Source: Bacteroidota bacterium (GTDB lineage Bacteria > Bacteroidota > Ignavibacteria > UBA10030 > UBA8401). From it: a stretch of 64,000 nucleotides of DNA. The stretch is taken from NCBI GenBank assembly GCA_021796215.1, contig JAJYOK010000019.1, forward strand, positions 1 to 64,000, read 5' to 3'. Numbering within the stretch: position 1 is the first letter of the stretch; the number at the start of each line of letters is the position of its first letter. The position numbers and the translations under genes were made by a program. Of this stretch, positions 1 to 64,000 are shown one piece after another. Below the pieces are notes generated by a model. It was not told the DNA's origin. It made no database searches and worked only from the letters and a program-made list of their open reading frames with translations.

Positions 1-1192
1 AGAATCCTTGTCCTGCAACGCCGCCCATCGCAACGGGCTTTGCATTAGGATCAGTATGGCAGGCAAAACATGTTGCGCCGGCATTATCGTGCCAGTCGCC
101 GTGAACTCCGCTCATGAATCCGGAAGCGTGCGTTTTTGGATCGGTGTGTTTCACGCCGTCGGGGTCAACATGGCATTTCATGCAGGTCGGGTCGTTCCCT
201 TCCGTATCATGGCACGTCATGCAGCTTTCAATATCGCGGCGGGCAAGCCGTGCGTGTTCACCGCCGCCGCTTCCATATCCAATTGTGACAAAATCGGTAA
301 CTTCGTGGCTCACCGGCATCGGTCCACCGAGCGCCGCGCTTCCATTCTCATGGCAATCATTGCAAAATGATTGTTCGTGATGGCACGTTTGGCATTCAAG
401 CGCTTTTCCTTTTGCATCAATGCCGTGTGTGAAACGATAATTGATATCGTGCACAGCCTGCCCGGCAAGCGCTTCTGGTTTATCATTCCCTAATACTCGC
501 GGAGAAATCATTCCTGTCTTCGAGCCGCCGCTGAGCGTAGTAAGATTCGAAGCGTCATGACACTGAGCGCATGATGCCTGAGTATGGCAGCTCTGGCACT
601 GCGCATCCGGAGATGTTGCCCGCGCTGCAAAACCATGTTCCTTAATAAAATTTCCAACCGTGTGAGAAACCGGCCGTAATGTTTGGAGATTAGTATGGCA
701 GGTTTCGCATTGCATATTTGCCTTCACATCGTTATGACATGTAGAGCACGTTGCCATTGCCGGCAAGTTTGCTTTAGACGCATAATCAACTTTGTCTAAT
801 CCCTTGTGGCACGTTACACATTCTACTTTCTGTTCGCCGATGTGCAGCTTGTGATTGAAAAGAACTTCGCTTTGAATTTTTTCCAGCGGAACTTCAGTCT
901 CTTCACTAACGTGACAATAGGTACAATTCGTGTCAAGCTGATCCTGATGGCACGTTGAACATTCTGTATGCGTAGGAATCAAATTATCGTTCGATGAAAT
1001 GCTGGTATCTGCAGCAGTATGACAGGTAGAACAATCAACGCCGTTATCAACGATATGTTTTTTGTGGGAAAACTTAATAATCTTGCTATGATCTTGCGTT
1101 TGTTCATTTCCGCCGGCACCCAATCCGCCAGCAAGAGCGATTGCCGTGATCATTGCTATACAAATTCCAAAAAATAAAATCCGATTTCTCAT
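1..1192 (-). CDS. Multiheme c-type cytochrome, at least 13 hemes (3' end outside window)
   Basis: The reading frame opens at an ATG at 1192 and runs without a stop to the left edge, giving about 397 visible residues; the C-terminus is missing. An N-terminal hydrophobic segment (about residues 4-22) is a signal peptide, so the protein should be exported for periplasmic heme attachment. I count 13 CXXCH sites, including CSTCH, CTYCH, CVTCH, CETCH, CQSCH, CAQCH, CNDCH, CMKCH and CFACH, many in cytochrome c3/c7-like spacing with extra histidines as sixth ligands. A good Shine-Dalgarno (AAAGGGA) precedes the start. It begins 30 bases after the beta-barrel gene and probably shares its transcript, which suggests a pairing of a heme wire with an outer-membrane protein. 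The role in electron transfer is inferred; the specific partner is unknown. Confidence 0.9.
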   Translation of the reverse strand, partial: MRNRILFFGICIAMITAIALAGGLGAGGNEQTQDHSKIIKFSHKKHIVDNGVDCSTCHTAADTSISSNDNLIPTHTECSTCHQDQLDTNCTYCHVSEETEVPLEKIQSEVLFNHKLHIGEQKVECVTCHKGLDKVDYASKANLPAMATCSTCHNDVKANMQCETCHTNLQTLRPVSHTVGNFIKEHGFAARATSPDAQCQSCHTQASCAQCHDASNLTTLSGGSKTGMISPRVLGNDKPEALAGQAVHDINYRFTHGIDAKGKALECQTCHHEQSFCNDCHENGSAALGGPMPVSHEVTDFVTIGYGSGGGEHARLARRDIESCMTCHDTEGNDPTCMKCHVDPDGVKHTDPKTHASGFMSGVHGDWHDNAGATCFACHTDPNAKPVAMGGVAGQGF

Positions 1193-1222
1193 ATTGAAAA
1201 TCCCTTTGGGAGAATATCCTTA

Positions 1223-2506
1223 TTAGAACGAGAGGAACCGATCACTGAACCAGTAACTTACTTTCATAAAAATGCGCATATCGTTCGCATAGATCCGGTT
1301 GCGCATCCATTGCATTTGAATATCTACTGAAAGCATTTGCATTGGACGATACGTCGCGCCAAGTGTGCCGTTCACCACCGAGTTCTTTTCCGCTTGCTGC
1401 GACACCTGATAGGATGCATAACCGAAGCCGATCATTGGAATCAATGTTCGTTCAAAAACAGGATACACCACCTGTAGCGATACGCCATTCAAATCGCCTT
1501 CGTATCCTAAGTTGCGCGTATATGAAACGCTTACACCGCGGTACGTCCCGCCAACACGGATACGCGTGCTTTGATCGTCGGTATAGCTCACATATCCATA
1601 GCGAACGTACGTCTGAATATCCGGCACAGGCGCATATTCAATTCCGCCTTCGGCTTCCTGTGTGCTGTTGGTTTCGAACACGGAAAAAATTGAATTGAAG
1701 GCGACACGGGGCTGACGGAATAAATATTCTCCCGTCACATTGACATTAGTAAGTACCGAGACCCGTGTAAACAATTGTGCACGCGAAATACGCTCGAAGT
1801 TCACATCGTAATCAGATCTGCCGTATACATTAAAAACGCGTGACATTGTGTACTCGGCATCTACGCTTGCGTACTCTTCTTCGACCGGAGCATAGGCAAT
1901 TTCAATCACTTCCGGATTGAACAGTGAATCTGCGCGCACAGCCTTGAACGACTCCGGCTTCCTGCTTCGATTCATATAGCTGATGCCGAGCGAGCCATCG
2001 GTGACCGGCATGAAAAGTATTTGTGCACCATAAAGAGCATTGTCGGAAAAATTTCTCTTCAAGTTGATCGTCCGGGATTGCACGACGTTGTAGCCGCCGT
2101 ATGCCGTCACGCCGATCATTCCGGAAAGAAATCGTGCCTTCGCAACACCGCCGTCCATTAATCCATTGCCGACTCCGGCAAACACAAATTGACGGCCCAA
2201 GGAAACATCTATCATGTCGGCAATATTCCGTCCCTGAAATACAAGAGACGAAAGACGCAGATCGGGGTCACTGCTGATGACTGTTCCGAAATCTTTCGAC
2301 ACCTGAAAATTAGTGTTGAAGAAAAAGTGTGTCTCGCCGACGTTGAACTGAACGTTCTCGTACGCACGTAAATAATTTTGTTTTGCAAGCGATGTATCGC
2401 GGCCCTGCCAGCCGTAGAACGATGTCGTGAATCGCCCGCTCATCAGTTGTGCCGTGCACGCAGTAAACGAAAAAAACAGGAGAAGAAATATTTTTCGAAT
2501 CATCAT
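1223..2506 (-). CDS. Outer-membrane beta-barrel protein
   Basis: This 427-residue protein has a signal peptide (MMIRKIFLLLFFSFTACTAQ) and then a long run of alternating hydrophobic/polar strands rich in Tyr, Gly and Ser. It ends in a C-terminal phenylalanine (DRFLSF), as typical for outer-membrane barrels. No heme motif is present. It lies between a c554-like cytochrome and a cytochrome with at least 13 hemes, all on the minus strand. It could therefore be the barrel of a porin-cytochrome conduit, analogous in position (not demonstrably in sequence) to MtrB/PioB-like proteins. A Shine-Dalgarno AAAGGA precedes the first ATG; the adjacent second ATG at 2503 is equally possible. The two structured repeats at 2646-2995 lie directly upstream. 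Family assignment beyond barrel is not possible by eye. Confidence 0.75.
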   Translation of the reverse strand: MMIRKIFLLLFFSFTACTAQLMSGRFTTSFYGWQGRDTSLAKQNYLRAYENVQFNVGETHFFFNTNFQVSKDFGTVISSDPDLRLSSLVFQGRNIADMIDVSLGRQFVFAGVGNGLMDGGVAKARFLSGMIGVTAYGGYNVVQSRTINLKRNFSDNALYGAQILFMPVTDGSLGISYMNRSRKPESFKAVRADSLFNPEVIEIAYAPVEEEYASVDAEYTMSRVFNVYGRSDYDVNFERISRAQLFTRVSVLTNVNVTGEYLFRQPRVAFNSIFSVFETNSTQEAEGGIEYAPVPDIQTYVRYGYVSYTDDQSTRIRVGGTYRGVSVSYTRNLGYEGDLNGVSLQVVYPVFERTLIPMIGFGYASYQVSQQAEKNSVVNGTLGATYRPMQMLSVDIQMQWMRNRIYANDMRIFMKVSYWFSDRFLSF

Positions 2507-2645
2507 GGGCTATTCCTTTAACGTGTACCTCTGCAATGACAAGGATTGTGCCATTATTTTTCACGAAAATCACGTGAATAATGTTTGTCTCTCGTTGCAA
2601 TGTTCCAAGATTTAGTAATGGTAATTATGGCACTTCAGAAATAAG

Positions 2646-2747
2646 AAAAGCCGCCTGCTCCAGAACAGACGGCTTTGTGGTCAGAGGCTTGCCGAGCCTC
2701 GTGGGAATGCCAGCTAGAGGAGGGAATGCTGGCAGGGGAAATTTTAT
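2646..2747 (-). repeat. Structured RNA-like repeat with terminator, copy 1
   Basis: This stretch of about 100 bases is a diverged direct copy of 2889-2995. Read on the minus strand it can fold into three consecutive hairpins: GCCAGC/GCTGGC, GAGGCT/AGCCTC, and a terminator-like stem AAAGCCGTCTG pairing with CAGGCGGCTTT, followed by TTTTC. One stem pair is a G-U wobble here but A-U in copy 2, so pairing is kept despite the change. It lies 140 bases upstream of the beta-barrel gene. Confidence 0.7.
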
Positions 2748-2888
2748 AAACACCCTTTTCCAAACTCTGTTGTATTTTCTTACAACTACTGTGCCAAGAC
2801 AAATTCAATGGAGAGCGCGTTAAAAAGGGCAATTCTCTTTTGCGTTGTTTCTAACGTATGAGAAAACCAAAAAAAAATTCCCAAAATA

Positions 2889-2919
2889 AAAAGCCGTCTG
2901 CTCCAGAACAGACGGCTTT
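2889..2919 (-). terminator. Rho-independent terminator after c554-like gene
   Basis: On the minus strand an 11-bp stem (AAAGCCGTCTG with CAGACGGCTTT) is followed by TTTTTATTTT. It closes transcription of the cytochrome gene ending at 2990. A near copy of the same stem sits at 2646-2676. Confidence 0.85.
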
Positions 2920-2995
2920 GTGGTCAGAGGCTTTGCCATGCCTCGAGAGAACGCCAGCGTTTGAGGAGGGAGCTGGCTATGGGGAATCTTTACTT
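2889..2995 (-). repeat. Structured RNA-like repeat with terminator, copy 2
   Basis: This is the second copy of the three-hairpin element. It starts over the stop codon of the c554-like gene (TAA at 2990-2992) and ends in a strong rho-independent terminator on the minus strand: AAAGCCGTCTG, an 8-base loop, CAGACGGCTTT, then a long T-rich tract. It is a credible terminator for the upstream cytochrome operon. With copy 1 it forms a tandem leader before the beta-barrel gene. Confidence 0.75.
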
Positions 2996-3523
2996 CGCAG
3001 GTATCTCGTGCTTAATTTTTGCCCATGCAACTTTGTAGTCGAATGATTTGAACGTCGGGCTTTTTTCATTATGACATTCTGTGCACAGTTTCGGATCGTC
3101 TTTTGCAAGAACCAAACCAGCGGCAATTGCTTTCTTCTGGTCTTTCATAATTGTCATAACTTTATAATCGGAACCGGGACCGTGGCACGATTCGCACTGT
3201 ACACCATCTTCTTGTTTGAAGGTTGGCATTTTTGCGTCGGAACCGTATCCGGTAACGTGGCATTTCAAGCACTCCGGCGATTCTGCGGCTGGTGTTTTCA
3301 GTCCTTTCGCTTTCGCAATTTCATTCGCCTTATCGGTCTGAAGTGTTTTGAATGCGTCCGCATGTTTTGACGCTTCCCAAATACCAAACTGCTTGCCCTG
3401 CTTGTCTGATTTATGGCACATCGAACAGATTTTCACCCCGACATATTTATGCTGTGCGAACAGAGCGGTTGCGGAGAACGAACAAAAAGCCGCAAGGAAA
3501 AGAATTGTTGTGAACTTTTTCAT
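2990..3523 (-). CDS. Tetraheme cytochrome c554-like protein
   Basis: This 177-residue protein has a signal peptide (residues 1-23, cleavage after ALFA) and four CXXCH sites at about 33-37, 85-89, 110-114 and 147-151. The pattern KICSMCH, ECLKCHVTGYG, QCESCHGPGSDY and LCTECHN matches the cytochrome c554/c-prime multiheme family, which carries electrons in the periplasm. A Shine-Dalgarno AAAGGA precedes the ATG. It follows the 11-heme gene in the same direction after a 211-base gap. A terminator follows immediately. It most likely acts as a small soluble shuttle for the membrane complexes encoded upstream; that role is inferred from context. Confidence 0.88.
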   Translation of the reverse strand: MKKFTTILFLAAFCSFSATALFAQHKYVGVKICSMCHKSDKQGKQFGIWEASKHADAFKTLQTDKANEIAKAKGLKTPAAESPECLKCHVTGYGSDAKMPTFKQEDGVQCESCHGPGSDYKVMTIMKDQKKAIAAGLVLAKDDPKLCTECHNEKSPTFKSFDYKVAWAKIKHEIPAK

Positions 3524-3734
3524 TGCTGGATATTATCCTTTCTTTAACTTAGTTAATAATTACTGCACCCAAAGGAATCAAAATTTGTCGTGCTGTGTTA
3601 CAGCGTCAAAAATTGTGCCAGTGGAAAAAAGAGCCGTTTCTCTCGTTTTTGTTGATTTCATTGACTCTTTGCTCTTGATTTCAAGAATTGTCCATTGATA
3701 TTTTTCTGTACACAAGAATTCCTTGTTTTACACT

Positions 3735-5207
3735 CTATACTTTGTGTTTGCCATTTTTCTCAAGGCGGCGAATGTAAAGGAAGAGCGACACTGCAAGAAT
3801 TGTAATGATCAATGTCGCAACGCCGAGACCCATGCGGCGGAAATAATATTCTTCCACAGCGCCTTTGGCCTCACCTTCGACGAGTGCAGCTGTTGCCAAT
3901 CCGGGTTTTACAGTCTCTGCAAATTTTTCTTCGTTGAAAGCATGAACTGCTGTGCGCGATTGCAGCAGCGCTTGATGCGCATCGCGTAGTTTGTATTCTG
4001 CGTCGGAAACTTCCATACCGCGCTGTTCAGCTTCATTCACCAACATTTTTGCTTTCGCCTCTTCGTGTATCAGGCTATCCATCAGCGTTCTCATCTGCTG
4101 CGCGGCAATGAAGCCTTTCGGGTTTTCTTTTTCCGTATGGCATCGGCTGCAAACGGCATCCGCCGTTGTACCAAGCATTTTTTCTGTCGGAGTCAAAATC
4201 TCATGATTGCTGTGACAGGTTTCGCATTCAGGAAGCTTCCGCTCGTCAAATGCTTTTTTGTGCGGACTGGAAGAAAATAAATCCGCATTGAGCGCGTGGC
4301 ACGTTCCGCATACTTTTGAAATTGATTCAACGCCGGGAGGCACCGCTCCGTGATTGCCATGGCAACTGTTACACGCAGGCGCGGAAATGTCATGTTTTTT
4401 TAGCAGCGCAACACCATGAACACTGAGAGAATATTTTTCAAATTGATCGGTCGGAATTCCGTACTGTTTCATGTACGCGGCATCGCTGTGGCAATGTGCG
4501 CACGTCGCAGGAATGTTCAGCGGATACACACTTGATTTCGCATCATGCACCGATTTGATATCATGGCTTCCGTGGCAGCTTGCACACTCCGCAGGTTTCG
4601 GGTCCCCTTTTTTATTACGGATGCCGTGAATGCTCGTTCGATACTTTTCCAACTGATCAACGGGCAAGGAAGGATCATACGTCCGCATGTACGTCGGATT
4701 TGCGTGACATTTCGCACACGTTGCAGGAATGTTCAATGGATAAACAGGCGACGCCGGATTTTTTACTGAAACGATTCCGTGCGCATTGTGACAAGTTGAA
4801 CACTGAGCAATCCGAGCATTTCCGGTCAGATCGAGTCTGCCATGTACGCTTTCCTTCAAATTCTCAAATTGGTTAGTCGGAAGAGAAGAATGGTACTGCT
4901 TCATCTTCTCTGCATCGCCGTGGCATTTCGCACACATCGAAGAAATTTGATCGCCCTTCGGAACACCGATGTATCCTGCTTTTTTATCCATCGCCTGATC
5001 CATATCTTCGGCGTAACGATTTCCACCATGGCAGTCTGCGCAGGAAAGTCCTTTCATACGATGAATGTCATGCTGAAACAATTTTGCTTCAGGTGTTTCA
5101 AGATCATTGTGGCAGGACACGCATTGATCAACGCGCGTTTGAGCTTGGCTGAAAACCAGCCCGCTGCTTATTATAACGAGACTAAGAATATATGCAAAGT
5201 GTTTCAT
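3735..5207 (-). CDS. 11-heme membrane-anchored cytochrome c
   Basis: The predicted protein (490 residues) has an N-terminal signal peptide and a single C-terminal transmembrane helix ([17 protein letters not shown]) with a basic tail, so it is a periplasmic domain anchored in the inner membrane. I count 11 CXXCH motifs: CVSCH, CADCH, CAKCH, CSTCH, CAKCH, CASCH, CAHCH, CNSCH, CGTCH, CETCH and CSRCH. The middle contains repeated modules of the type [10 protein letters not shown] followed by a Y-x-x-S-V/I-HG segment. I chose the ATG at 5207 because it overlaps the cytochrome b stop codon as ATGA; an ATG three codons earlier is possible. It follows Rieske and cytochrome b directly and so probably replaces cytochrome c1/f as electron acceptor of a bc-type complex. 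Confidence 0.9.
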
Positions 5208-6277
5208 GCCAGCCATCCAATGATGGTGAGAACAATAATGAATAATACCACAAAAAGACCGAGATAATTAATGAAGCGGTTACGCTCACCGCGCGAGCTT
5301 TTTTTATCCCAGAAAGGAACCAACGTCCACAACGCGCCCGCCGCTCCGAAAAGCAACACACCCAACACTTCTCCATCCATTGACAAAATATGTGCCGGAA
5401 GATACTTCAACGTTTGATACATGAAAAGAAAATACCACTCAGGTTTTATTCCGGCAGGAGCAGAAGCAAATGCGTCCGCTTTTTTTCCCAATTCCCACGG
5501 AAAGAATACCGCGAGAATCGCGAGCACATTCAACACGATAAGCCAGAGAAGCAAATCGCGGAGAAGGAAATTCGGGAAGAACGGCATTACTTTTCGTTCA
5601 GTATCATGGTGCCCATCGAGCGGTTCACTCATTCCCTGCCGCTGTACCAGAAGAAGATGAATGGACAAGAACACAATGAAAATTCCCGGAAGAATGGCAA
5701 CGTGAATACCGAAGAAACGTGAGAGCGTTGCACCTGTGACATCTTCGCCGGCGCGGAGAAACGTCAGCATCGGTTTACCAATCACAGGAAGAATTCCGGC
5801 AATATCTGTTCCGACGCGCGTTGCAAAAAATGCAAGTTCATTCCACGGCAGCAGATATCCGCTGAAACCGAATCCGAAGGCGAGCAACAGCATCACCATG
5901 CCAGTCAGCCATGTCATTTCCCGCGGCGCACGGTATGCCTTTGTAAAGAAGACGCTGAACATGTGCACGAAGATTGCAAGGATAAATAAATTTGCTGCCC
6001 AGCTGTGAATGGAACGAATCAGCCAGCCGAATTGTACTTTCGACATGATGAATTGAATGCTTTCAAAAGCGAGGCTATCGCTTCCTTTGTAATACATCAG
6101 CAGAAGAATTCCCGTAACAACCTGAATGATGAAAAGGAAAAGCGAAACGCCGCCGAAATAGTACCACACCGAATGGCGATTGATGGGAACATATTTCTTT
6201 CCCATAAACTGCACTAAATCATCAAGCTCAACCCGGGAATTGATCCACGTATAAATTTTTTTGAGGGAAGTTTTCAT
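5204..6277 (-). CDS. Cytochrome b (bc-complex type, b6 plus subunit IV-like region)
   Basis: This 357-residue integral membrane protein has about eight hydrophobic helices. Two histidine pairs sit on two helices (H91/H105 and H192/H207), as needed for hemes bL and bH. The quinol-oxidation PEWY motif is present at about 279-282 ([11 protein letters not shown]). The C-terminal part corresponds to subunit IV fused to the b6-like half. It oxidises quinol together with the Rieske protein encoded immediately upstream; the genes overlap by four bases (ATGA). The downstream cytochrome gene also overlaps its stop. The reaction follows from the family; which high-potential acceptor is used is inferred to be the neighbouring 11-heme protein. 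Confidence 0.93.
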
Positions 6278-6738
6278 GATTTTTTTGAAATCACAACCTC
6301 CTCTCCTTGAACAATGACGCGGTATTCATCAAGCGGCCGCGGCGGCGGGCCGGAAATATTCCGCCCGTTGAGATCATACTTTCCGTTATGACACGCGCAC
6401 CAAATAACACCCATGTCTTTACGGTACTGAACCGTGCAGGCAAGATGAGTACAGACTGCAGAGAAAGCGCGAAAATTGCCGTTTGCTGTTCGAATAAGAA
6501 TGACCGGCTTATTTCCGAAGCGGACTATTGTGCCGCTGTCTTTTTCGAAAGCGCTGATCTTTCCCGCTTTTACGCTCTGCACTTCAACTTCAGATTGTAC
6601 CGGAGGCTTGAGATAAGAGAGAATAGGATAGAGTACAGAGGCAAGCCACGCAATAATGCCGCCGCCGAGAATCAATTTTAGGAAATCACGCTTCTCCGGC
6701 TCGGGAGCTTTTGGAGTATCTTCTGGTGAAGCAATCAT
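6274..6738 (-). CDS. Rieske iron-sulfur protein of a bc-type complex
   Basis: This 154-residue protein has an N-terminal membrane segment (about residues 20-42) preceded by KRDFLK, which resembles a Tat signal. The 2Fe-2S binding boxes are CTHLAC (96-101) and CACHNG (114-119), giving ligands C96, H98, C114 and H117, with C101 and C116 placed for the stabilising disulfide. A GPPPRPL segment follows, as typical of Rieske proteins. It transfers an electron from quinol at the Qo site to a c-type acceptor. It overlaps the cytochrome b gene by four bases and starts 68 bases after the NapC/NirT-like gene. I see no missing residues. Confidence 0.95.
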
Positions 6739-6806
6739 CTTGACCTCTTAATTGTTGTGAATACAATTTTCGAGAAACATTTGAACATCACCGCTAAAAC
6801 AAATAC

Positions 6807-8297
6807 TTACTGTCTGCTGTGGCAGTCACTGCAATTCATCTCTTTCCATGCAGTGCCAATATCAACCGGATGGCGGTACTCTACACCGTTTAATGACAAA
6901 CGTAACTTATCATTAAGATCTTGGGCAAGAATAACATGACACGTGTTGCAATCTCTTGACAGAACTTTCCCGTCGTCGCTTACGTGTTTTCCATCGTGAC
7001 ACCGGAAACATCCCGGATCGTACAAATGGCCGATGTTATTCGGATACTTCTTCCACGAAACGCGCATTTCGGGAAAGAAATTTCGGCTGTAAATATTTTG
7101 AAGCTGAACAATTGCGGAATCAATTTCAGCTTTTTTTGTTTGCGCAATGCGCGGATACCGTTCTGCATATTGCTCACGCACATAAATTCCGATGCTGTCT
7201 TTTGCTCCATTTCCTGTAGCATAATGCTGCGACAAAGCTTCGACAGAAATCGCTTTGGCATAAGGAAGCTGCGGATCAATCCAGCCTAATTTCATCGCTT
7301 CGTTCACCGATTGATTAGGCGGCCTGTAAATATGCGTCGGTCGATTATGACAATCAATGCAATCCATTAATCGTCGTTCCCCCTTTGCAAGTTGAGCGTC
7401 GGTGAACGAGCCATCATTAACTTTGTATGTCACCGTTTTCCCGTCGGGACCAACCGATTGCACCCACGGAATTACCTGCCGCTGAGAATCAATGGCAACG
7501 TACGTGATTTTGTTTCTGATATTCATGTGCCAATGAATTCCTGAAGTGGGGCCGCTTTCTGAATTACCACCGCCGATTTTCATCAGCAGCGTAATCCACC
7601 ACTCAGTATTTTTTTCATCAGGGAGAAAATATGTTTTTTCGATTTTCTTCTCCGTGTAAAAATATTTTGGCCAATGGCACTGCTCGCACGTTTGCTGAGC
7701 CGGACGAAGATTGCGGACAGGCGTTTCGATCGGGCGCGTATATTTATTGAAGAGAACCGAATAAACCTGATACGCACCGGATAATTTTGATTTGACATAC
7801 CAGTCCGCTCCCGAACCGACATGACACTCCGCACATGTCACGCGTGCATGGGGAGAATATTTGTAGGCAGTATATTCCGGCTTCATCACTTTGTGACATA
7901 CTTCGCCGCAAAACTGAACGGTTTCAGTATACTCGTATGCCTGATACGCCCCAAAGGCAGAAAATATCAGAAGGAAAACAGTGACTACAGCAAAAAACAT
8001 AAACACCGAACGATGATGTGCGTCGTTAAAATCAATCCGCAAATACCGGTGAGAGGCTTCTTTTTCTCGGCGCCTGCGGCGATGTTCGAGAATCATGCCG
8101 AGAAGAATAATTCCAACACCGGCGAATAAAGCAAGCGGCAGAATGAGAAATGCAATGACGCCCATGTACGGGTTGCGCACTTTCTCAAACACTTCCAGCA
8201 CAACGAGAAACACAATGACCGAGAAACTCACAATCGAAATTGTGGTGCCGGCAAAACTTATCGGGTTATAAAATGATTTTGGGAGAAATCTTTTCAT
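6807..8297 (-). CDS. NapC/NirT-like multiheme membrane cytochrome c (7 putative hemes)
   Basis: The protein (496 residues) begins with three hydrophobic segments, followed by a NapC/NirT-type block: FCGEVCHKVMKPEYTAY, then RVTCAECH and TCEQCHWP. The first heme site is CX3CH rather than CXXCH, a variant I recall in some related cytochromes. A C-terminal extension adds CIDCH, CFRCH, CNTCH and CSDCH, giving six CXXCH sites plus the CX3CH. Such proteins oxidise membrane quinol and pass electrons to periplasmic hemes. I chose ATG 8297 because the upstream in-frame extension (translating as NAETQSRRKKR) reads like a dispersed intergenic repeat, and AAAGAG lies before this ATG. It sits between a cytochrome b gene and the Rieske gene. 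Confidence 0.88.
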   Translation of the reverse strand: MKRFLPKSFYNPISFAGTTISIVSFSVIVFLVVLEVFEKVRNPYMGVIAFLILPLALFAGVGIILLGMILEHRRRRREKEASHRYLRIDFNDAHHRSVFMFFAVVTVFLLIFSAFGAYQAYEYTETVQFCGEVCHKVMKPEYTAYKYSPHARVTCAECHVGSGADWYVKSKLSGAYQVYSVLFNKYTRPIETPVRNLRPAQQTCEQCHWPKYFYTEKKIEKTYFLPDEKNTEWWITLLMKIGGGNSESGPTSGIHWHMNIRNKITYVAIDSQRQVIPWVQSVGPDGKTVTYKVNDGSFTDAQLAKGERRLMDCIDCHNRPTHIYRPPNQSVNEAMKLGWIDPQLPYAKAISVEALSQHYATGNGAKDSIGIYVREQYAERYPRIAQTKKAEIDSAIVQLQNIYSRNFFPEMRVSWKKYPNNIGHLYDPGCFRCHDGKHVSDDGKVLSRDCNTCHVILAQDLNDKLRLSLNGVEYRHPVDIGTAWKEMNCSDCHSRQ

Positions 8298-8349
8298 GTG
8301 AAACACTCTTTTCTTTCTGCGACTCTGCGTCTCAGCGTTGAATGTATTC

Positions 8350-9249
8350 TCATCGGTATGCAAAAATCATCGCATAAATAATCCAGACAACAATACAGAA
8401 ACCGGTCGTAAGTGCCGCCCAGCCGAAAACTTTTATTGCCCGTACCACGATCGGCGGGTACGGTTCAACGAGAAACTCTTCCAGCTTGTGTTGTTCCAGA
8501 AGTTCTTTGTACTCGGCAGGCCTGTCTATTTTATATTCTTCAAGCGAGGTTCTGCCGGAGAAAATGACAATATCCATCGGAAATTTTTCCGGGCGAAGAT
8601 GCGTATTGAAAAAGTGGATCGTAAAGATAAAACCGGTGGCAAGCAGCGCTTCGTCACTGTGAATAATAGTAGCCACGTTAATCACCCAGCCCGGGAAAAT
8701 ATGGGTTAACAACTCCGGGAACCAGAGTGTAACGCCGGTCGAACCGATCACAAAAATTCCCCAGAACACCGCAAAGTAATCGAACTTCTCCCAATACGTC
8801 CAGCGCCCGTACTGGGGACGCTCACCTTTTCCGATAAACCACTTCAGGGTCTCGATAAAATCTTTAAGGTCTTTTTTATTGAACATCATACTGCCCGGTG
8901 AAAAGATCAACGCTCTCCATGTTTTGTATTCTCTCTTTTTCATTTTCGTAATGTCTACGATATGAGTGATGAAGACGCTCATCATCACCACCGCAAAAAA
9001 GCGGTGAATGTATCCGGCAGATTCAAAACCTCCTAAGAGGTGCGAAAGAATTGACGCCCAGCCGGTGTACGAAAACTTTATCGTCAGCCCCGTCAGCGCA
9101 AGACTGATAAAACTGACGATCATAAGAATGTGAAGCACTCTGTTCAACCGGGTGAATCTTTGGAATTGCAGTTTCTGCCTGTTCATGCTCATCAGAGAAA
9201 CCGGTACAGAGGCAGGCTCATTATTTATTTGCTTTTCACTCTCGGTCAT
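8350..9249 (-). CDS. Cytochrome b subunit (formate dehydrogenase/hydrogenase gamma-like)
   Basis: About 299 residues with five hydrophobic helices carrying histidines typical of the di-heme b cytochromes of formate dehydrogenase/Ni-Fe hydrogenase type: RVLHILM, YIHRFFAV, ITHIVDI, IIHSDEALL and TIHFFNTHLRPEKFP. It resembles the C-terminal membrane domain of the fusion protein at 11221-13356. The start at 9249 (MTESEKQ) overlaps the end of the 19-heme gene by 14 bases; longer reading upstream is unlikely to be coding. It presumably exchanges electrons between the quinone pool and the 19-heme cytochrome encoded just upstream, as a split version of a CbcL-type enzyme. The direction of electron flow cannot be read from sequence. 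Confidence 0.87.
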   Translation of the reverse strand: MTESEKQINNEPASVPVSLMSMNRQKLQFQRFTRLNRVLHILMIVSFISLALTGLTIKFSYTGWASILSHLLGGFESAGYIHRFFAVVMMSVFITHIVDITKMKKREYKTWRALIFSPGSMMFNKKDLKDFIETLKWFIGKGERPQYGRWTYWEKFDYFAVFWGIFVIGSTGVTLWFPELLTHIFPGWVINVATIIHSDEALLATGFIFTIHFFNTHLRPEKFPMDIVIFSGRTSLEEYKIDRPAEYKELLEQHKLEEFLVEPYPPIVVRAIKVFGWAALTTGFCIVVWIIYAMIFAYR

Positions 9250-11224
9250 TGGCTTCTTTGTTTTCTGATTTTTTGTTCTCGCTTTCACCGGATAACTTTT
9301 TCTGTAATTCTTTTCTGTACTGAAGCGACCGCGGCAGCCACAACAATGTGTGCACTCCTGCAAGGACAAATGTTCCTATCAACAATGCGGTCATTCCTAA
9401 AAATGACCAGTACAGCCACGGATATTTATTCGGATCGTGATGCGTTGCATGAGTAAAATATCCGGCGAACTGTCTGCTGGCGCCAGCGTGGCATTTCTGA
9501 CATGTCTTGACAATATTCTGATGGCTGAGGTGTGAATTAGGATCCGTTACCGGCAGAATATCATGCGCGCCATGGCAATCGTAGCACTTTGCAGTTTTTG
9601 TGTAACCAAGCTGCGAAACTTTTCCGTGATAGGTATCGAAATATGTTTTCGCAATTTCTGCGTGGCACCTCCCGCATTGACTCATGATCGTCAATTTGAA
9701 CTGGTCCTGATCTGTTCTGCTGATTGAATGCGCAGTATGACAATCATTGCATGCAGGAAGCTGCTTATCGGTTTTCGTTACCAGCGGCGAATGGACACTC
9801 TTATCAAATTGTTCCTGAATTCCAAAATGACATTGCCCGCATGTTCCGCTTACATTTTTTCTATTGACGCTCGATGCCGGATCAGAATGCGGAAGCTCGT
9901 GATGGGCTGTATGACAATCTGCGCAGGTTGCGGTAACCGTCATGCCGCTTTTCATCAATCCTTTGCCGTGGATGCTCTCGGTATATTTTTCAATAATATT
10001 ATGTTCTGTTCCTGTATATCTGACGGCTGCTTGCTTGCCTTCATGATGACACTTTCCGCACAAATACGGAACGTTGATTGCGAAGGTCGCGGATTTAGGA
10101 TCTTTGTTGCCGAGCACATGATGCGTACCATGGCATTCAGTGCATGTCGGCGCATTTGAATCGTTCTTTGCAGAAAGCTGACCATGAATGCTTGTCTTGT
10201 ACTCGTCGCCAACTTCCGCATGACAAATAGTGCAATCAACTTTTGAAGTAATCCCTTCACATGGCCTCAAATAAGAAGGGTTCACTTGTGTATGGCATTG
10301 ACTGCAGGCAACTTTAGAATGTTTTGATCCGCCAAGTTCGCCGTAATTCACAAACATTGATTTGCCGTTTGCCGCCTTCAGTTCTTTTTTTCCGTGGCAG
10401 CGCAAACAATCCTGATCAGCCATTCCCTGTTCATAATATACGTTTCTGATTTTATGCGGCTGATGGCAGTCAACACAGACCGGCAGCATATGCGGCGCTT
10501 TTTCCCACAGCGCACCGCGGATAATTTTTCTGTGAACAGTTTCGATTGCTGCGTGACATTTCGTGCACGTTCCCGCGATATTGTTTCGCGCAATCGTGGA
10601 GTGAGAATCAGTGTGCGGCAGAATTTTGTGTGCTGAATGGCAAGAAACGCAGGTTGGCGCGACAACAAGCCCTTTCTTCAGGAGCGCTTCGCCGTGGATG
10701 CTTTCCGTGTAATTTTCTAAGATGTTCGCTTGTGGAATATGCCGCTGCACCTGAACCGGAGTACCTTCATGATGACAGCTTCCACAAACATAGGGAATCT
10801 GCAGAGTTGTTACAGCGGACTTTGGATCTTTAACGGGAAGAATTGCATGAGAACCGTGGCAGGTTTGACACACCGGCGCTAATTTATCGCCTCGCGCAAC
10901 AGCTTTTCCATGCAAGCTTTCGGCGTAATCTTTATACTCTGCCTGATGACAGTTCGTACATTTCGCTTTGTCAACATTTTCTTTGTGAGGAAAATCGGAA
11001 CCTTTAAGGTCAACATGACAATCAATACACTTATTTTCTGCATGAACTGAAGAAGCTAATTTTTCCTGATCAACAAAAACTGAAACGGCTTTGCCATTTA
11101 TGGTTTTCGTTAACGTTTTATCTTCATGGCAGGCAAGACAGTCGCTGTTATCCTGCGCTGAAACCGAGGCAGAAAAAGCGAAAAGCAAACAGCCGAAAAG
11201 AAATATATGCTCGTGCTTACTCAT
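9236..11224 (-). CDS. 19-heme cytochrome c with C-terminal membrane anchor
   Basis: This 662-residue protein has a signal peptide (residues 1-23), 19 CXXCH motifs by my count, and a C-terminal transmembrane helix (LGMTALLIGTFVLAGVHTLL) followed by a charged, Lys/Glu-rich cytoplasmic tail. The heme domain contains repeated modules that alternate APTCxxCHxxH with VPYxCGxCHHEG and ESIHGxxLxK segments, indicating internal duplication. It starts with a four-base ATGA overlap with the CbcL-like gene and overlaps the following cytochrome b gene by 14 bases, so the three are translationally coupled. It is probably the periplasmic heme wire of a quinone-linked complex. Substrate specificity is unknown; no catalytic site distinguishable from heme ligation is visible. 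Confidence 0.92.
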   Translation of the reverse strand: MSKHEHIFLFGCLLFAFSASVSAQDNSDCLACHEDKTLTKTINGKAVSVFVDQEKLASSVHAENKCIDCHVDLKGSDFPHKENVDKAKCTNCHQAEYKDYAESLHGKAVARGDKLAPVCQTCHGSHAILPVKDPKSAVTTLQIPYVCGSCHHEGTPVQVQRHIPQANILENYTESIHGEALLKKGLVVAPTCVSCHSAHKILPHTDSHSTIARNNIAGTCTKCHAAIETVHRKIIRGALWEKAPHMLPVCVDCHQPHKIRNVYYEQGMADQDCLRCHGKKELKAANGKSMFVNYGELGGSKHSKVACSQCHTQVNPSYLRPCEGITSKVDCTICHAEVGDEYKTSIHGQLSAKNDSNAPTCTECHGTHHVLGNKDPKSATFAINVPYLCGKCHHEGKQAAVRYTGTEHNIIEKYTESIHGKGLMKSGMTVTATCADCHTAHHELPHSDPASSVNRKNVSGTCGQCHFGIQEQFDKSVHSPLVTKTDKQLPACNDCHTAHSISRTDQDQFKLTIMSQCGRCHAEIAKTYFDTYHGKVSQLGYTKTAKCYDCHGAHDILPVTDPNSHLSHQNIVKTCQKCHAGASRQFAGYFTHATHHDPNKYPWLYWSFLGMTALLIGTFVLAGVHTLLWLPRSLQYRKELQKKLSGESENKKSENKEANDRE

Positions 11225-13356
11225 TTCACCGCAGGGTTTTTCGCTTCTTCAAGCTGCTGCTGTTTTATCTTCTCAAGCTCTATAGGATGTTCTTCGAGCA
11301 TTTCTTCTTCGCTAATCGTCCCTTTGAACCAAGCAAGATTCATCGGATAGATATCGGGATTGAAAATAACGAAGTAAAAATGCCAGACAATAATCGCCAG
11401 CGTCGCAAGCCATGCTTCGTAGTAGTGAACTGTTCGGGCAACATCGAACCACAATTTGCCGATAAGCCCGAGCGATGTATTGTCGAACCACATGATCGAA
11501 CCGGTAAGTCCCATGATAACTGTCCCCCACACCAATGCCCAGTACTCACTTTTCTCAATGTAGCTGAAACGGTCGAACCGCGGTTTTACCCTGCTGATAC
11601 CGAGATTGTATTTTGCAACGGCAAGTGCATCGTGGATATCCTGAACTCGCGGAAGAAGATCATAGATCAATTTCCTTCCACGCTGCGTGAAGGAGATATA
11701 ATAGAGATGATACAAACCCGCGCTCACAAGAATCACCGCTGCAATGCGATGAAGCAAACTTCGAATTTCAAACACCGCAGGGCTGATGGAACGAATTGGC
11801 TCAACCCACCATGCGTCTGGAAATTTTAACATAAAGCCGGTGATAACAAGCGTAATGAAACTGACAAGCAGCGAAACATGCTGCAGCCGTTCGCTCAGCG
11901 TCATTCGCACATACAGACTGTGTCCGGCTTCTTCTTCCTGAAAATGTCCGCGCCGCACACGTAGTTTGTGTTTCGCTTTCTTCAGAAAATCAAAAAGATT
12001 ATGAAAGAACATTCCGCCGATGGTAACAATAATGAGAACGATATACGTGCTTGTAACATAGTACAGCAGCGGATTTTGTTTTTCCGTCACAACAACGTGT
12101 ACCGGCCCCTCGGCAAATTTCGCATTCGCCCCCGGATGACATTTGCCGCACGTCTTTGCAAGATTTTGTTTGTTGACGCTCGATCTCGGATCGCTCGTCG
12201 GATAAACATTGTGAGCCGTATGGCAGCTTGCGCAATTTGCAACAGTCGTTGCGCCTCCTTCCAACGCCAAACCGTGATAACTATCCTTGAACGTGCTCAA
12301 TCTATTCGGGTTAAGGCCGTACTTTGCAGATAAGGCAACCGATGTGTGACATTTCGAACAGACTTCCTGAGAAACATGTGCGTGGGAAGTCGGTGCTTTC
12401 GGGTTAGAGGGATTCAGAATATTGTGTTCACCGTGGCAATCAGTGCATACCGGCGCATCTTTGTTGCCGGCAAGAAACGCCGTTCCGTGAATGCTCGCTT
12501 TATACTCAGTGGCAATTTCCGGATGACATTTCGCGCATGTGTTCGGAATATTGAGTCTGTTCACAAAAGATTTCGGATCGGAGCCTTTGCGCATGTCATG
12601 ATTTCCGTGACAATCAACGCAGTTTGCTGCTTTCCCGTTGCCGTTCTTTAATGCCTGGCCATGAACGCTTGCTTCGTAGGACATCACAAAGTTTTTTGTC
12701 GGTCCGGTTTCAGATAAAATTTTATTTGTGCCATGACACGAAACGCATACTTGTTCCTGCGCAATTTTCAATTGAACGGAATCTGTGCCGGCTGTAACTG
12801 TGGTGATGTTTTGTGAATGACATGAAATGCACGTCGGTGCATTTTTGTTATGAGCGGTGTACGCTTCCCCGTGCGCCGACTCGAGATAATGTTTTTTTTC
12901 TTGCGTGTGGCATGTACCGCAGCTTTCCACGACATGGGAAGGACTGAATTTCGTTCCGGCAATCTTCGGCGATTGTACATCGTGTGTGCCGTGACATTCC
13001 TTGCACATTTTGCTGACATCGCTGCCCCCTTTTGCGAAAATTGTTTTATGGAAAGAATGTTTCGTCGGGGCATTTTGATGGCATGTGAGACATTGGACAG
13101 GCGTAATATGCTCTTTGTGCGGCATGTCATCCGGATTAAATCCGGTATGGCATGCTACGCAGACTAATTTTTTGTGCGTTGAATGCGAAAGAACATTGTC
13201 ATCAACATAAATGGAAACTGCTTTCCCTTTGCGTTCCATTGTTAGCGTCGAATCGGAATGGCACATTAGGCAATCGGCTTTTGATTGCGGATACAATGGA
13301 AGAGAAAAAAAAGAGGAAATAAAAAGAATTGAAAGTGACTTGAATAATAACTTCAT
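11221..13356 (-). CDS. CbcL-like fusion: 13-heme cytochrome c plus di-heme cytochrome b
   Basis: The 711-residue protein starts with a signal peptide, followed by a periplasmic region with 13 CXXCH motifs (about residues 25-405). It then has a membrane domain with about five helices, including ERLQHVSLL, LLHRIAAV, GLYHLYY, TVHYYEAW and IVWHFYFV histidines. This layout matches CbcL-type inner-membrane quinol oxidoreductases of metal-reducing bacteria, which join a multiheme domain to a HydC/FdnI-like b subunit; the heme number here is larger than the nine I recall for Geobacter CbcL. It is the first gene of the operon; 290 noncoding bases with candidate control sites precede it. Orthology to CbcL is inferred from architecture only. 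Confidence 0.88.
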   Translation of the reverse strand: MKLLFKSLSILFISSFFSLPLYPQSKADCLMCHSDSTLTMERKGKAVSIYVDDNVLSHSTHKKLVCVACHTGFNPDDMPHKEHITPVQCLTCHQNAPTKHSFHKTIFAKGGSDVSKMCKECHGTHDVQSPKIAGTKFSPSHVVESCGTCHTQEKKHYLESAHGEAYTAHNKNAPTCISCHSQNITTVTAGTDSVQLKIAQEQVCVSCHGTNKILSETGPTKNFVMSYEASVHGQALKNGNGKAANCVDCHGNHDMRKGSDPKSFVNRLNIPNTCAKCHPEIATEYKASIHGTAFLAGNKDAPVCTDCHGEHNILNPSNPKAPTSHAHVSQEVCSKCHTSVALSAKYGLNPNRLSTFKDSYHGLALEGGATTVANCASCHTAHNVYPTSDPRSSVNKQNLAKTCGKCHPGANAKFAEGPVHVVVTEKQNPLLYYVTSTYIVLIIVTIGGMFFHNLFDFLKKAKHKLRVRRGHFQEEEAGHSLYVRMTLSERLQHVSLLVSFITLVITGFMLKFPDAWWVEPIRSISPAVFEIRSLLHRIAAVILVSAGLYHLYYISFTQRGRKLIYDLLPRVQDIHDALAVAKYNLGISRVKPRFDRFSYIEKSEYWALVWGTVIMGLTGSIMWFDNTSLGLIGKLWFDVARTVHYYEAWLATLAIIVWHFYFVIFNPDIYPMNLAWFKGTISEEEMLEEHPIELEKIKQQQLEEAKNPAVK

Positions 13357-13432
13357 CAGTTGCTCGTTCTTATAATTCTAGTGGTATCAAAAAGGATCAT
13401 GCATCTTGCCTTCGAAAAATGCAAGGAGCGTG

Positions 13433-13481
13433 CCAGCATAACTCTTCAAGATTTCAACATTTTCGGTGAATCTTATGCTGG
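13433..13481. promoter_or_regulatory. Inverted repeat upstream of the cytochrome operon
   Basis: Nine-base arms CCAGCATAA and TTATGCTGG are separated by 31 bases, 77-125 bases upstream of the first cytochrome gene. It could form a leader hairpin or bind a regulator; function is not shown. Confidence 0.35.
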
Positions 13482-13507
13482 AATTCTCAACAAGACTTAA
13501 TTTTTGA

Positions 13508-13519
13508 GGGAATATTCCC
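13508..13519. promoter_or_regulatory. Perfect 12-bp palindrome, possible operator
   Basis: GGGAATATTCCC lies about 150 bases upstream of the CbcL-like start, in the only intergenic space that could hold the operon promoter. A dimeric regulator could bind it, but there is no second copy in the window that would support an operator. Confidence 0.3.
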
Positions 13520-13575
13520 AAGTTTGAGAAGCGGTGATTAGCTACTATCACGTACAGCGTGACTATGCTTCCTGC

Positions 13576-13623
13576 AAAAACACCACAGGCGAATGCCGCT
13601 TGTAGCGGGACTCGCCCGTGGTG
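13576..13623 (-). terminator. Terminator after the nonaheme cytochrome gene
   Basis: On the minus strand CACCACGGGCGA pairs with TCGCCTGTGGTG, enclosing a smaller CCGCT/AGCGG stem, and is followed by TTTTTGC. It lies 25 bases past the stop of the cytochrome gene at 13648. Confidence 0.8.
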
Positions 13624-13647
13624 AGAAAAAGATTTTTGCTTACACTG

Positions 13648-15747
13648 TTATTTCAGCAAAAGCATTTTCTTCGTAATGCTGTAATTGGCAGCACCGTTCG
13701 ATGACACAATGAGCCTGTAGAAATAAATTCCGCTCGCAACTTTACTGCCGTTCGAGTTTGCGGCATTCCATTGCACCTTATACGTGCCCGGAACAACTTC
13801 GCCATTCGCCAGTGTAGCGACAAGCTCGCCGAGAACATTATAGACACTCAGGTTCACTTGCCCTGACCGCGGAATTGAAAATTGAATTTCCGTTGATGGG
13901 TTGAACGGGTTCGGATAATTCTGGCTAAGGTCGAACGTTTTGGGAATATCCTGTCCAACAGTTTTTACTCCAGTAATGCCTCCAAGCGCCGCGCGCAACA
14001 GTGCGACGGCATATTTCGTATTGTGAACACCCATACTACCGTCGTTCAATACGAAATAATAATCATAGATAGCCTGAACTGTATCAGGGTGATTCTTCAC
14101 TTTCAATGAATCAACCATTGAAGTTACCGGATTCCCTGAAGCATCAAGCGGGAGACGCGCCTTCAATTTATCCAACATACCTTGGATTTCAGTTTGCACG
14201 CCTTCAATCACCCCGTTTCCATCATAATCTTGAAACGCTTTCACATCATCAAACGAAGTAACGCTGGCACCGTGACAATTCTGGCACACAGCGACAAGGT
14301 CATTACCACTTGTGTCTGTCATACTCCACGTGTGATTGGCGCTTGCTGTTGAACCGACATCCTGCATGTGGCAAGTAACGCATGCATCTTTAACAGCAAC
14401 GCCGTGCGTTTGAAGACCAGCGATTTGCTCACCATATTCGTACGCATTTTGACCGAATAACATATCTGCCTGCGGATTGCTGTGCGGCCCGTAGTGGTCG
14501 CTGAAACCGTAGTATGGTGCTTTGGATGTTACCTTCGTTGCAACATTGTACCGTGAGTGATGGCAATTCATGCAAAGTTGTCCCATGCCGCCGCCTGTCG
14601 GTTTGTAACCATTCATCAGCGAATCAACAGAAACCGTACGCAATTGGAACGGGTTTGTTGCATCGTGCGGATCGTGGCAAACTGCACACGAAATGGAAGG
14701 AGCAAGATTGTCTGTCGCAGTATTATATCCCGGATTCGCTTTATTACCAATCCATTTTACAAAAGCGGAACCGTTATGGCAAGGATAGCAACCGGTTGAA
14801 TTGGCGTGGCTTGCGCTTGGTATTGAGGCATGAAGAGATTGCTGCCACATACTTCCAATTGGATGATAAGGCGGTGAATCGTGGCACTGCAAACAAACTC
14901 CTGCGTCAAGCGACCTTCCAATTTTTGTTTTGTCGCCAAAATGATTTCCTCCTGGACCGTGGCAGTTCTCACACTCAACAGATGCCGTCGGTACAAGCGA
15001 TGAGTAATTTTGCTGAAGGTCTTTCAACGCAGTAGAATCGCCGCTCGGAATTTTATAAGAGTTGCCGACCTTCGTATAAGATTGATACCACGTTGTATCC
15101 CACCCATCCTGATGAGCAAGATATCCAAAGTTGCCATTGTTTGCATTCTGGTCCCAACCGGTAGTATGGCATTTAATACACGAAGGAGAAAACGTACCGT
15201 TGCCTTGAGCATCTACTTCCAACTGCCCTGTTATTCCCAATGTCAACGCAGATGCATGCAACGTCCCTTCCCACCCGTTGGCTATATCCGCATGACACAA
15301 ACCGCATCCCGGATAATTATAACTGAAGCCTGTGTAATTACTCGCGAAAACTGTATCCACATCAGTCTTTGCGCCGCCGTTTACAGAAATCTGGACGATG
15401 TATTGACCAGCAGTATCTGCCGTGAAGCTGGTGCCTTGCGTTGCACTGCTGTCAAATACCGCATTAGAACCAGCCGGTACGGAAACAAAAGACCACGCAA
15501 ATGATGTCACGGTCGTTGAACCAGAGCCGGTTGTATCGGCTGACAAATAAATTTTAGCTTTCTCTCCGAACACTTTTAGTCCGCTTGTCGGACGCAACGA
15601 CGATTGCCCGATTGCAGAAAGTCGGGCGGGGGACATCGCTTTAACTTTGATGCTCACTGACTGCGCAGCAACAGACGCAAAAAATCCCGCGCCAAAGAGA
15701 AGCGCAAGAACAAACGATAGTCCCAACGGGATTTTCAACCGTTTCAT
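13648..15747 (-). CDS. Secreted nonaheme cytochrome c with T9SS sorting domain
   Basis: The protein has 699 residues. A signal peptide (MKRLKIPLGLSFVLALLFGAG) is followed by an Ig/PKD-like beta domain (about residues 30-145) and nine CXXCH motifs: CGLCH, CIKCH, CENCH, CLQCH, CYPCH, CAVCH, CMNCH, CVTCH and CQNCH. The C-terminal 90 residues form a type A T9SS sorting domain starting at LSQNYPNPFNPSTEI and ending SITKKMLLLK. This predicts export across the outer membrane and surface anchoring or release, so it may be a terminal extracellular electron carrier. Start 15747 is supported by a perfect AAAGGAGGTAAC Shine-Dalgarno. Heme order and spacing match the protein at 28698-31424, a clear paralogue. 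Function in extracellular electron transfer is inferred. Confidence 0.92.
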   Translation of the reverse strand: MKRLKIPLGLSFVLALLFGAGFFASVAAQSVSIKVKAMSPARLSAIGQSSLRPTSGLKVFGEKAKIYLSADTTGSGSTTVTSFAWSFVSVPAGSNAVFDSSATQGTSFTADTAGQYIVQISVNGGAKTDVDTVFASNYTGFSYNYPGCGLCHADIANGWEGTLHASALTLGITGQLEVDAQGNGTFSPSCIKCHTTGWDQNANNGNFGYLAHQDGWDTTWYQSYTKVGNSYKIPSGDSTALKDLQQNYSSLVPTASVECENCHGPGGNHFGDKTKIGRSLDAGVCLQCHDSPPYHPIGSMWQQSLHASIPSASHANSTGCYPCHNGSAFVKWIGNKANPGYNTATDNLAPSISCAVCHDPHDATNPFQLRTVSVDSLMNGYKPTGGGMGQLCMNCHHSRYNVATKVTSKAPYYGFSDHYGPHSNPQADMLFGQNAYEYGEQIAGLQTHGVAVKDACVTCHMQDVGSTASANHTWSMTDTSGNDLVAVCQNCHGASVTSFDDVKAFQDYDGNGVIEGVQTEIQGMLDKLKARLPLDASGNPVTSMVDSLKVKNHPDTVQAIYDYYFVLNDGSMGVHNTKYAVALLRAALGGITGVKTVGQDIPKTFDLSQNYPNPFNPSTEIQFSIPRSGQVNLSVYNVLGELVATLANGEVVPGTYKVQWNAANSNGSKVASGIYFYRLIVSSNGAANYSITKKMLLLK

Positions 15748-15942
15748 GCTGTTACCTCCTTTTAAATATGCTGTATCATAATAATTCATTGTGGTATTCC
15801 TCAACTCAGTTCTTGATGCATGATTGTACACAAAACTCTTTCTTTGCCGCCGAGTTACAAGATGTGTGCCATAGAAAACTTTGTATTCTGAAGTAAAACA
15901 GGGCATTTTCTATTGCAACGAACGCTTTAATTTCTCAAATGA

Positions 15943-15967
15943 AAAAAGATTCCCAACTATTGGAATC
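15943..15967 (-). terminator. Probable terminator after receiver-like gene
   Basis: GATTCC and GGAATC pair around a 7-base loop and are followed on the minus strand by TTTTTTC. The stem is short, but the U-tract is good. It lies 77 bases past the stop at 16044. Confidence 0.5.
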
Positions 15968-16043
15968 AACCGCAGATCCGAAGGACCTTTAGAGCAGAAA
16001 TCAACCCTTGGTTTAGAACGAATTGGAACCGGTGCGCGAACAT

Positions 16044-16499
16044 CTAACGCCCGCCGTACGCGAGCCGAAAATGTTTATTGGGCTTCGACATTGAACGTCG
16101 AATGGGTATTGACCAACCGGGAATGCTGCTCGAAATGGCTTCAAGTATTTGCTCTATTTGTACCGGCTTGTAAAGTAATTGTGAAGTCAATGTGCGAATG
16201 GAAATTTCCCAGTTCGGTTTCGTGACGTGAAAGGCATACAACACAACAATCGGTACGGCTGGCGCGTCTTGCCGCCAGTGTCCAAGCTCTTCGATGAGTT
16301 CCGGAATTGTCTTTTCAAGGTCAACAACAATGAGGGAAACTGAGTGATTCTCCCGCTGATGCGAAAGCTCCGGTACTGTTTCCGTTGTGAGAATGGTAAA
16401 CTGATCCTGCAGTACTATTGAGAGACTTTTCGTTAAGTCCCTATCTGCCGAATGGATGAGGATCGTATTTTGCTGACGTTGTGCTGCTATGTGTTTCAT
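16044..16499 (-). CDS. Degenerate response-regulator receiver protein
   Basis: This 151-residue protein reads as a single receiver-like fold: a first strand TILIHSADRD with an acidic residue, a third strand LIVVDLEKT carrying the likely phospho-acceptor Asp, VVLYA in the fourth strand and LLYKP with the conserved Lys near the end. No DNA-binding or catalytic output domain follows; the last 30 residues are basic. The first acidic pocket is weaker than in standard receivers (A-D in place of D-D). It may be a single-domain response regulator or a pseudo-receiver that binds a partner without phosphorylation. It is alone in its transcription unit, so the partner kinase cannot be inferred. Confidence 0.65.
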   Translation of the reverse strand: MKHIAAQRQQNTILIHSADRDLTKSLSIVLQDQFTILTTETVPELSHQRENHSVSLIVVDLEKTIPELIEELGHWRQDAPAVPIVVLYAFHVTKPNWEISIRTLTSQLLYKPVQIEQILEAISSSIPGWSIPIRRSMSKPNKHFRLAYGGR

Positions 16500-16832
16500 C
16501 GTGCAAGTTTAGGTTTCTAAAAAAATGTGCGCCCCGTGATTTCTTTCTTTAGAATCCTCAACTATTATGCCACCGCGAAACTGCCTATTCCGAATCTATT
16601 TCAGCAGAAGGGAAAAATTATTACAGCTTCACTTACCGAAAATTGAAAACGCTTTGAAGTGTTTCGCAAGCCTGCGAAAGGATATGAAGCAATGATGGAA
16701 GTAGTGGTCCGGTAAAGAATGTAGAGTAAAATCGCTTCACCAAAAATTTCTTGGATCAACGATTGGAGCGACGAGAAACGTTGACTTTTTCAGCAAGAGT
16801 AAATTAAAGAAACAATACAAAAATTTCCTGCG
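16500..16832. other. Intergenic region without recognisable gene
   Basis: I found no coding frame of convincing composition, no tRNA-like fold and no strong terminator. It separates two minus-strand units, so it should contain the end of the moeA transcript and the promoter of the receiver gene. A small CGCAAGCCTGCG hairpin at about 16668-16679 is the only symmetry seen. Confidence 0.4.
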
Positions 16833-18056
16833 TTACCATTGCTGCCATGGGAGAACACGAATCTCGACGATAGCCCCCTTGGGAAGAAATTCTGCATCCT
16901 TTGGAAAAAGGATCAAGCAGTTGGCTTTAGCAAGACCGCTCATCATGTGAGAATCTTGTCCGGTGGTTGGTGTCACAAGAAGTTCGCTGCCGGAATTTTT
17001 TGCAAAAAACGCGCGGACAAATTCCATGCGCCCGGCTTTTTTTCTAAGGTCACGCGTCAGTCGTGCACGAAAAGAAATCTGATTCTCAATTTTTATTCCT
17101 TGCATCTTCAACAATGCAGGGCGTACGAGCAATTCAAACGAAACAAGGGCAGAAACCGGATTGCCGGGTAAACCGAACACCAGTTTCCTTCCTTTGATAC
17201 CGAAATAATTCGGCTTGCCGGGTTTGAGAGAAATTTTCCAAAAAATTGTCTGCACGTGTAAACCCGCAGCAACATCGCGCACAAAATCGTACTCGCCGAC
17301 AGAAATACCGCCGGTGGAAATGACAACGTCGGCTTTCTTCAACGCTTTCTTCAGTGCAGAAGAAACCGCGCCTTTCACATCACGTACAGAAGCAACAAAT
17401 ACCGGTTGGATTGCAAACGCTCGAAGCATGTTAATAAGCGATAATGAATTGGCGTCGCGTATTTGTCCGCGCTTTAAACGGGAACCGGGAGCGCGCAATT
17501 CATTTCCTGTAATGATAAGCGCAACTTTCGGCTTGCGGTACACTTCAACTTTCGGATAGCCGAGCACTGCCAGCATTCCCATGACCGGAGGCGTGATCAA
17601 GGTTCCGGCGGAAAACACGGCGGCGCCCTCGGAAAATTCTGCGCCGTGCTTCCGAACATTTTCCCACATATGTACCGGTTCATGAAATACAGCCTTACCA
17701 TTTTCTTCGACGGCAAATTCTTTCATAACCACTGCATCGGCATCAAGAGGAATTGGCGCACCGGTAAAAATTTTGATTGCATGATTGCGTTTGAGATGAT
17801 GTACGCGCGAATCTCCCGCCTGCAGTGAACCTTGCACCATGAGATGTACGGGCGATGACGATGACGCCGACAAGATATCGTCTGCACGAATCGCGTAACC
17901 GTCAACAGAAGAAGAATCGAAAAGCGGAATGGCTTCACGTGCAAGCATGTCCTCAGCGAGCACGTAGCCGCACGAATCCGCTAAACGGATTGGCCGTGTT
18001 GCCAAAGAATATGTTTGCCGCAATACTTCACTGACTGCGGTTTCGAAATCAATCAT
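16833..18056 (-). CDS. moeA: Molybdopterin molybdenumtransferase MoeA
   Basis: This 407-residue cytosolic enzyme inserts molybdate into adenylylated molybdopterin to give molybdenum cofactor. It shows the N-terminal signature IPLFDSSSVDGYAIRADD (usual form FDNSxMDGYA), the GNEL segment, the MogA-like core TGGISVGEYDFVRD and GLPGNPVSALVSFELLVRP, and a C-terminal beta domain. Length is normal. It follows the moaC-mogA fusion by 12 bases, so the two late steps of cofactor synthesis are cotranscribed. This implies molybdoenzymes elsewhere in the genome, such as nitrate reductase-like or other oxidoreductases suited to a respiratory organism; none is in the window. Confidence 0.95.
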   Translation of the reverse strand: MIDFETAVSEVLRQTYSLATRPIRLADSCGYVLAEDMLAREAIPLFDSSSVDGYAIRADDILSASSSSPVHLMVQGSLQAGDSRVHHLKRNHAIKIFTGAPIPLDADAVVMKEFAVEENGKAVFHEPVHMWENVRKHGAEFSEGAAVFSAGTLITPPVMGMLAVLGYPKVEVYRKPKVALIITGNELRAPGSRLKRGQIRDANSLSLINMLRAFAIQPVFVASVRDVKGAVSSALKKALKKADVVISTGGISVGEYDFVRDVAAGLHVQTIFWKISLKPGKPNYFGIKGRKLVFGLPGNPVSALVSFELLVRPALLKMQGIKIENQISFRARLTRDLRKKAGRMEFVRAFFAKNSGSELLVTPTTGQDSHMMSGLAKANCLILFPKDAEFLPKGAIVEIRVLPWQQW

Positions 18057-18068
18057 GGCAATTCTGAA

Positions 18069-18992
18069 TTATGAATTATTCCCTCGGTGACCACCGCCGG
18101 CAATCATTGCGAACGCATGCAGCACTGTCGGGAACAGAGCTTCAAACGATTGAGCAACTGCTTTTCGCGATCCCGGCATATTAATAATCAACGTCTTTCC
18201 GCGAACGCCAGCCTTTGCACGCGAAAGCATTGCGAGCGGCGTGCGCTCTTGTCCGTAAACGCGGGCTGCTTCAACGATTCCCGGTGCCTCATATTCGATT
18301 ACATGAGCAATTGCTTCAGGCGCGTTATCGCGCGGACCGAATCCGGTTCCGCCGGTCGTTACAACAAGGTCGAATTTCTGTTTGTCGGCATAGGTTTTCA
18401 ATTGCATCTCAATCTTCTCGCGATCATCAGAAATAACTTTGTAGTCGGCTACCTTCACGCCCAAATTTTTCAGCCGCTCCTGAATGAGCTTTCCAGACTT
18501 ATCTTCTTTCTTTCCTGCAGAAATAGAATCAGAGAACACAAGCACTGCGGCGCGCAGCGGAATTGATATTGCTTTCCTGTAATCCGATTTTCCACCGGTC
18601 TTGCTGACAAGTTTCACACCGGTAATTTCCATCTCATCATCAAACATTTTAAGCATGTCATACATCGTCAGCGCAGCAACGGATGCAGCGGTCAGAGCTT
18701 CCATTTCGACGCCCGTTTTGTAAATTGCCTTCACTGTTGTACGAATTTCAATTATGCGCTTGCCGATGTTGTACTCCACACCGACAAAATCCACTGGCAG
18801 CGGATGGCAATATGGAATAATGCCGCTCGTGTTTTTTGCCGCTTGCACTGCGGCAACTTTTGCAACCTCCAACGGATTTCCTTTCGGCACCTCGTTGCGC
18901 CGAATGCGGGTAATCGTTTTCGGGGACACTTTCAGCGTTGACTGTGCAATTGCCGTCCGCAGAGTTTTGATTTTATGAGAAATGTCTATCAT
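18069..18992 (-). CDS. MoaC-MogA fusion, molybdenum cofactor biosynthesis
   Basis: The 307-residue protein joins two enzymes. Residues about 1-145 are MoaC, which converts the GTP-derived cyclic nucleotide to cyclic pyranopterin phosphate: KGNPLEVAKVAAVQAAKNTS, IPYCHPLPV, GVEMEALTAASVAALTMYD. Residues about 150-307 are MogA/MoaB, which adenylylates molybdopterin: VLVFSDSISAG, VVTTGGTGFGPRD, LIINMPGS. MoaC and MogA act at the first and late steps, so fusion does not bring consecutive reactions together. Bifunctional MoaC/MoaB proteins are known in this broad lineage. The gene overlaps the upstream small effector-domain gene by four bases (ATGA) and precedes moeA. Confidence 0.93.
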   Translation of the reverse strand: MIDISHKIKTLRTAIAQSTLKVSPKTITRIRRNEVPKGNPLEVAKVAAVQAAKNTSGIIPYCHPLPVDFVGVEYNIGKRIIEIRTTVKAIYKTGVEMEALTAASVAALTMYDMLKMFDDEMEITGVKLVSKTGGKSDYRKAISIPLRAAVLVFSDSISAGKKEDKSGKLIQERLKNLGVKVADYKVISDDREKIEMQLKTYADKQKFDLVVTTGGTGFGPRDNAPEAIAHVIEYEAPGIVEAARVYGQERTPLAMLSRAKAGVRGKTLIINMPGSRKAVAQSFEALFPTVLHAFAMIAGGGHRGNNS

Positions 18993-19267
18993 TGAAGTCC
19001 CACAGCAAACATGCTTTCCAAATCGTGTCGTGAGTAAACGCGAAACGCGATGAGCGTTTCCGACGATTCGATGCCTTCAATCTTACGGATGCTGCCGGTA
19101 ACAATTTCCGCAAGCCGGTCGTTATCTTTCACACGAATCACCGCGACCAAATCATATTTTCCGGCAACCGAGTATACTTCGCTGATGCCATCGGTATCTG
19201 CAAGTTTCTCCGCAACCTTGTTGATGCTGTCTCTCTTTACGGTCAATAGTACGAGTGCTGTAACCAT
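18989..19267 (-). CDS. Stand-alone Lrp/AsnC effector-binding (RAM) domain protein
   Basis: The 92-residue protein is only the alpha-beta ligand domain of Lrp/AsnC regulators: TALVLLTVKRDSINKVAE, the turn GISEVYSVAGKYDLVAVIRV, and IRKIEGIESSETLIAF. There is no N-terminal helix-turn-helix, so it cannot bind DNA alone. Such SraA-type or single-domain proteins may form oligomers with full-length Lrp proteins or bind amino acids. It overlaps moaC-mogA by four bases and is translationally coupled to it, an association whose meaning is unclear. Start is the ATG after a GGAG-type site. Confidence 0.85.
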   Translation of the reverse strand: MVTALVLLTVKRDSINKVAEKLADTDGISEVYSVAGKYDLVAVIRVKDNDRLAEIVTGSIRKIEGIESSETLIAFRVYSRHDLESMFAVGLQ

Positions 19268-19357
19268 GTTGAAAACTCCTTTGGAGATATGCTCCTTCGT
19301 TTCATTTCGTGTAACTTGAGCAAATCTTCAATGAAAATCAAATCGGGGAACGCCTTA

Positions 19358-19816
19358 TTAAAGCTTTTTCAACAACGCAATTTGCCCAGCGTGATAAAGA
19401 TTATGCTGAAGAGCACCGAAAATCATAAAGCGATTTGAATATTCTTTACCGGCGACGGTGCTGTCAAGACGCGCTTCATCGAATTGTGTAATAGCTTTTA
19501 TCAATTCATTGAGACTTCGTTCTAAAAGCGTAGCTGTGTCCTTCCATGCAGCTTCGCTTTTGTCATTCACGACAGACCAATCTTCTTCCGTCGTCAATTC
19601 AACCACTTCGCCGGCGAGCCGCCTTCGCACAACATCCTGCCAAGCTGCAATGTGCAGAACAATTTCCCAAATACTGTGCACGTTATGTAACGGCTTAGCC
19701 GCTGCATGTTTTGCTGTCACGCCGGCAAGAAGCTCGTCAAGTGCCGGCCCATGCCATGCTTCGCCTTCATACGCCAGACGAAGCTGCTCGGCAATATGAA
19801 TATTCTCGTTCGACAT
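19358..19816 (-). CDS. DinB/YfiT-like four-helix metalloprotein
   Basis: The 152-residue protein has the DinB-like fold signature: a first conserved histidine in VLHIAAWQDVVRRRL and the C-terminal pair in LQHNLYHAGQIALLKK, which form the metal-binding triad of this superfamily. Members act as thiol-dependent transferases (for example bacillithiol or mycothiol related) or remain unassigned. The ATG directly follows the stop of the decarboxylase gene (no spacing), so the two are coupled. The substrate cannot be inferred. Confidence 0.8.
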   Translation of the reverse strand: MSNENIHIAEQLRLAYEGEAWHGPALDELLAGVTAKHAAAKPLHNVHSIWEIVLHIAAWQDVVRRRLAGEVVELTTEEDWSVVNDKSEAAWKDTATLLERSLNELIKAITQFDEARLDSTVAGKEYSNRFMIFGALQHNLYHAGQIALLKKL

Positions 19817-21286
19817 TTATGTGCTCCTCATCAATATTTCTGATTTTTTTCTTAGAATTTCAATCGCCTCGTCAATCACCTGCCGGTGCGCACGAAACGC
19901 GAGCACCGCGCAGCGAAGAACAAATTTCCCATCAAGCATTGTCGAAGAAAAAAATACTCTGCCATCCCGCCGGATTTCATTGACCAATTGCTTATTAAAT
20001 TCATCCGCATTGCCGCGCGCCGGTACGAAACGAAATGTCACAACCGAAAGATCCGGCAGCGGTCCGACTTCCACATTGGGAAGCGCTTGAACTTTTTCAA
20101 AGAAGTATCGTGCAAGCAACAATTTTTCTTCCAGCGCTGCCCGAAACGGTGCAACGCCCAGCAGCTTTAACGGGAGCCACAAACGCAAACCGCGGAAATG
20201 TTTCGACAATTCGATGGAAATATCCGCAGGAGAAATTTCATCGAGCGGTGTGAGTGCGTCTTGCATATAGTTCGCGTAGTGCGAAAATGAACGAAGCAGA
20301 TGCGCGCGATCTTTGACCAGCACTGCACCGGAGCCGTACGGGAGAAATAATCCTTTATGCGGGTCCATCACCAACGAATCGGATTTTTCTATACCGCGAA
20401 GAATTTCTTTTCCTTCTTTGCATAGAGCGAAGAATGCGCCGTACGCACCATCAATGTGGTACCATATTTTGTGTTTGTGCGCGATATCTCCAATCTCAAC
20501 AAGCGGATCCACAACGCCGGCATCTGTTGAGCCAGCCGACGCAACAACAAGCCACGGACGGAGCCCGGATTCCTTGTCGCTGACAATTGAAGCTTCAAGC
20601 GCATCGGGTTTCATTCTAAAACGTTCGTCGCAGGAAACATTCCGTTTAATGCATTCACCAAGCCCTGCAACGCGCAACGCTTTCTCAATTGAATGATGAA
20701 CTTGTGAAGTGAGATACACTACGACACGGGAAAAATCTTTTGCGGGAATTTCATGAGAGTCGCGCGCGGCAACTATGGCTGTGAGATTTGCAATGCTTCC
20801 GCCTGATGTGAGACTGCCTGCAGCAGTTTCCGGGTAGCCGACAATATCTGCCATCCAACGAAGTAATGCATTTTCCATCCGCACTGCGCCGGGCGACGCA
20901 AAAAAAACTCCGGCATAACGATTCGCGACGGCGGCAAGATAATCGGCAATTGCGGAATAATAAATTCCGCCGCCGGGAATGTAGCCCAGATGTTTTCCCG
21001 ACGCTGGATTTAATCCGGGACGATCAACATCTTCTTTCAATATATTTAGTGCGTCATCAATATCAATTGGGCTGTCAAAATCAGGAGAACGAAATGCAAC
21101 TGCGTTTTCCTTTTTGTCTTCAACATACATAGGCAGTGATTGAATTTTCTGCAAAAATTCATCCGCATACCTTTCTGCGCGTTTCAAGATTTTTTCCCGA
21201 AGTTGCACGTCCGGTTCGAGCAAGCAGGATTCTTTTTCCAGTTCAGCGAGACGCGCGGCAACCTGCGGCAAATCAAACTTCTCCAC
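19817..21286 (-). CDS. Group II PLP-dependent amino-acid decarboxylase
   Basis: This 489-residue enzyme belongs to the aromatic-amino-acid/glutamate decarboxylase family. Visible features are the SGGSIANLTAI substrate/PLP loop, the histidine in YLTSQVHHSIEKA that stacks on PLP, the aspartate in HIDGAYGAFF, and the PLP lysine in MDPHKGLFLPYG. These catalyse amino-acid decarboxylation to amines in the cytosol. The start is GTG at 21286 with AGAGGTG in front; it overlaps the sugar-kinase stop by 14 bases. Substrate is not decidable by eye; PHKGL with no bacterial GadB-like C-terminal region favours aromatic-type over acid-resistance GadB. Confidence 0.88.
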   Translation of the reverse strand: MEKFDLPQVAARLAELEKESCLLEPDVQLREKILKRAERYADEFLQKIQSLPMYVEDKKENAVAFRSPDFDSPIDIDDALNILKEDVDRPGLNPASGKHLGYIPGGGIYYSAIADYLAAVANRYAGVFFASPGAVRMENALLRWMADIVGYPETAAGSLTSGGSIANLTAIVAARDSHEIPAKDFSRVVVYLTSQVHHSIEKALRVAGLGECIKRNVSCDERFRMKPDALEASIVSDKESGLRPWLVVASAGSTDAGVVDPLVEIGDIAHKHKIWYHIDGAYGAFFALCKEGKEILRGIEKSDSLVMDPHKGLFLPYGSGAVLVKDRAHLLRSFSHYANYMQDALTPLDEISPADISIELSKHFRGLRLWLPLKLLGVAPFRAALEEKLLLARYFFEKVQALPNVEVGPLPDLSVVTFRFVPARGNADEFNKQLVNEIRRDGRVFFSSTMLDGKFVLRCAVLAFRAHRQVIDEAIEILRKKSEILMRST

Positions 21287-22409
21287 AATTCACCTCTGCC
21301 CACGATTGCATGAACTGAACCAACTCGCCGCGCTTTGGTGAACGGCTGTTGCGCACGTAGAATCCAGATGTGCTGACACCAGACGCAAGGCATTCCGCCG
21401 GAGAAAGTCCAGCAAGAAATCCATTGCAGAATCCCGCATTAAAATTATCTCCTGCGCCGGTTGTCAATTGCGGTGTTGGCGTGTACGGACCGGCAATTTC
21501 AAATGTTCCCGATGAGGTTGCAACAGCAGCGCCTTTCACAGGATGAATGATGACCATGTGGACACCGGATGCTTTTCTAATTTCTGCGGCGCGCTCTTGA
21601 ATATTTTCCGTTGAAGGAATACCGAGCACACCCGAAATCTGAACCGATTCTTCTTCATTCAAGCCGAGAAGAATATCTGCCGTGGCTTGCATCGCCCCAA
21701 AAAGTTTGATGACCCCGCGAATGTCCGAATGTGTGCGCTTGCGTGGATCGGCAAGGTCAATATAAATGGTTTTGCGCTCTTGTCCGCCATCTTTTTGGCG
21801 GAGCGGTATAGTGCGCAGCAAATTCGACATCTCGGTGTAAATAGATTCAGAAAATGTCAGCATGGTCCAGTTCACAAATGCAAGAAGCGAAACTTCCTTC
21901 AGGAGCGGCACAAGCTCCTGCGGAGAAATCTTTTGCGTCAAACCTTTCCAATGCACATCTCGGATGGATTGCAATTTTCCCATCATCACTTTCCCGTCGA
22001 AAAATTCAAGCGCATCGGTATGTCCGGGATCGGCAAACGAGATCACTTTTTTGCAATGTGACGCAAGCTCATTGAACACGGGATGAATCCGGTCCTTTCC
22101 GAGCGCGCCGCAATAAATAATAGAGTAGCCCTGCGAGTCGAGCGCGTTCGCCATGATGGGACCGTTGCCGCCTAACTTAATCTGATTTACAACTAATTCT
22201 ATGTTCGCACTTTTACCTGCGGCTTGCCGAACACGGTCGGCAAAAGCCGTCATTGTTTCAATGCGTGTGAAGTGATCAGCATCCTGCCGCTCGCTGACCA
22301 GATGAATGATTTCATCTACAAAGCCGTCGAAGCCGATAAGCACAGATTGCGACGAGACCGCGTCGGATAATTTCTTTGCTGCTGACTGTACAATTGCAAC
22401 TTGATCCAT
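21273..22409 (-). CDS. PfkB-family carbohydrate/nucleoside kinase
   Basis: The protein (378 residues) has the ribokinase fold: an N-terminal LIGFDGFVDEI, a glycine-rich LGGNGPIMANAL corresponding to the first PfkB signature, and the C-terminal anion-hole/catalytic segment LTTGAGDNFNAGFCNGFLAG with the base Asp. It phosphorylates a sugar or similar alcohol with ATP; the exact substrate is not recognisable. I chose ATG 22409 because GGAG lies seven bases upstream, whereas the ATG at 22415 is too close to it. It is the first gene of a unit with the PLP decarboxylase and DinB-like genes. Confidence 0.85.
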   Translation of the reverse strand: MDQVAIVQSAAKKLSDAVSSQSVLIGFDGFVDEIIHLVSERQDADHFTRIETMTAFADRVRQAAGKSANIELVVNQIKLGGNGPIMANALDSQGYSIIYCGALGKDRIHPVFNELASHCKKVISFADPGHTDALEFFDGKVMMGKLQSIRDVHWKGLTQKISPQELVPLLKEVSLLAFVNWTMLTFSESIYTEMSNLLRTIPLRQKDGGQERKTIYIDLADPRKRTHSDIRGVIKLFGAMQATADILLGLNEEESVQISGVLGIPSTENIQERAAEIRKASGVHMVIIHPVKGAAVATSSGTFEIAGPYTPTPQLTTGAGDNFNAGFCNGFLAGLSPAECLASGVSTSGFYVRNSRSPKRGELVQFMQSWAEVNCGEV

Positions 22410-22638
22410 TGACATTCTCCGGATTTTTTACAAGTCCGCATAAGGCGGAATGAAAAATAACTGGTGTTTTACGATGATGCTACAAAATACTTTTCATTTC
22501 CCCAAAAAACAACGGTGGTAAGATGAAATTAAACGTTGGGTCGGGTTTATTTTTCTTTGTGTCATAACGTCAGGTGCATTCTCTTCATTCAGCGCGATGA
22601 CGCAAAGAAGCTAAGAAAAGAATAAGCAGAAACCCTTG

Positions 22639-23133
22639 TCACTCCGCCGCTTTTATCCGCTGCCGACGAGTTGCAAGCAGCATCAAAACGACGCCGGTGG
22701 TAATGGCAACATCGGCAAGATTAAAAACGCCGCTGTGAATACCGGCAAATCTGATCGCGATAAAATCAATCACCCTGCCATCGTTGAACAAGCGGTCAAT
22801 CAGATTTCCGAATCCTCCACCGGCAACCAACGACAAAGCAATAATCTGTGTCGCATCCAGCCGCCGGGAAAAGAAGAGAAAAATTACCAAGCCGATTAAC
22901 GCAAGACCTGTAAACACTGTCAGCAGCCAAAATTTCATTCCGTCAGAAAGGCTCTCGCCGAGACTTAACATGCCGCCGGAGTTTTCCGCATAAACAATAT
23001 TCACTGCACCTTTGAACAGCGTTATTGGCGACGATGTTGCAAATGAATCTTTCGCTAAATGTTTCGTCGCCTGATCGCAGCCGATGCACATTGTCAGAGT
23101 ACAAAGAATAAGGAGCGTTTTAATAGTATTCAT
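22639..23133 (-). CDS. lspA: Lipoprotein signal peptidase II, paralogue 1
   Basis: The 164-residue membrane protein has four hydrophobic helices and the two catalytic aspartate boxes of LspA: GGGFGNLIDRLFNDGRVIDF and VFNLADVAITTG. The asparagine box appears as ENSGGMLSLG, a variation of ENTGAAF. It cleaves signal peptides of prolipoproteins after lipid modification of cysteine. The N-terminus (LTMCIGCDQATKHLA) contains a lipobox-like MCIGC that overlaps the conserved D-Q-x-T/S-K segment. A second lspA is encoded at 37337. It is followed by 223 noncoding bases, so probably monocistronic. Confidence 0.93.
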   Translation of the reverse strand: MNTIKTLLILCTLTMCIGCDQATKHLAKDSFATSSPITLFKGAVNIVYAENSGGMLSLGESLSDGMKFWLLTVFTGLALIGLVIFLFFSRRLDATQIIALSLVAGGGFGNLIDRLFNDGRVIDFIAIRFAGIHSGVFNLADVAITTGVVLMLLATRRQRIKAAE

Positions 23134-23225
23134 TTGGGAATAATGTCGGATTCCAGTAGAGGCTTCTCATAACAGATGTATTCTAAAAAAATAAAATGAG
23201 ATCGGCAACTATGACAATCATAAAA

Positions 23226-23270
23226 GAACAGCGCCGGCAATACTCAAACACAAGAAGCACTGCCGGCGCA
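23226..23270 (-). terminator. Probable terminator after nuclease gene
   Basis: Arms GCGCCGGCA and TGCCGGCGC flank a 21-base loop; the minus strand continues TGTTCTTTT. It lies 55-99 bases past the stop at 23325. The long loop lowers certainty. Confidence 0.5.
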
Positions 23271-23324
23271 AAAAAATAGTTTGCAAAAAAAACTCATGCC
23301 GCTCTTGTCATTAAACCTCAAAAG

Positions 23325-25109
23325 CTATTGATTGTCAACCCTTGCTTCGATGACTGATTGAATTGATGTGCTGACATTCGACAGAAAATCGTAGCCGGTT
23401 ACAGATTCAATCGAATCTACACTAACGCGGAAAGTTTTCCAATCTGCGGAAAGACTTATTTGTGAATTGTCATTGGTCATGATCACCGCAATAACGCGCG
23501 TAGATGTTGTTACTCGGCTCAAATCATTGCTGCCGTTATCCAGCACAACGGCGATCTTCCACGTATATGCCGGAACATTGACGTGCCCGTTGTCAACCGT
23601 TCCCAGCGTTCCGTAACCGCCGGAATAAATATATAATTCTTTTCCGCTTCCCGTTACGAGTGAACGCAGATAGCTTTCTAAATTTGCCCACGGTCCACGA
23701 TTATTGTTCGGTGCCTGAGGAAGCATATTGGTCATGAGAAATGTCGCAGAATTATTTTCAACCGACGAAGTTCTGTCTGCGGAAGGACACATGTGTCCCC
23801 GGTCGTATCCGCTGCCGCTGAAGCTGCTTGCCTGCACATGGTACCAGCTTACAGGAAGGGATGAATCGGCGCGAAAATCATTCTGCCGCGGTGTGCTTCC
23901 GAGCCACGAAGCATCCAGATGCCATGCAACCCAATTAGGGTCGGATATGGTGCTGTTGTATGACATGACGTACTGCGGTTTTTCCATATAATAATTTGCG
24001 GTGAACGTCGTATCATGCACTGCTGCTGTAGGATTTCCCAGAACAAGATGTTCGCTGTTGCCTCCATCTCCGCCACCGCCGGAATAATCTTCAATAGTGA
24101 TGTCATCAAAGTTTACACGGTTCGATGTTCCGTCGGTTTTCCGAATCTCAAAACGAATTGCTCCCGATACATTGACGGCAAATGAAGCGGACGTTAATGT
24201 TGTTGAAGACGTGGTAACAGTCGAGCCGCTTTGCGTCCATGAACTTCCGCTATCGGTAGAATACCACAATTGCCATGTTGTGTTCGCATCGGTTCCGAAT
24301 TTTGCATGAAGGATTGTTACTGTGCCCGCACCGTTCGCCTTATCGAACTTCATTGTCACTTTTCCACTATTGCGAATGCGTGCGCTCTTTGTTCCATTTT
24401 TTCTGTCGTTGCTCAGTGTGCCAAGCAAAGCATCGTCTAGATTCCATACACCGGAACCAAGAGTTACATCTGCTGCCGCATACGATGTTTTGCTTCCCGT
24501 TTCAAAATTTTCAAATACTGCGGGTGGAATATCATCGTTGATCACAAAGTCGTCAAAGTTCACACGGTTTGCGCTGCCATCAGTTTTGCGGATTTCAAAT
24601 CGAATTGTGCCGGTAACATTCACGGTAAATGATGCCGTGGTAAGAGTCGTTGAAGATGTGGTGACGGTTGAACCTGCCTGCGTCCATGAGCTTCCGCTGT
24701 TGGTGGAATACCAAAGCTGCCATGTGCTGTTTCCATCCGAACCGAAGGTTGCATGTTGAATCGTTACCGTGCTGGCACCGTCCGTGCGATCAAATTTCAT
24801 TGTGACTATTCCACTATTACGGACACGCACACTTTTTACGCCGTTTTTCCGGTCGCTCGATGAAGTCCCTACCAATGCATCGTTCAATGTCCAGACACCG
24901 GAAGCGAATGTAACATCACCAGTTGCGTACGCCGTTTTTGACCCTGCTTCGAAATCTTCCCAGACAGAAACCTTATTCAACCGATGGCGAAGATTATCAG
25001 GAGAAGATGGAGAAGATTGTGCGGGTTCGATCGGGATATTGCAGGAAAGGAAGGTGAAGAAGAATGCCGCCGCAGTGAGCGGCACCGACAAACGGAGGAT
25101 GAACTTCAT
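23325..25109 (-). CDS. Secreted lipoprotein DNA/RNA non-specific endonuclease
   Basis: The 594-residue protein starts with a lipoprotein signal (AAFFFTFLSCNIP, lipobox LSC). Two tandem beta-sandwich repeats follow (about residues 50-190 and 195-345), each beginning FE(A/T)GSKT(A/S)YA and ending RVNFDD. The C-terminal 235 residues are a beta-beta-alpha-Me nuclease of the NUC1/Serratia family, with the catalytic signature YDRGHMCPSADR and the downstream metal asparagine in TNMLPQAPNNNRGPWANLE. It would degrade extracellular nucleic acid for nutrients or phosphate. The two N-terminal repeats are also visible as a DNA direct duplication (about 24100-24970), implying recent duplication. No T9SS sorting domain is present. 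Confidence 0.92.
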   Translation of the reverse strand: MKFILRLSVPLTAAAFFFTFLSCNIPIEPAQSSPSSPDNLRHRLNKVSVWEDFEAGSKTAYATGDVTFASGVWTLNDALVGTSSSDRKNGVKSVRVRNSGIVTMKFDRTDGASTVTIQHATFGSDGNSTWQLWYSTNSGSSWTQAGSTVTTSSTTLTTASFTVNVTGTIRFEIRKTDGSANRVNFDDFVINDDIPPAVFENFETGSKTSYAAADVTLGSGVWNLDDALLGTLSNDRKNGTKSARIRNSGKVTMKFDKANGAGTVTILHAKFGTDANTTWQLWYSTDSGSSWTQSGSTVTTSSTTLTSASFAVNVSGAIRFEIRKTDGTSNRVNFDDITIEDYSGGGGDGGNSEHLVLGNPTAAVHDTTFTANYYMEKPQYVMSYNSTISDPNWVAWHLDASWLGSTPRQNDFRADSSLPVSWYHVQASSFSGSGYDRGHMCPSADRTSSVENNSATFLMTNMLPQAPNNNRGPWANLESYLRSLVTGSGKELYIYSGGYGTLGTVDNGHVNVPAYTWKIAVVLDNGSNDLSRVTTSTRVIAVIMTNDNSQISLSADWKTFRVSVDSIESVTGYDFLSNVSTSIQSVIEARVDNQ

Positions 25110-25264
25110 AGAGTTTCTCCTTGTATAGTGATAGCTGAGAGCAACTATGAGAATCTATAAAAGAAAACTCATTTTGTAAAGGAAATTTATGTTATCATTT
25201 TATGAAAAATAATATTCATGCCGGGTTTTACCTGGCTGCAAAAAAATTCCCAAGCCAGCCGTCA

Positions 25265-25849
25265 TTATTTGAGCATCAACATTTTCTTCAAGAGCACGTT
25301 ATCTCCGAACTTCAATCGCGCAAAATATACGCCGCTTGCCATACGCGATGCATCGAATTGTACGCGATAATATTTTCCTGTTTCCGCAACTTGATCAAAC
25401 AATGTCGCAACTTTCTGACCGATAATATTGTAGATGATCAATGCTGCGCGTCCATTTTTCGGAACAGAAAACTGAAGTGTTGTTGTGGGATTGAACGGGT
25501 TGGGGTAGTTCTGCGACAATGAAAAAACTGTAGGAGCAAGCCCGTCAACATTCTTGACCGCAGAAATTAATTCTTGACCGCTAATGTACGCCGCCAGACC
25601 TCCGGACAAAAATATTCCACTCGCGCCGCCGGAACCGGAAAGCGGATAGCCCGCCACAGATACCACTTTTACATTGCCTTCGGTGTTTTCTACAAAACCT
25701 GAGTTGGATGAAATCAATGTGACTCGTGTTTGGGCAAAAACTTCGGTCTGAAATCCATAGAGCAATAGGTTTATGCTTACCAAGAAAAGAAAATAAAAAT
25801 AACCTGTCCTGAATTTCAAACCTGTTCGTTTTGTTGTCAATATATTCAC
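25265..25849 (-). CDS. Small secreted protein with T9SS type A sorting domain
   Basis: This 194-residue protein has an N-terminal membrane/signal segment (about residues 15-37), a short Gly/Ser-rich middle (YPLSGSGGASGIFLSGG) and a complete C-terminal sorting domain: FSLSQNYPNPFNPTTTLQF through LLKKMLMLK. Little remains for a cargo domain. It follows the collagen-like gene after 20 bases and is probably cotranscribed. It may act as an anchor or partner of the collagen-like protein, which itself lacks a sorting domain; this is inferred from operon position. Confidence 0.8.
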   Translation of the reverse strand: MNILTTKRTGLKFRTGYFYFLFLVSINLLLYGFQTEVFAQTRVTLISSNSGFVENTEGNVKVVSVAGYPLSGSGGASGIFLSGGLAAYISGQELISAVKNVDGLAPTVFSLSQNYPNPFNPTTTLQFSVPKNGRAALIIYNIIGQKVATLFDQVAETGKYYRVQFDASRMASGVYFARLKFGDNVLLKKMLMLK

Positions 25850-25869
25850 AGTTCTCTCCTTAAACTGCT

Positions 25870-27180
25870 TCAGTTACTGTTTGAATGTGCAAAACCGTAC
25901 CACTGACTGTCGGTTGCAGTTTCTCTAAAAAGTTCTACCTTTGCCCATTTGTTGCTGATCTTCATCATCACTTCAAAATGAAGAGCGCTGCCGACATTGA
26001 CCGTCTGCGAGGTAGAATAGCTTACACTTCCGTTCCCAACATTCACTGTGCCGCCGGTTTCATTCACTGAATGCCACCAACCAACAAATGAACCGGTGAG
26101 AGTTTGACTTGTCGGTATTTGTATCCGGAATGTGCCTGCATCTCCCGTTCTTGCAAGAACTATGTTATCACTAGCTATGCCTGATTCAGCGACAAGAGAA
26201 AAGACAATGGTTCCATCTGTTTGGTCGGTTGAAGTAACTTCGATATAAGCCGGTGCACCTTTGTCTCCTTTCAGACCTTGTGAACCTGGAGTACCCGGAT
26301 CGCCTTTATCTCCTTTAGGTCCCTGAATTCCCTGCGCACCTGGAGTTCCCGGGTCGCCTTTATCTCCTTTAGGTCCCTGGATTCCTTGCAAACCTTGTGC
26401 ACCTGAAGCGCCCGGATCGCCTTTATCTCCTTTAGGTCCCTGAATTCCCTGCGCACCTGGAGTTCCCGGGTCACCTTTATCTCCTTTGAGTCCCTGAATT
26501 CCTTGCAAACCTTGTGCACCTGGAGCGCCCGGATCACCCTTGTCGCCTTTCAATCCCTGAATTCCCTGTGCACCTGGAGTTCCCGGGTCGCCTTTATCTC
26601 CTTTGAGTCCCTGAATTCCTTGTAAACCTTGTGCACCTGGAGCACCTGGATCACCCTTGTCACCTTTAGGTCCCTGAATTCCCTGCGCACCTGGAGTTCC
26701 CGGGTCGCCTTTATCTCCTTTGAGTCCCTGAATTCCTTGCAAACCTTGTGCACCTGAAGCGCCCGGATCGCCTTTATCTCCTTTGTCGCCTTTAGGTCCC
26801 GGATTTTTGGCAGAATCAGCCATCGAAGCATGTACTGATTCTAAGCTGTACGCCACCGGAGTCAATGCCATTCGCGGGGATAATTCTATTCCTTCAAATG
26901 TAATACCGAGAGAATCAATACCGTGAAATTGAACAGAATCCGGAAACGGACCCAGCATCGTATGCAGAAGTCCTTTCTCAATATGAAGGGAAACCGGCGC
27001 GCTTATCCATGCGGCTTGATTTCCACGATAAAGTGTAAAAACAAACGCTCCGTCGCCGCTGAACGGCGCTCCGTCTTTCTCAAGATACCCTTCGTACGAA
27101 ATGACACGAGGTACTTGCGAAATTAATTGATGAGGCAAAACGCCAACAAATAGCGCAAAGAAAAGTAGATATTTCTTCAT
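25870..27180 (-). CDS. Collagen-like secreted protein
   Basis: The 436-residue protein has a signal peptide (residues 1-21), an N-terminal beta domain (about 22-127) that starts [20 protein letters not shown] and ends [20 protein letters not shown], and an uninterrupted run of 61 Gly-X-Y triplets (about 128-310). A C-terminal beta domain of about 125 residues follows. The triplets use [15 protein letters not shown] and GTP and form a 13-triplet higher-order unit repeated about four times. Bacterial collagens trimerise into stiff rods; the end domains probably nucleate trimerisation. It likely makes a surface fibre or adhesive stalk. It starts a unit with the T9SS-domain gene downstream. Confidence 0.9.
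26251..26799. repeat. Collagen-coding tandem repeat, 9-bp codon triplets in a 117-bp unit
   Basis: The Gly-X-Y region is a nested repeat: nine-base units, alternately grouped as seven and six triplets, giving a 117-base period seen about four times. Copies are nearly identical at the DNA level, so length change by slippage or recombination is likely. Confidence 0.85.
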
Positions 27181-27307
27181 GGTACCCTCGCAAAATTAAA
27201 GGATAAATTGCCTTCGATCACTTTTTGGCAACAGGCAGAATTGATTTCCGACGTACTTATGCCATAACGAGACTTATCTTAAATGGTAGAACGGCCTTTC
27301 AAAAACA

Positions 27308-27350
27308 AAAAAACCTCTTTTTCGCTTTGCAGAAAAGAGGTTTTTTTTCT
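27308..27350. terminator. Bidirectional-looking terminator
   Basis: AAAAAACCTCTTTT pairs with AAAAGAGGTTTTTT around an 11-base loop, with A/T tracts on both sides. On the minus strand it ends the gene finishing at 27544. The rest of 27181-27543 shows no gene and should hold the collagen-gene promoter. Confidence 0.8.
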
Positions 27351-27543
27351 ACCCTTACTATTCTTTACTACACGGAAAACTCTAGAGAGAATGGTAGGAG
27401 AAATTAATATTTACACAAGCGAATGTCAAGAGCCTTGATGTCCGCTTGTGCTAAGCGTCACTTTTAGATGCCCGATTTTTTTTGGCGGTATGCACTCTTC
27501 GTGCAATGAGGAATAATTTGTGGCGAAGCTGTGCGAAGTGATT

Positions 27544-28380
27544 TTAGAAATCAACAGAATGTTCTAATCCGATATTCAAAATAAACTGGCTCGTGCTTGC
27601 CGCAAGGTCTGTCGGCGAGTACACATACGAAGGCACCACTGAAGTAACAAAACCTTTTCCGAGAGGATATCGGAATGCCATGCCAATGGTGAAATTGCTC
27701 AATCCGGTAATCGTTGTTGTAAGAGTAGTCCCTTTCATATTGCCTCTTCCTCTGCCACGGTTCTTGGGAAGAAGATTATCGCTCACTGTTTGTGAAGCAA
27801 AAGAAAGTTGAACCGAAGGCTCAACCGTTAGCTCGCCAATAGTATCATTCGTTGAAGCTCCAACGGTAAAATAATTGGCAGTTCCCGTTTTAATAAATGC
27901 ATTGTAGGAAAAGAGCAGAAGAACGCTTCCGGTTTTCACTGTACCGCCAAACGAAAGTTGGTTTGATATTCCTGCAAGAACATTTAGCGTGTCGGTTTTG
28001 TAAGAATGATATGTGTACGCGCCATGAAGTGTAACAGAAGCGCTAAGAGGATATTCATAACCAATATTGAAGGAGGAATGTTCGTATCCGCCGCCTGTTC
28101 CATTTAAGGCAAAGACTCCGAAACCGGCACTTAATCCCGATTGATGGCTGACCTCACTTTCCAATGAAAAAGCGGAGCGGTCCTGACTCAAATCAATACC
28201 ATAGCTTGTATACCGGCTGTAATAATATGCCTCCGATGAAACATTCCATGGCTGCTCTTGCTCATCATCCCCATCGCTTTCTTGGGAATATAAAAAATCC
28301 ACAGCGCCAAAAATCATAAGCGACGTCATGAGCAATATGCGGATATTAAAAAAAGAAAAACGAAGCATAATTTTCCTCAT
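27544..28380 (-). CDS. Outer-membrane beta-barrel-like protein
   Basis: The protein (279 residues) begins with a signal peptide (MRKIMLRFSFFNIRILLMTS and on to VDFLYSQ) and an acidic linker (ESDGDDEQEQP). Some ten amphipathic strands follow, such as AYYYSRYTSYGIDLS, HSSFNIGYEYPLS and FNIGLEHSVDF, ending in the C-terminal Phe typical of outer-membrane barrels. I chose ATG 28380, which has GAAAGGA eight bases upstream; the longer frame has no signal peptide at its start. No enzyme motif was seen. It is monocistronic between two terminators. It could be a porin or a T9SS-associated PorV/P-like barrel, but I see no signature for either. Confidence 0.68.
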   Translation of the reverse strand: MRKIMLRFSFFNIRILLMTSLMIFGAVDFLYSQESDGDDEQEQPWNVSSEAYYYSRYTSYGIDLSQDRSAFSLESEVSHQSGLSAGFGVFALNGTGGGYEHSSFNIGYEYPLSASVTLHGAYTYHSYKTDTLNVLAGISNQLSFGGTVKTGSVLLLFSYNAFIKTGTANYFTVGASTNDTIGELTVEPSVQLSFASQTVSDNLLPKNRGRGRGNMKGTTLTTTITGLSNFTIGMAFRYPLGKGFVTSVVPSYVYSPTDLAASTSQFILNIGLEHSVDF

Positions 28381-28631
28381 CGCGTCCTTTCTCTCATTAC
28401 CATGCTCAACTTTGGAACGCCAATGTGCGAAACTCAGTTTCACGATTTTTGCGCTCCGCAGCGAAGAGAAATTTACGCGTGTATCTACTATCACCGTACT
28501 TGTCGCCCATGATAACAGATGTAAACTGTGGAAAGACTTATTTGCAATATCCGCCTCCAGTTATAAGTTCCGGCGGATCAAGAAACTGTTCCAATATCTT
28601 TTTTCCCCTCATTAAAGTCAAACGCTTAAAA

Positions 28632-28665
28632 CAAAAGGCGCCCCGAAAACCGGAGCGCCTTATTG
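28632..28665 (-). terminator. Terminator after nonaheme cytochrome 2
   Basis: On the minus strand AAGGCGCTCCGG pairs with CCGGGGCGCCTT-like sequence (stem GGCGC-CC, loop TTTTC), followed by TTTTGTTTT, 33 bases past the stop at 28698. Confidence 0.8.
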
Positions 28666-28697
28666 TTTCCTGACTGCGAACTGCTAACAGCCAAAAA

Positions 28698-31424
28698 CTA
28701 CTTCATCAACAGCATCTTCTTCACCGCTACAAAGTCGCCAGCCTGGATGCGATAGAGATACATACCGCTGCTGACGGTTTGTCCGGCTTGGTTGCGTCCA
28801 TCCCACGGGATTGAATAATTACCCGCAGACATGGTTTCGTTCACAACCGTTGCGACCACTTCACCGGTGATAGAATAAATCATGATCCGCACGAAGCTTT
28901 GCTTCGGAATTGCGAAACTGATTTCCGTTGACGGGTTGAACGGATTCGGATGGTTTTGGTCAAGCGCATATTCCGTCGGAATTCCGCCAAGCTCTTTCAC
29001 ACTGGTGACAACAACATTCGCCTCGGTCGATAACGGGCTTGCATTGCCGGCAAAGTCGAACGCTGCAATCTTGTAATAGTAGCGAACAGTATTCTGCACA
29101 TCAGCATCCGTGTACGCTGTTCCTTTTACTTTTGCAAGAGGCGTCGCTTGCGGAACGAAGTTCGGCGATGTTCCGCGGTAGACCGCAAAATAATCCACGT
29201 CGGTATCCACTGGTTTATTCCATGTCAGATTCACTTTCGGACTTACCAATGCTGCCGCCAAACCAGTCGGCTGAACAGGAGACAAGTTATCAAGTGAATA
29301 CCCTGTATCGGGAAGCGTGGAATACACCACATTCGGATTTGCCGTCAATCCGGAAACGTAGAAGACAGCTATCTTCAAACCAGCAGTTTTCGTCGAATCG
29401 TACAGCGTCGGAACGATCAAAGAGTAGTTTGGAAGCTTAGCTGCAGGAGCCGAGCCGACGAATGTAAAGGTGTTTCCGTTAAGCGTGTACTGCGCTCCCG
29501 GTGCCACGCTTGACAATACTTGCTTCAACGATCTACCTTGCGGAACCTGATTGCCGGAAGATGATGCTGTCCCGAGAATCGGATCCATACGCCAGACCGC
29601 ATAGCTCGTAACCGGATTCACTCCGGAGTTCTCTGCCGGGAATTGATTCCACACGACCTGAACTTTTTTGCCCTGATCGTTCGGAACATCGGCAACAGAA
29701 ATCATTGTGGAAGCGCCAGCCGCAAGTTTCACTTGTTCAATGGAAGAAGCGAGAAGCTCTTCAGCATATTTGTGGTTGTGAACGCCAAAGCTTCCGTCAT
29801 TATTCACGAAGTAATAGTTGAAAGATGCCATTGACTGCACTTTCGTGAGCGATGGATCGGAATAGAACTTCGGCTGACCAATAAACGGATTGCTTGTGCG
29901 AAGCGGAAGCATTGATTTCAGTGTATCAAGCATCGCCCGAATTGGCGCTTGGCTTTGCTCAACAAAATTCATTGAGACTTCGCCGTGGCAGTCGCGGCAT
30001 CCGACAGAATTCAACATCATTGTTGAATCGGCAGGATTCATCCACGCAACGCGGAACGTATGGCCGCCTAATTTATCATCCAACGTATCTGGTTTTGCAA
30101 ACGTCGGATCGTACGTCGGTGACGGAGCCATGTGGCACGTTACGCAGCGTTCCGGCATATTTGTATGCGAAGAATTTGAATATTTATATCCGGCAAATTC
30201 CATTCCGCTCTTGCCTTCCAGCATATCGCCCTGATGTGAACTGTGCAGACCGGAGTAGCTGCTGAGACGAAGTGTATGACATCCGGTGCATGCATCTGCA
30301 AGCGGCTTGCGAAGCTGAGAAGGATTCGACCCGTCATGCGGATCGTGGCAGGTTGCGCAGCCGATCGGTTGAACATCGGAATACGGCGCCGCAGAAGTTT
30401 TTCCATCAATCGTCTCCGAAACAAAACCCTGCGCGGTGTGGCAATGTGCGCAGTCGGTACGATTCATGTACTGGAAGTTTGTGCCTTCCGCCGGCGAATG
30501 GGCATGAGCAGACGTAACCCACTCTGCACCTTTGGTGTGATGCGTTTTTGCCGCATGGCACGACATACACACTTCTGAATTGTACGACGCAACCATTCGG
30601 TTATTGCTTGTATTCCCAAGATGATTGCTTCCCGGTCCGTGGCAATTTTCGCATTGAATGTTTGCCAACTTTGCAACATCGGGATAATTCGTCTTCATTG
30701 AATCCCAGTTTCCAGCTTGAAGTGTTGCCGGGAATGTCCAGCCTTTTGTCAACGCAACGTCGTCGAAGCCGTTGTTCACCGCTGTCGCGGTCTTGTCGTA
30801 GCCAACGCTGTGACAGGAAACGCAATTACTGTTGAAGTGTCCGGTTCCATCATCTATTTTTCTTTGGAACGCTGTACCATGACCTGTTGTAAGCCATCCA
30901 GTATTTTTGTCGGTGTGGCATGCAGCGCACTCGCCTTTGCTGCCATCCGGCGAACCAACAATACCGCCGACGCCGACAAAGTTTGCAGAGTTCACATATA
31001 TAATAGTTTGTGTGCTTGTCCCGTTTGTGGACGTCACAGTTAATCCTATTTGATACTGTCCGATGGTGTCCGGCACAAACAACGCTGTGAAACCTTTTAA
31101 AGCATTTGCAGTATCAGTCGGAAGAATTTTCGATGTGTCACCGGCTGGCCGCGAAACAATTTGCCATACGACAGAAACCAGCGTGTCGTAGCGACTGCTG
31201 GTACCCGACCCGTACACAGATGCAGCTTCCAACCACACTTTTGTTCCTCTTCCCACATTGGAAAGTCCCGTTGTGGTTGCGTTGAACTCCTTCGGGAAAA
31301 ATTTCACCATATCCGGTGAAGCCCCTTTGATAATTATCTTCGCTGTCGGCGGCGTTGCAAAAGCGACTCCGCTACATGCAAGGATAATTAAGAGAGAAAG
31401 GGAAACTCGTACGATTTTTTTCAT
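28698..31424 (-). CDS. Large secreted nonaheme cytochrome c with Fn3-like and T9SS sorting domains
   Basis: The 908-residue protein has a signal peptide (MKKIVRVSLSLLIILACSGV), an Ig-like N-terminal domain, nine CXXCH motifs (CAACH, CVSCH, CENCH, CMSCH, CAHCH, CATCH, CTGCH, CVTCH, CRDCH), a beta-rich middle, a fibronectin III-like domain (about residues 735-815, QPTGLAAALVSPKVNLTWN) and a type A T9SS sorting domain (ALDQNHPNPFNPSTEISF to AVKKMLLMK). Heme spacing follows the 13648-15747 protein closely (CENCHGPG, CxxCHDPHDxxNPxQLR, CVTCHM). It should be exported to the surface and could transfer electrons to solids or partner cells. Start 31424 has AGGAG upstream. The 590-base region upstream is noncoding. 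Confidence 0.92.
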   Translation of the reverse strand: MKKIVRVSLSLLIILACSGVAFATPPTAKIIIKGASPDMVKFFPKEFNATTTGLSNVGRGTKVWLEAASVYGSGTSSRYDTLVSVVWQIVSRPAGDTSKILPTDTANALKGFTALFVPDTIGQYQIGLTVTSTNGTSTQTIIYVNSANFVGVGGIVGSPDGSKGECAACHTDKNTGWLTTGHGTAFQRKIDDGTGHFNSNCVSCHSVGYDKTATAVNNGFDDVALTKGWTFPATLQAGNWDSMKTNYPDVAKLANIQCENCHGPGSNHLGNTSNNRMVASYNSEVCMSCHAAKTHHTKGAEWVTSAHAHSPAEGTNFQYMNRTDCAHCHTAQGFVSETIDGKTSAAPYSDVQPIGCATCHDPHDGSNPSQLRKPLADACTGCHTLRLSSYSGLHSSHQGDMLEGKSGMEFAGYKYSNSSHTNMPERCVTCHMAPSPTYDPTFAKPDTLDDKLGGHTFRVAWMNPADSTMMLNSVGCRDCHGEVSMNFVEQSQAPIRAMLDTLKSMLPLRTSNPFIGQPKFYSDPSLTKVQSMASFNYYFVNNDGSFGVHNHKYAEELLASSIEQVKLAAGASTMISVADVPNDQGKKVQVVWNQFPAENSGVNPVTSYAVWRMDPILGTASSSGNQVPQGRSLKQVLSSVAPGAQYTLNGNTFTFVGSAPAAKLPNYSLIVPTLYDSTKTAGLKIAVFYVSGLTANPNVVYSTLPDTGYSLDNLSPVQPTGLAAALVSPKVNLTWNKPVDTDVDYFAVYRGTSPNFVPQATPLAKVKGTAYTDADVQNTVRYYYKIAAFDFAGNASPLSTEANVVVTSVKELGGIPTEYALDQNHPNPFNPSTEISFAIPKQSFVRIMIYSITGEVVATVVNETMSAGNYSIPWDGRNQAGQTVSSGMYLYRIQAGDFVAVKKMLLMK

Positions 31425-32044
31425 GTTGCTTCTCCTGTTCTTTCGGTTCATTGAATTGACTCAAATCCGCCAGAGGCGAATCAGCTTTTGACTGACAATG
31501 CGTTGATTATTTCTACATACCTGGCAGGCGTAGTTCTCAACATTGTTAGCCGCGTAATGAAGGGCAAGTATTGTGCCACCGTTCAGTATTTTTCAATTGA
31601 TGTTTTGTTCAATAAAGATTGCGTGAAGGCAAGTATTTCTTTAACCAAACGGCTAAAATTGTTTTCTTTCTCACAAATGACACAGCCTCATTCCACAAAT
31701 CAATAAAAGAGACTTTTGTATGAATATCTTCGGAAGAATTCGTACATGGAAATATAATGACGAGCGTTGCTCCGCCAATTTCAGAAATTATCACACGATG
31801 CTCTTATTTGTCTCGTCCTTTGTCTTCGTCAAAAATGTTTTACCTCGAAATTTGGAATTGAAGAATAAAAATCAACTTGCTGTTAGCGACGCAAAGCATC
31901 TGCTGTTTCGTCCAGCCATAGACGGCCCGAACAATATCACAAATCGAAAATCTTGCGCGCAAAGCGATTGACAAAGCAGTGATTTATGATTAAATTTGAT
32001 TCACACTTTTTGCATGTTGAGTAATAAATTTTGTAGAAAATCCC
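31425..32044. other. Divergent intergenic region
   Basis: This region separates a long minus-strand block from plus-strand purN. I see no convincing gene: short plus-strand frames at 31488-31706 and 31720-31971 lack a Shine-Dalgarno, have AT-rich, biased composition and no recognisable domain. It should contain two divergent promoters. Near purN, a TTTGATTCACAC element and TAATAAATTTTG about 20 bases later resemble a Bacteroidota-type promoter (TTTG and TAnnTTTG). Confidence 0.4.
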
Positions 32045-32668
32045 TTGGGATTGAACATTGCTGTTTTTGCGTCGGGCCGCGGCTCCAATTTTCAGGCGTT
32101 GCATCATGCCATAAAAGACGATGCTGAGAAAGCCCGCATCGCCGTGGTCATCAGCAATAACTCTGATGCCGGAGCATTAGTCGCAGCCCGCTCGTTTCAT
32201 ATCCCGGCAATTCATCTCAGCCAAAAACAATATTCATCAAATGCAGAATTTGTTGAAGCGATCCTTCGAACATTGGAATCGTTTCAGGTCACGTTGATTG
32301 TGCTTGCCGGCTATATGAAAAAAATCGCTCCCGAGGTTATCGGCAAATATCGAAACCGTATCATCAACATTCATCCGGCGCTTCTCCCCGCGTTCGGAGG
32401 TCAAGGAATGTACGGGCTTCGTGTGCATGAAGCGGTCATCGCAGCGGGCGAAAAAATCTCAGGCGCCACTGTTCACATTGTTGATGAAGAATTTGACCAC
32501 GGAAAAATTATTCTTCAGGAATCGGTGCCGGTCGAACCGAACGATACGCCGGAAACATTGGCGGAACGCGTGCTGAAAGTGGAACACACATTGCTGCCGC
32601 GGGCTGTTCGTCTGTTTGCGGATAATAAAATTGAAATTCTTAATAACGAAGTACATATTCTCTCATAA
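32045..32668 (+). CDS. purN: Phosphoribosylglycinamide formyltransferase PurN
   Basis: This 207-residue cytosolic enzyme transfers the formyl group of 10-formyl-THF to GAR in purine synthesis. Visible motifs are AVFASGRGSNFQAL (phosphate loop), LAGYMKKI, the catalytic IHPALLPAFGG with Asn-His, and VDEEFDHGKII with the catalytic Asp. The start is a TTG, either at 32045 or 32051; neither has a strong Shine-Dalgarno, and the 10-bp palindrome TCCCTTGGGA sits over the first. It is followed after 21 bases by purH, completing two folate-dependent formylations in one operon. Confidence 0.95.
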   Translation: MGLNIAVFASGRGSNFQALHHAIKDDAEKARIAVVISNNSDAGALVAARSFHIPAIHLSQKQYSSNAEFVEAILRTLESFQVTLIVLAGYMKKIAPEVIGKYRNRIINIHPALLPAFGGQGMYGLRVHEAVIAAGEKISGATVHIVDEEFDHGKIILQESVPVEPNDTPETLAERVLKVEHTLLPRAVRLFADNKIEILNNEVHILS

Positions 32669-32689
32669 AGTTTTAAAGAGGTGTTTCCG

Positions 32690-34231
32690 TTGCTGCACAT
32701 TAAGCGTGCGCTGATCAGTGTTTCAAACAAAGAAGGAATTGTGGAGCTTGCCACGGAGTTGCAGCGCTACGGAGTTGAAATTATTTCTACCGGCGGGACA
32801 TATAATCTTCTCTCACAGCATAATATTCCCGTCAAACAGGTTTCTGAAGTAACCGGCTTTCCCGAAATTCTTGACGGCAGAGTGAAAACTCTGCATCCCA
32901 CAATTTACGCGGGACTTCTTGCTGTCCGGGATAATCCGCTGCACCGAAAACAATTGGATGAGCTTCATACACAGCCGATTGATCTCGTGGTCGTCAATCT
33001 GTATCCATTCGAAAAAACTATTTCGCAGGAAAATGTTCCGCTTCCTGAAGCAATAGAACAAATTGATATCGGCGGACCGACAATGCTGCGCGCCGCGGCG
33101 AAGAATTATTTATTCACCGCTGTGGTCGTCAATCCGCAGCGTTACGGCATGCTCATCAATGAACTTCACGAACGCAACGGCGCTGTAAGCGAAGAAACAC
33201 GTTTCGCGTTGGCACAAGAAGTTTTTCAACACACCGCACATTACGACGCAGTCATCGCTCGCTTTTTGAGCGAAAGAAATCAGAATCACAGCGAAACATT
33301 TTCCGACACTGTTACGGTGTCGTTCAAAAAAGCGTTCGATCTTCGGTACGGAGAAAATCCTCATCAGCATTCAGCGCTGTACGGAAATTTTGAAGAGTAT
33401 CTGAAGAAATTGCACGGCAAAGAACTTTCCTTCAACAACATTCTCGACGCAACGGCTGCTGTTCGCCTTATTGCAGAATTTGATGAGCCGACTGTTGCAA
33501 TCATGAAGCACACAAATCCGTGCGGACTTGGCTGCGGCAATTCGCTTGATGAAGCGTACACAAAAGCATTGGCCACCGACTCAACTTCGGCATTCGGCGG
33601 AATCATTGCCGCAAATCGTCCGATTGAAATGAAGGCGGCGCAAAAGATGGATGAAATTTTCGCTGAAATTATCATCGCACCGGAATTTTCAAAAGAAGCG
33701 CTTGAGTTTCTGATGAAGAAAAAAAACAGGCGCTTGCTTGTGCAAACAAAAGCGGCTCCCGTCAATGAAACCGATCTCCGTTCCGTGCTTGGCGGTATCT
33801 TGCTGCAAAATGCCGACGACAAAATTATTTCTGAAGGACAGGAACGCGTCGTCACTAATCGCCAGCCGACAGATGAGGAGCGCCGGGCATTATTGTTCGC
33901 GTGGAAGGTTGCAAAACATGTGAAATCAAATGCGATTGTCTACGCAGCGCATGACCGGACGCTTGGCATCGGTGCCGGACAAATGTCGCGCGTTGATTCA
34001 TCGCGCATCGCCGCCGAAAAAGCACATAACGCAGGCTTATCACTTGCAGGAAGCGTGGTGGCATCCGATGCGTATTTCCCGTTTGCCGATGGTTTGTTGG
34101 AAGCTGTCCGTGCCGGTGCAACAGCAGTTATAGAGCCGGGCGGCTCTGTCCGCGATGAAGAAGTTATCAACGCGGCAAACGAAAATAATATTGCGATGAT
34201 ATTCACAGGTATGAGACACTTCAGGCACTGA
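32690..34231 (+). CDS. purH: Bifunctional AICAR transformylase/IMP cyclohydrolase PurH
   Basis: The 513-residue enzyme performs the last two purine steps. Residues about 1-200 are the IMP cyclohydrolase domain (KRALISVSNKEGIVELA, GGTYNLL, DGRVKTLHP, IDIGGPTMLRAAAKN). The rest is the AICAR formyltransferase with FDLRYGENPHQHSALY, MKHTNPCGLG, TSAFGGIIAANR and SDAYFPFADG. I favour TTG 32690, since AAAGAGGTG lies six bases upstream; a GTG at 32681 sits directly on that site. It is cotranscribed with purN. All motifs are intact. Confidence 0.96.
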   Translation: MLHIKRALISVSNKEGIVELATELQRYGVEIISTGGTYNLLSQHNIPVKQVSEVTGFPEILDGRVKTLHPTIYAGLLAVRDNPLHRKQLDELHTQPIDLVVVNLYPFEKTISQENVPLPEAIEQIDIGGPTMLRAAAKNYLFTAVVVNPQRYGMLINELHERNGAVSEETRFALAQEVFQHTAHYDAVIARFLSERNQNHSETFSDTVTVSFKKAFDLRYGENPHQHSALYGNFEEYLKKLHGKELSFNNILDATAAVRLIAEFDEPTVAIMKHTNPCGLGCGNSLDEAYTKALATDSTSAFGGIIAANRPIEMKAAQKMDEIFAEIIIAPEFSKEALEFLMKKKNRRLLVQTKAAPVNETDLRSVLGGILLQNADDKIISEGQERVVTNRQPTDEERRALLFAWKVAKHVKSNAIVYAAHDRTLGIGAGQMSRVDSSRIAAEKAHNAGLSLAGSVVASDAYFPFADGLLEAVRAGATAVIEPGGSVRDEEVINAANENNIAMIFTGMRHFRH

Positions 34232-34297
34232 AGGTTAACCAAAGAACATCCCGCCGTAAGCGGGAACTTTTAATTTTTCATTTTTAATTTCACACAC

Positions 34298-35323
34298 ATG
34301 GGCATTTTTTCCGTTTTTTCCGCCGACCTCGCCATTGATTTGGGAACGGCAAACACTCTCATCTACATGAGAGGCAAAGGAATTGTTCTCAACGAACCTT
34401 CCATTGTCGCGTTCGACCGCAACACGAAAAAAATTGTTGCCATCGGCAACGAAGCACGCGAAATGTTGGGGCGCACGCACCGCGATATCCGCACCATTCG
34501 CCCGATGAAAGACGGCGTGATCGCCGATTTTGAAATTGCGGAAGGAATGCTGCGCGAGTTTATTAAAAAAATTCATGCGAATTGGTCCCCAAGCCGGCGC
34601 ATTGTTATTTGCGTGCCGAGCGGCGTCACGGAAGTTGAGAAACGTGCGGTGCGCGATTCGGCCGAACATGCCGGCGCGAAAGAAGTTCATCTCATTGCCG
34701 AACCGATGGCCGCGGCGGTCGGCATCGGCTTAGATGTTGACGCGCCTGTCGGCAATATGGTTGTTGATATCGGCGGAGGCACTACGGAAATCGCTGTCAT
34801 TGCTCTTTCAGGAATTGTGAATGAAGAATCCATTCGCATTGCCGGCGACGAAATGAATTCCGCGATCATCCAATTTTTCAAAAAGAATCACAACATTCTA
34901 ATCGGTGAGAGAACAGCGGAAGCGATTAAATGCGAAGTCGGCTCCGTTATGCCGCTGAAAGAAGAAGTCACCATTCAGGTGAAAGGGCGCGATCTCGTCA
35001 ACGGCATTCCGAAAACGACCGAAGCAAGTTCGGTGGAAATCCGCGAGTCGCTCAACGAACCGGTGCAGTCAATTATTGATGCGGTAAAGCTTACGCTTGA
35101 GCGGACGCCGCCGGAACTTTCGTCCGATATTCTCGACCGCGGTATTATGCTCAGCGGCGGCGGCGCATTATTAAAAGGACTGGATGAACGTTTGCGCCTT
35201 GAAACAAATTTACCCGTCCATGTTGCCGAAGATCCGCTTACGGCAGTTGTGCGCGGCACGGGAAAGGTTTTGGAAAATCTCAATCAATACACAAAAGTAT
35301 TGATCAAGAGTAGACGATATTAA
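34298..35323 (+). CDS. mreB: Rod-shape actin homologue MreB
   Basis: The 341-residue protein has the actin-family phosphate loops AIDLGTANTLIYM and VVDIGGGTTEIAVIAL, and the adenosine loop IMLSGGGALLKGLDERL. It polymerises on the inner membrane and directs elongasome cell-wall synthesis, so the cell is rod-shaped. It precedes mreC by about 100 bases; rodZ-like is at 50915. Length and motifs are standard. Confidence 0.97.
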   Translation: MGIFSVFSADLAIDLGTANTLIYMRGKGIVLNEPSIVAFDRNTKKIVAIGNEAREMLGRTHRDIRTIRPMKDGVIADFEIAEGMLREFIKKIHANWSPSRRIVICVPSGVTEVEKRAVRDSAEHAGAKEVHLIAEPMAAAVGIGLDVDAPVGNMVVDIGGGTTEIAVIALSGIVNEESIRIAGDEMNSAIIQFFKKNHNILIGERTAEAIKCEVGSVMPLKEEVTIQVKGRDLVNGIPKTTEASSVEIRESLNEPVQSIIDAVKLTLERTPPELSSDILDRGIMLSGGGALLKGLDERLRLETNLPVHVAEDPLTAVVRGTGKVLENLNQYTKVLIKSRRY

Positions 35324-35421
35324 TTCAAAGAACAATTATCAATCAACAATAGTAGCTGCCCAATATTAATTGTTCATGGTTCGGGATTATTGGTTATTGA
35401 TAATTGATCATTGGTAATTGT
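35324..35421. repeat. AT-rich intergenic inverted repeat
   Basis: Sequences around ACAATTATCAATCAACAATA and TTATTGATAATTGATCATTG are partly complementary and separated by about 40 bases between mreB and mreC. It resembles the AT-rich palindromes at 41862-41921. It may affect coupling of mreB and mreC. Confidence 0.4.
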
Positions 35422-36246
35422 ATGCAGCGACTGTACCAATTTTTTCAGCTCTTTAAAGAATACATCATCTTCGCTGCTCTCCTTATTATTTCCCTTATTC
35501 TTCTTTCGCTGAACGATAATACACAGGTGCGGCAAGTCCGCTCAATCACTGTCGGAATGATTGGTTTCTTTCAAAATACGCTGTCGTTCATTCCGAACAT
35601 TGCTTCCTTACAAAAGGAAAATGAAGTTCTGCGGCAACTTAATGTCAATCTTGCCGATGAAGTCAACCAGCTTCGTGAAGCAAAATTGGAAAACATTCGC
35701 CTTCGATCAATGATCGCACTGAAGGAAACATCCACCACAATGTTGGCGGCGGCGAAGATTGTTGGGAAAAGCCTTAACCTTCTCCGTAACACGCTCACCA
35801 TCAATGTCGGTTCGGCTGAAGGGGTGAAAACTATGATGCCCGTTGTTTCAGGTGAAGGATTGGTCGGACACGTTATTGCGGTGAGCGATCATTATGCTAT
35901 CGTGCAAATGGTGCTGAATGTTGATTTCCGCGCGAGCGCAAAAGACCAGCGAAGCCGTATTGACGGCATTATCGCGTGGGATGGAAATATTTTGCGGCTG
36001 CAGAATGTTGCAAAAACGCTCGATGTGCGCGTCGGCGATGCCATTATCACGTCGGAATACAGCGATGCATTCCCGGAAGGAATTAAGATCGGCGTGGTGA
36101 GCGCAGTACAAGAAGCTCCTGGGAGTTTATTCAAGACAATTTATGTTGCACCCGCCGTAAACTTTGTGATGACCGAAGAAGTGTTCGTTCTGAATTTCGT
36201 CCCCAATATGGAGCGGCTGCAGCTTGAAGAAAAGACACAGAAGTAG
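35422..36246 (+). CDS. mreC: Rod shape-determining protein MreC
   Basis: This protein of about 274 residues has one N-terminal transmembrane helix (YIIFAALLIISLILLSL), a coiled coil (about residues 58-95, rich in EN-L-x-x-L) and the two-beta-barrel MreC domain (AAKIVGKSLNLLRNTLTINV, PVVSGEGLVGHVI, GDAIITSEYSDAFPEGIKIG). It is a periplasmic scaffold linking MreB to PBP2/RodA. I start at ATG 35422 (MQRLYQFF); a TTG six codons earlier is less likely. No mreD follows; the next gene is convergent. Confidence 0.93.
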   Translation: MQRLYQFFQLFKEYIIFAALLIISLILLSLNDNTQVRQVRSITVGMIGFFQNTLSFIPNIASLQKENEVLRQLNVNLADEVNQLREAKLENIRLRSMIALKETSTTMLAAAKIVGKSLNLLRNTLTINVGSAEGVKTMMPVVSGEGLVGHVIAVSDHYAIVQMVLNVDFRASAKDQRSRIDGIIAWDGNILRLQNVAKTLDVRVGDAIITSEYSDAFPEGIKIGVVSAVQEAPGSLFKTIYVAPAVNFVMTEEVFVLNFVPNMERLQLEEKTQK

Positions 36247-36252
36247 AACACA

Positions 36253-36285
36253 AGATGGTCTCCACCTCAGAGGTGGAGACCATCT
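36253..36285. repeat. Perfect 15-bp-arm hairpin between convergent genes
   Basis: AGATGGTCTCCACCT and its exact complement are separated by CAG. It overlaps the rluD stop codon (36284-36286). It could terminate both convergent transcripts, although no U-tract follows. It belongs to the word-like palindromes seen also at 53774, 55338 and 58853. Confidence 0.7.
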
Positions 36286-37246
36286 AATTCCTTCCCTGTA
36301 AAAAATCTAACACCGCTTTCATATCTTCCGGCAGTTCCGATTCAAATCTCATCATTTCGTTTTTCACGGGATGAACGAATCCTAATTTTTTTGCATGAAG
36401 CGCCTGACGGGAAATTTTTGTCAGCAGATTTTCCACCTCCGCTTTTTTCTTTCCTTCAATGCCGCCCGCCACAATTTTTCTCCCGCCGTACGTCGGGTCG
36501 CCGAACACCGGATGATGAATGTGCGCAAGGTGAACGCGGATTTGGTGCGTGCGACCGGTTCTTAAATGCAGACGGATGAGCGCAAGATATTCGAATTGTT
36601 GCAGCACTTCATATTCTGTCACCGCATGTTTTCCTTCTGCCACAACGGCTACTTTTTTTCTGTCACTCTTGCTCCGCCCAAGCGACGCTTCGATAATGCC
36701 GTTTGTCTTTTTAAAAACACCCCACACAATCGCCCAATATTCACGCTCGGTTGTCTTCAGCGCAAATTGCTTCGCAAGTTTTTGATGAACGGTTTCGTTC
36801 TTCGCCACGACAAGCAAGCCCGATGTATCTTTATCCAAACGATGCACAATGCCGGGCCTAAGCGGATGCGGCTCCGAAAGTGAATGCGTGTGATGCATTA
36901 ACGCATTGACGAGCGTGCCGGAATAATTTTTGTACGCCGGATGAGTAACCATTCCGGCGGGCTTATTCACCACAAGAAGCGAATCATCTTCATACACAAT
37001 GTCAAGCGGAATTTTTTCGGGAAGAACTTCCGGCGGCGCGGGACGAGATAGCTGAACGTGAATCACATCTTCCGGTGCAATCAGCGTGCTTACTTTTACG
37101 CGCTTGCCGTTCAGGAGAACTTCTCCGCTGCGAATTGCCTGCTGAACTTTCGAGCGCGTGGCGTTTTCCACATGCGCGGCGAGATACACATCAATCCGCT
37201 GGCGCTGCTGCCCTGCCGGAATAGTGATGTCGAATTCATGTTTCAT
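36284..37246 (-). CDS. rluD: RluA-family 23S rRNA/tRNA pseudouridine synthase (RluD-like)
   Basis: The 320-residue protein has an N-terminal S4 RNA-binding domain (about residues 17-75, RIDVYLAAHVENATRSKVQQ) and an RluA-type catalytic domain with HRLDKDTSGLLVVAKN carrying the catalytic Asp. Further motifs are VVNKPAGMVTHPA and GRTHQIRVHLAHIHHPVFGD. It isomerises uridines in the large subunit RNA; RluD identity is favoured by the S4 domain, but other RluA members cannot be excluded. It is followed 90 bases upstream by lspA, both on the minus strand. Confidence 0.9.
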   Translation of the reverse strand: MKHEFDITIPAGQQRQRIDVYLAAHVENATRSKVQQAIRSGEVLLNGKRVKVSTLIAPEDVIHVQLSRPAPPEVLPEKIPLDIVYEDDSLLVVNKPAGMVTHPAYKNYSGTLVNALMHHTHSLSEPHPLRPGIVHRLDKDTSGLLVVAKNETVHQKLAKQFALKTTEREYWAIVWGVFKKTNGIIEASLGRSKSDRKKVAVVAEGKHAVTEYEVLQQFEYLALIRLHLRTGRTHQIRVHLAHIHHPVFGDPTYGGRKIVAGGIEGKKKAEVENLLTKISRQALHAKKLGFVHPVKNEMMRFESELPEDMKAVLDFLQGRN

Positions 37247-37336
37247 GAAATGGCGGGAAGGAATTGTTTTTTTCTCTGCGCAAAAGAGAGCTTAGGGCAA
37301 GCACGAAAAAACACATTGTTTATTCGAAGAGCAGCA

Positions 37337-37969
37337 TTACAGCGCCGGGTTTTTCGGCGATGGCTCTGATGACGGTGCCGGCTCTGCACTCGCGTGCTCT
37401 TCATCCCCAAGCACATTTTCAATCCGTTCATCGCCGCGGGCAAAGCTCCGGTAGAAAATGAGCAGCAGCAGAACGCCGACAGTCACGGAAGAATCCGCAA
37501 TATTGAAAATGGGCCAGCGTGAAAAGTGATAACCGAAAATATTCAGATTGAAGAAATCAACATCAATAAAATCAACGACTCTTCCGTAAAACAACGGCGC
37601 ATCGCTGAAAAACACACCATAAAACACGCGGTCAATAAGATTGCCGACGGCGCCGCCTAAAATCAATGCAAGGGAAAACCGGAACAGAAATTTTTCGCTC
37701 CTCATTTGATACAGATACATCAGAATACCGGCGCTTGCCGCAATGGAAAAAAGCGAGAAGAATAATTTTCCGCCGAGGTCAATGCCGAATGCCATCCCCG
37801 GATTTTCAATGTAGGTCAATCGTAAGAAATCTCCGAGCACAGGTGTTGATGAACCCAGAGGAATGCCGTTGATATGAATACCGAGGAACGGAATTGAAAA
37901 TCCTTTCACGCACAATTTGGTGATCTGGTCGGAAAGGACGACGAATAAACTGATATAGAGAACTCTCAC
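37337..37969 (-). CDS. lspA: Lipoprotein signal peptidase II, paralogue 2
   Basis: About 210 residues with four hydrophobic helices and LspA boxes: SDQITKLCVKGF, IENPGMAFG, GGAVGNLIDRVFYG and WPIFNIADSSVTVGV, giving both catalytic Asp residues. Compared with the paralogue at 22639 it has an insertion between the GNLIDR and FNIAD boxes (FFSDAPLFYGRVVDFIDVDF) and an acidic, Pro-rich C-terminal tail of about 35 residues. The start is uncertain: GTG 37969 (reading MRVLYISLF) lies 25 bases after the dksA-like stop, while an ATG at 38038 would overlap that gene. The neighbour dksA and ileS make this the canonical ileS-lspA locus. Confidence 0.9.
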   Translation of the reverse strand: MRVLYISLFVVLSDQITKLCVKGFSIPFLGIHINGIPLGSSTPVLGDFLRLTYIENPGMAFGIDLGGKLFFSLFSIAASAGILMYLYQMRSEKFLFRFSLALILGGAVGNLIDRVFYGVFFSDAPLFYGRVVDFIDVDFFNLNIFGYHFSRWPIFNIADSSVTVGVLLLLIFYRSFARGDERIENVLGDEEHASAEPAPSSEPSPKNPAL

Positions 37970-37994
37970 GAGAACGTCTTTCTTCTTGAACAGG

Positions 37995-38504
37995 TTAACG
38001 GCCGCGTTTTGTTTTGCAGCGAATGCACAACTGCGCATGCGGCACTGCTTCGAGACGTTCTTTCTCGATCAGTTTACCGCAGTCGGTGCAAAAGCCGTAA
38101 CTTCCCTTCTCAATGCGTTTCAACGCATCTTCGAGATAATTCAAAAACTTTCCTTCGCGCGAGGCAAAAAGAAACGTCTTCTCGCGCTCCATCGCATCGG
38201 TCCCTTGCTCCATGTGCATTGAGTACGTGGAATTTTCTATGATGTATTCCCCCGTAGTGACATCCATCATGTTCTCTTTGAGAATTTGTAATTCCTCAAG
38301 TATCTCTTTTCGTTTTTCAAGGATGATGTTCTTAAAATGAGCAAGATCCCGCTGGCTGTAGCCTTTCACCGGTTTTGCCTGAACTTTATCGGCAGCCTTG
38401 TGAGCCGTCTTTCTTTTCTTAATTCTACCTGCCACTGGTTTGGCTCCTTTCTTTGTCATTTTTCCCAAAGAGGTTTTCAGCTTTTTAACTGCGATCTTTG
38501 CCAT
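37995..38504 (-). CDS. DksA/TraR-family zinc-finger protein
   Basis: The protein (169 residues) has a Lys-rich N-terminal extension (about 50 residues), a coiled-coil (FKNIILEKRKEILEELQILK) and a C4 zinc finger (FCTDCGKLIEKERLEAVPHA then LCIRCK). DksA/TraR proteins bind the RNA polymerase secondary channel and change initiation with ppGpp. The DxxDxA acidic tip typical of DksA is not evident, so this may be a divergent member. The Lys-rich N-terminus is unusual for DksA. ATG 38504 has GGAGCAGG just upstream. It lies between ileS and lspA on the same strand, as often seen in this lineage. Confidence 0.87.
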   Translation of the reverse strand: MAKIAVKKLKTSLGKMTKKGAKPVAGRIKKRKTAHKAADKVQAKPVKGYSQRDLAHFKNIILEKRKEILEELQILKENMMDVTTGEYIIENSTYSMHMEQGTDAMEREKTFLFASREGKFLNYLEDALKRIEKGSYGFCTDCGKLIEKERLEAVPHAQLCIRCKTKRGR

Positions 38505-38546
38505 AGCCTGCTCCATCAAAGATTACAAGGTTGATTGAAAAAAACT

Positions 38547-41500
38547 TTACTGTGCGCGCTCAATACCGATTGTGCATTGAGCACCATTGATATTTTCTTG
38601 TTGTATGAATGCAGCTTCTTTGTGAATTCCGGCAGCAGCATTCAATTCTACTGCCAGCGTTTCATTCATAATGTATTCTTTCATTTGCTGCAGCGCAGCG
38701 GATAGATCGTTATCAGCATCCGCAAAGATACGGATACGATCGGTGACTTCAAAGCCCGCATCTTTACGCATGTTTTGTACCCGATTGACAAACTCGCGGG
38801 CAACGCCTTCCATGCGAAGTTCCGGCGTAATTTCCGTGTCGAGCGCAACCGTGATCGTGCCGTCTGCTTCGACCATCCAGCCATGAAGATCCTCATGAAG
38901 AATTTCCACGTCGTCCGACGAAACCGTAAACACCGTTCCGTTCACCGGAATATCAAGCGTGCCGGCGCGCTGCAACTGCGTGATATCCGGTGACGCAAGC
39001 TCACGAATTTTCGCCGCGACGATTTGCACCTGCTTTCCGTATTTTTGGCCCAGCGTGCGAAAGTTCGGCTTCGCTTTTTTAAGCACAATGTCGGATTCGT
39101 CGTGGACAAATTCTATTTCCTTCACATTGATTTCATCGAGAATCACATCCTGCATTTTTACGATGGCTTGTTTTTGCGCTTCGCTGGAAATCGGCAAAAT
39201 GATTTTTTTCAGCGGCTGGCGCACTTTCAGATTCGATTTCATCCGCATTGCGCGGACAAGACTGACAATCCGGATCGCGCGTTCCATCCGTTCCTCAAGT
39301 TCAGTATCAACAGCAGTTCTATCTTCAGATGGGAGAAGTGAAAGATGCACTGACGCATTTTGCTCTCTCTTTGAAATAGAATTCAAATTACGATACACTT
39401 CATCCGCTAAGAACGGCGCCATCGGTGCAATAAGTTTTGCCACTGTGTCAAGACATTCATACAATGTTTGGTACGCCGCAGTTTTATCTTTTCCTTTTTC
39501 GCTCTTCCAAAACCTGCGGCGATTACGACGAACATACCAGTTAGAAAGTTGATCTATTGTGAAGTCGCTCACAGCGCGCGCCGCTTTTGTAATGTCATAC
39601 ACATCCATATACTCTTTATAATTTCGGATGAGCGTATTGAGCGACGAAAGAATCCATCGGTCAATTTCTGCGCGCTCTGCGGCAGGAATGCGTTCCTCGG
39701 AATACCCAAACGCATCAATGTTCGCATACAATGCAAAGAAGGAATACGTATTCAGCAGCGTGCTGAAAAATTTCCTCTGCACTTCGCCGATGCCATCTTC
39801 ATCAAAAAGCGTCGGGCGCCACACCGGGCTGTTTGACACAAGGTACCACCGCGTTGCATCGGCGCCGTACTTGTGCATCAAGTCAAACGGATTGACCGTG
39901 TTTCCTTTCGACTTGGACATTTTCTGTCCGGTCTTGTCAAGAATCAATTCGTTCACGAGCACATTTTTGTACGCCGGAATATTGTTCAGCTTTTTGCCAA
40001 ACGAGCCGTTCGTGGACAGAAATGTTCCGATGGAATGCAGCGTGTAAAACCAGCCGCGCGTTTGATCAATTCCCTCAGAAATAAAATCTGCCGGATAGGA
40101 ACGTTCGAAAATTTCTTTATTCTCAAACGGATAATGCCATTGAGCAAACGGCATTGCACCCGAATCGAACCAGACGTCAATCAACTCCGGCGTTCGTTTC
40201 ATTGTTCCGCCGCAATTGCACTTCCATGTAATATCGTCAACATTCGGTTTATGAAGATCCAAAGGCTTGAGTTTCAAGTCCAAAGTTTCAGATTTCGATC
40301 CGCCGGTTTCGGGCTGTGAGTTATTTAAATTTTGAACTTTGGCCTTTGAACTTTGCACTTCAAACTTGAAGTCCGAAACTTTCTCTAATTCCTCAACACT
40401 TCCAACGCATTGCTGCTTCCCGCACTTTTCACAAACCCAAATCGGCAGCGGTGTTCCCCAGTAGCGGTCGCGCGAAAGCGCCCAATCTTTATTTTCTTCA
40501 AGCCAATTCCCGAATCGTCCTTCGCCGACTTCTTTCGGAACCCAGTTGATCTGTTCGTTCAACGCAATCATCTTCTGTGCATACTTCGTCGTGCTGATGT
40601 ACCACGATTCGCGGGCGTAATACAACAACGGCGACGAGCAGCGCCAGCAATGCGGATAGCTGTGAAGATGCATTTCTTTTTTATAAAGAATGCCGCGCTC
40701 TTTCAGATTGTGAATGATGTCGGCATCCGCGTCTTTTACAAATTTTCCTTTGAAGTCCGGCACCGTTTCATCAAACTCGCCCGACTTGTTGACGGGATGA
40801 ATCGTCGGCAAATTATATTTGCGTCCGGTTTGATAATCATCTTCGCCGTACGCCGGCGCCATGTGAACAATGCCGGAGCCGTCTTCCGTCGTTACAAAAT
40901 CAGCTTCGACGACGTACCAGCCTTTTTCTTTCGTTTGATGATAATTGAAAATGCGTTCGTATTCTTTTCCTGCAAGTTCGTGTCCGGAAAATTCCGACAC
41001 GATGCGGTATTTTTCTTTCAACACGCCGAGACGCGCCTTCGCGAGGATTAAAAATTCACCGCTGGGTGTCGCATGTTCGTCAGCGCCAAAAAACAATTCA
41101 ACTTTCACATATTCAATTTCAGGATGAACGGCAAGCGCAACATTTGAAATCAATGTCCACGGCGTTGTCGTCCACACGAGAAACGACGTGTGCGCTTCGC
41201 CTTTCACTTTCATCTTCACATACACGCTCGGGTCTTTTACATCTTTGTAGCCGAGAGCAACTTCGTGAGACGACAGCGGCGTTTCGCAGCGCGGGCAGTA
41301 CGGCTGAATTTTGTAGCCTTTGTAAATCATCCCCGCATCGAAATATTGTTTCAGCGCCCACCACACGGATTCCATGTAATCGCTGGTAAACGTAACGTAC
41401 GGATGGTCAAGGTCAACCCAATATCCCATTTCGCGCGTCATCGTTTCCCATTCGGTCTTGTATTTCCAGACAGACTTTTTGCATTCCTCGTTAAATTTTT

Positions 41501-41840
41501 CGACGCCATACGCTACGATGTCATCTTTATGTTTGAAGCCCAGCATTTTCTCGACTTCAATTTCCACAGGAAGTCCGTGCGTGTCCCATCCTGCTTTGCG
41601 ATGCACCTGAAATCCCGACATGGTTTTGTAACGGCAGATGGCATCTTTCAACGTGCGCGCCATAACGTGATGGATTCCCGGCTTGCCATTCGCAGTCGGC
41701 GGGCCTTCAAAAAAAGTGAATGCCGGTTTTCCTTCACGCTCGGAAACACTTCGTTCGAAAATCTTTTCCGCTTCCCAAAAAGCTAGGATTTCCTTTTCGA
41801 CTTCGGAATAATTTATTTTGTCTGTGAGTTCTCTAAACAT
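38547..41840 (-). CDS. ileS: Isoleucyl-tRNA synthetase
   Basis: The protein has 1097 residues and charges tRNA-Ile. It is a class I synthetase with the HIGH-type motif GKPGIHHVMARTLKD, the KMSKS loop (KMSKSKGNTVNP), the editing domain with TTPWTLISNVALAV, and an anticodon-binding C-terminal half ending in a DUF5915-like region as in long, eukaryote-like IleRS. Between the second zinc-ribbon pair (CEKCGKQQC and CNCGG) there is an inserted segment of about 40 residues (FEVQSSKAKVQ through LDLKLKPLDL) encoded by a palindromic repeat. I start at ATG 41840 (MFREL); no clear Shine-Dalgarno is present. It heads the dksA-lspA unit. Confidence 0.95.
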   Translation of the reverse strand: MFRELTDKINYSEVEKEILAFWEAEKIFERSVSEREGKPAFTFFEGPPTANGKPGIHHVMARTLKDAICRYKTMSGFQVHRKAGWDTHGLPVEIEVEKMLGFKHKDDIVAYGVEKFNEECKKSVWKYKTEWETMTREMGYWVDLDHPYVTFTSDYMESVWWALKQYFDAGMIYKGYKIQPYCPRCETPLSSHEVALGYKDVKDPSVYVKMKVKGEAHTSFLVWTTTPWTLISNVALAVHPEIEYVKVELFFGADEHATPSGEFLILAKARLGVLKEKYRIVSEFSGHELAGKEYERIFNYHQTKEKGWYVVEADFVTTEDGSGIVHMAPAYGEDDYQTGRKYNLPTIHPVNKSGEFDETVPDFKGKFVKDADADIIHNLKERGILYKKEMHLHSYPHCWRCSSPLLYYARESWYISTTKYAQKMIALNEQINWVPKEVGEGRFGNWLEENKDWALSRDRYWGTPLPIWVCEKCGKQQCVGSVEELEKVSDFKFEVQSSKAKVQNLNNSQPETGGSKSETLDLKLKPLDLHKPNVDDITWKCNCGGTMKRTPELIDVWFDSGAMPFAQWHYPFENKEIFERSYPADFISEGIDQTRGWFYTLHSIGTFLSTNGSFGKKLNNIPAYKNVLVNELILDKTGQKMSKSKGNTVNPFDLMHKYGADATRWYLVSNSPVWRPTLFDEDGIGEVQRKFFSTLLNTYSFFALYANIDAFGYSEERIPAAERAEIDRWILSSLNTLIRNYKEYMDVYDITKAARAVSDFTIDQLSNWYVRRNRRRFWKSEKGKDKTAAYQTLYECLDTVAKLIAPMAPFLADEVYRNLNSISKREQNASVHLSLLPSEDRTAVDTELEERMERAIRIVSLVRAMRMKSNLKVRQPLKKIILPISSEAQKQAIVKMQDVILDEINVKEIEFVHDESDIVLKKAKPNFRTLGQKYGKQVQIVAAKIRELASPDITQLQRAGTLDIPVNGTVFTVSSDDVEILHEDLHGWMVEADGTITVALDTEITPELRMEGVAREFVNRVQNMRKDAGFEVTDRIRIFADADNDLSAALQQMKEYIMNETLAVELNAAAGIHKEAAFIQQENINGAQCTIGIERAQ
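40256..40373. repeat. Palindromic repeat inserted in-frame within ileS
   Basis: Left arm CTTGAGTTTCAAGTCCAAAG and right arm GAACTTTGCACTTCAAACTT are largely complementary and flank a loop of about 40 bases. In the ileS frame it encodes FEVQSSKAKVQ and DLKLKPLDL. Such FKVQSSK-type arms are typical of intergenic palindromic repeats and look inserted into the gene. Confidence 0.7.
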
Positions 41841-41861
41841 AAAAATCAATTAGCAGTTAAA

Positions 41862-41921
41862 AATGAAGAATTAGGAATTGCATTTATGGTTTGCCCGTTC
41901 CTCTATTCTTAATTCTTCATT
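41862..41921. repeat. AT-rich intergenic palindrome
   Basis: AATGAAGAATTAGGAAT and ATTCTTAATTCTTCATT pair with one mismatch around a 26-base loop, between ileS and punA on the minus strand. It may act as a weak terminator for punA. The same style occurs before mreC. Confidence 0.6.
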
Positions 41922-41927
41922 GTCCAT

Positions 41928-42749
41928 TCATAATTGTTTTACTACTTCTTTCATCAGTGCCGTCAGTTTCGGCTCAGCCTCCATTGCAGTCGCGACAATT
42001 TCTTCCAATTTTGCCGGCTTCAACGCATCGGGAAAACATTCATCGGTGATAATCGAAAACCCGAGCACGCGAATTCCCATGTGCACCGCAACAATGCATT
42101 CCGGCACCGTTGACATGCCGACAACATCGCCGCCGATTGTGCGCAGAAAGCGATATTCGGCGCGCGTTTCAAGCGTCGGTCCCGTCATCGCAATGAAAAC
42201 ACCTTTTTGAACTTTGATCTTCAAATCGAGAGCAGATTTTTCCGCCAACGAAATCAATTCACGGTTGTACGGTTCGGACATATCCGGAAACCGCGGGCCG
42301 AGTTCGTCATCATTTGGACCGACAAGCGGATTATCGCCGAGCAGATTGACATGGTCTGTGATAAGCATGATGTCGCCCCGCACAAACAACGGATTCATTC
42401 CTCCGGCGGCGTTAGAAACCAGCAGCGTTTTTACGCCAAGAAATTTCATCACACGCACGGGAAATGTAATCTGCTGCATGGTGTAGCCTTCATAATAATG
42501 AAAGCGCCCTTGCATGGCGACGACAGATTTTCCGCCGAGCGTTCCGAAAATCAATTTGCCTTTGTGCGACTCGACAGTGGACAACGGAAAATGCGGAATG
42601 TCGGCATAATCAATGACCTTTTCAGTTTTAATTTCTTTCACTAAACCGCCAAGGCCGGTACCGAGAATAATTCCTATTGCTGGTTGGGCAGATGTTTTCG
42701 TGCGAAGAAATTTCAGCGCATCGTTAATTTGCTCTCGTAACGGAGACAT
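41928..42749 (-). CDS. punA: Purine nucleoside phosphorylase (inosine-guanosine type)
   Basis: The 273-residue cytosolic enzyme splits purine nucleosides with phosphate. It has the trimeric PNP motifs: [12 protein letters not shown] (phosphate loop), [47 protein letters not shown] and the base-binding segment IITDECF. The substrate Asn usually found in the base pocket falls in SIITDECF here as Asp, which could widen base preference; this would need alignment. It follows divIVA by eight bases and so belongs to the yggS-divIVA-punA operon. Confidence 0.93.
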
Positions 42750-42757
42750 GGAGTCCT

Positions 42758-43282
42758 TTACAACTTTTTCACAATGTCATCAACATCAATCGCGCCTTTT
42801 GCAGAAGAACGGGACGACGACTCTGAAGTGGAATCATCCATTTCCAGCGCTTTGATCAACTCAAGCTCTGAACTCAGCAATACCCTTAACCGGCTTGCGA
42901 TCGATTCGCGCTTCGATTTCAACGTAGATATTTCATCTTTGATGCGAAGAAGATCCGAGCGCGCCTGATCAAGTATCTGATTCGCTTTCAATTCAGCTTC
43001 CTGAATAACAAGCTGCGCTTCCTTCCGCGCATTCTCAATCGTTTTTCCGCTCGCTTCCTGCGCCTGCACAAGCGTCTGCTGAAGCGTCTTTTCCATCTGC
43101 CGGTAATCGCGTATCTGAACGTCGTTCTGTATCGCTTGTTCTTTGACGTCTTTATTTTCCTTCAGCAATTCAGCGAGTTCAGCGGCAACCATCTCCATAA
43201 ATGCGTTCACTTCCACCGGATCGTACCCGCGCATCACTTTTTTGAATTCCTGTTTTTTTATGTCGAGCGGAGTCAGCTTCAT
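42758..43282 (-). CDS. DivIVA-domain coiled-coil protein
   Basis: The 174-residue protein starts [20 protein letters not shown], the DivIVA N-terminal membrane-binding signature (Y-D-P-x-E-V-N-x-F), followed by a long coiled coil (about residues 30-150) and an acidic-Ser tail. DivIVA/GpsB-like proteins mark curved membrane and recruit division or polar factors. The operon with yggS is the common arrangement in Gram-positive and some Gram-negative bacteria. No enzymatic motif. Confidence 0.9.
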
Positions 43283-43290
43283 ACATTCTC

Positions 43291-43992
43291 CTATGCTTGG
43301 ACTTTTTTTCGTTCACCAAAAATCGCTGTGCCGATACGAACCATTGTGGCACCTTCCTGAATTGCGACCGGATAATCATGGGTCATTCCCATGGAAAGCT
43401 CTTTCATCGGCTCGCGCAGAAACCCGCCGGCGTTCGCTTCATCCAGAATATTTCTCAACAAGCGAAATGCGGGCCTTGACTGCTCCGCTGCCGGTAAAAA
43501 TGGACCGATTGTCATCAATCCTCGCAAGCGAATGTTGGGAAAAATCGAGATGCGTTTCAAAAGGTCCGATGCGTGCCCCGGTTTGACGCCGAATTTCGAT
43601 GATTCATCCGACGTGTTTACTTCAACGAGAATATCAATTGTCCGGTTCAATCGCAACGCCCGTTTTTGGATTTCCATTGCGACGCCCTCGTTATCCACAG
43701 AATGGATAAGATGAATCCATTCCACAATGTATTTTACTTTATTTGATTGTAAGTGACCGATAAAGTGCCACCGAATCCGGTCGTCTGCGAGCACGGTTTG
43801 CTTCTCAGTAAGTTCCTGCACATAATTTTCACCAATGTCAAAAACTCCGCATCGAACTGCTTTTTCTATCTCTTCACTTCCAAAGGTCTTTGACACTGCA
43901 ATCAGGTGAACGGATTGCGGGTCGCGTCCGCAATTCACACAAGCATCGTGTATATTTTGCTCTATTTTCTTAAGATTTTCCGCAATTCCCAA
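43291..43992 (-). CDS. YggS-family PLP homeostasis protein
   Basis: The 233-residue protein is a single-domain alanine-racemase-like barrel that binds PLP: LIAVSKTFGSEEIEKAV carries the PLP lysine, with IRWHFIGHLQSNKVKYI, SVDNEGVAMEI, VEVNTSDESSKFG and ELSMGMTHDYPVAI. It keeps free PLP low and has no racemase activity. The start is TTG (MGIAENLKK); the palindrome TCCCTTTGGGA overlaps it, and no clear Shine-Dalgarno exists. It heads the yggS-divIVA-punA unit. Confidence 0.93.
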   Translation of the reverse strand: MGIAENLKKIEQNIHDACVNCGRDPQSVHLIAVSKTFGSEEIEKAVRCGVFDIGENYVQELTEKQTVLADDRIRWHFIGHLQSNKVKYIVEWIHLIHSVDNEGVAMEIQKRALRLNRTIDILVEVNTSDESSKFGVKPGHASDLLKRISIFPNIRLRGLMTIGPFLPAAEQSRPAFRLLRNILDEANAGGFLREPMKELSMGMTHDYPVAIQEGATMVRIGTAIFGERKKVQA

Positions 43993-44227
43993 AGGGATTC
44001 ACTTAGAACATTGAAAATTTGAGTAGATAATATAGCTCATTAATGACTGAAAAACAATAACGAAAACTGCAAAATTTACTCGTTTTTCAGCCAAATTTGA
44101 GCCGGCAAGGGAAGTTTCTCTTTAACTTACAGCCATAATGTGCTTATGCAAAACATCTCTTGACTTCAACGGTGGTTTTTGCTTAATTGATTGAAACACG
44201 TTGTGCAACCTTCATCCATGCTCACAC

Positions 44228-45652
44228 ATGTCCCATTTTGATTCCGACAATTTTGATGACGAATTAGATAATCCTGCAGCGCACAGCCACAAGCGGCAGG
44301 ATGACATCGAGCGTTACAAAGATATTCTTAAAAAAGGCGGAAATGGTATCCGCACCATTGAGGCGCTTGAGGAAATTGTTGATTTCTATTTCGAGCAGGA
44401 AAAGTTTGAAGAAGCACTCCAGTTTGCCAACCAACTCATCGAGTTCGTTCCATACAGCGCCGAAGCTTGGATTCGCAAAGGGATGATCCTGAACAACATG
44501 TTCAAGTACGATGATGCCATTGAATGCTACGATCACGCGTTGAGTTTGAATCCGGTTGATGGCGAAATCTATATTAATCGCGGCATCACGCTCGACAATG
44601 CGAACCGAACCGAGGAAGCGCTGGAAAACTTCGATAAGGCACTGGAAATTGACCCAACCAACGATGAAGCCTTGTTCAACAAGGGAATCTCCTTAGAAAA
44701 AATTGAGAAATATCAGGACGCGGTTGAAATTTTTGAATTCCTGGTTAAAGAAGATCCTTCAAATAAAGACGCGCTCTTCGAGCTTGGCTTTTGCTACGAT
44801 TTTTTAGACCGGCTTGAAGAATCGTTGAAATGCTACGACGCGCATATCAATCTTGACCCTTACAATCACAATGCGTGGTATAATCGTGGAATTGTTCTCA
44901 ATCGCATCGGCGAGTTTGAACGTGCAATTGATTCGTACGATATGTGCATTGCTATTAAGGAAGATTTCGGCGCGGCATGGTACAATAAAGGAAATGCGTA
45001 CGCGAACGTCGGAAAATTTCAGGAAGCGATCGAATGCTACAGCCAAACACTCCGGTACGATTCAAAAGATGTTCCGGCGTGGCATAACATGGGCAATGCG
45101 TACGAAGAATTAGGAAATTATTCCGAAGCGATTAAATGTTTTGGACAGGCAATTAAGCAAGACCACACGCACTACGAATCGTTCTTTGGACGCGGAAGCT
45201 GTTATGACCTGCTCGAACAATACAAAAAAGCGCTCAACGATTATAATCGTGCGCTGGAATACTGCAAAGATTACGCGGACTTGTGGTATGCAAAAGCAGA
45301 TGCCGAATACAATCTCGGCAAGTACAAAGACTCGCTTTCCAGCTACAAAATGGTTGTGCAGCTCGACGCCAACAATTCGGAAGCGTGGTTCGATTACGGC
45401 GATACGTTATTCGAACTCGGATATTTGAAAGAATCGCTCAAGGCATTGAACCGCAGTATCGAACTGAATTCAAAGTATGCAGAAGCGTACTACACACGCG
45501 CAAAGGTTTTGTTCGTCATGAAAAGAATGCTCGATGCAGTTGACGCGTTGAAAACAGCTTTTTCACTCAATCTTGATTTGCGAAAACGCTTCAACGAAGA
45601 TTTTCTCGGAATAAAATCAATCAAGGAATTCGCATCACTGTTGCAGCGGTAG
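44228..45652 (+). CDS. Tetratricopeptide-repeat protein
   Basis: The 474-residue protein has an acidic N-terminus (SHFDSDNFDDELDN) and about 11-12 TPR units of 34 residues, with the alternating pattern W-Y-N/x-G...A/G-Y...A-I-x-x-Y-x-x-A-L (for example NPVDGEIYINRGITLDNANR). There is no signal peptide, so it is a cytosolic scaffold. No other domain is visible. It is preceded by 235 noncoding bases with a TTGACT box 17 bases from TTAATT (44161-44189), a weak promoter candidate, and is followed by a terminator. I chose ATG 44228; a TTG nine codons earlier is less likely. Partner unknown. Confidence 0.88.
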   Translation: MSHFDSDNFDDELDNPAAHSHKRQDDIERYKDILKKGGNGIRTIEALEEIVDFYFEQEKFEEALQFANQLIEFVPYSAEAWIRKGMILNNMFKYDDAIECYDHALSLNPVDGEIYINRGITLDNANRTEEALENFDKALEIDPTNDEALFNKGISLEKIEKYQDAVEIFEFLVKEDPSNKDALFELGFCYDFLDRLEESLKCYDAHINLDPYNHNAWYNRGIVLNRIGEFERAIDSYDMCIAIKEDFGAAWYNKGNAYANVGKFQEAIECYSQTLRYDSKDVPAWHNMGNAYEELGNYSEAIKCFGQAIKQDHTHYESFFGRGSCYDLLEQYKKALNDYNRALEYCKDYADLWYAKADAEYNLGKYKDSLSSYKMVVQLDANNSEAWFDYGDTLFELGYLKESLKALNRSIELNSKYAEAYYTRAKVLFVMKRMLDAVDALKTAFSLNLDLRKRFNEDFLGIKSIKEFASLLQR

Positions 45653-45678
45653 ATAGGCATGCGAAAAATATCTAACTG

Positions 45679-45702
45679 AATGGCGCTGTGGCGCCATTTT
45701 TT
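45679..45702 (+). terminator. Rho-independent terminator after TPR gene
   Basis: AATGGCGC and GCGCCATT form an 8-bp stem with a TGTG loop, followed by TTTTTTATTT. It separates the TPR gene from aroE. Confidence 0.85.
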
Positions 45703-45719
45703 ATTTGATGTGGTGAATT

Positions 45720-46595
45720 ATGAACATGCAATCGCCGGTACGCATCGGCATTATCGGTCATCCGTTAACGCACACACTTTCCCCCGCACTGCACACCGCC
45801 GCAGCGAAAGAATTACATCTGCCGCTCGTGTACGGCACGCTCGACGTCGGAAACGACTTCCTGCCTGCTCTCATTTCATCGCTCCGCAATCAGAAATTCC
45901 GGGGCGCGAATATTACAATTCCGTATAAAGAGGCTGTTCTGCCGCTGCTTGATGAAATCAAAGACGAAGCCGCTTCCGTCGGCGCGGTGAATACCATTGT
46001 CAATGAAGACGGCAAACTCATCGGCTACAACACCGATGTTACGGGAATTGCGCGCGCGCTGGATTCAGTGCGAGATAGCATTCATCAAAAATCAATACTG
46101 ATTCTCGGTGCCGGCGGCGCGGCGCGGGCGGCAGCGTACGCCGTTGCCGATTCTTGTTCGCCTCAAGGCATTACAATATTCAACCGCACTCAAAATCGAG
46201 CGGAAAATTTTGTGCGGCATTTTCAAAAACATTTTCCTAAAATGACGTGGGAATATTTCAGAGAACGTGAACGGCTGCCGCACGCTGTTGAAGAATCAGC
46301 GCTCATCATCAATGCAACATCAGTAGGAATGTCCCCGCATAGCGGCACATCGCCGCTGCCGCTGGAGATCAGGTTTTCAAATCACCAAATTATTTTCGAT
46401 ATTATATACACGCCCTTGCGCACCGCACTGTTGAAACATGCCGAAACATACGGCGCGGCAACAATTAATGGAGTTGAAATGTTTATTCATCAAGGGGCGC
46501 GGGCATTTGAACTGTGGACGGGAAAACCGCTGCCGCTGGCGCTTGCACGAGATACGGTGCTCAAAAAATTAAAGGAAAACCACAAACGGGAATGA
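45720..46595 (+). CDS. aroE: Shikimate dehydrogenase AroE
   Basis: The 291-residue NADP-dependent enzyme reduces 3-dehydroshikimate. The shikimate-binding half shows GHPLTHTLSPALHTAAAKEL (Ser pair), the catalytic Lys in ANITIPYKEAVLP and GYNTDVTGIARAL with the catalytic Asp. The NADP loop is ILGAGGAARAAAYA and FNRTQNRAENF. The C-terminal INGVEMFIHQGARAFELWTG completes it. It is followed by larE after three bases, so the two are cotranscribed. Confidence 0.95.
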   Translation: MNMQSPVRIGIIGHPLTHTLSPALHTAAAKELHLPLVYGTLDVGNDFLPALISSLRNQKFRGANITIPYKEAVLPLLDEIKDEAASVGAVNTIVNEDGKLIGYNTDVTGIARALDSVRDSIHQKSILILGAGGAARAAAYAVADSCSPQGITIFNRTQNRAENFVRHFQKHFPKMTWEYFRERERLPHAVEESALIINATSVGMSPHSGTSPLPLEIRFSNHQIIFDIIYTPLRTALLKHAETYGAATINGVEMFIHQGARAFELWTGKPLPLALARDTVLKKLKENHKRE

Positions 46596-46598
46596 GGA

Positions 46599-47441
46599 AT
46601 GCTTTCACAAGAGACGTCTGAAAAATATCAACGCCTGCAATCAATACTCCGGGAGATGCGTTCTCTTGTCATCGGGTATTCCGGCGGAGTGGACAGCACG
46701 CTGCTCTTGAAAGTTGCGTGCGACGTGTTAGGCAGCAATGCGCTCGCCGTCATTGGAAAATCTGAAACATACCCTTCTGCCGAATACCGCGAGGCGGTGA
46801 CGCTCGCAACAAGTTTCGGCGCGCGCTTCATAGAAATTCAAACAGAAGAAACCGACGTGCTCAAGTTCAAGGAGAATCCGCCGGATCGCTGCTATTTTTG
46901 CAAGACGGAATTATTCGGCAAACTGACTGAGATTGCAGCGAAAGAAAGTATTCCATGGATTGCCGATGGAACGATCACCGACGATTTGGGCGATTTTCGC
47001 CCCGGAATGAAAGCAAAAACAGAGAATAATGTCCGTTCGCCGCTCCTTGAAGCGGGACTTTCAAAAAAAGAAGTTCGGGAAATTTCAAGACATCTGGAAT
47101 TGCCGACATGGGACAAACCGTCCTTCGCCTGCCTTTCTTCCCGTTTCCCGTACGGCTTCGGCATCACGCGGGAAAATCTTACGAAAGTGGATAAAGCGGA
47201 AACATTGCTGCGCGAACTTGGATTTCGTTTCTTCCGCGTCCGGCATCATGACGACAAAACTGCGCGCATCGAAATCGGCAAAGAAGAAATGCACCGGATA
47301 TTTAATGAAGAGATCAAAGACATTGTCATAACAAAATTCAAAGAACTTGGTTTTATCTATATCACACTTGATTTACAGGGATTCCGCAGCGGCAGCATGA
47401 ATGAAGTGTTGACCGCCGAAACAAAACGTTCGTACACATAA
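46599..47441 (+). CDS. larE: LarE-like ATP-dependent sulfur transferase
   Basis: The 280-residue protein belongs to the PP-loop ATPases: GYSGGVDSTLLLKVA (residues about 26-40) binds ATP. Cysteines at 98 and 101 (RCYFC) and 178 (FACLSSR) are placed as in LarE proteins with three cysteines that hold a [4Fe-4S] cluster, rather than only the single sacrificial cysteine. LarE adds sulfur to the pyridinium precursor of the nickel-pincer nucleotide used by lactate racemase-like enzymes. LarA, LarB and LarC are not in the window. It follows aroE with a three-base gap, an association without obvious metabolic logic. Confidence 0.9.
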   Translation: MLSQETSEKYQRLQSILREMRSLVIGYSGGVDSTLLLKVACDVLGSNALAVIGKSETYPSAEYREAVTLATSFGARFIEIQTEETDVLKFKENPPDRCYFCKTELFGKLTEIAAKESIPWIADGTITDDLGDFRPGMKAKTENNVRSPLLEAGLSKKEVREISRHLELPTWDKPSFACLSSRFPYGFGITRENLTKVDKAETLLRELGFRFFRVRHHDDKTARIEIGKEEMHRIFNEEIKDIVITKFKELGFIYITLDLQGFRSGSMNEVLTAETKRSYT

Positions 47442-47462
47442 TTCTTCGAATTCTACAATACT

Positions 47463-48488
47463 GTGGCAACATCTTCAGACAACACAAAAAAAGCAATCGG
47501 CGACTTGCTGAAAGCCGCAGACCGATCCATTAAGGAAGCGAAGTTTGATGAAGCGCTGAGCTTTGTCAACAAAGTGTTTGATGTTGATGAAAAAAATGTT
47601 TACGCGCGTGCCTACCGTGAACGCATCATTACGCTTAAAAACGCCGAAGCGGCAAAAGCCCAGCAGCAAAAGCAAGAAGCGGCTTCTAAAACGCAGAAGA
47701 AAGAAGAGACAAAAAAAACTACTGAGGAACCGCACACACCGCCTCCGCAAATACCAGCAGGCGGCGTGATTAAGAAATCGCCGGGAGCGCGTGAAGCGTA
47801 TAAAACTCTGCTCGGCGAAATCTGGAAAGATGGCATCATCTCTGCTGAAGAACAAGAACGTATTGATGCGATGCGGGCAACATTTTCCATCTCTGAAGAA
47901 GAACATAACGCGCTCGAACAGGAAGTGCGAACAGAATTGTATCTTGCCGATGTTCACGATGCCTGCGTGCGCGGCATCTCAACATTCGACGACCTTCGGC
48001 GAAAATTCAAAATTACCGAAAATGAGCAGCGCTCTGTCGAACCTACAATTCAAAAATATCTTCAAGTATCAAACGGAAAAGGTACCGTCCTCGCTCTTGA
48101 CGACGATGAAACACTTCTCACAATCGTGCGGGATGTTTTGCAGGATGACGGATACACATGCCACATCGCTCTTTCCGGCGAAGAAGGCCTTGAACTTCTC
48201 GAAAAAATCACTCCCGATATTGTTTTGTGCGACATTAATTTTGCAAAGCCGCACATGAGCGGCTTTGCTTTTTACGAAAAATTCCGGGCGATGGACCAAT
48301 TCATCAATGTGCCGTTTATTTTTCTTAGCGCGCTCACGGAAGACGTTGTTGTCCGCACAGGAAAGCAGATGGGGGTGGATGATTATCTGACAAAGCCATT
48401 CGATTCGGAGCTGCTGCTCGTGACCATCGAAGGCAAATTGAAACGTGCGCGCGAATTGAAACGTGCAGCTCTTTTTCGGCGGAAATAA
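47463..48488 (+). CDS. Receiver-domain protein with N-terminal helical region
   Basis: The 341-residue protein has a TPR-like helical start (residues 1-60), a Lys/Gln/Glu-rich linker (61-95, with PHTPPPQIPAGG after it), a helical domain (about 100-200, GEIWKDGIISAEEQERIDAM, a tellurite-resistance/TerB-like pattern) and a C-terminal receiver (about 210-340) with VLALDDDETLL, phospho-acceptor Asp at about 257 (VLCDINF), FLSALTE and YLTKPF. There is no DNA-binding output. The start is GTG 47463, 21 bases after larE. The hybrid kinase gene begins 19 bases downstream and is its likely partner. Confidence 0.85.
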   Translation: MATSSDNTKKAIGDLLKAADRSIKEAKFDEALSFVNKVFDVDEKNVYARAYRERIITLKNAEAAKAQQQKQEAASKTQKKEETKKTTEEPHTPPPQIPAGGVIKKSPGAREAYKTLLGEIWKDGIISAEEQERIDAMRATFSISEEEHNALEQEVRTELYLADVHDACVRGISTFDDLRRKFKITENEQRSVEPTIQKYLQVSNGKGTVLALDDDETLLTIVRDVLQDDGYTCHIALSGEEGLELLEKITPDIVLCDINFAKPHMSGFAFYEKFRAMDQFINVPFIFLSALTEDVVVRTGKQMGVDDYLTKPFDSELLLVTIEGKLKRARELKRAALFRRK

Positions 48489-48507
48489 CTTCTCTGCCGC
48501 TCAATCT

Positions 48508-50796
48508 ATGAAATCATTCTTTCAGCGGTTTCGGACATTCATTCAGAATCTTGGCTTAGTGGAGCAGGCGCAAATTGTCGCCTCCACAGCGGTCGTGGTC
48601 ATTATGATTACGATCATCACCGCAAGCATTATTCTGAATAAGATCATCACGTGGTTCGATTTCATCAGCATTATCACTGTTGGCATCATTGGGTTCGCAA
48701 GCGTGTACTTCTCGCTGAAGTACGGCAGGCAGCTTGAGGAACAAAAACGCGAGCTTGTTGCACTCAACACTGTGGCGGAAGCGATCAATCATTCCATTGA
48801 TCTCAGCTATCTTCTCAGCAATGTGTTGAGCAAAGTTTCTGAGGTCACCCGTTCCACGCTTGGCTGGCTTTACGTCGCCGAGGGAAAGAAATTGTCGCTT
48901 AAAAATTCTGTAGGAACAGAAGCACCGTTCTTCAATGAAAAGTTAGAATCAAATATTGACCTGATTCCGTGGCTGCAGCACATACAAACCGGAAAAAATG
49001 AAACGACTCCGTTTTCATCATTCACACATCCGTCTGTTATGGAAAGCAATGTGGCATCGTGGGTGTCGCTTCCTCTCCGCGCGGCAGACCAGTTTGCCGG
49101 CGTGCTGATTTTGGCAAGCCCGGTTCCGGATTTTTTTTCCGAAAAACAGCTCGATCTCATTTCAGCATTCAGCAATTACATCAGCGTCGCTTTGAATAAT
49201 GCGCACCTCTTCGATCGGCTTCGCCAATCAGAACAACAATATGCGGACCTGTTTGAACACTCGCCGGATATGTACCATCTTGTAAACCGGCAGGGAATTA
49301 TTATCAGTTGCAATCAAACGGAAGTGCAAACGCTCGGTTATTCGAAGGCAGAACTCATCGGTCATCCGCTTTTACAGTTATACCCGGAAGAGTACCGACA
49401 GAACGTGACACAAACGCTGAAGACCGCTTTCGAAGAGCGGCAGGAAATCCGCGGTGTCGAAGAGCAGATGATGAAAAAAGACGGAAGCGTGATTGACGTG
49501 AGCGTGAATACATCGCTGGTGTACGACGCAAACAATATGCCGGTCCTGATGCGATGCGTGGTTCGCGACACTACAGAAGCAAAAAGGTTCGAGCAAAAGA
49601 TTTTGCAGGCTCAAAAAATAGACAGCATCGGCAACCTTGCCGGCGGTGTTGCACATGATTTCAACAATATCCTTACATCCATACTCGGATCTGCGTCCAT
49701 CATGTTGCGCCGCATGGATTTAAAAGATAAATGGCGGCCGTTCGTTGAGATCGTCGAAACAGCCGCGAAGCGTGGTTCAACACTGACGCGCCAGCTTCTC
49801 ACCTTTGCGCGGCGCAGCACTATCGAAATTCATCCTATCGAACTTCATAAAATTTTGGAAGAAACAATTCAGCTTTTTGAACGAAGCGTCAATCCCAATA
49901 TTACGGTTGTCAGAAAGCTGGATTCCCAGAACGCAATTGTGAGCGGTGATGAAGGACAAATTCAGCAGGCATTCCTGAATATTTTCATCAACGCCCGCGA
50001 CGCGATGCCGGGAGGCGGAACGGTAACTATTGAAACCTCCAATCATACCGCAGCAGAAGAACAAACCGGTAATGAAACGAATGGCAACGGACAAAAAAAA
50101 TATATCGCAGTCCGCATCAGCGATACAGGTACCGGCATGAGTCACGATGTTCAGCAAAGAATTTTCGAGCCGTTTTTCACGACAAAAGAGCAAGGCAAAG
50201 GAACCGGCTTAGGGCTTTCCGTGGTTTACGGAGTTGTAAAATCTCACGACGGCTATCTCACAGTCCGCAGCGAAATCAACCGCGGAACGATTTTCACAGT
50301 TTTTCTTCCACAAATGCCGGAAGCAGTCGCTTTCAAAGAAAACAAACAATCGCCGCGTATTGTCGGCGGGTCGGAAGCAATTCTTGTTGTGGATGATGAA
50401 GAGAGTGTTCGCGAAACAATCACTGCAATGTTGTCTGACCTTGGCTACAGAGTCCGCAGTGCTGCAAGCGGACAAGAAGCATTGAATGTGCTGTCAAAGC
50501 AGCCTGCCAAAGGCGGATATGATCTCGTGCTGCTCGATATGACAATGCCGGATATGAGCGGCAAAGAAGTGTTCGATAGAATTTCAAAAATGAATAAAGC
50601 GATCAGAGTTTTAGTATCCAGCGGTTACACCGACGAAGTGCTTGGCGGTGATAATTTTGCAAATAACGTTGCTGGATTCATTCAGAAACCGTACGAAATT
50701 GCTGAGATTGCAAAGAAGGTCCGTTCCGTGCTCGATCTTCGTCCGGTTGAAAATCCGACGAAGCGGGCAAAAAAAACTTCTGCCAAGAAGTCTTGA
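48508..50796 (+). CDS. Hybrid sensor histidine kinase (GAF-PAS-HisKA-HATPase-REC)
   Basis: The 762-residue protein has two N-terminal transmembrane helices (about residues 24-70), a GAF domain (about 85-235), a PAS domain (about 240-360), a HisKA domain with H383 in GGVAHDFNNILTSIL, an ATPase domain with ARDAMPGGGTVTI, DTGTGM and GTGLGLSVVYG, and a C-terminal receiver with D677 in LVLLDMTMPDMSG. The absence of a long periplasmic loop between the helices suggests cytosolic or membrane-internal sensing through GAF/PAS. It follows the receiver protein gene by 19 bases. I prefer ATG 48508; a start within the upstream gene is less likely. A CckA-like architecture is suggested, but orthology is not. 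Confidence 0.93.
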   Translation: MKSFFQRFRTFIQNLGLVEQAQIVASTAVVVIMITIITASIILNKIITWFDFISIITVGIIGFASVYFSLKYGRQLEEQKRELVALNTVAEAINHSIDLSYLLSNVLSKVSEVTRSTLGWLYVAEGKKLSLKNSVGTEAPFFNEKLESNIDLIPWLQHIQTGKNETTPFSSFTHPSVMESNVASWVSLPLRAADQFAGVLILASPVPDFFSEKQLDLISAFSNYISVALNNAHLFDRLRQSEQQYADLFEHSPDMYHLVNRQGIIISCNQTEVQTLGYSKAELIGHPLLQLYPEEYRQNVTQTLKTAFEERQEIRGVEEQMMKKDGSVIDVSVNTSLVYDANNMPVLMRCVVRDTTEAKRFEQKILQAQKIDSIGNLAGGVAHDFNNILTSILGSASIMLRRMDLKDKWRPFVEIVETAAKRGSTLTRQLLTFARRSTIEIHPIELHKILEETIQLFERSVNPNITVVRKLDSQNAIVSGDEGQIQQAFLNIFINARDAMPGGGTVTIETSNHTAAEEQTGNETNGNGQKKYIAVRISDTGTGMSHDVQQRIFEPFFTTKEQGKGTGLGLSVVYGVVKSHDGYLTVRSEINRGTIFTVFLPQMPEAVAFKENKQSPRIVGGSEAILVVDDEESVRETITAMLSDLGYRVRSAASGQEALNVLSKQPAKGGYDLVLLDMTMPDMSGKEVFDRISKMNKAIRVLVSSGYTDEVLGGDNFANNVAGFIQKPYEIAEIAKKVRSVLDLRPVENPTKRAKKTSAKKS

Positions 50797-50914
50797 ATTG
50801 TTCAGCGGCAATTATTATGTTGCTGAAGCACCTTGCCGGCTCCACACATGTATTCGGGATCATCATTCAATCAACGAGTGAAGCGTTATCACTGAAAAAC
50901 ACTGGTGATGTAAC

Positions 50915-53765
<2,851 letters not shown>

Positions 53766-53773
53766 AAGATATC

Positions 53774-53792
53774 GGACACCTTAGCGGTGTCC
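53774..53792. repeat. Short palindrome after ligA
   Basis: GGACACC and GGTGTCC pair around TTAGC. No U-tract follows, so it is better seen as one of the word-like dispersed palindromes than as a classic terminator. Confidence 0.6.
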
Positions 53793-53889
53793 ACATCTGG
53801 CAATTTCCAACTTCTCCCCCTCTCCATGCCTTGCATTTAACAGAAACCTTTTGCAATTTTGGTGTGTAGTCATTCATTCTTAATCCCTT

Positions 53890-54429
53890 ATGTTCCAAAA
53901 TATACGACATCACATCGGCATCAAAGTGGCGCGCCTGCGCTTTCGGAAGAAAGCGCCTCCGCTGACAGATTTCACGCATTCATTTTCGAATGCGCGCTCC
54001 GCGCTGGTCATCGTTCCGGAAAACAGCGAGCACCGTTTAATGGCAATTCCTTTGCTAGCGTCGCTGCAAAATAAATTCCGCGGCAACCGCCTGACCATTG
54101 TCATTCACGATTCGTTCCGCGATCTCTCCAGCTCGCTTGCCCACTGCAATGTCATTGCCCTTCGAAAAGAACATCTCGGCTTTTTCTTTCTTCCCAAACG
54201 CAGCCTTGTCAACAACATTGCGCGGCAGGAATACGATCTTGCAATTGATCTCAACATTCCGATGGTGATTTCAGCGGCGTATTTATGCCGCAGCACAAAA
54301 GCGGTCTTAAAAGTCGGTTTTGTTAAGGAAGAAAGCGACATCTTTTACAATTTTCAGATGAATACATCGCCGCAAACAAATCCGCGCGCGCAGTACGACC
54401 AATTGCTTCACACAATGACAATGTTTTAG
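53890..54429 (+). CDS. Conserved protein, glycosyltransferase 9-like fold suspected
   Basis: This 179-residue protein has a Rossmann-like order: basic N-terminus, then ALVIVPENSEHRLMAIPLLA, LTIVIHDSFRD, YDLAIDLNIPMVISAAYLC and STKAVLKVGFVKEESDIFYNF. This resembles the N-terminal half of heptosyltransferase-type (GT9) proteins but lacks the C-terminal nucleotide-sugar domain, so it is either a truncated relative or a separate family. No signal peptide or membrane helix. It lies alone between ligA and the GxxExxY gene. Function unassigned. Confidence 0.62.
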   Translation: MFQNIRHHIGIKVARLRFRKKAPPLTDFTHSFSNARSALVIVPENSEHRLMAIPLLASLQNKFRGNRLTIVIHDSFRDLSSSLAHCNVIALRKEHLGFFFLPKRSLVNNIARQEYDLAIDLNIPMVISAAYLCRSTKAVLKVGFVKEESDIFYNFQMNTSPQTNPRAQYDQLLHTMTMF

Positions 54430-54444
54430 CTGTTTGTAAACCGC

Positions 54445-54474
54445 TTAGCCACTAAAGCACAAAGACACGAATAA
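54445..54474. repeat. Left inverted repeat flanking GxxExxY gene
   Basis: The sequence TAGCCACTAAAGCACAAAGA followed by CACGAA is related, inverted, to 54873-54901. It belongs to the CACGAAGNCACAAAGGCAC-type intergenic repeats. Confidence 0.6.
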
Positions 54475-54477
54475 TTT

Positions 54478-54870
54478 ATGGAATATAAACCGCTATCAAG
54501 ACGCGAGGAAGAAATAGGAAAAGCCGTTGTAGATGCTTCATACGTCGTTCATAAAAATTTAGGACCTGGTCTGCTTGAAAAAATCTATGAAGTCTGTTTT
54601 TGTCATGAGCTTTCTAAAAAAGGATTCCATCCCGAACGACAAGTAGAACTTCCTATCAAGTATGATGGTATTCTTTTTGACGAAGGATTAAGGCTTGATG
54701 TCTTAGTTGATGATCTTATAATTTGTGAACTGAAAGCGGTTGATGAAGTCAATCCGGTATGGGAAGCTCAACTTCTCAGTCATCTGAAACTGACAAACAA
54801 ACGGCTTGGCTTTCTCATTAACTTCCATACTCCGGTAATAAAAAAAGGAATCAAACGTTTTATTGTATAA
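54478..54870 (+). CDS. GxxExxY-family protein, PD-(D/E)XK-like
   Basis: The 130-residue protein has the family signature GPGLLEKIYE (G-x-x-E-x-x-Y) near the N-terminus and a nuclease-like core with RLDVLVDDLIICELKAV (D then E-x-K). Families of this type are widespread, often near repeats, and of unknown function. The gene sits tightly between inverted repeats (54445-54474 and 54873-54901) and is more AT-rich than its neighbours, suggesting that the gene and its repeats move together. No Shine-Dalgarno is obvious. It is unrelated to adjacent genes. Confidence 0.85.
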   Translation: MEYKPLSRREEEIGKAVVDASYVVHKNLGPGLLEKIYEVCFCHELSKKGFHPERQVELPIKYDGILFDEGLRLDVLVDDLIICELKAVDEVNPVWEAQLLSHLKLTNKRLGFLINFHTPVIKKGIKRFIV

Positions 54871-54872
54871 TT

Positions 54873-54901
54873 TTCTTGGTGCCTTTGTGACTTCGTGGTA
54901 A
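54873..54901. repeat. Right inverted repeat flanking GxxExxY gene
   Basis: TCTTGGTGCCTTTGTGACTT followed by CGTGGTAA. Its reverse complement, TTACCACGAAGTCACAAAGG and on, resembles the left copy. Confidence 0.6.
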
Positions 54902-54938
54902 GTAATGATAAACACTCCATGGAAAAACGGGAGAACGC

Positions 54939-55271
54939 ATGAAATTTGATGTGACAAAAAATACGCACTACACACTTTTCAAACTCAACGAAAAAAAACT
55001 CGATGCCGCAATTTCCCCCGAGCTGAAGGGCGAATTTATTCTTCTGTGCAAACCGACATTGCCGTCGCTCATCGTTGACCTTACCGATGTGGAGTTTTGC
55101 GACAGCAGCGGGTTAAGCGCTTTGCTTATTGCCGAGCGGCAAATGCGCCAGCACGGCGGAAAAGTGAAGCTCATCGGCGTGCAAAAGCGCGTAATGGCGC
55201 TGCTGAAAATTTCTCAGCTCGACCGTGTGTTCCACATCTTCGACAGTTTCGCGAAAGCTTCAAAAAGTTAA
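54939..55271 (+). CDS. STAS-domain anti-sigma factor antagonist
   Basis: The 110-residue protein is a single STAS domain of SpoIIAA/RsbV type: LDAAISPELKGEFI and VDLTDVEFCDSSGLSALLIA, with the phosphorylatable Ser at 56/57 in DSSGLS, then VKLIGVQKRVMALLKISQLD. Phosphorylation by a serine kinase anti-sigma factor would switch partner binding. The cognate RsbW-like kinase and RsbU phosphatase are not in the window. A GGGAG site precedes the ATG. Confidence 0.92.
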   Translation: MKFDVTKNTHYTLFKLNEKKLDAAISPELKGEFILLCKPTLPSLIVDLTDVEFCDSSGLSALLIAERQMRQHGGKVKLIGVQKRVMALLKISQLDRVFHIFDSFAKASKS

Positions 55272-55302
55272 GATGCCTTTCTTATTAACTCTCGCCGAAA
55301 AA

Positions 55303-55359
55303 GTAGGACGAAGCGTTACTTCGCCCGCAAGCTATAGTCGGATCGGCGATCCGACCTAC
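55303..55359. repeat. Composite palindromic element
   Basis: GTAGG and CCTAC bound two hairpins, CGAAG/CTTCG (55309-55323) and GTCGGATC/GATCCGAC with a GGC loop (55338-55356). It lies between the STAS gene and the symporter gene and resembles a REP-pair element. Confidence 0.7.
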
Positions 55360-55383
55360 AATAACTAACCGCAGGAGCAGCTA

Positions 55384-56859
55384 TTGGGATTTACCTTCCT
55401 TGATTATGCTATCGTCGGTATCTACCTCATCGGCGTCACCGTTATCGGTACAATCATTTCGGGAAAACAAAAAAACACTCGCGACTATTTTCTTGGCGGA
55501 AAGGAGATGGCATGGTGGTCTGTCGGGTTTTCCATTGTCGCGAGCGAAACGAGCACACTCACATTTATCAGCATTCCCGGACTTGCCTATAAATCGAATA
55601 TGTTCTTTCTTCAGCTTGCGTTCGGATATTTTATCGGACGGCTTCTCGTGAGTGTCATTTTCATTCCGGCATATTACAAAGGCGACCTCGAAACTGCGTA
55701 TGATTTTTTGGGAAAACGATTCGGAACATCGCTGAGAAAATTCACTTCTTCCGTATTTATTGTCACGCGTGTTCTCGCTTCCGGAGTGCGTTTATTTGCC
55801 ACAGCAATTCCCGTCCATCTTATTACCGGATTCAATTACCCGGTCAGCATTCTTATCATCGGAATTTTCACGCTGGCATACACATATCTCGGCGGATTGA
55901 AGGCGGTCGTTGCCATGGATGTGGTGCAGATGTTCATCTATCTCGGCGGCGCAGTAGCATCAATGTTTTTGATCCTTCATCATCTCCCCAACGGATGGGC
56001 CGATGTCGTGCAGTTCGCATCGGCAAACGGACTGAATAAATTCCAGATTGTGAACACTGATTGGGGAAGCGGTCTATGGAATTTTCTCAGCTCTCCGTAC
56101 ACACTTGTCGGCGGACTGCTCGGCGGAACATTTCTCACAATGGCGTCGCACGGCACCGACCAGCTTCTTGTTCAGCGGCTGCTCGGATGCAAATCGAAAT
56201 GGGACAGCCAGCGCGCACTGATGCTCGATGCAACATTCATCGTTATTCAGTTTGCATTTTTCCTTGTGCTGGGCTTGTGCCTGTTTGCTTTCTACGGCGG
56301 CGTTCCGTTCCAGCAATTGGGCTTGGCTTCCTCAGATGAAATCTTCCCGAAGTTCATTGTAGAAAATCTGCCATCGGGAATTGCCGGACTCGTTGTTGCC
56401 GGCGTCTTGGCTTCCGCGATGGGAACACTTTCTTCTTCCGTTAGTTCGCTGGCATCGTCAACATATCTCGACCTGTTCAAATTCACACGGAAAGGAAAAA
56501 ATCTTGAGGTGAAAAATGAAGTGCGATGGTCCCGCTACTTCACGCTCTTCTGGGGCATCGTGCTGGTCGGCGGCGCAATGTTGTTCACCGACACGACAAA
56601 TCCGGTTGTTGAAATCGGATTGAAGATCGCGTCGTTCACCTACGGCGGATTGCTCGGCACATTTTTCCTCGGACTTCTCTTCAAGCACACAAACCAGCGC
56701 GACGCATATATCGGATTCATCGCCGGACTTCTCGCAATGACCGCGGTGCTGGAATTCACTGCAATTGATTTTACCTGGCACACATTCATCGGCTGTGCGG
56801 TAACAATTGGCATCGGAAACCTGAGCCGATGGCTTCGCCGAAATGAAATAGCTTCATGA
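55384..56859 (+). CDS. Sodium:solute symporter (SSS family) 1
   Basis: This 491-residue membrane protein has about 13 helices and SSS signatures: DYFLGGKEMAWWSVGFSIVA, ETSTLTFISIPG, YTYLGGLKAVVAMDVVQMFI, HGTDQLLVQRLLGCKS and AGVLASAMGTLSSSVSSLAS (Na-site helix). It imports an unidentified organic solute with sodium. The start is TTG with GGAG upstream. The next gene, 22 bases downstream, is another SSS member, so they form an operon. Confidence 0.93.
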   Translation: MGFTFLDYAIVGIYLIGVTVIGTIISGKQKNTRDYFLGGKEMAWWSVGFSIVASETSTLTFISIPGLAYKSNMFFLQLAFGYFIGRLLVSVIFIPAYYKGDLETAYDFLGKRFGTSLRKFTSSVFIVTRVLASGVRLFATAIPVHLITGFNYPVSILIIGIFTLAYTYLGGLKAVVAMDVVQMFIYLGGAVASMFLILHHLPNGWADVVQFASANGLNKFQIVNTDWGSGLWNFLSSPYTLVGGLLGGTFLTMASHGTDQLLVQRLLGCKSKWDSQRALMLDATFIVIQFAFFLVLGLCLFAFYGGVPFQQLGLASSDEIFPKFIVENLPSGIAGLVVAGVLASAMGTLSSSVSSLASSTYLDLFKFTRKGKNLEVKNEVRWSRYFTLFWGIVLVGGAMLFTDTTNPVVEIGLKIASFTYGGLLGTFFLGLLFKHTNQRDAYIGFIAGLLAMTAVLEFTAIDFTWHTFIGCAVTIGIGNLSRWLRRNEIAS

Positions 56860-56881
56860 ATAGCAACTATGGAGAACGCTT

Positions 56882-58660
56882 ATGCAATTAACACTTACTG
56901 ATTGGCTTGTCATCGCCGCATACTTTGCATTCAATCTTGGCGTCGGATTATATTTTCGGAAACGCGCCACGAAAAGTGTCAGCGATTTTTTTGTCGGCGG
57001 AAGAAATGTGACGTGGTGGCTCGCCGGCACGTCAATGGTCGCAACCACCTTCGCCGCCGATACGCCGCTTGTTGTTACCGGGCTTGTCGCCAAGAACGGA
57101 ATTGCCGGAAACTGGATATGGTGGAGCATGGTATTCAGCGGAATCCTCACCGTTTTCTTTTACGCAAAGCTCTGGCGTCGCGCCGGCGTTCTTACCGATG
57201 TTGAGTTCGCTGAAATACGGTACAGCGGAAAGCCCGCTTCATTCCTGCGGGGATTCCGCGCACTTTATCTTGGCTTGCCGATCAATCTCATCATCATGGG
57301 ATGGGTGAACCTCGCCATCGTCAAAATTTTGATGTCGGTGCTCGGCGTAACAAAAGTAGAAGCGCTTGGCCTGGCAATTCTCATCATGTTTATCACGGCG
57401 TCAATTTCAACATTATCGGGATTGTGGGGCGTGTTGTGGACAGATTTATTTCAATTCGTATTGAAGATGACGATGGTGATTCTCCTTGCCGTTTTTGCCG
57501 TGAACGCAACCGGCGGAATGGGTTCGTTGATGCACCAGCTCCACGCTATCGATCAAAGCCGAAGCTCATCCGATTCGATTCTTTCATTTGTCCCCGATCT
57601 GAATTCCGTGTGGATGCCGATGATCACGTTCTTTGTGTTCATTGCCGTGAATTGGTGGGCGTCATGGTATCCGGGCGCTGAACCCGGTGGCGGCGGCTAT
57701 ATTGCACAGCGAATCTTCAGCGCGAAAAATGAAAAGCATTCTCTTCTCGCAACATTGTGGTTCAACATTGCTCACTATGCTCTCCGGCCCTGGCCATGGA
57801 TCATCGTCGCACTTGTTGCAGTCGTTCGGTATCAGCACGACGCGGCGTTCCAGGCGGATCCGGAATCCGGCTACATCCGGATTCTTATTTCCGACCTGCC
57901 GTCATATCTGCGCGGATTGATGCTTGCGGCATTCGCCGCCGCGTACATGTCAACCATCGGAACACAATTGAATTGGGGCGCAAGCTATCTTGTCAACGAT
58001 CTCTACAAGCGTTTCATCGTACGGCAAAAAAGCGACCGCCATTATGTAATGACCTCACAATTTGTCACGATGGCGTTAATGCTTCTTTCGGCAGTCGTCA
58101 CCTTCTATATGGATTCAATTGCAAGTGCGTGGAAATTTTTGATGGCGCTTGGCGCGGGCACCGGACTGGTGTACATTCTGCGATGGTTTTGGTGGCGCAT
58201 CAATGCGTGGAGCGAAATTTCTGCGATGGCGGCAGCGTTCATCACCTCGCTTACATTGGAATTTGTTTTTCACCTCAATGAAGCTGAACCGCGCGAGTTT
58301 GCGTACATCTTGCTGATCACCGTTGCCATTACCACTGCCGTGTGGCTGACCGTTACTTACCTTACACAGCCTGAGCCGAAAGAAATATTACTTTCCTTTT
58401 ACCGCAAAGTCAGGCCGAACGTTACGCTGTGGAAACCCATTGCTGCGTTAGCGCCCGACATCGTGCCGGAGAAAGACGGCGTGTTCAATATTATCAATTG
58501 GCTTTCCGGTGTGGCGATGATTTACGCGCTCTTGTTCGGCACAGGAAAATTGATTCTTGGCGAAACAGCAATGGGCGTCGTGCTGTGGATGATTGGACTA
58601 ATTTTTGGTTCGATTATTTATTATGGAATGAATAAACGCGGATGGAAAACATTAGGATAA
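56882..58660 (+). CDS. Sodium:solute symporter (SSS family) 2
   Basis: The 592-residue membrane protein has the SSS core plus a longer C-terminus of two extra helices. Signatures: VSDFFVGGRNVTWWLAGTSM, TLSGLWGVLWTDLFQF, WASWYPGAEPGGGGYIAQRI and AAYMSTIGTQLNWGASYLV. It is a different subfamily from the preceding transporter. The C-terminal region MIYALLFGTGKLILGETAMG is repeated in the small gene immediately downstream, which overlaps its end. The substrate is unknown. Confidence 0.93.
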   Translation: MQLTLTDWLVIAAYFAFNLGVGLYFRKRATKSVSDFFVGGRNVTWWLAGTSMVATTFAADTPLVVTGLVAKNGIAGNWIWWSMVFSGILTVFFYAKLWRRAGVLTDVEFAEIRYSGKPASFLRGFRALYLGLPINLIIMGWVNLAIVKILMSVLGVTKVEALGLAILIMFITASISTLSGLWGVLWTDLFQFVLKMTMVILLAVFAVNATGGMGSLMHQLHAIDQSRSSSDSILSFVPDLNSVWMPMITFFVFIAVNWWASWYPGAEPGGGGYIAQRIFSAKNEKHSLLATLWFNIAHYALRPWPWIIVALVAVVRYQHDAAFQADPESGYIRILISDLPSYLRGLMLAAFAAAYMSTIGTQLNWGASYLVNDLYKRFIVRQKSDRHYVMTSQFVTMALMLLSAVVTFYMDSIASAWKFLMALGAGTGLVYILRWFWWRINAWSEISAMAAAFITSLTLEFVFHLNEAEPREFAYILLITVAITTAVWLTVTYLTQPEPKEILLSFYRKVRPNVTLWKPIAALAPDIVPEKDGVFNIINWLSGVAMIYALLFGTGKLILGETAMGVVLWMIGLIFGSIIYYGMNKRGWKTLG

Positions 58661-58815
58661 CCGGCGTTGTGCTGGTCTATTCATTTCTCTTTGGCGTGGG
58701 AAAGCTTTTGTTCGGTGAAACGGTATTAGGCTCTTCGCTTATCGTCGTAGGAATACTTGCGGGATTTTCCATCAATTATTTATTGACGAAATTAAAAATT
58801 GTGCTGACGAAATGA
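58642..58815 (+). CDS. 57-residue membrane protein resembling the symporter C-terminus
   Basis: The frame starts at an ATG 19 bases inside the symporter gene and encodes MENIRITGVVLVYSFLFGVG then KLLFGETVLGSSLIVVGILA and a short tail. It has two hydrophobic helices. Its sequence is strikingly like the last part of the preceding symporter (GVAMIYALLFGTGKLILGET), so it is a duplicated C-terminal helical hairpin, now a separate gene in a different frame. Translation is probably coupled to the symporter. A regulator or stabilising subunit is plausible; an alternative is a nonfunctional duplication remnant. Confidence 0.7.
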   Translation: MENIRITGVVLVYSFLFGVGKLLFGETVLGSSLIVVGILAGFSINYLLTKLKIVLTK

Positions 58816-58852
58816 ATTGCAAAAAGCAAAAATATCTCGAGAGAAATGGTGG

Positions 58853-58909
58853 GTCAGACATTCCTGTCTGACGCTTTTATTAGAGCTTAGACAGGCAAGA
58901 ATGCCTGTC
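58853..58909. repeat. Pair of palindromes downstream of symporters
   Basis: GTCAGACA/TGTCTGAC around TTCC (58853-58872) and GACAGGCA/TGCCTGTC around AGAA (58890-58909). The first is followed by GCTTTT on the plus strand and could end the symporter transcript. Confidence 0.7.
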
Positions 58910-58957
58910 CTACTGGTCGAAAAAGTTAGTAAACAGCCTCATTCTCTTTAATAGTGT

Positions 58958-59158
58958 ATGATAAAATTTCTTCTCTGGCTTATTCTTCTTGTCCTCTGCT
59001 GGCCCCTTGCACTCTTTGCGCTGGTCGCGTACCCGTTTGTGTGGCTGCTTCTGCTTCCCTTCCGCATTCTTGGAATCGCCGTTGACGGCGTGCTTCATCT
59101 CGTTTGGGCAATTGTCACGCTCCCTGCACGCGTGCTTGGCGGAAAGCCGAAGCGATAA
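58958..59158 (+). CDS. Small hydrophobic membrane protein
   Basis: The 66-residue protein is nearly all hydrophobic (MIKFLLWLILLVLCWPLALF onward) with two or three short membrane segments and a basic tail (GGKPKR). Cysteine at about position 14. No family was recognised. Composition and start position are compatible with a real small protein. It is flanked by palindromes on both sides and has no coupled neighbour. Confidence 0.6.
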   Translation: MIKFLLWLILLVLCWPLALFALVAYPFVWLLLLPFRILGIAVDGVLHLVWAIVTLPARVLGGKPKR

Positions 59159-59287
59159 AATCACACGAGGAATAGCCCTGGTCTCACTGAGCGCAGTCAA
59201 AGTGCAAACTCACCATAACACAGCAGGGGTGACAAAAAAATACATGTCAGAATCTTTCCGGAATAATTCTGCCATAATTAACCTCCG

Positions 59288-59338
59288 CCCCGCACTTAAG
59301 TGTGGGGGATAATACACTCACACACAGGCTTCAGCCCT
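59288..59338. repeat. REP-like composite: two hairpins with CTCACACAC spacer
   Basis: CCCCGCACTT/AAGTGTGGGG (one G-T pair), an ACACTCACACAC spacer, then GGCTTCAGCC. The same composite recurs at 60281-60336. Confidence 0.65.
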
Positions 59339-59429
59339 GATTTCTGTCATGTCCGAAGTTGAAAACCACGCTGCAGGCATGCGGACTCCTTCCGAGTTGA
59401 GCACCGCGTGACATCCATCGCAACGCACA

Positions 59430-59846
59430 TTACGCCGGATTGATTAACCGCGAAATTCCAATCTTGTATCCATCCGGATCGTGCAGACGAATCATCCGCA
59501 CTCCCCACGACGTGTCAGCCGGTTCCGTGTCGAGTGTGCCGCCATGTTCCTTTATCCGCTTGGCAAGCTCATCAATATCTTGATTCGTTCTGATGTTGAA
59601 TGAAAACCCTAACCCCTTAATCCGTTCCCAGCCCTTCGCCCCGTCATCCTGATTGAGCGCAATCCGCACCGGACCGGCATTCACCGTTACACTTCTCAGC
59701 TTTCCGTCCCGCTCAATTCTCCGTTCAATGGAAAAGCCGACGATATCATGGTACCACTCAACGCTTTTCTGAAGTTCTTTGACTGTCAGCGAAATGGAAA
59801 TAGTCGTTGCTTCGAACGGTCTTGCATCCTCTCTGTTTGTTGCCAT
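59430..59846 (-). CDS. VOC-superfamily (glyoxalase/bleomycin-resistance-like) protein
   Basis: The 138-residue protein has two beta-alpha-beta-beta-beta modules: SISLTVKELQKSVEWYHDIV then the C-terminal IRLHDPDGYKIGI with the HDPDG turn typical of the family. The metal-binding set is incomplete to the eye (no clear His at strand 1), so activity may be non-metal or lost. Substrate unknown. It is isolated between two repeat-rich stretches. Confidence 0.88.
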   Translation of the reverse strand: MATNREDARPFEATTISISLTVKELQKSVEWYHDIVGFSIERRIERDGKLRSVTVNAGPVRIALNQDDGAKGWERIKGLGFSFNIRTNQDIDELAKRIKEHGGTLDTEPADTSWGVRMIRLHDPDGYKIGISRLINPA

Positions 59847-59890
59847 ACTTCTCCTTCTCTAAATAAAAGGTATCTCTGAAAACTGGTTTT

Positions 59891-59968
59891 TCTCACGCAA
59901 AGGCACCAAGATGTTAAGGAAATATATCAAAAAATTAGTTCTTTGCACCTTTGGGGCTTTGCGAGAGA
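59891..59968. repeat. Imperfect inverted repeat of the CGCAAAGGCAC type
   Basis: TCTCACGCAAAGGCACCAAG and TTTGGGGCTTTGCGAGAG are partly complementary with a loop of about 30 bases. The pattern is related to the repeats beside the GxxExxY gene and to the sequence before 8297. Confidence 0.55.
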
Positions 59969-60079
59969 ATTGTCTTTTGAGTTTTTAGAGACGCCCTAAA
60001 GTAAATACTCATCGCGTCCTTGCGGTGAAAATCTTTTGGCGGGGGGCACTGCACCTCGTTCCCAACGTCCACACTCTAA

Positions 60080-60336
60080 CCCCACGATTCATCGTGGGGA
60101 ATAAGCGCAAGCTCACCATCCTGTAACTCTCTGATTTATTGCGGAGATACCGCACGCAAATACTTCTTCGGGCTTCAGCCCATAGCAGTCATGGCTAAAG
60201 ACCACTTTCTCTGTCTGGCACTTGCCCCATGCTGAAGCATGGGGTTCGAGAATTAGCGCTGATAATATCCATTATTTCAACCCCACGATTCATCGTGGGG
60301 AAGCAACACACTCACACACCGCCCGGGCTTCAGCCC
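60080..60336. repeat. Cluster of REP-like palindromes
   Basis: Within 257 bases there are two exact copies of CCCCACGATTCATCGTGGGG (60080 and 60281), one CCCCATGCTGAAGCATGGGG (60225) and two GGGCTTCAGCCC (60170 and 60325). Order and spacer words repeat (CTCACACAC, TCATGGCTAAAGACCAC-like). No transposase is adjacent. Confidence 0.85.
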
Positions 60337-60346
60337 TGACTTTACC

Positions 60347-60559
60347 TCATTCTTCCTCAACAAACGGATAAAACTCCCTCTCACTGCACAGATTCATTTT
60401 TGCAGCAAGCCAATCTTCAATTGCATCCCTCACCTCCCCAATCATTTCGATATTCCATTCAATCTCTTGCCGTGTGGGATTAAGGCGTTGGAGTGTTTCA
60501 AAGATTATGTTGTCAACATAATCTTGTCTCGAAATTTGCTGGTCAGTAAGTTCGGGCAT
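60347..60559 (-). CDS. Small hypothetical protein
   Basis: The 70-residue acidic protein (MPELTDQQISRQDYVDNIIF and on to FYPFVEEE) is predicted helical, with no signal peptide, cysteine pair or known motif. It starts with an ATG; no strong Shine-Dalgarno. It lies between a palindrome cluster and the restriction-like island. Codon and residue composition look coding, but homologues cannot be checked. Confidence 0.5.
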   Translation of the reverse strand: MPELTDQQISRQDYVDNIIFETLQRLNPTRQEIEWNIEMIGEVRDAIEDWLAAKMNLCSEREFYPFVEEE

Positions 60560-60766
60560 GGCATTAGAATTGTAATTTGCTTTGTTTCAAACGTCCTGCT
60601 GGCGATGCAAACCGCGCTCCGCAGGAACGGCATATTTGAAAAGGAAAACAACTATGCTCGTCATGCTGAGCGCAGCGAAGCATCCAGTTCTGTGTTTTTC
60701 GCATAGCCGCACTGAGCAAAGACGAAGTGCGTACTGTTAATTAAAATTGCGGTGCGCCTTCGCCTC

Positions 60767-61054
60767 TTACCTTAAAATGCTGTAACGAATTCGGGAGAGG
60801 TCTTCATCTGCTTTCGGTTTACGAAATACAAATAAATGCTCATGCATGATAAGATAAAACTGAAAACTTTTAGCTCTGTCTTTCCATCGCTGTCCATACT
60901 TCGTGTTGTGCTGAGTTTTGATAATCTCTTCTTTCAAAGCAAAACCATTCCGAAGGCAGCGATCCAGAACAAAATGAGAGAGTGGCACATAGTGCTGTCC
61001 TTTTCGAGTATCGCCAATGAGCACGGCACAATATCGGTTGGGTTTTTTCGCCAT
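60767..61054 (-). pseudogene. C-terminal fragment of an N4/N6 DNA methyltransferase
   Basis: The 95 residues match the end of site-specific DNA methylases: RYCAVLIGDTRKGQHYVPLS, GFALKEEIIKTQHN and FYLIMHEHLFVFRKPKADED. The AdoMet pocket and the DPPY-type catalytic motif are missing. In its own frame a stop lies upstream (about 61090). A run of six A residues near 61050 would, with one base shift, join it to a frame starting MMRELNVPKGDLAGTRWRK, but even that adds only about 20 residues. Therefore it is a remnant or a naturally truncated partner. It lies downstream of the adenine methyltransferase and nuclease-like genes on the same strand. Confidence 0.65.
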
Positions 61055-61123
61055 CTCGTTCCCGCCAAGTCCCCTTTCGGAACATTAAGTTCCCTCATCA
61101 TAGCACCTGCCCCCCCTGCAAAG

Positions 61124-61717
61124 TTAAAACAATTCGTCAAAGTTACTTCCTTCACCGCTTCTAATCACATGCATCTTGTGTGTAATCTTGTCAAAGCGAA
61201 CAGATTTAATTACCGGCACTGATAATTTATATGGACTATCAAGCTCTGGATAATAAATCACAACACAGGACGGAAACGGCGCGGATTGTTTTCCGTCGCC
61301 AAAACTAATTCTGCCAGAAATAAACCGGATTTCCGACGCCCTCATAACCCAATCGTGCCACCATTTAGTGTCTGTGCGACTTGGAATAAGACACACCACT
61401 AAAGCACCTCGCTGACTTTCTTCAAAAGCTTTTTTCATCCACTTAGAAATATTTTTCCCATACGGAGGATTCATCCAGCAGCGAAACGGGCTCCACTCTC
61501 GTTTCAATCCGTCAACTGACTTGTCAAAATACACTTTACATTTTGTATTTTCAGAGGTAGCACATACATCAACTTGAAACTGAAATTCATTGGTAAGTGC
61601 TGAGAATACGTACTTGGGCGTTTCCCACTCTTCGGTTCGACTTGTAAATAGACCGGTCGTTAATCTTGATTTGCTATCTTCTACAGTTGTAACTCTAAAT
61701 AAATTTTTCGATTTCAT
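61124..61717 (-). CDS. Phage-type DNA N6-adenine methyltransferase
   Basis: The 197-residue protein has the features of phage-type Dam-family (DNA_N-6-adenine) methylases: EWETPKYVFSALTNEFQFQV, CATSENTKCKVYF, catalytic CWMNPPYGKNISKWM (NPPY) and ALVVCLIPSRTDTKWWHDWV followed by IRFISGRISFGDG and APFPSCVVIYY. It methylates adenine in a short DNA site. It begins seven bases after the nuclease-like gene, suggesting a coupled modification partner. The local DNA is more AT-rich than most of the window. Confidence 0.9.
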   Translation of the reverse strand: MKSKNLFRVTTVEDSKSRLTTGLFTSRTEEWETPKYVFSALTNEFQFQVDVCATSENTKCKVYFDKSVDGLKREWSPFRCWMNPPYGKNISKWMKKAFEESQRGALVVCLIPSRTDTKWWHDWVMRASEIRFISGRISFGDGKQSAPFPSCVVIYYPELDSPYKLSVPVIKSVRFDKITHKMHVIRSGEGSNFDELF

Positions 61718-61724
61718 TCTGAAA

Positions 61725-62450
61725 TTACAAGTCGGCTTCGATTAAGCTTAATTCAACTGTTTTCACATGAAGGTCAGCTACGACATCATACGGAAGGAAT
61801 TTTACTCGATGCTCAATATTTTTGAATGCTGTAAATGCTAAAGCTGAATGGAACTGTTTTTCTCGCACTTTGTCTGCCACAATTCGAAAGTCAACACTAA
61901 AATCTTGAAGCTCGAGAAACTTCAAAAGAGAGTTTTTGAAATCCGTCGAATGCTCAACTTCAAAAAAAGCTTGTGGAAACTTGCGTTCGTTAAACCACGA
62001 GACATCAATTGTAGATGCTTTATCTATTATATGATCGTAAGTAAAATTATAGAATTGATCAACTGTTGCTACTTCTTTCAACGGCTTTTCAAGATATTTT
62101 TTATTCTTATCCTGATAAGGAACAAATGTTTCAAACTTCTTTAATTTCCCTATTTCAAGCAATAGCCCTTGATAATACGAATGATTAAAGTCAGTGGCGG
62201 ATGGAGTTCTTCTTTTTCCTATCTCAAACAGGTGCAATACTTTTTCCTTTTCTGTTTTAAGTGCCCAAAGCCCGGGTTTGATTTTGAAAAAGAACCGCTC
62301 GTCTTGAACGATACGCCTAATTGAGGCAAGTGGAGTTTTTGTTCCCCATTTAACCTTCTCGATCTTAAAAACTTCTTGGTACAAATTTCCGAGTGTTGCA
62401 TATCCCCCTTTGGATTTCATAACCTCAATAACCGCTTCGTACTGCTTCAT
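61725..62450 (-). CDS. Putative restriction-endonuclease-like protein with N-terminal winged helix
   Basis: The 241-residue protein starts with a winged-helix-like domain (residues 1-75: MKQYEAVIEVMKSKGGYATL, PLASIRRIVQDERFFFKIKP). The C-terminal part has IDVSWFNERKFPQAFFEVEHSTDF, an ID...E-x-E pattern like a PD-(D/E)XK nuclease core, followed by basic helices. Together with the adjacent methyltransferase this suggests a restriction-modification pair, but no family was identified for certain. I chose ATG 62450 because GGAG lies eight bases upstream; a GTG at 62504 would add 18 residues. The gene is visibly AT-rich, a sign of acquisition. Confidence 0.6.
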   Translation of the reverse strand: MKQYEAVIEVMKSKGGYATLGNLYQEVFKIEKVKWGTKTPLASIRRIVQDERFFFKIKPGLWALKTEKEKVLHLFEIGKRRTPSATDFNHSYYQGLLLEIGKLKKFETFVPYQDKNKKYLEKPLKEVATVDQFYNFTYDHIIDKASTIDVSWFNERKFPQAFFEVEHSTDFKNSLLKFLELQDFSVDFRIVADKVREKQFHSALAFTAFKNIEHRVKFLPYDVVADLHVKTVELSLIEADL

Positions 62451-62538
62451 AAGGTTTGCTCCAACAATTAACGGTTTGAATGGTAATACTTTCACATCAA
62501 CCACAAAGATTCAATAAATGAGGTAGTTAATTAAACTC

Positions 62539-62587
62539 CACCTAAAGTAACCAAACCCTCTGCGAAGGTCAAGAAAAAGCTTCTGTC
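62539..62587. repeat. Direct repeat A, copy 1
   Basis: CACCTAAAGTAACCAAACCC followed by TC(T/C)GCGAAG and AAGAAAAA; copy 2 at 63005-63053 differs at only a few bases. The two copies are 466 bases apart. Confidence 0.75.
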
Positions 62588-62658
62588 CCCCTCTCGCTCA
62601 ACCATTCTGTCTCTTTCTGCGTGCAATACAGTTCACCTTTGGTTTTTCATCCACAGTG

Positions 62659-62790
62659 TTAAAAGCCATCGGTAAATTTTGTTATGTTATTTTTCCGCAT
62701 CTTCCGTTTTGCAAATGCCAGTACAATCAATCCGAGAAATACCATTGCTAACATTGCCGGCAGCGCATAATTTCTAATGAGTTCTTCCAT
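62659..62790 (-). CDS. Possible 43-residue single-helix membrane protein
   Basis: The frame encodes MEELIRNYALPAMLAMVFLG followed by LIVLAFAKRKMRKNNITKFT and three more residues. There is one transmembrane helix and a basic C-terminal tail, a layout of genuine small membrane proteins. GATGAAG lies upstream. It is too short to confirm by composition. Confidence 0.4.
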   Translation of the reverse strand: MEELIRNYALPAMLAMVFLGLIVLAFAKRKMRKNNITKFTDGF

Positions 62791-63004
62791 ATTCAATACT
62801 TCATCTATTCAAACTTTTGCCGCTGCTTTGCCCGCTTCATTGCCCTCTCAAATTTCTGCTGGTCAATCTGCACGTGCAGGACGCCCGGTTTATTCGGAAG
62901 CAAAAATTTTCTTGCTGGCTTCGCTTTGTGCCTATAGCTTTGAGTTAAAGATTTCAGCTCAGCAATGGAATGATAATTAAATCCTGATTGACGGCAAACA
63001 GGTG

Positions 63005-63053
63005 CACCTAAAGTAACCAAACCCTCCGCGAAGTTCAAGAAAAAATTTGTCCT
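63005..63053. repeat. Direct repeat A, copy 2
   Basis: Near-identical to 62539-62587. It directly follows, on the minus strand, the end of the heptad array (encoding FFLELRGGFGYFR). Confidence 0.75.
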
Positions 63054-63246
63054 GCATTGCGCAGAACTGCTTCTGCACATCATTGGTCCAGCCCTGCATA
63101 TCATTTTTCTGGCTCTGCATATCGTTGGAACAGCCCTGCATGTTGTAGAACTGGCTCTGCATATCATTTTCCCTGCTCAGCATACCGTTAGAACAGCCCT
63201 GCATGTCGCAGAACTGGCTCTGCATATCATTTTCCCTGCTCTGCAT
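63037..63246 (-). repeat. 21-bp tandem repeat encoding heptads (MQSxxND)
   Basis: Ten 21-base units on the minus strand encode MQSREND, MQSQFCD, MQGCSNG, MLSREND, MQSQFYN, MQGCSND, MQSQKND, MQGWTND, VQKQFCA and MQDKFFL. A further partial unit (RQSSND) precedes the first ATG but is preceded by a stop codon. Third-position changes and conservative replacements suggest some coding constraint; the whole frame is 89 residues (62977-63246). Confidence 0.7.
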
Positions 63247-63363
63247 ATCGTTAGAACTCTGCCGAAATTAGAAAATACACTGTTTTCACCGGAAAACCCC
63301 ACATCAGGGCGGTGCGGGCCACGGTACGCCGCCCCTTATGTGGTTTCTCTTTACAGCCCGCCT

Positions 63364-64000
63364 TTATGGTGCAGGCGGTGTATCAGGCGGAGGTGGCGGT
63401 GTGTCACCATTGCCTCCGCCGGAAGGCGGCAGTGTGAAGCGAAGCTCATACGCATGCTGAAACTCTTTCAAAACAAGAGGTTCGCGGATGAACTCCGACT
63501 TCGCCGCCGCTTCTATCTCGTCCGCAATGTCGGTAACGGCTTTCAGCTTTGCCGCCGCCGCTGCGGTTGCCTGCGGGGATTCCTGTTTTCTGCCCACTTC
63601 CTGCGCCGTGTCGTCAGCCTCCAGTGCCTCGCGGTTGGCGGCAAGCTCGGTAAGGTCGGCGGCAACAAGCTTTCCTTTAGTGGTAAGAAGTGTTTCATGA
63701 GTGGTCCATGCTGACTCGATATCCTTCGCCCACTCAATCAGCTGAGATGTCGAGCGATTATAATTATCGCCGATGTGAAATAGTTCAAGAAGGTCGCTCT
63801 TCTTTCCGAACGCCGTCCTCGCTCCTCCCTGAATCTTCTGAATGGAGATGTGAAGCTCGTTCTTCGAAGAGCCTTCCTTTTTCGTTTTGTCTTTGCTCAC
63901 CGCTCTCTTTTCCGTAACAGCCGCATGCGAACCCTGCATGGCGGCGGAAGCGGAATCGTAGCTCGTAAGCAGCTCCGGTGTAATGCCTCGCGATGCAAGC
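63364..64000 (-). CDS. Hypothetical helical protein with Pro-rich tail (5' end outside window)
   Basis: The frame is open from the right edge (LASRGITPELLTSYDSASAA precedes the first internal Met) to a stop at 63364, so the start is outside. The visible 212 residues are Ala/Glu/Lys-rich and predicted mainly helical, with a region of about 100 residues (FGKKSDLLELFHIGDNYNRS to FIREPLVLKEF) and a C-terminal tail SGGGNGDTPPPPPDTPPAP. No signal, metal or nucleotide motif. Function unknown; the Pro tail may be flexible or bind proteins. Confidence 0.7.
   Translation of the reverse strand, partial: LASRGITPELLTSYDSASAAMQGSHAAVTEKRAVSKDKTKKEGSSKNELHISIQKIQGGARTAFGKKSDLLELFHIGDNYNRSTSQLIEWAKDIESAWTTHETLLTTKGKLVAADLTELAANREALEADDTAQEVGRKQESPQATAAAAAKLKAVTDIADEIEAAAKSEFIREPLVLKEFQHAYELRFTLPPSGGGNGDTPPPPPDTPPAP

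What the first reader, a model, noticed from the sequence alone, without database searches (positions are those of the whole stretch)
62539..63246. 21-bp heptad array joined to a duplicated 49-bp sequence
The minus strand holds ten 21-base units encoding M-Q-S-x-x-N-D heptads, ending in a sequence that is repeated 466 bases away. The heptad period would give a helical surface pattern, yet the frame has no clear ribosome site. It may be a novel repeat element with a fixed 3' end rather than a gene.
Basis: seen in the sequence. Interest (0 to 1): 0.6.

Follow-up and report, generated by a model that had tools for sequence, protein, structure and literature searches.

The report
Noncoding 21-bp phased DNA array
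The ten 21-base repeats do not encode a protein: they belong to a widespread but, as far as I could find, undescribed class of bacterial DNA arrays whose sequence changes freely while the spacing stays locked at 21 bp (two turns of the double helix) and which sit next to genes for small helical proteins.

Summary
The array (63037-63258, minus strand) and the duplicated end (62539-62578 and 63005-63044, 38/40 identical) are real. The array is not a gene: substitutions are spread evenly over codon positions (102/92/85), with 139 nonsynonymous against 14 synonymous codon differences. The end looks like a promoter (TTGAmC-N17-TACTTTAG); copy 1 lies 35 bp upstream of a restriction-modification operon.

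The larger result lies outside the coordinates. In 855 kb of this genome nearly all short-period noncoding arrays have a period of exactly 21 bp, with mostly unrelated sequences. The sister species has a different-sequence 21-bp array at the same site. Of 31 loci of the neighbouring protein family (distant PQLLE_fam), 27 carry a 21/41/42-bp array within 1.5 kb, against 0/21 control loci and 5% of random 3-kb chunks. Spacing errors are almost always 1 bp, not 3, pointing to DNA phase rather than codons. The proteins are helical and internally duplicated. Best guess: the array is a phased DNA platform bound by the helical protein, acting on the adjacent promoter. The linkage is shown; the binding is inferred.

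The parts
63037..63258 (-). 21-bp tandem array: nine full units (63058-63246), a partial unit at 63247-63258 and a tenth unit (63037-63057) merging into the end sequence
   Evidence: TRF, the repeat finder, autocorrelation, unit listing and codon test
63005..63044 (-). end sequence copy 2: promoter-like TTGAAC-N17-TACTTTAGG abutting the last array unit
   Evidence: same type of sequence next to 21-bp arrays in L005, L006/L258 and G002:C5
62539..62578 (-). end sequence copy 1: promoter-like TTGACC-N17-TACTTTAGG, 35 bp upstream of the GTG start of the restriction endonuclease gene; no array beside it
63259..63300 (-). A/T-tract-rich leader at the other edge of the array (GGTTTTCCGGTGAAAACAGTGTATTTTCTAATTTCGGCAG)
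   Evidence: sequence; DNA similarity to the sister species runs up to 63267 and stops at the array
63364..64000 (-). gene of a 237-aa helical protein, distant relative of NCBIfam PQLLE_fam (NF052641); it starts at contig position 64077, beyond the window
   Evidence: two homologous ~100-aa halves
62659..62790 (-). small ORF between the two promoters: 43 aa, predicted membrane segment (MEELIRNYALPAMLAMVFLGLIVLAFAKRKMRKNNITKFTDGF)
   Evidence: read directly from the sequence; existence as a gene inferred
61725..62504 (-). restriction endonuclease with HARE-HTH domain, downstream of end copy 1
   Evidence: Pfam PF05066 8e-6; PADLOC REase_II 2.4e-8
61124..61717 (-). Dam-type N6-adenine methyltransferase of the same operon
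   Evidence: Pfam PF05869 1.9e-30; PADLOC oMTase 8e-43

Best explanation
Shown: the array is a noncoding member of a class of 21-bp tandem arrays whose unit sequence is free to change while the spacing is held at two turns of B-DNA. Shown: the class is genetically linked to genes of small helical proteins, here a PQLLE-family relative made of two homologous ~100-aa halves. Inferred: the helical protein (its own copy, or a paralogue in trans) binds the array cooperatively, one protein per two-turn unit on one face of the DNA. Inferred: the resulting filament or bend controls the promoter that the array abuts, here the promoter at 63005-63044 and possibly the nearly identical one at 62539-62578 that drives the restriction-modification operon. 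Unit number can expand or shrink in whole two-turn steps without losing phase.
For: In 855 kb of own genome, periods 10-40 show strong arrays only at 21 bp, plus one coding 36-bp array. The sister species has an unrelated-sequence 21-bp array at the orthologous site. 27 of 31 PQLLE-family loci, found by protein profile only, carry a 21/41/42-bp array within 1.5 kb; lag 21 reaches threshold in 18 of the 5' flanks, while no lag other than 41/42 exceeds 2. Controls: 0/21 lnt loci, 11/238 own-genome chunks, 1/207 chunks of PQLLE-negative relatives (Fisher 3e-24 and 7e-11). Exact 7-mer spacings are 21:1451, 42:739, 63:296; +-1 spacings 76; +-3 spacings 1. The array of the C1 PQLLE paralogue shares its unit with an orphan array on C36, as expected for a regulator acting in trans. 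The protein is internally duplicated (hhalign E 2e-15). The end is promoter-like and lies 35 bp upstream of the R-M gene. An independently found array in Aureivirga marina lies ~80 bp upstream of a PQLLE gene.
Against: No DNA-binding domain is recognised in the protein and the single-sequence AlphaFold models are poor. Binding is untested. Orphan arrays without a neighbouring helical gene are common in this genome. An outward-promoter excess around arrays in general is not significant (16 outward vs 13 inward sites). In this locus and its sister the array is 3' of the PQLLE-like gene, while in most relatives it is 5'. The array near lnt is absent in the sister species, so no single array is essential to its neighbour.
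Confidence: 0.42

Rival explanations
1. Passive minisatellite: replication slippage or another array-making process with a built-in 21-bp step produces the arrays. They have no function, and helical-protein loci merely tolerate or promote them.
For: Arrays turn over quickly: different sequence at the orthologous site, 17 units versus about 3 at the C14/C5 orthologues, absent at lnt in the sister species. Orphan arrays are common.
Against: Slippage alone has no reason to give exactly 21 bp in unrelated sequences, nor to place arrays beside one protein family in 27/31 loci and in three helical families.
Confidence: 0.25
2. Transcribed repeat: the array is copied into a 21-nt-periodic RNA that scaffolds the helical protein or acts as a regulatory RNA.
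For: Arrays lie between promoters and co-directional genes in several loci. Sequence freedom with fixed period suits a scaffold.
Against: An A-form RNA scaffold would favour 22 (11 bp/turn), not 21. No Rfam match. In this window the promoter-like end points away from the array.
Confidence: 0.14
3. Mobile repeat element (MITE-like) with a leader, an internal array and a fixed promoter-bearing tail, as in BrickBuilt of Porphyromonas gingivalis.
For: The tail sequence recurs next to arrays at three loci of this genome and one of the sister species. Leader and tail bound an array of changing length at the C14/C5 locus.
Against: No inverted repeats and no target duplication seen. Leaders are not alike between loci and most arrays lack the tail. 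One tail copy has no array.
Confidence: 0.1
4. Coding sequence for a heptad-repeat (coiled-coil) peptide starting at ATG 63246.
For: The 89-aa frame is open and all units are 21 bp.
Against: Mismatches by codon position 102/92/85; 14 synonymous vs 139 nonsynonymous codon differences. No ribosome site. The frame is not conserved at the orthologous array, which has 20-bp units. Slips of +-1 bp but not +-3 in the class.
Confidence: 0.03

Closest known systems
BrickBuilt minisatellite/MITE of Porphyromonas gingivalis (PMC4596501)
   Same: Intergenic tandem array of about two helical turns in a Bacteroidota genome, with leader and tail segments; promoter activity in the ends; unit number varies between strains
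   Different: BrickBuilt has one conserved 23-nt unit, IS5-type terminal inverted repeats and 19 related copies. Here the period is 21, unit sequences are mostly unrelated, no inverted repeats were found, and arrays are linked to a protein family
Plasmid iterons and their initiator proteins (from general knowledge)
   Same: Direct repeats of about 20-22 bp, in helical phase, next to the gene of the protein assumed to bind them; pairs diverge together
   Different: No replication origin or Rep domain; many chromosomal arrays per genome; the family was not found on plasmids or phages
NCBIfam PQLLE_fam (NF052641)
   Same: The neighbouring protein is a distant relative (E 1e-5; C1 paralogue 2e-12)
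   Different: Score below the family's curated cut-off; I found no literature on the family and nothing that records arrays
Ordinary minisatellite / VNTR
   Same: Tandem, noncoding, variable in copy number between species
   Different: Period locked at 21 bp across unrelated sequences; linked to helical-protein genes

Membership tests
BrickBuilt-type MITE | terminal inverted repeats at the ends of the element | tested here: not met
   no inverted repeats in 62000-64000
BrickBuilt-type MITE | one conserved 23-nt unit in dispersed copies | tested here: not met
   period 21; array DNA not found elsewhere in the order; units of different arrays mostly unrelated
BrickBuilt-type MITE | recurring tail segment next to arrays | tested here: met
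   end-like sequence beside arrays at C20, C14, C36 and G002:C5; many other arrays lack it
PQLLE_fam NF052641 (neighbour gene) | score above curated cut-off of 80 bits | tested here: not met
   25 bits for the window protein, 47.6 for the C1 paralogue
PQLLE_fam NF052641 (neighbour gene) | homology along the length of the model | tested here: met
   aligned 25-204 to 27-207 of 211; bridged by intermediate members
Heptad-repeat coding gene | third-position-biased, mostly synonymous variation between units | tested here: not met
   102/92/85 and 14 vs 139
Iteron-initiator pair | phased direct repeats next to the gene of a protein that binds them | tested here: inconclusive
   phased repeats and neighbouring gene found; binding not testable here
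Iteron-initiator pair | replication origin function | not testable with these tools
   chromosomal, many arrays per genome; no Rep domain
Known structured RNA | match to an Rfam model | tested here: not met
   no match in 60000-64000 at E<=1

The most novel reading that the evidence does not exclude
A new kind of bacterial chromosomal system: arrays that carry information in their helical phase (exactly two turns per unit) and not in their sequence, read by a superfamily of internally duplicated helical proteins encoded beside them, found in Bacteroidota and, through a second protein family, in Verrucomicrobiota.
Probability: 0.25. Interest if true: 0.92.

Novelty: categorically new. Interest (0 to 1): 0.76.

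Why it matters
Noncoding tandem repeats in bacteria are usually treated as neutral typing markers. Here the spacing is fixed to the base pair across unrelated sequences and across families of bacteria, and the arrays sit beside one group of uncharacterised proteins in most loci examined. That is the signature of a selected DNA architecture, or of a dedicated array-making process, and it gives a set of unannotated helical protein families a first testable role. It also warns annotators: heptad 'proteins' called in such arrays are not genes.

Tried and rejected
(1) Searching for the end sequence elsewhere: no further copies at <=2 mismatches in own genome; none in 396 phylum genomes, GTDB contigs or viral contigs, and one chance-like hit in the order. 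(2) Translated heptad search of relatives: only weak hits, but these led to other 21-bp arrays (L013, L022). (3) Coding hypothesis rejected. (4) General rule 'array upstream of a promoter': crude motif scan not significant. (5) Phased A-tract signal in flanks: weak peak near 10.25 bp without a matched control, not used. (6) Plasmid, phage and viral-contig searches for the protein: none. (7) Structure prediction from single sequences: all helical but pLDDT 43-46, so no fold search was run. (8) Rfam: nothing. (9) Literature searches for 21-bp arrays or PQLLE: nothing relevant except BrickBuilt. (10) PQLLE against the two other array-linked helical families: no convincing profile match.

Full report
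Observation. The array and the duplicated end exist as described, with one correction: the duplication is 40 bp (38 identical), not 49. The array consists of nine full 21-bp units plus two partial ones, with a weak 63-bp super-period. No inverted repeats occur in 62000-64000.

Not a gene. The minus-strand frame is open for 89 aa, but it has no ribosome site and a stop lies just upstream. Among the nine full units, mismatches fall equally on the three codon positions (102, 92, 85), and codon differences are 139 nonsynonymous to 14 synonymous. Selection on a peptide would give the reverse.

The 'end' is promoter-like. On the minus strand it reads TTTTTCTTGAMCTTCGCRGAGGGTTTGGTTACTTTAGGTG, i.e. 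TTGAMC, 17 bp, TACTTTAG (directly from sequence). Copy 1 lies 35 bp upstream of the GTG of a restriction endonuclease gene followed by a Dam-type methyltransferase. Copy 2 abuts the array and faces a short region with small ORFs, one a 43-aa predicted membrane peptide. Only two other copies exist in the genome, at 76-78% identity. Both lie beside 21-bp arrays: on C14 about 45 bp from a 2-3-unit array, and on C36 separated from a 12-unit array by a MITE-like insertion. In the sister species G002 the C14 orthologue has 17 units bounded by the same leader and the same promoter-like tail.

A genome-wide class. I sampled 855 kb of the genome (window plus 40 stretches). A period scan from 10 to 40 bp at high stringency finds only period 21 (five arrays), apart from one coding 36-bp repeat. 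At lower stringency the same picture holds. The arrays have mostly unrelated units (C1 GGATAATCCAATTTCCCGGAC; C11 GGGAAGCGTTCTAACTCATCG; C10 AACCCTGTACCCGTTTAGATA; window CCGGCTCTGCATATCGTTGGA). Significant unit similarity occurs mainly between arrays of one genome: C11b with C10, C1 with C36, and a pair in G028.

Same place, different sequence. In G002 the gene upstream of the array is 83% identical as protein. DNA similarity runs up to the array edge and stops. The array that follows has the same 21-bp period but an unrelated unit, with some 20-bp units. The period is kept while the sequence is replaced.

Linked to a protein family. The upstream gene encodes a 237-aa helical protein with five family members in this genome, distantly related to NCBIfam PQLLE_fam. 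Its two ~100-aa halves are homologous (hhalign E 2e-15). I collected 31 loci of the family by protein profile from the order and the phylum and scanned the flanks: 27 have a 21-, 42- or 41-bp-period array within 1.5 kb, usually 5' of the gene. Three of the four without have flanks cut by a contig end. Lag 21 passes the threshold in 18 of the 5' flanks, while no lag other than 41/42 passes in more than 2. Controls: 0 of 21 lnt loci, 11 of 238 own-genome 3-kb chunks, 1 of 207 chunks from four relatives without the family. The p-values assume independent loci, which is not fully true, since some loci share a genome.

Independent checks. Arrays found by DNA pattern alone include Aureivirga marina, where 13.9 units lie about 80 bp upstream of a frameshifted PQLLE gene. 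Arrays found by heptad similarity or pattern lie upstream of two further helical families: L022 (Bacteroidota) and L141 (Verrucomicrobiota) share one, and L104 and L013 share another, one member fused to a carboxypeptidase-regulatory-like domain. Profile comparison does not establish that these are homologous to PQLLE.

Why DNA phase. In 31 arrays the distances between successive exact 7-mers are 21 (1451), 42 (739) and 63 (296). The misfits are mainly 20, 22, 41 and 62 (76 in all), and a 3-bp misfit occurs once. These are k-mer counts, so one slip is counted several times, but about ten different arrays show +-1 slips and one shows a 3-bp slip. The arrays in this test were chosen for periodicity; the contrast of 1 bp against 3 bp was not. 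Two turns of B-DNA are 21 bp, and a 1-bp slip costs little phase. A reading frame would tolerate 3 and not 1.

Mechanism. My best guess is that the helical protein binds the phased array and acts on the adjoining promoter, with arrays elsewhere in the genome bound in trans. The C1-C36 unit match is the one direct hint. No binding evidence exists, and the protein has no recognised DNA-binding domain. A purely mutational origin stays possible.

Novelty. The closest described element is BrickBuilt of P. gingivalis (PMC4596501), which differs in having a conserved 23-nt unit and inverted repeats. I found no paper on 21-bp-locked arrays or on PQLLE proteins in the open-access library. Subscription journals were not searchable.

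Noticed in passing
window 26266-26784: Long 117/63/54-bp repeat, apparently collagen-like Gly-X-Y coding sequence; ordinary.
   Followed up: no
window 60767-61717: Dam-type methyltransferase ORF followed by a 95-aa ORF matching the C-terminal end of type II methyltransferase models (PADLOC 1e-16); may be a split or second methyltransferase.
   Followed up: partly
L006 (G000:C36) about 1571-1717: MITE-like insertion with ends GGTAGTGTCTCATTTTG / CAAAATGAGACACTACC between a 21-bp array and its promoter-like tail.
   Followed up: partly
L272 (G000:C11:60001-78019): Cas9-like ORF (MSTTLGLDVGTNSIGWAL...) beside a 21-bp array, with a long 77-bp-period array at 7490-12378 that may be its CRISPR.
   Followed up: no
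L104:657-1580 and L013:2148-2828: Unannotated helical protein family (one member with a carboxypeptidase-regulatory-like domain) downstream of noncoding 21-bp arrays.
   Followed up: partly
L022:1855-2496 and L141:5430-6155: Unannotated helical protein with a possible beta-sandwich tail directly downstream of 21-bp arrays in a Bacteroidota and a Verrucomicrobiota genome.
   Followed up: partly
L169:3515-4689 (Bacteroidales MAG): 21-bp array read as KQAFCII heptads, followed at once by an unannotated 244-aa ORF of the same general look.
   Followed up: no
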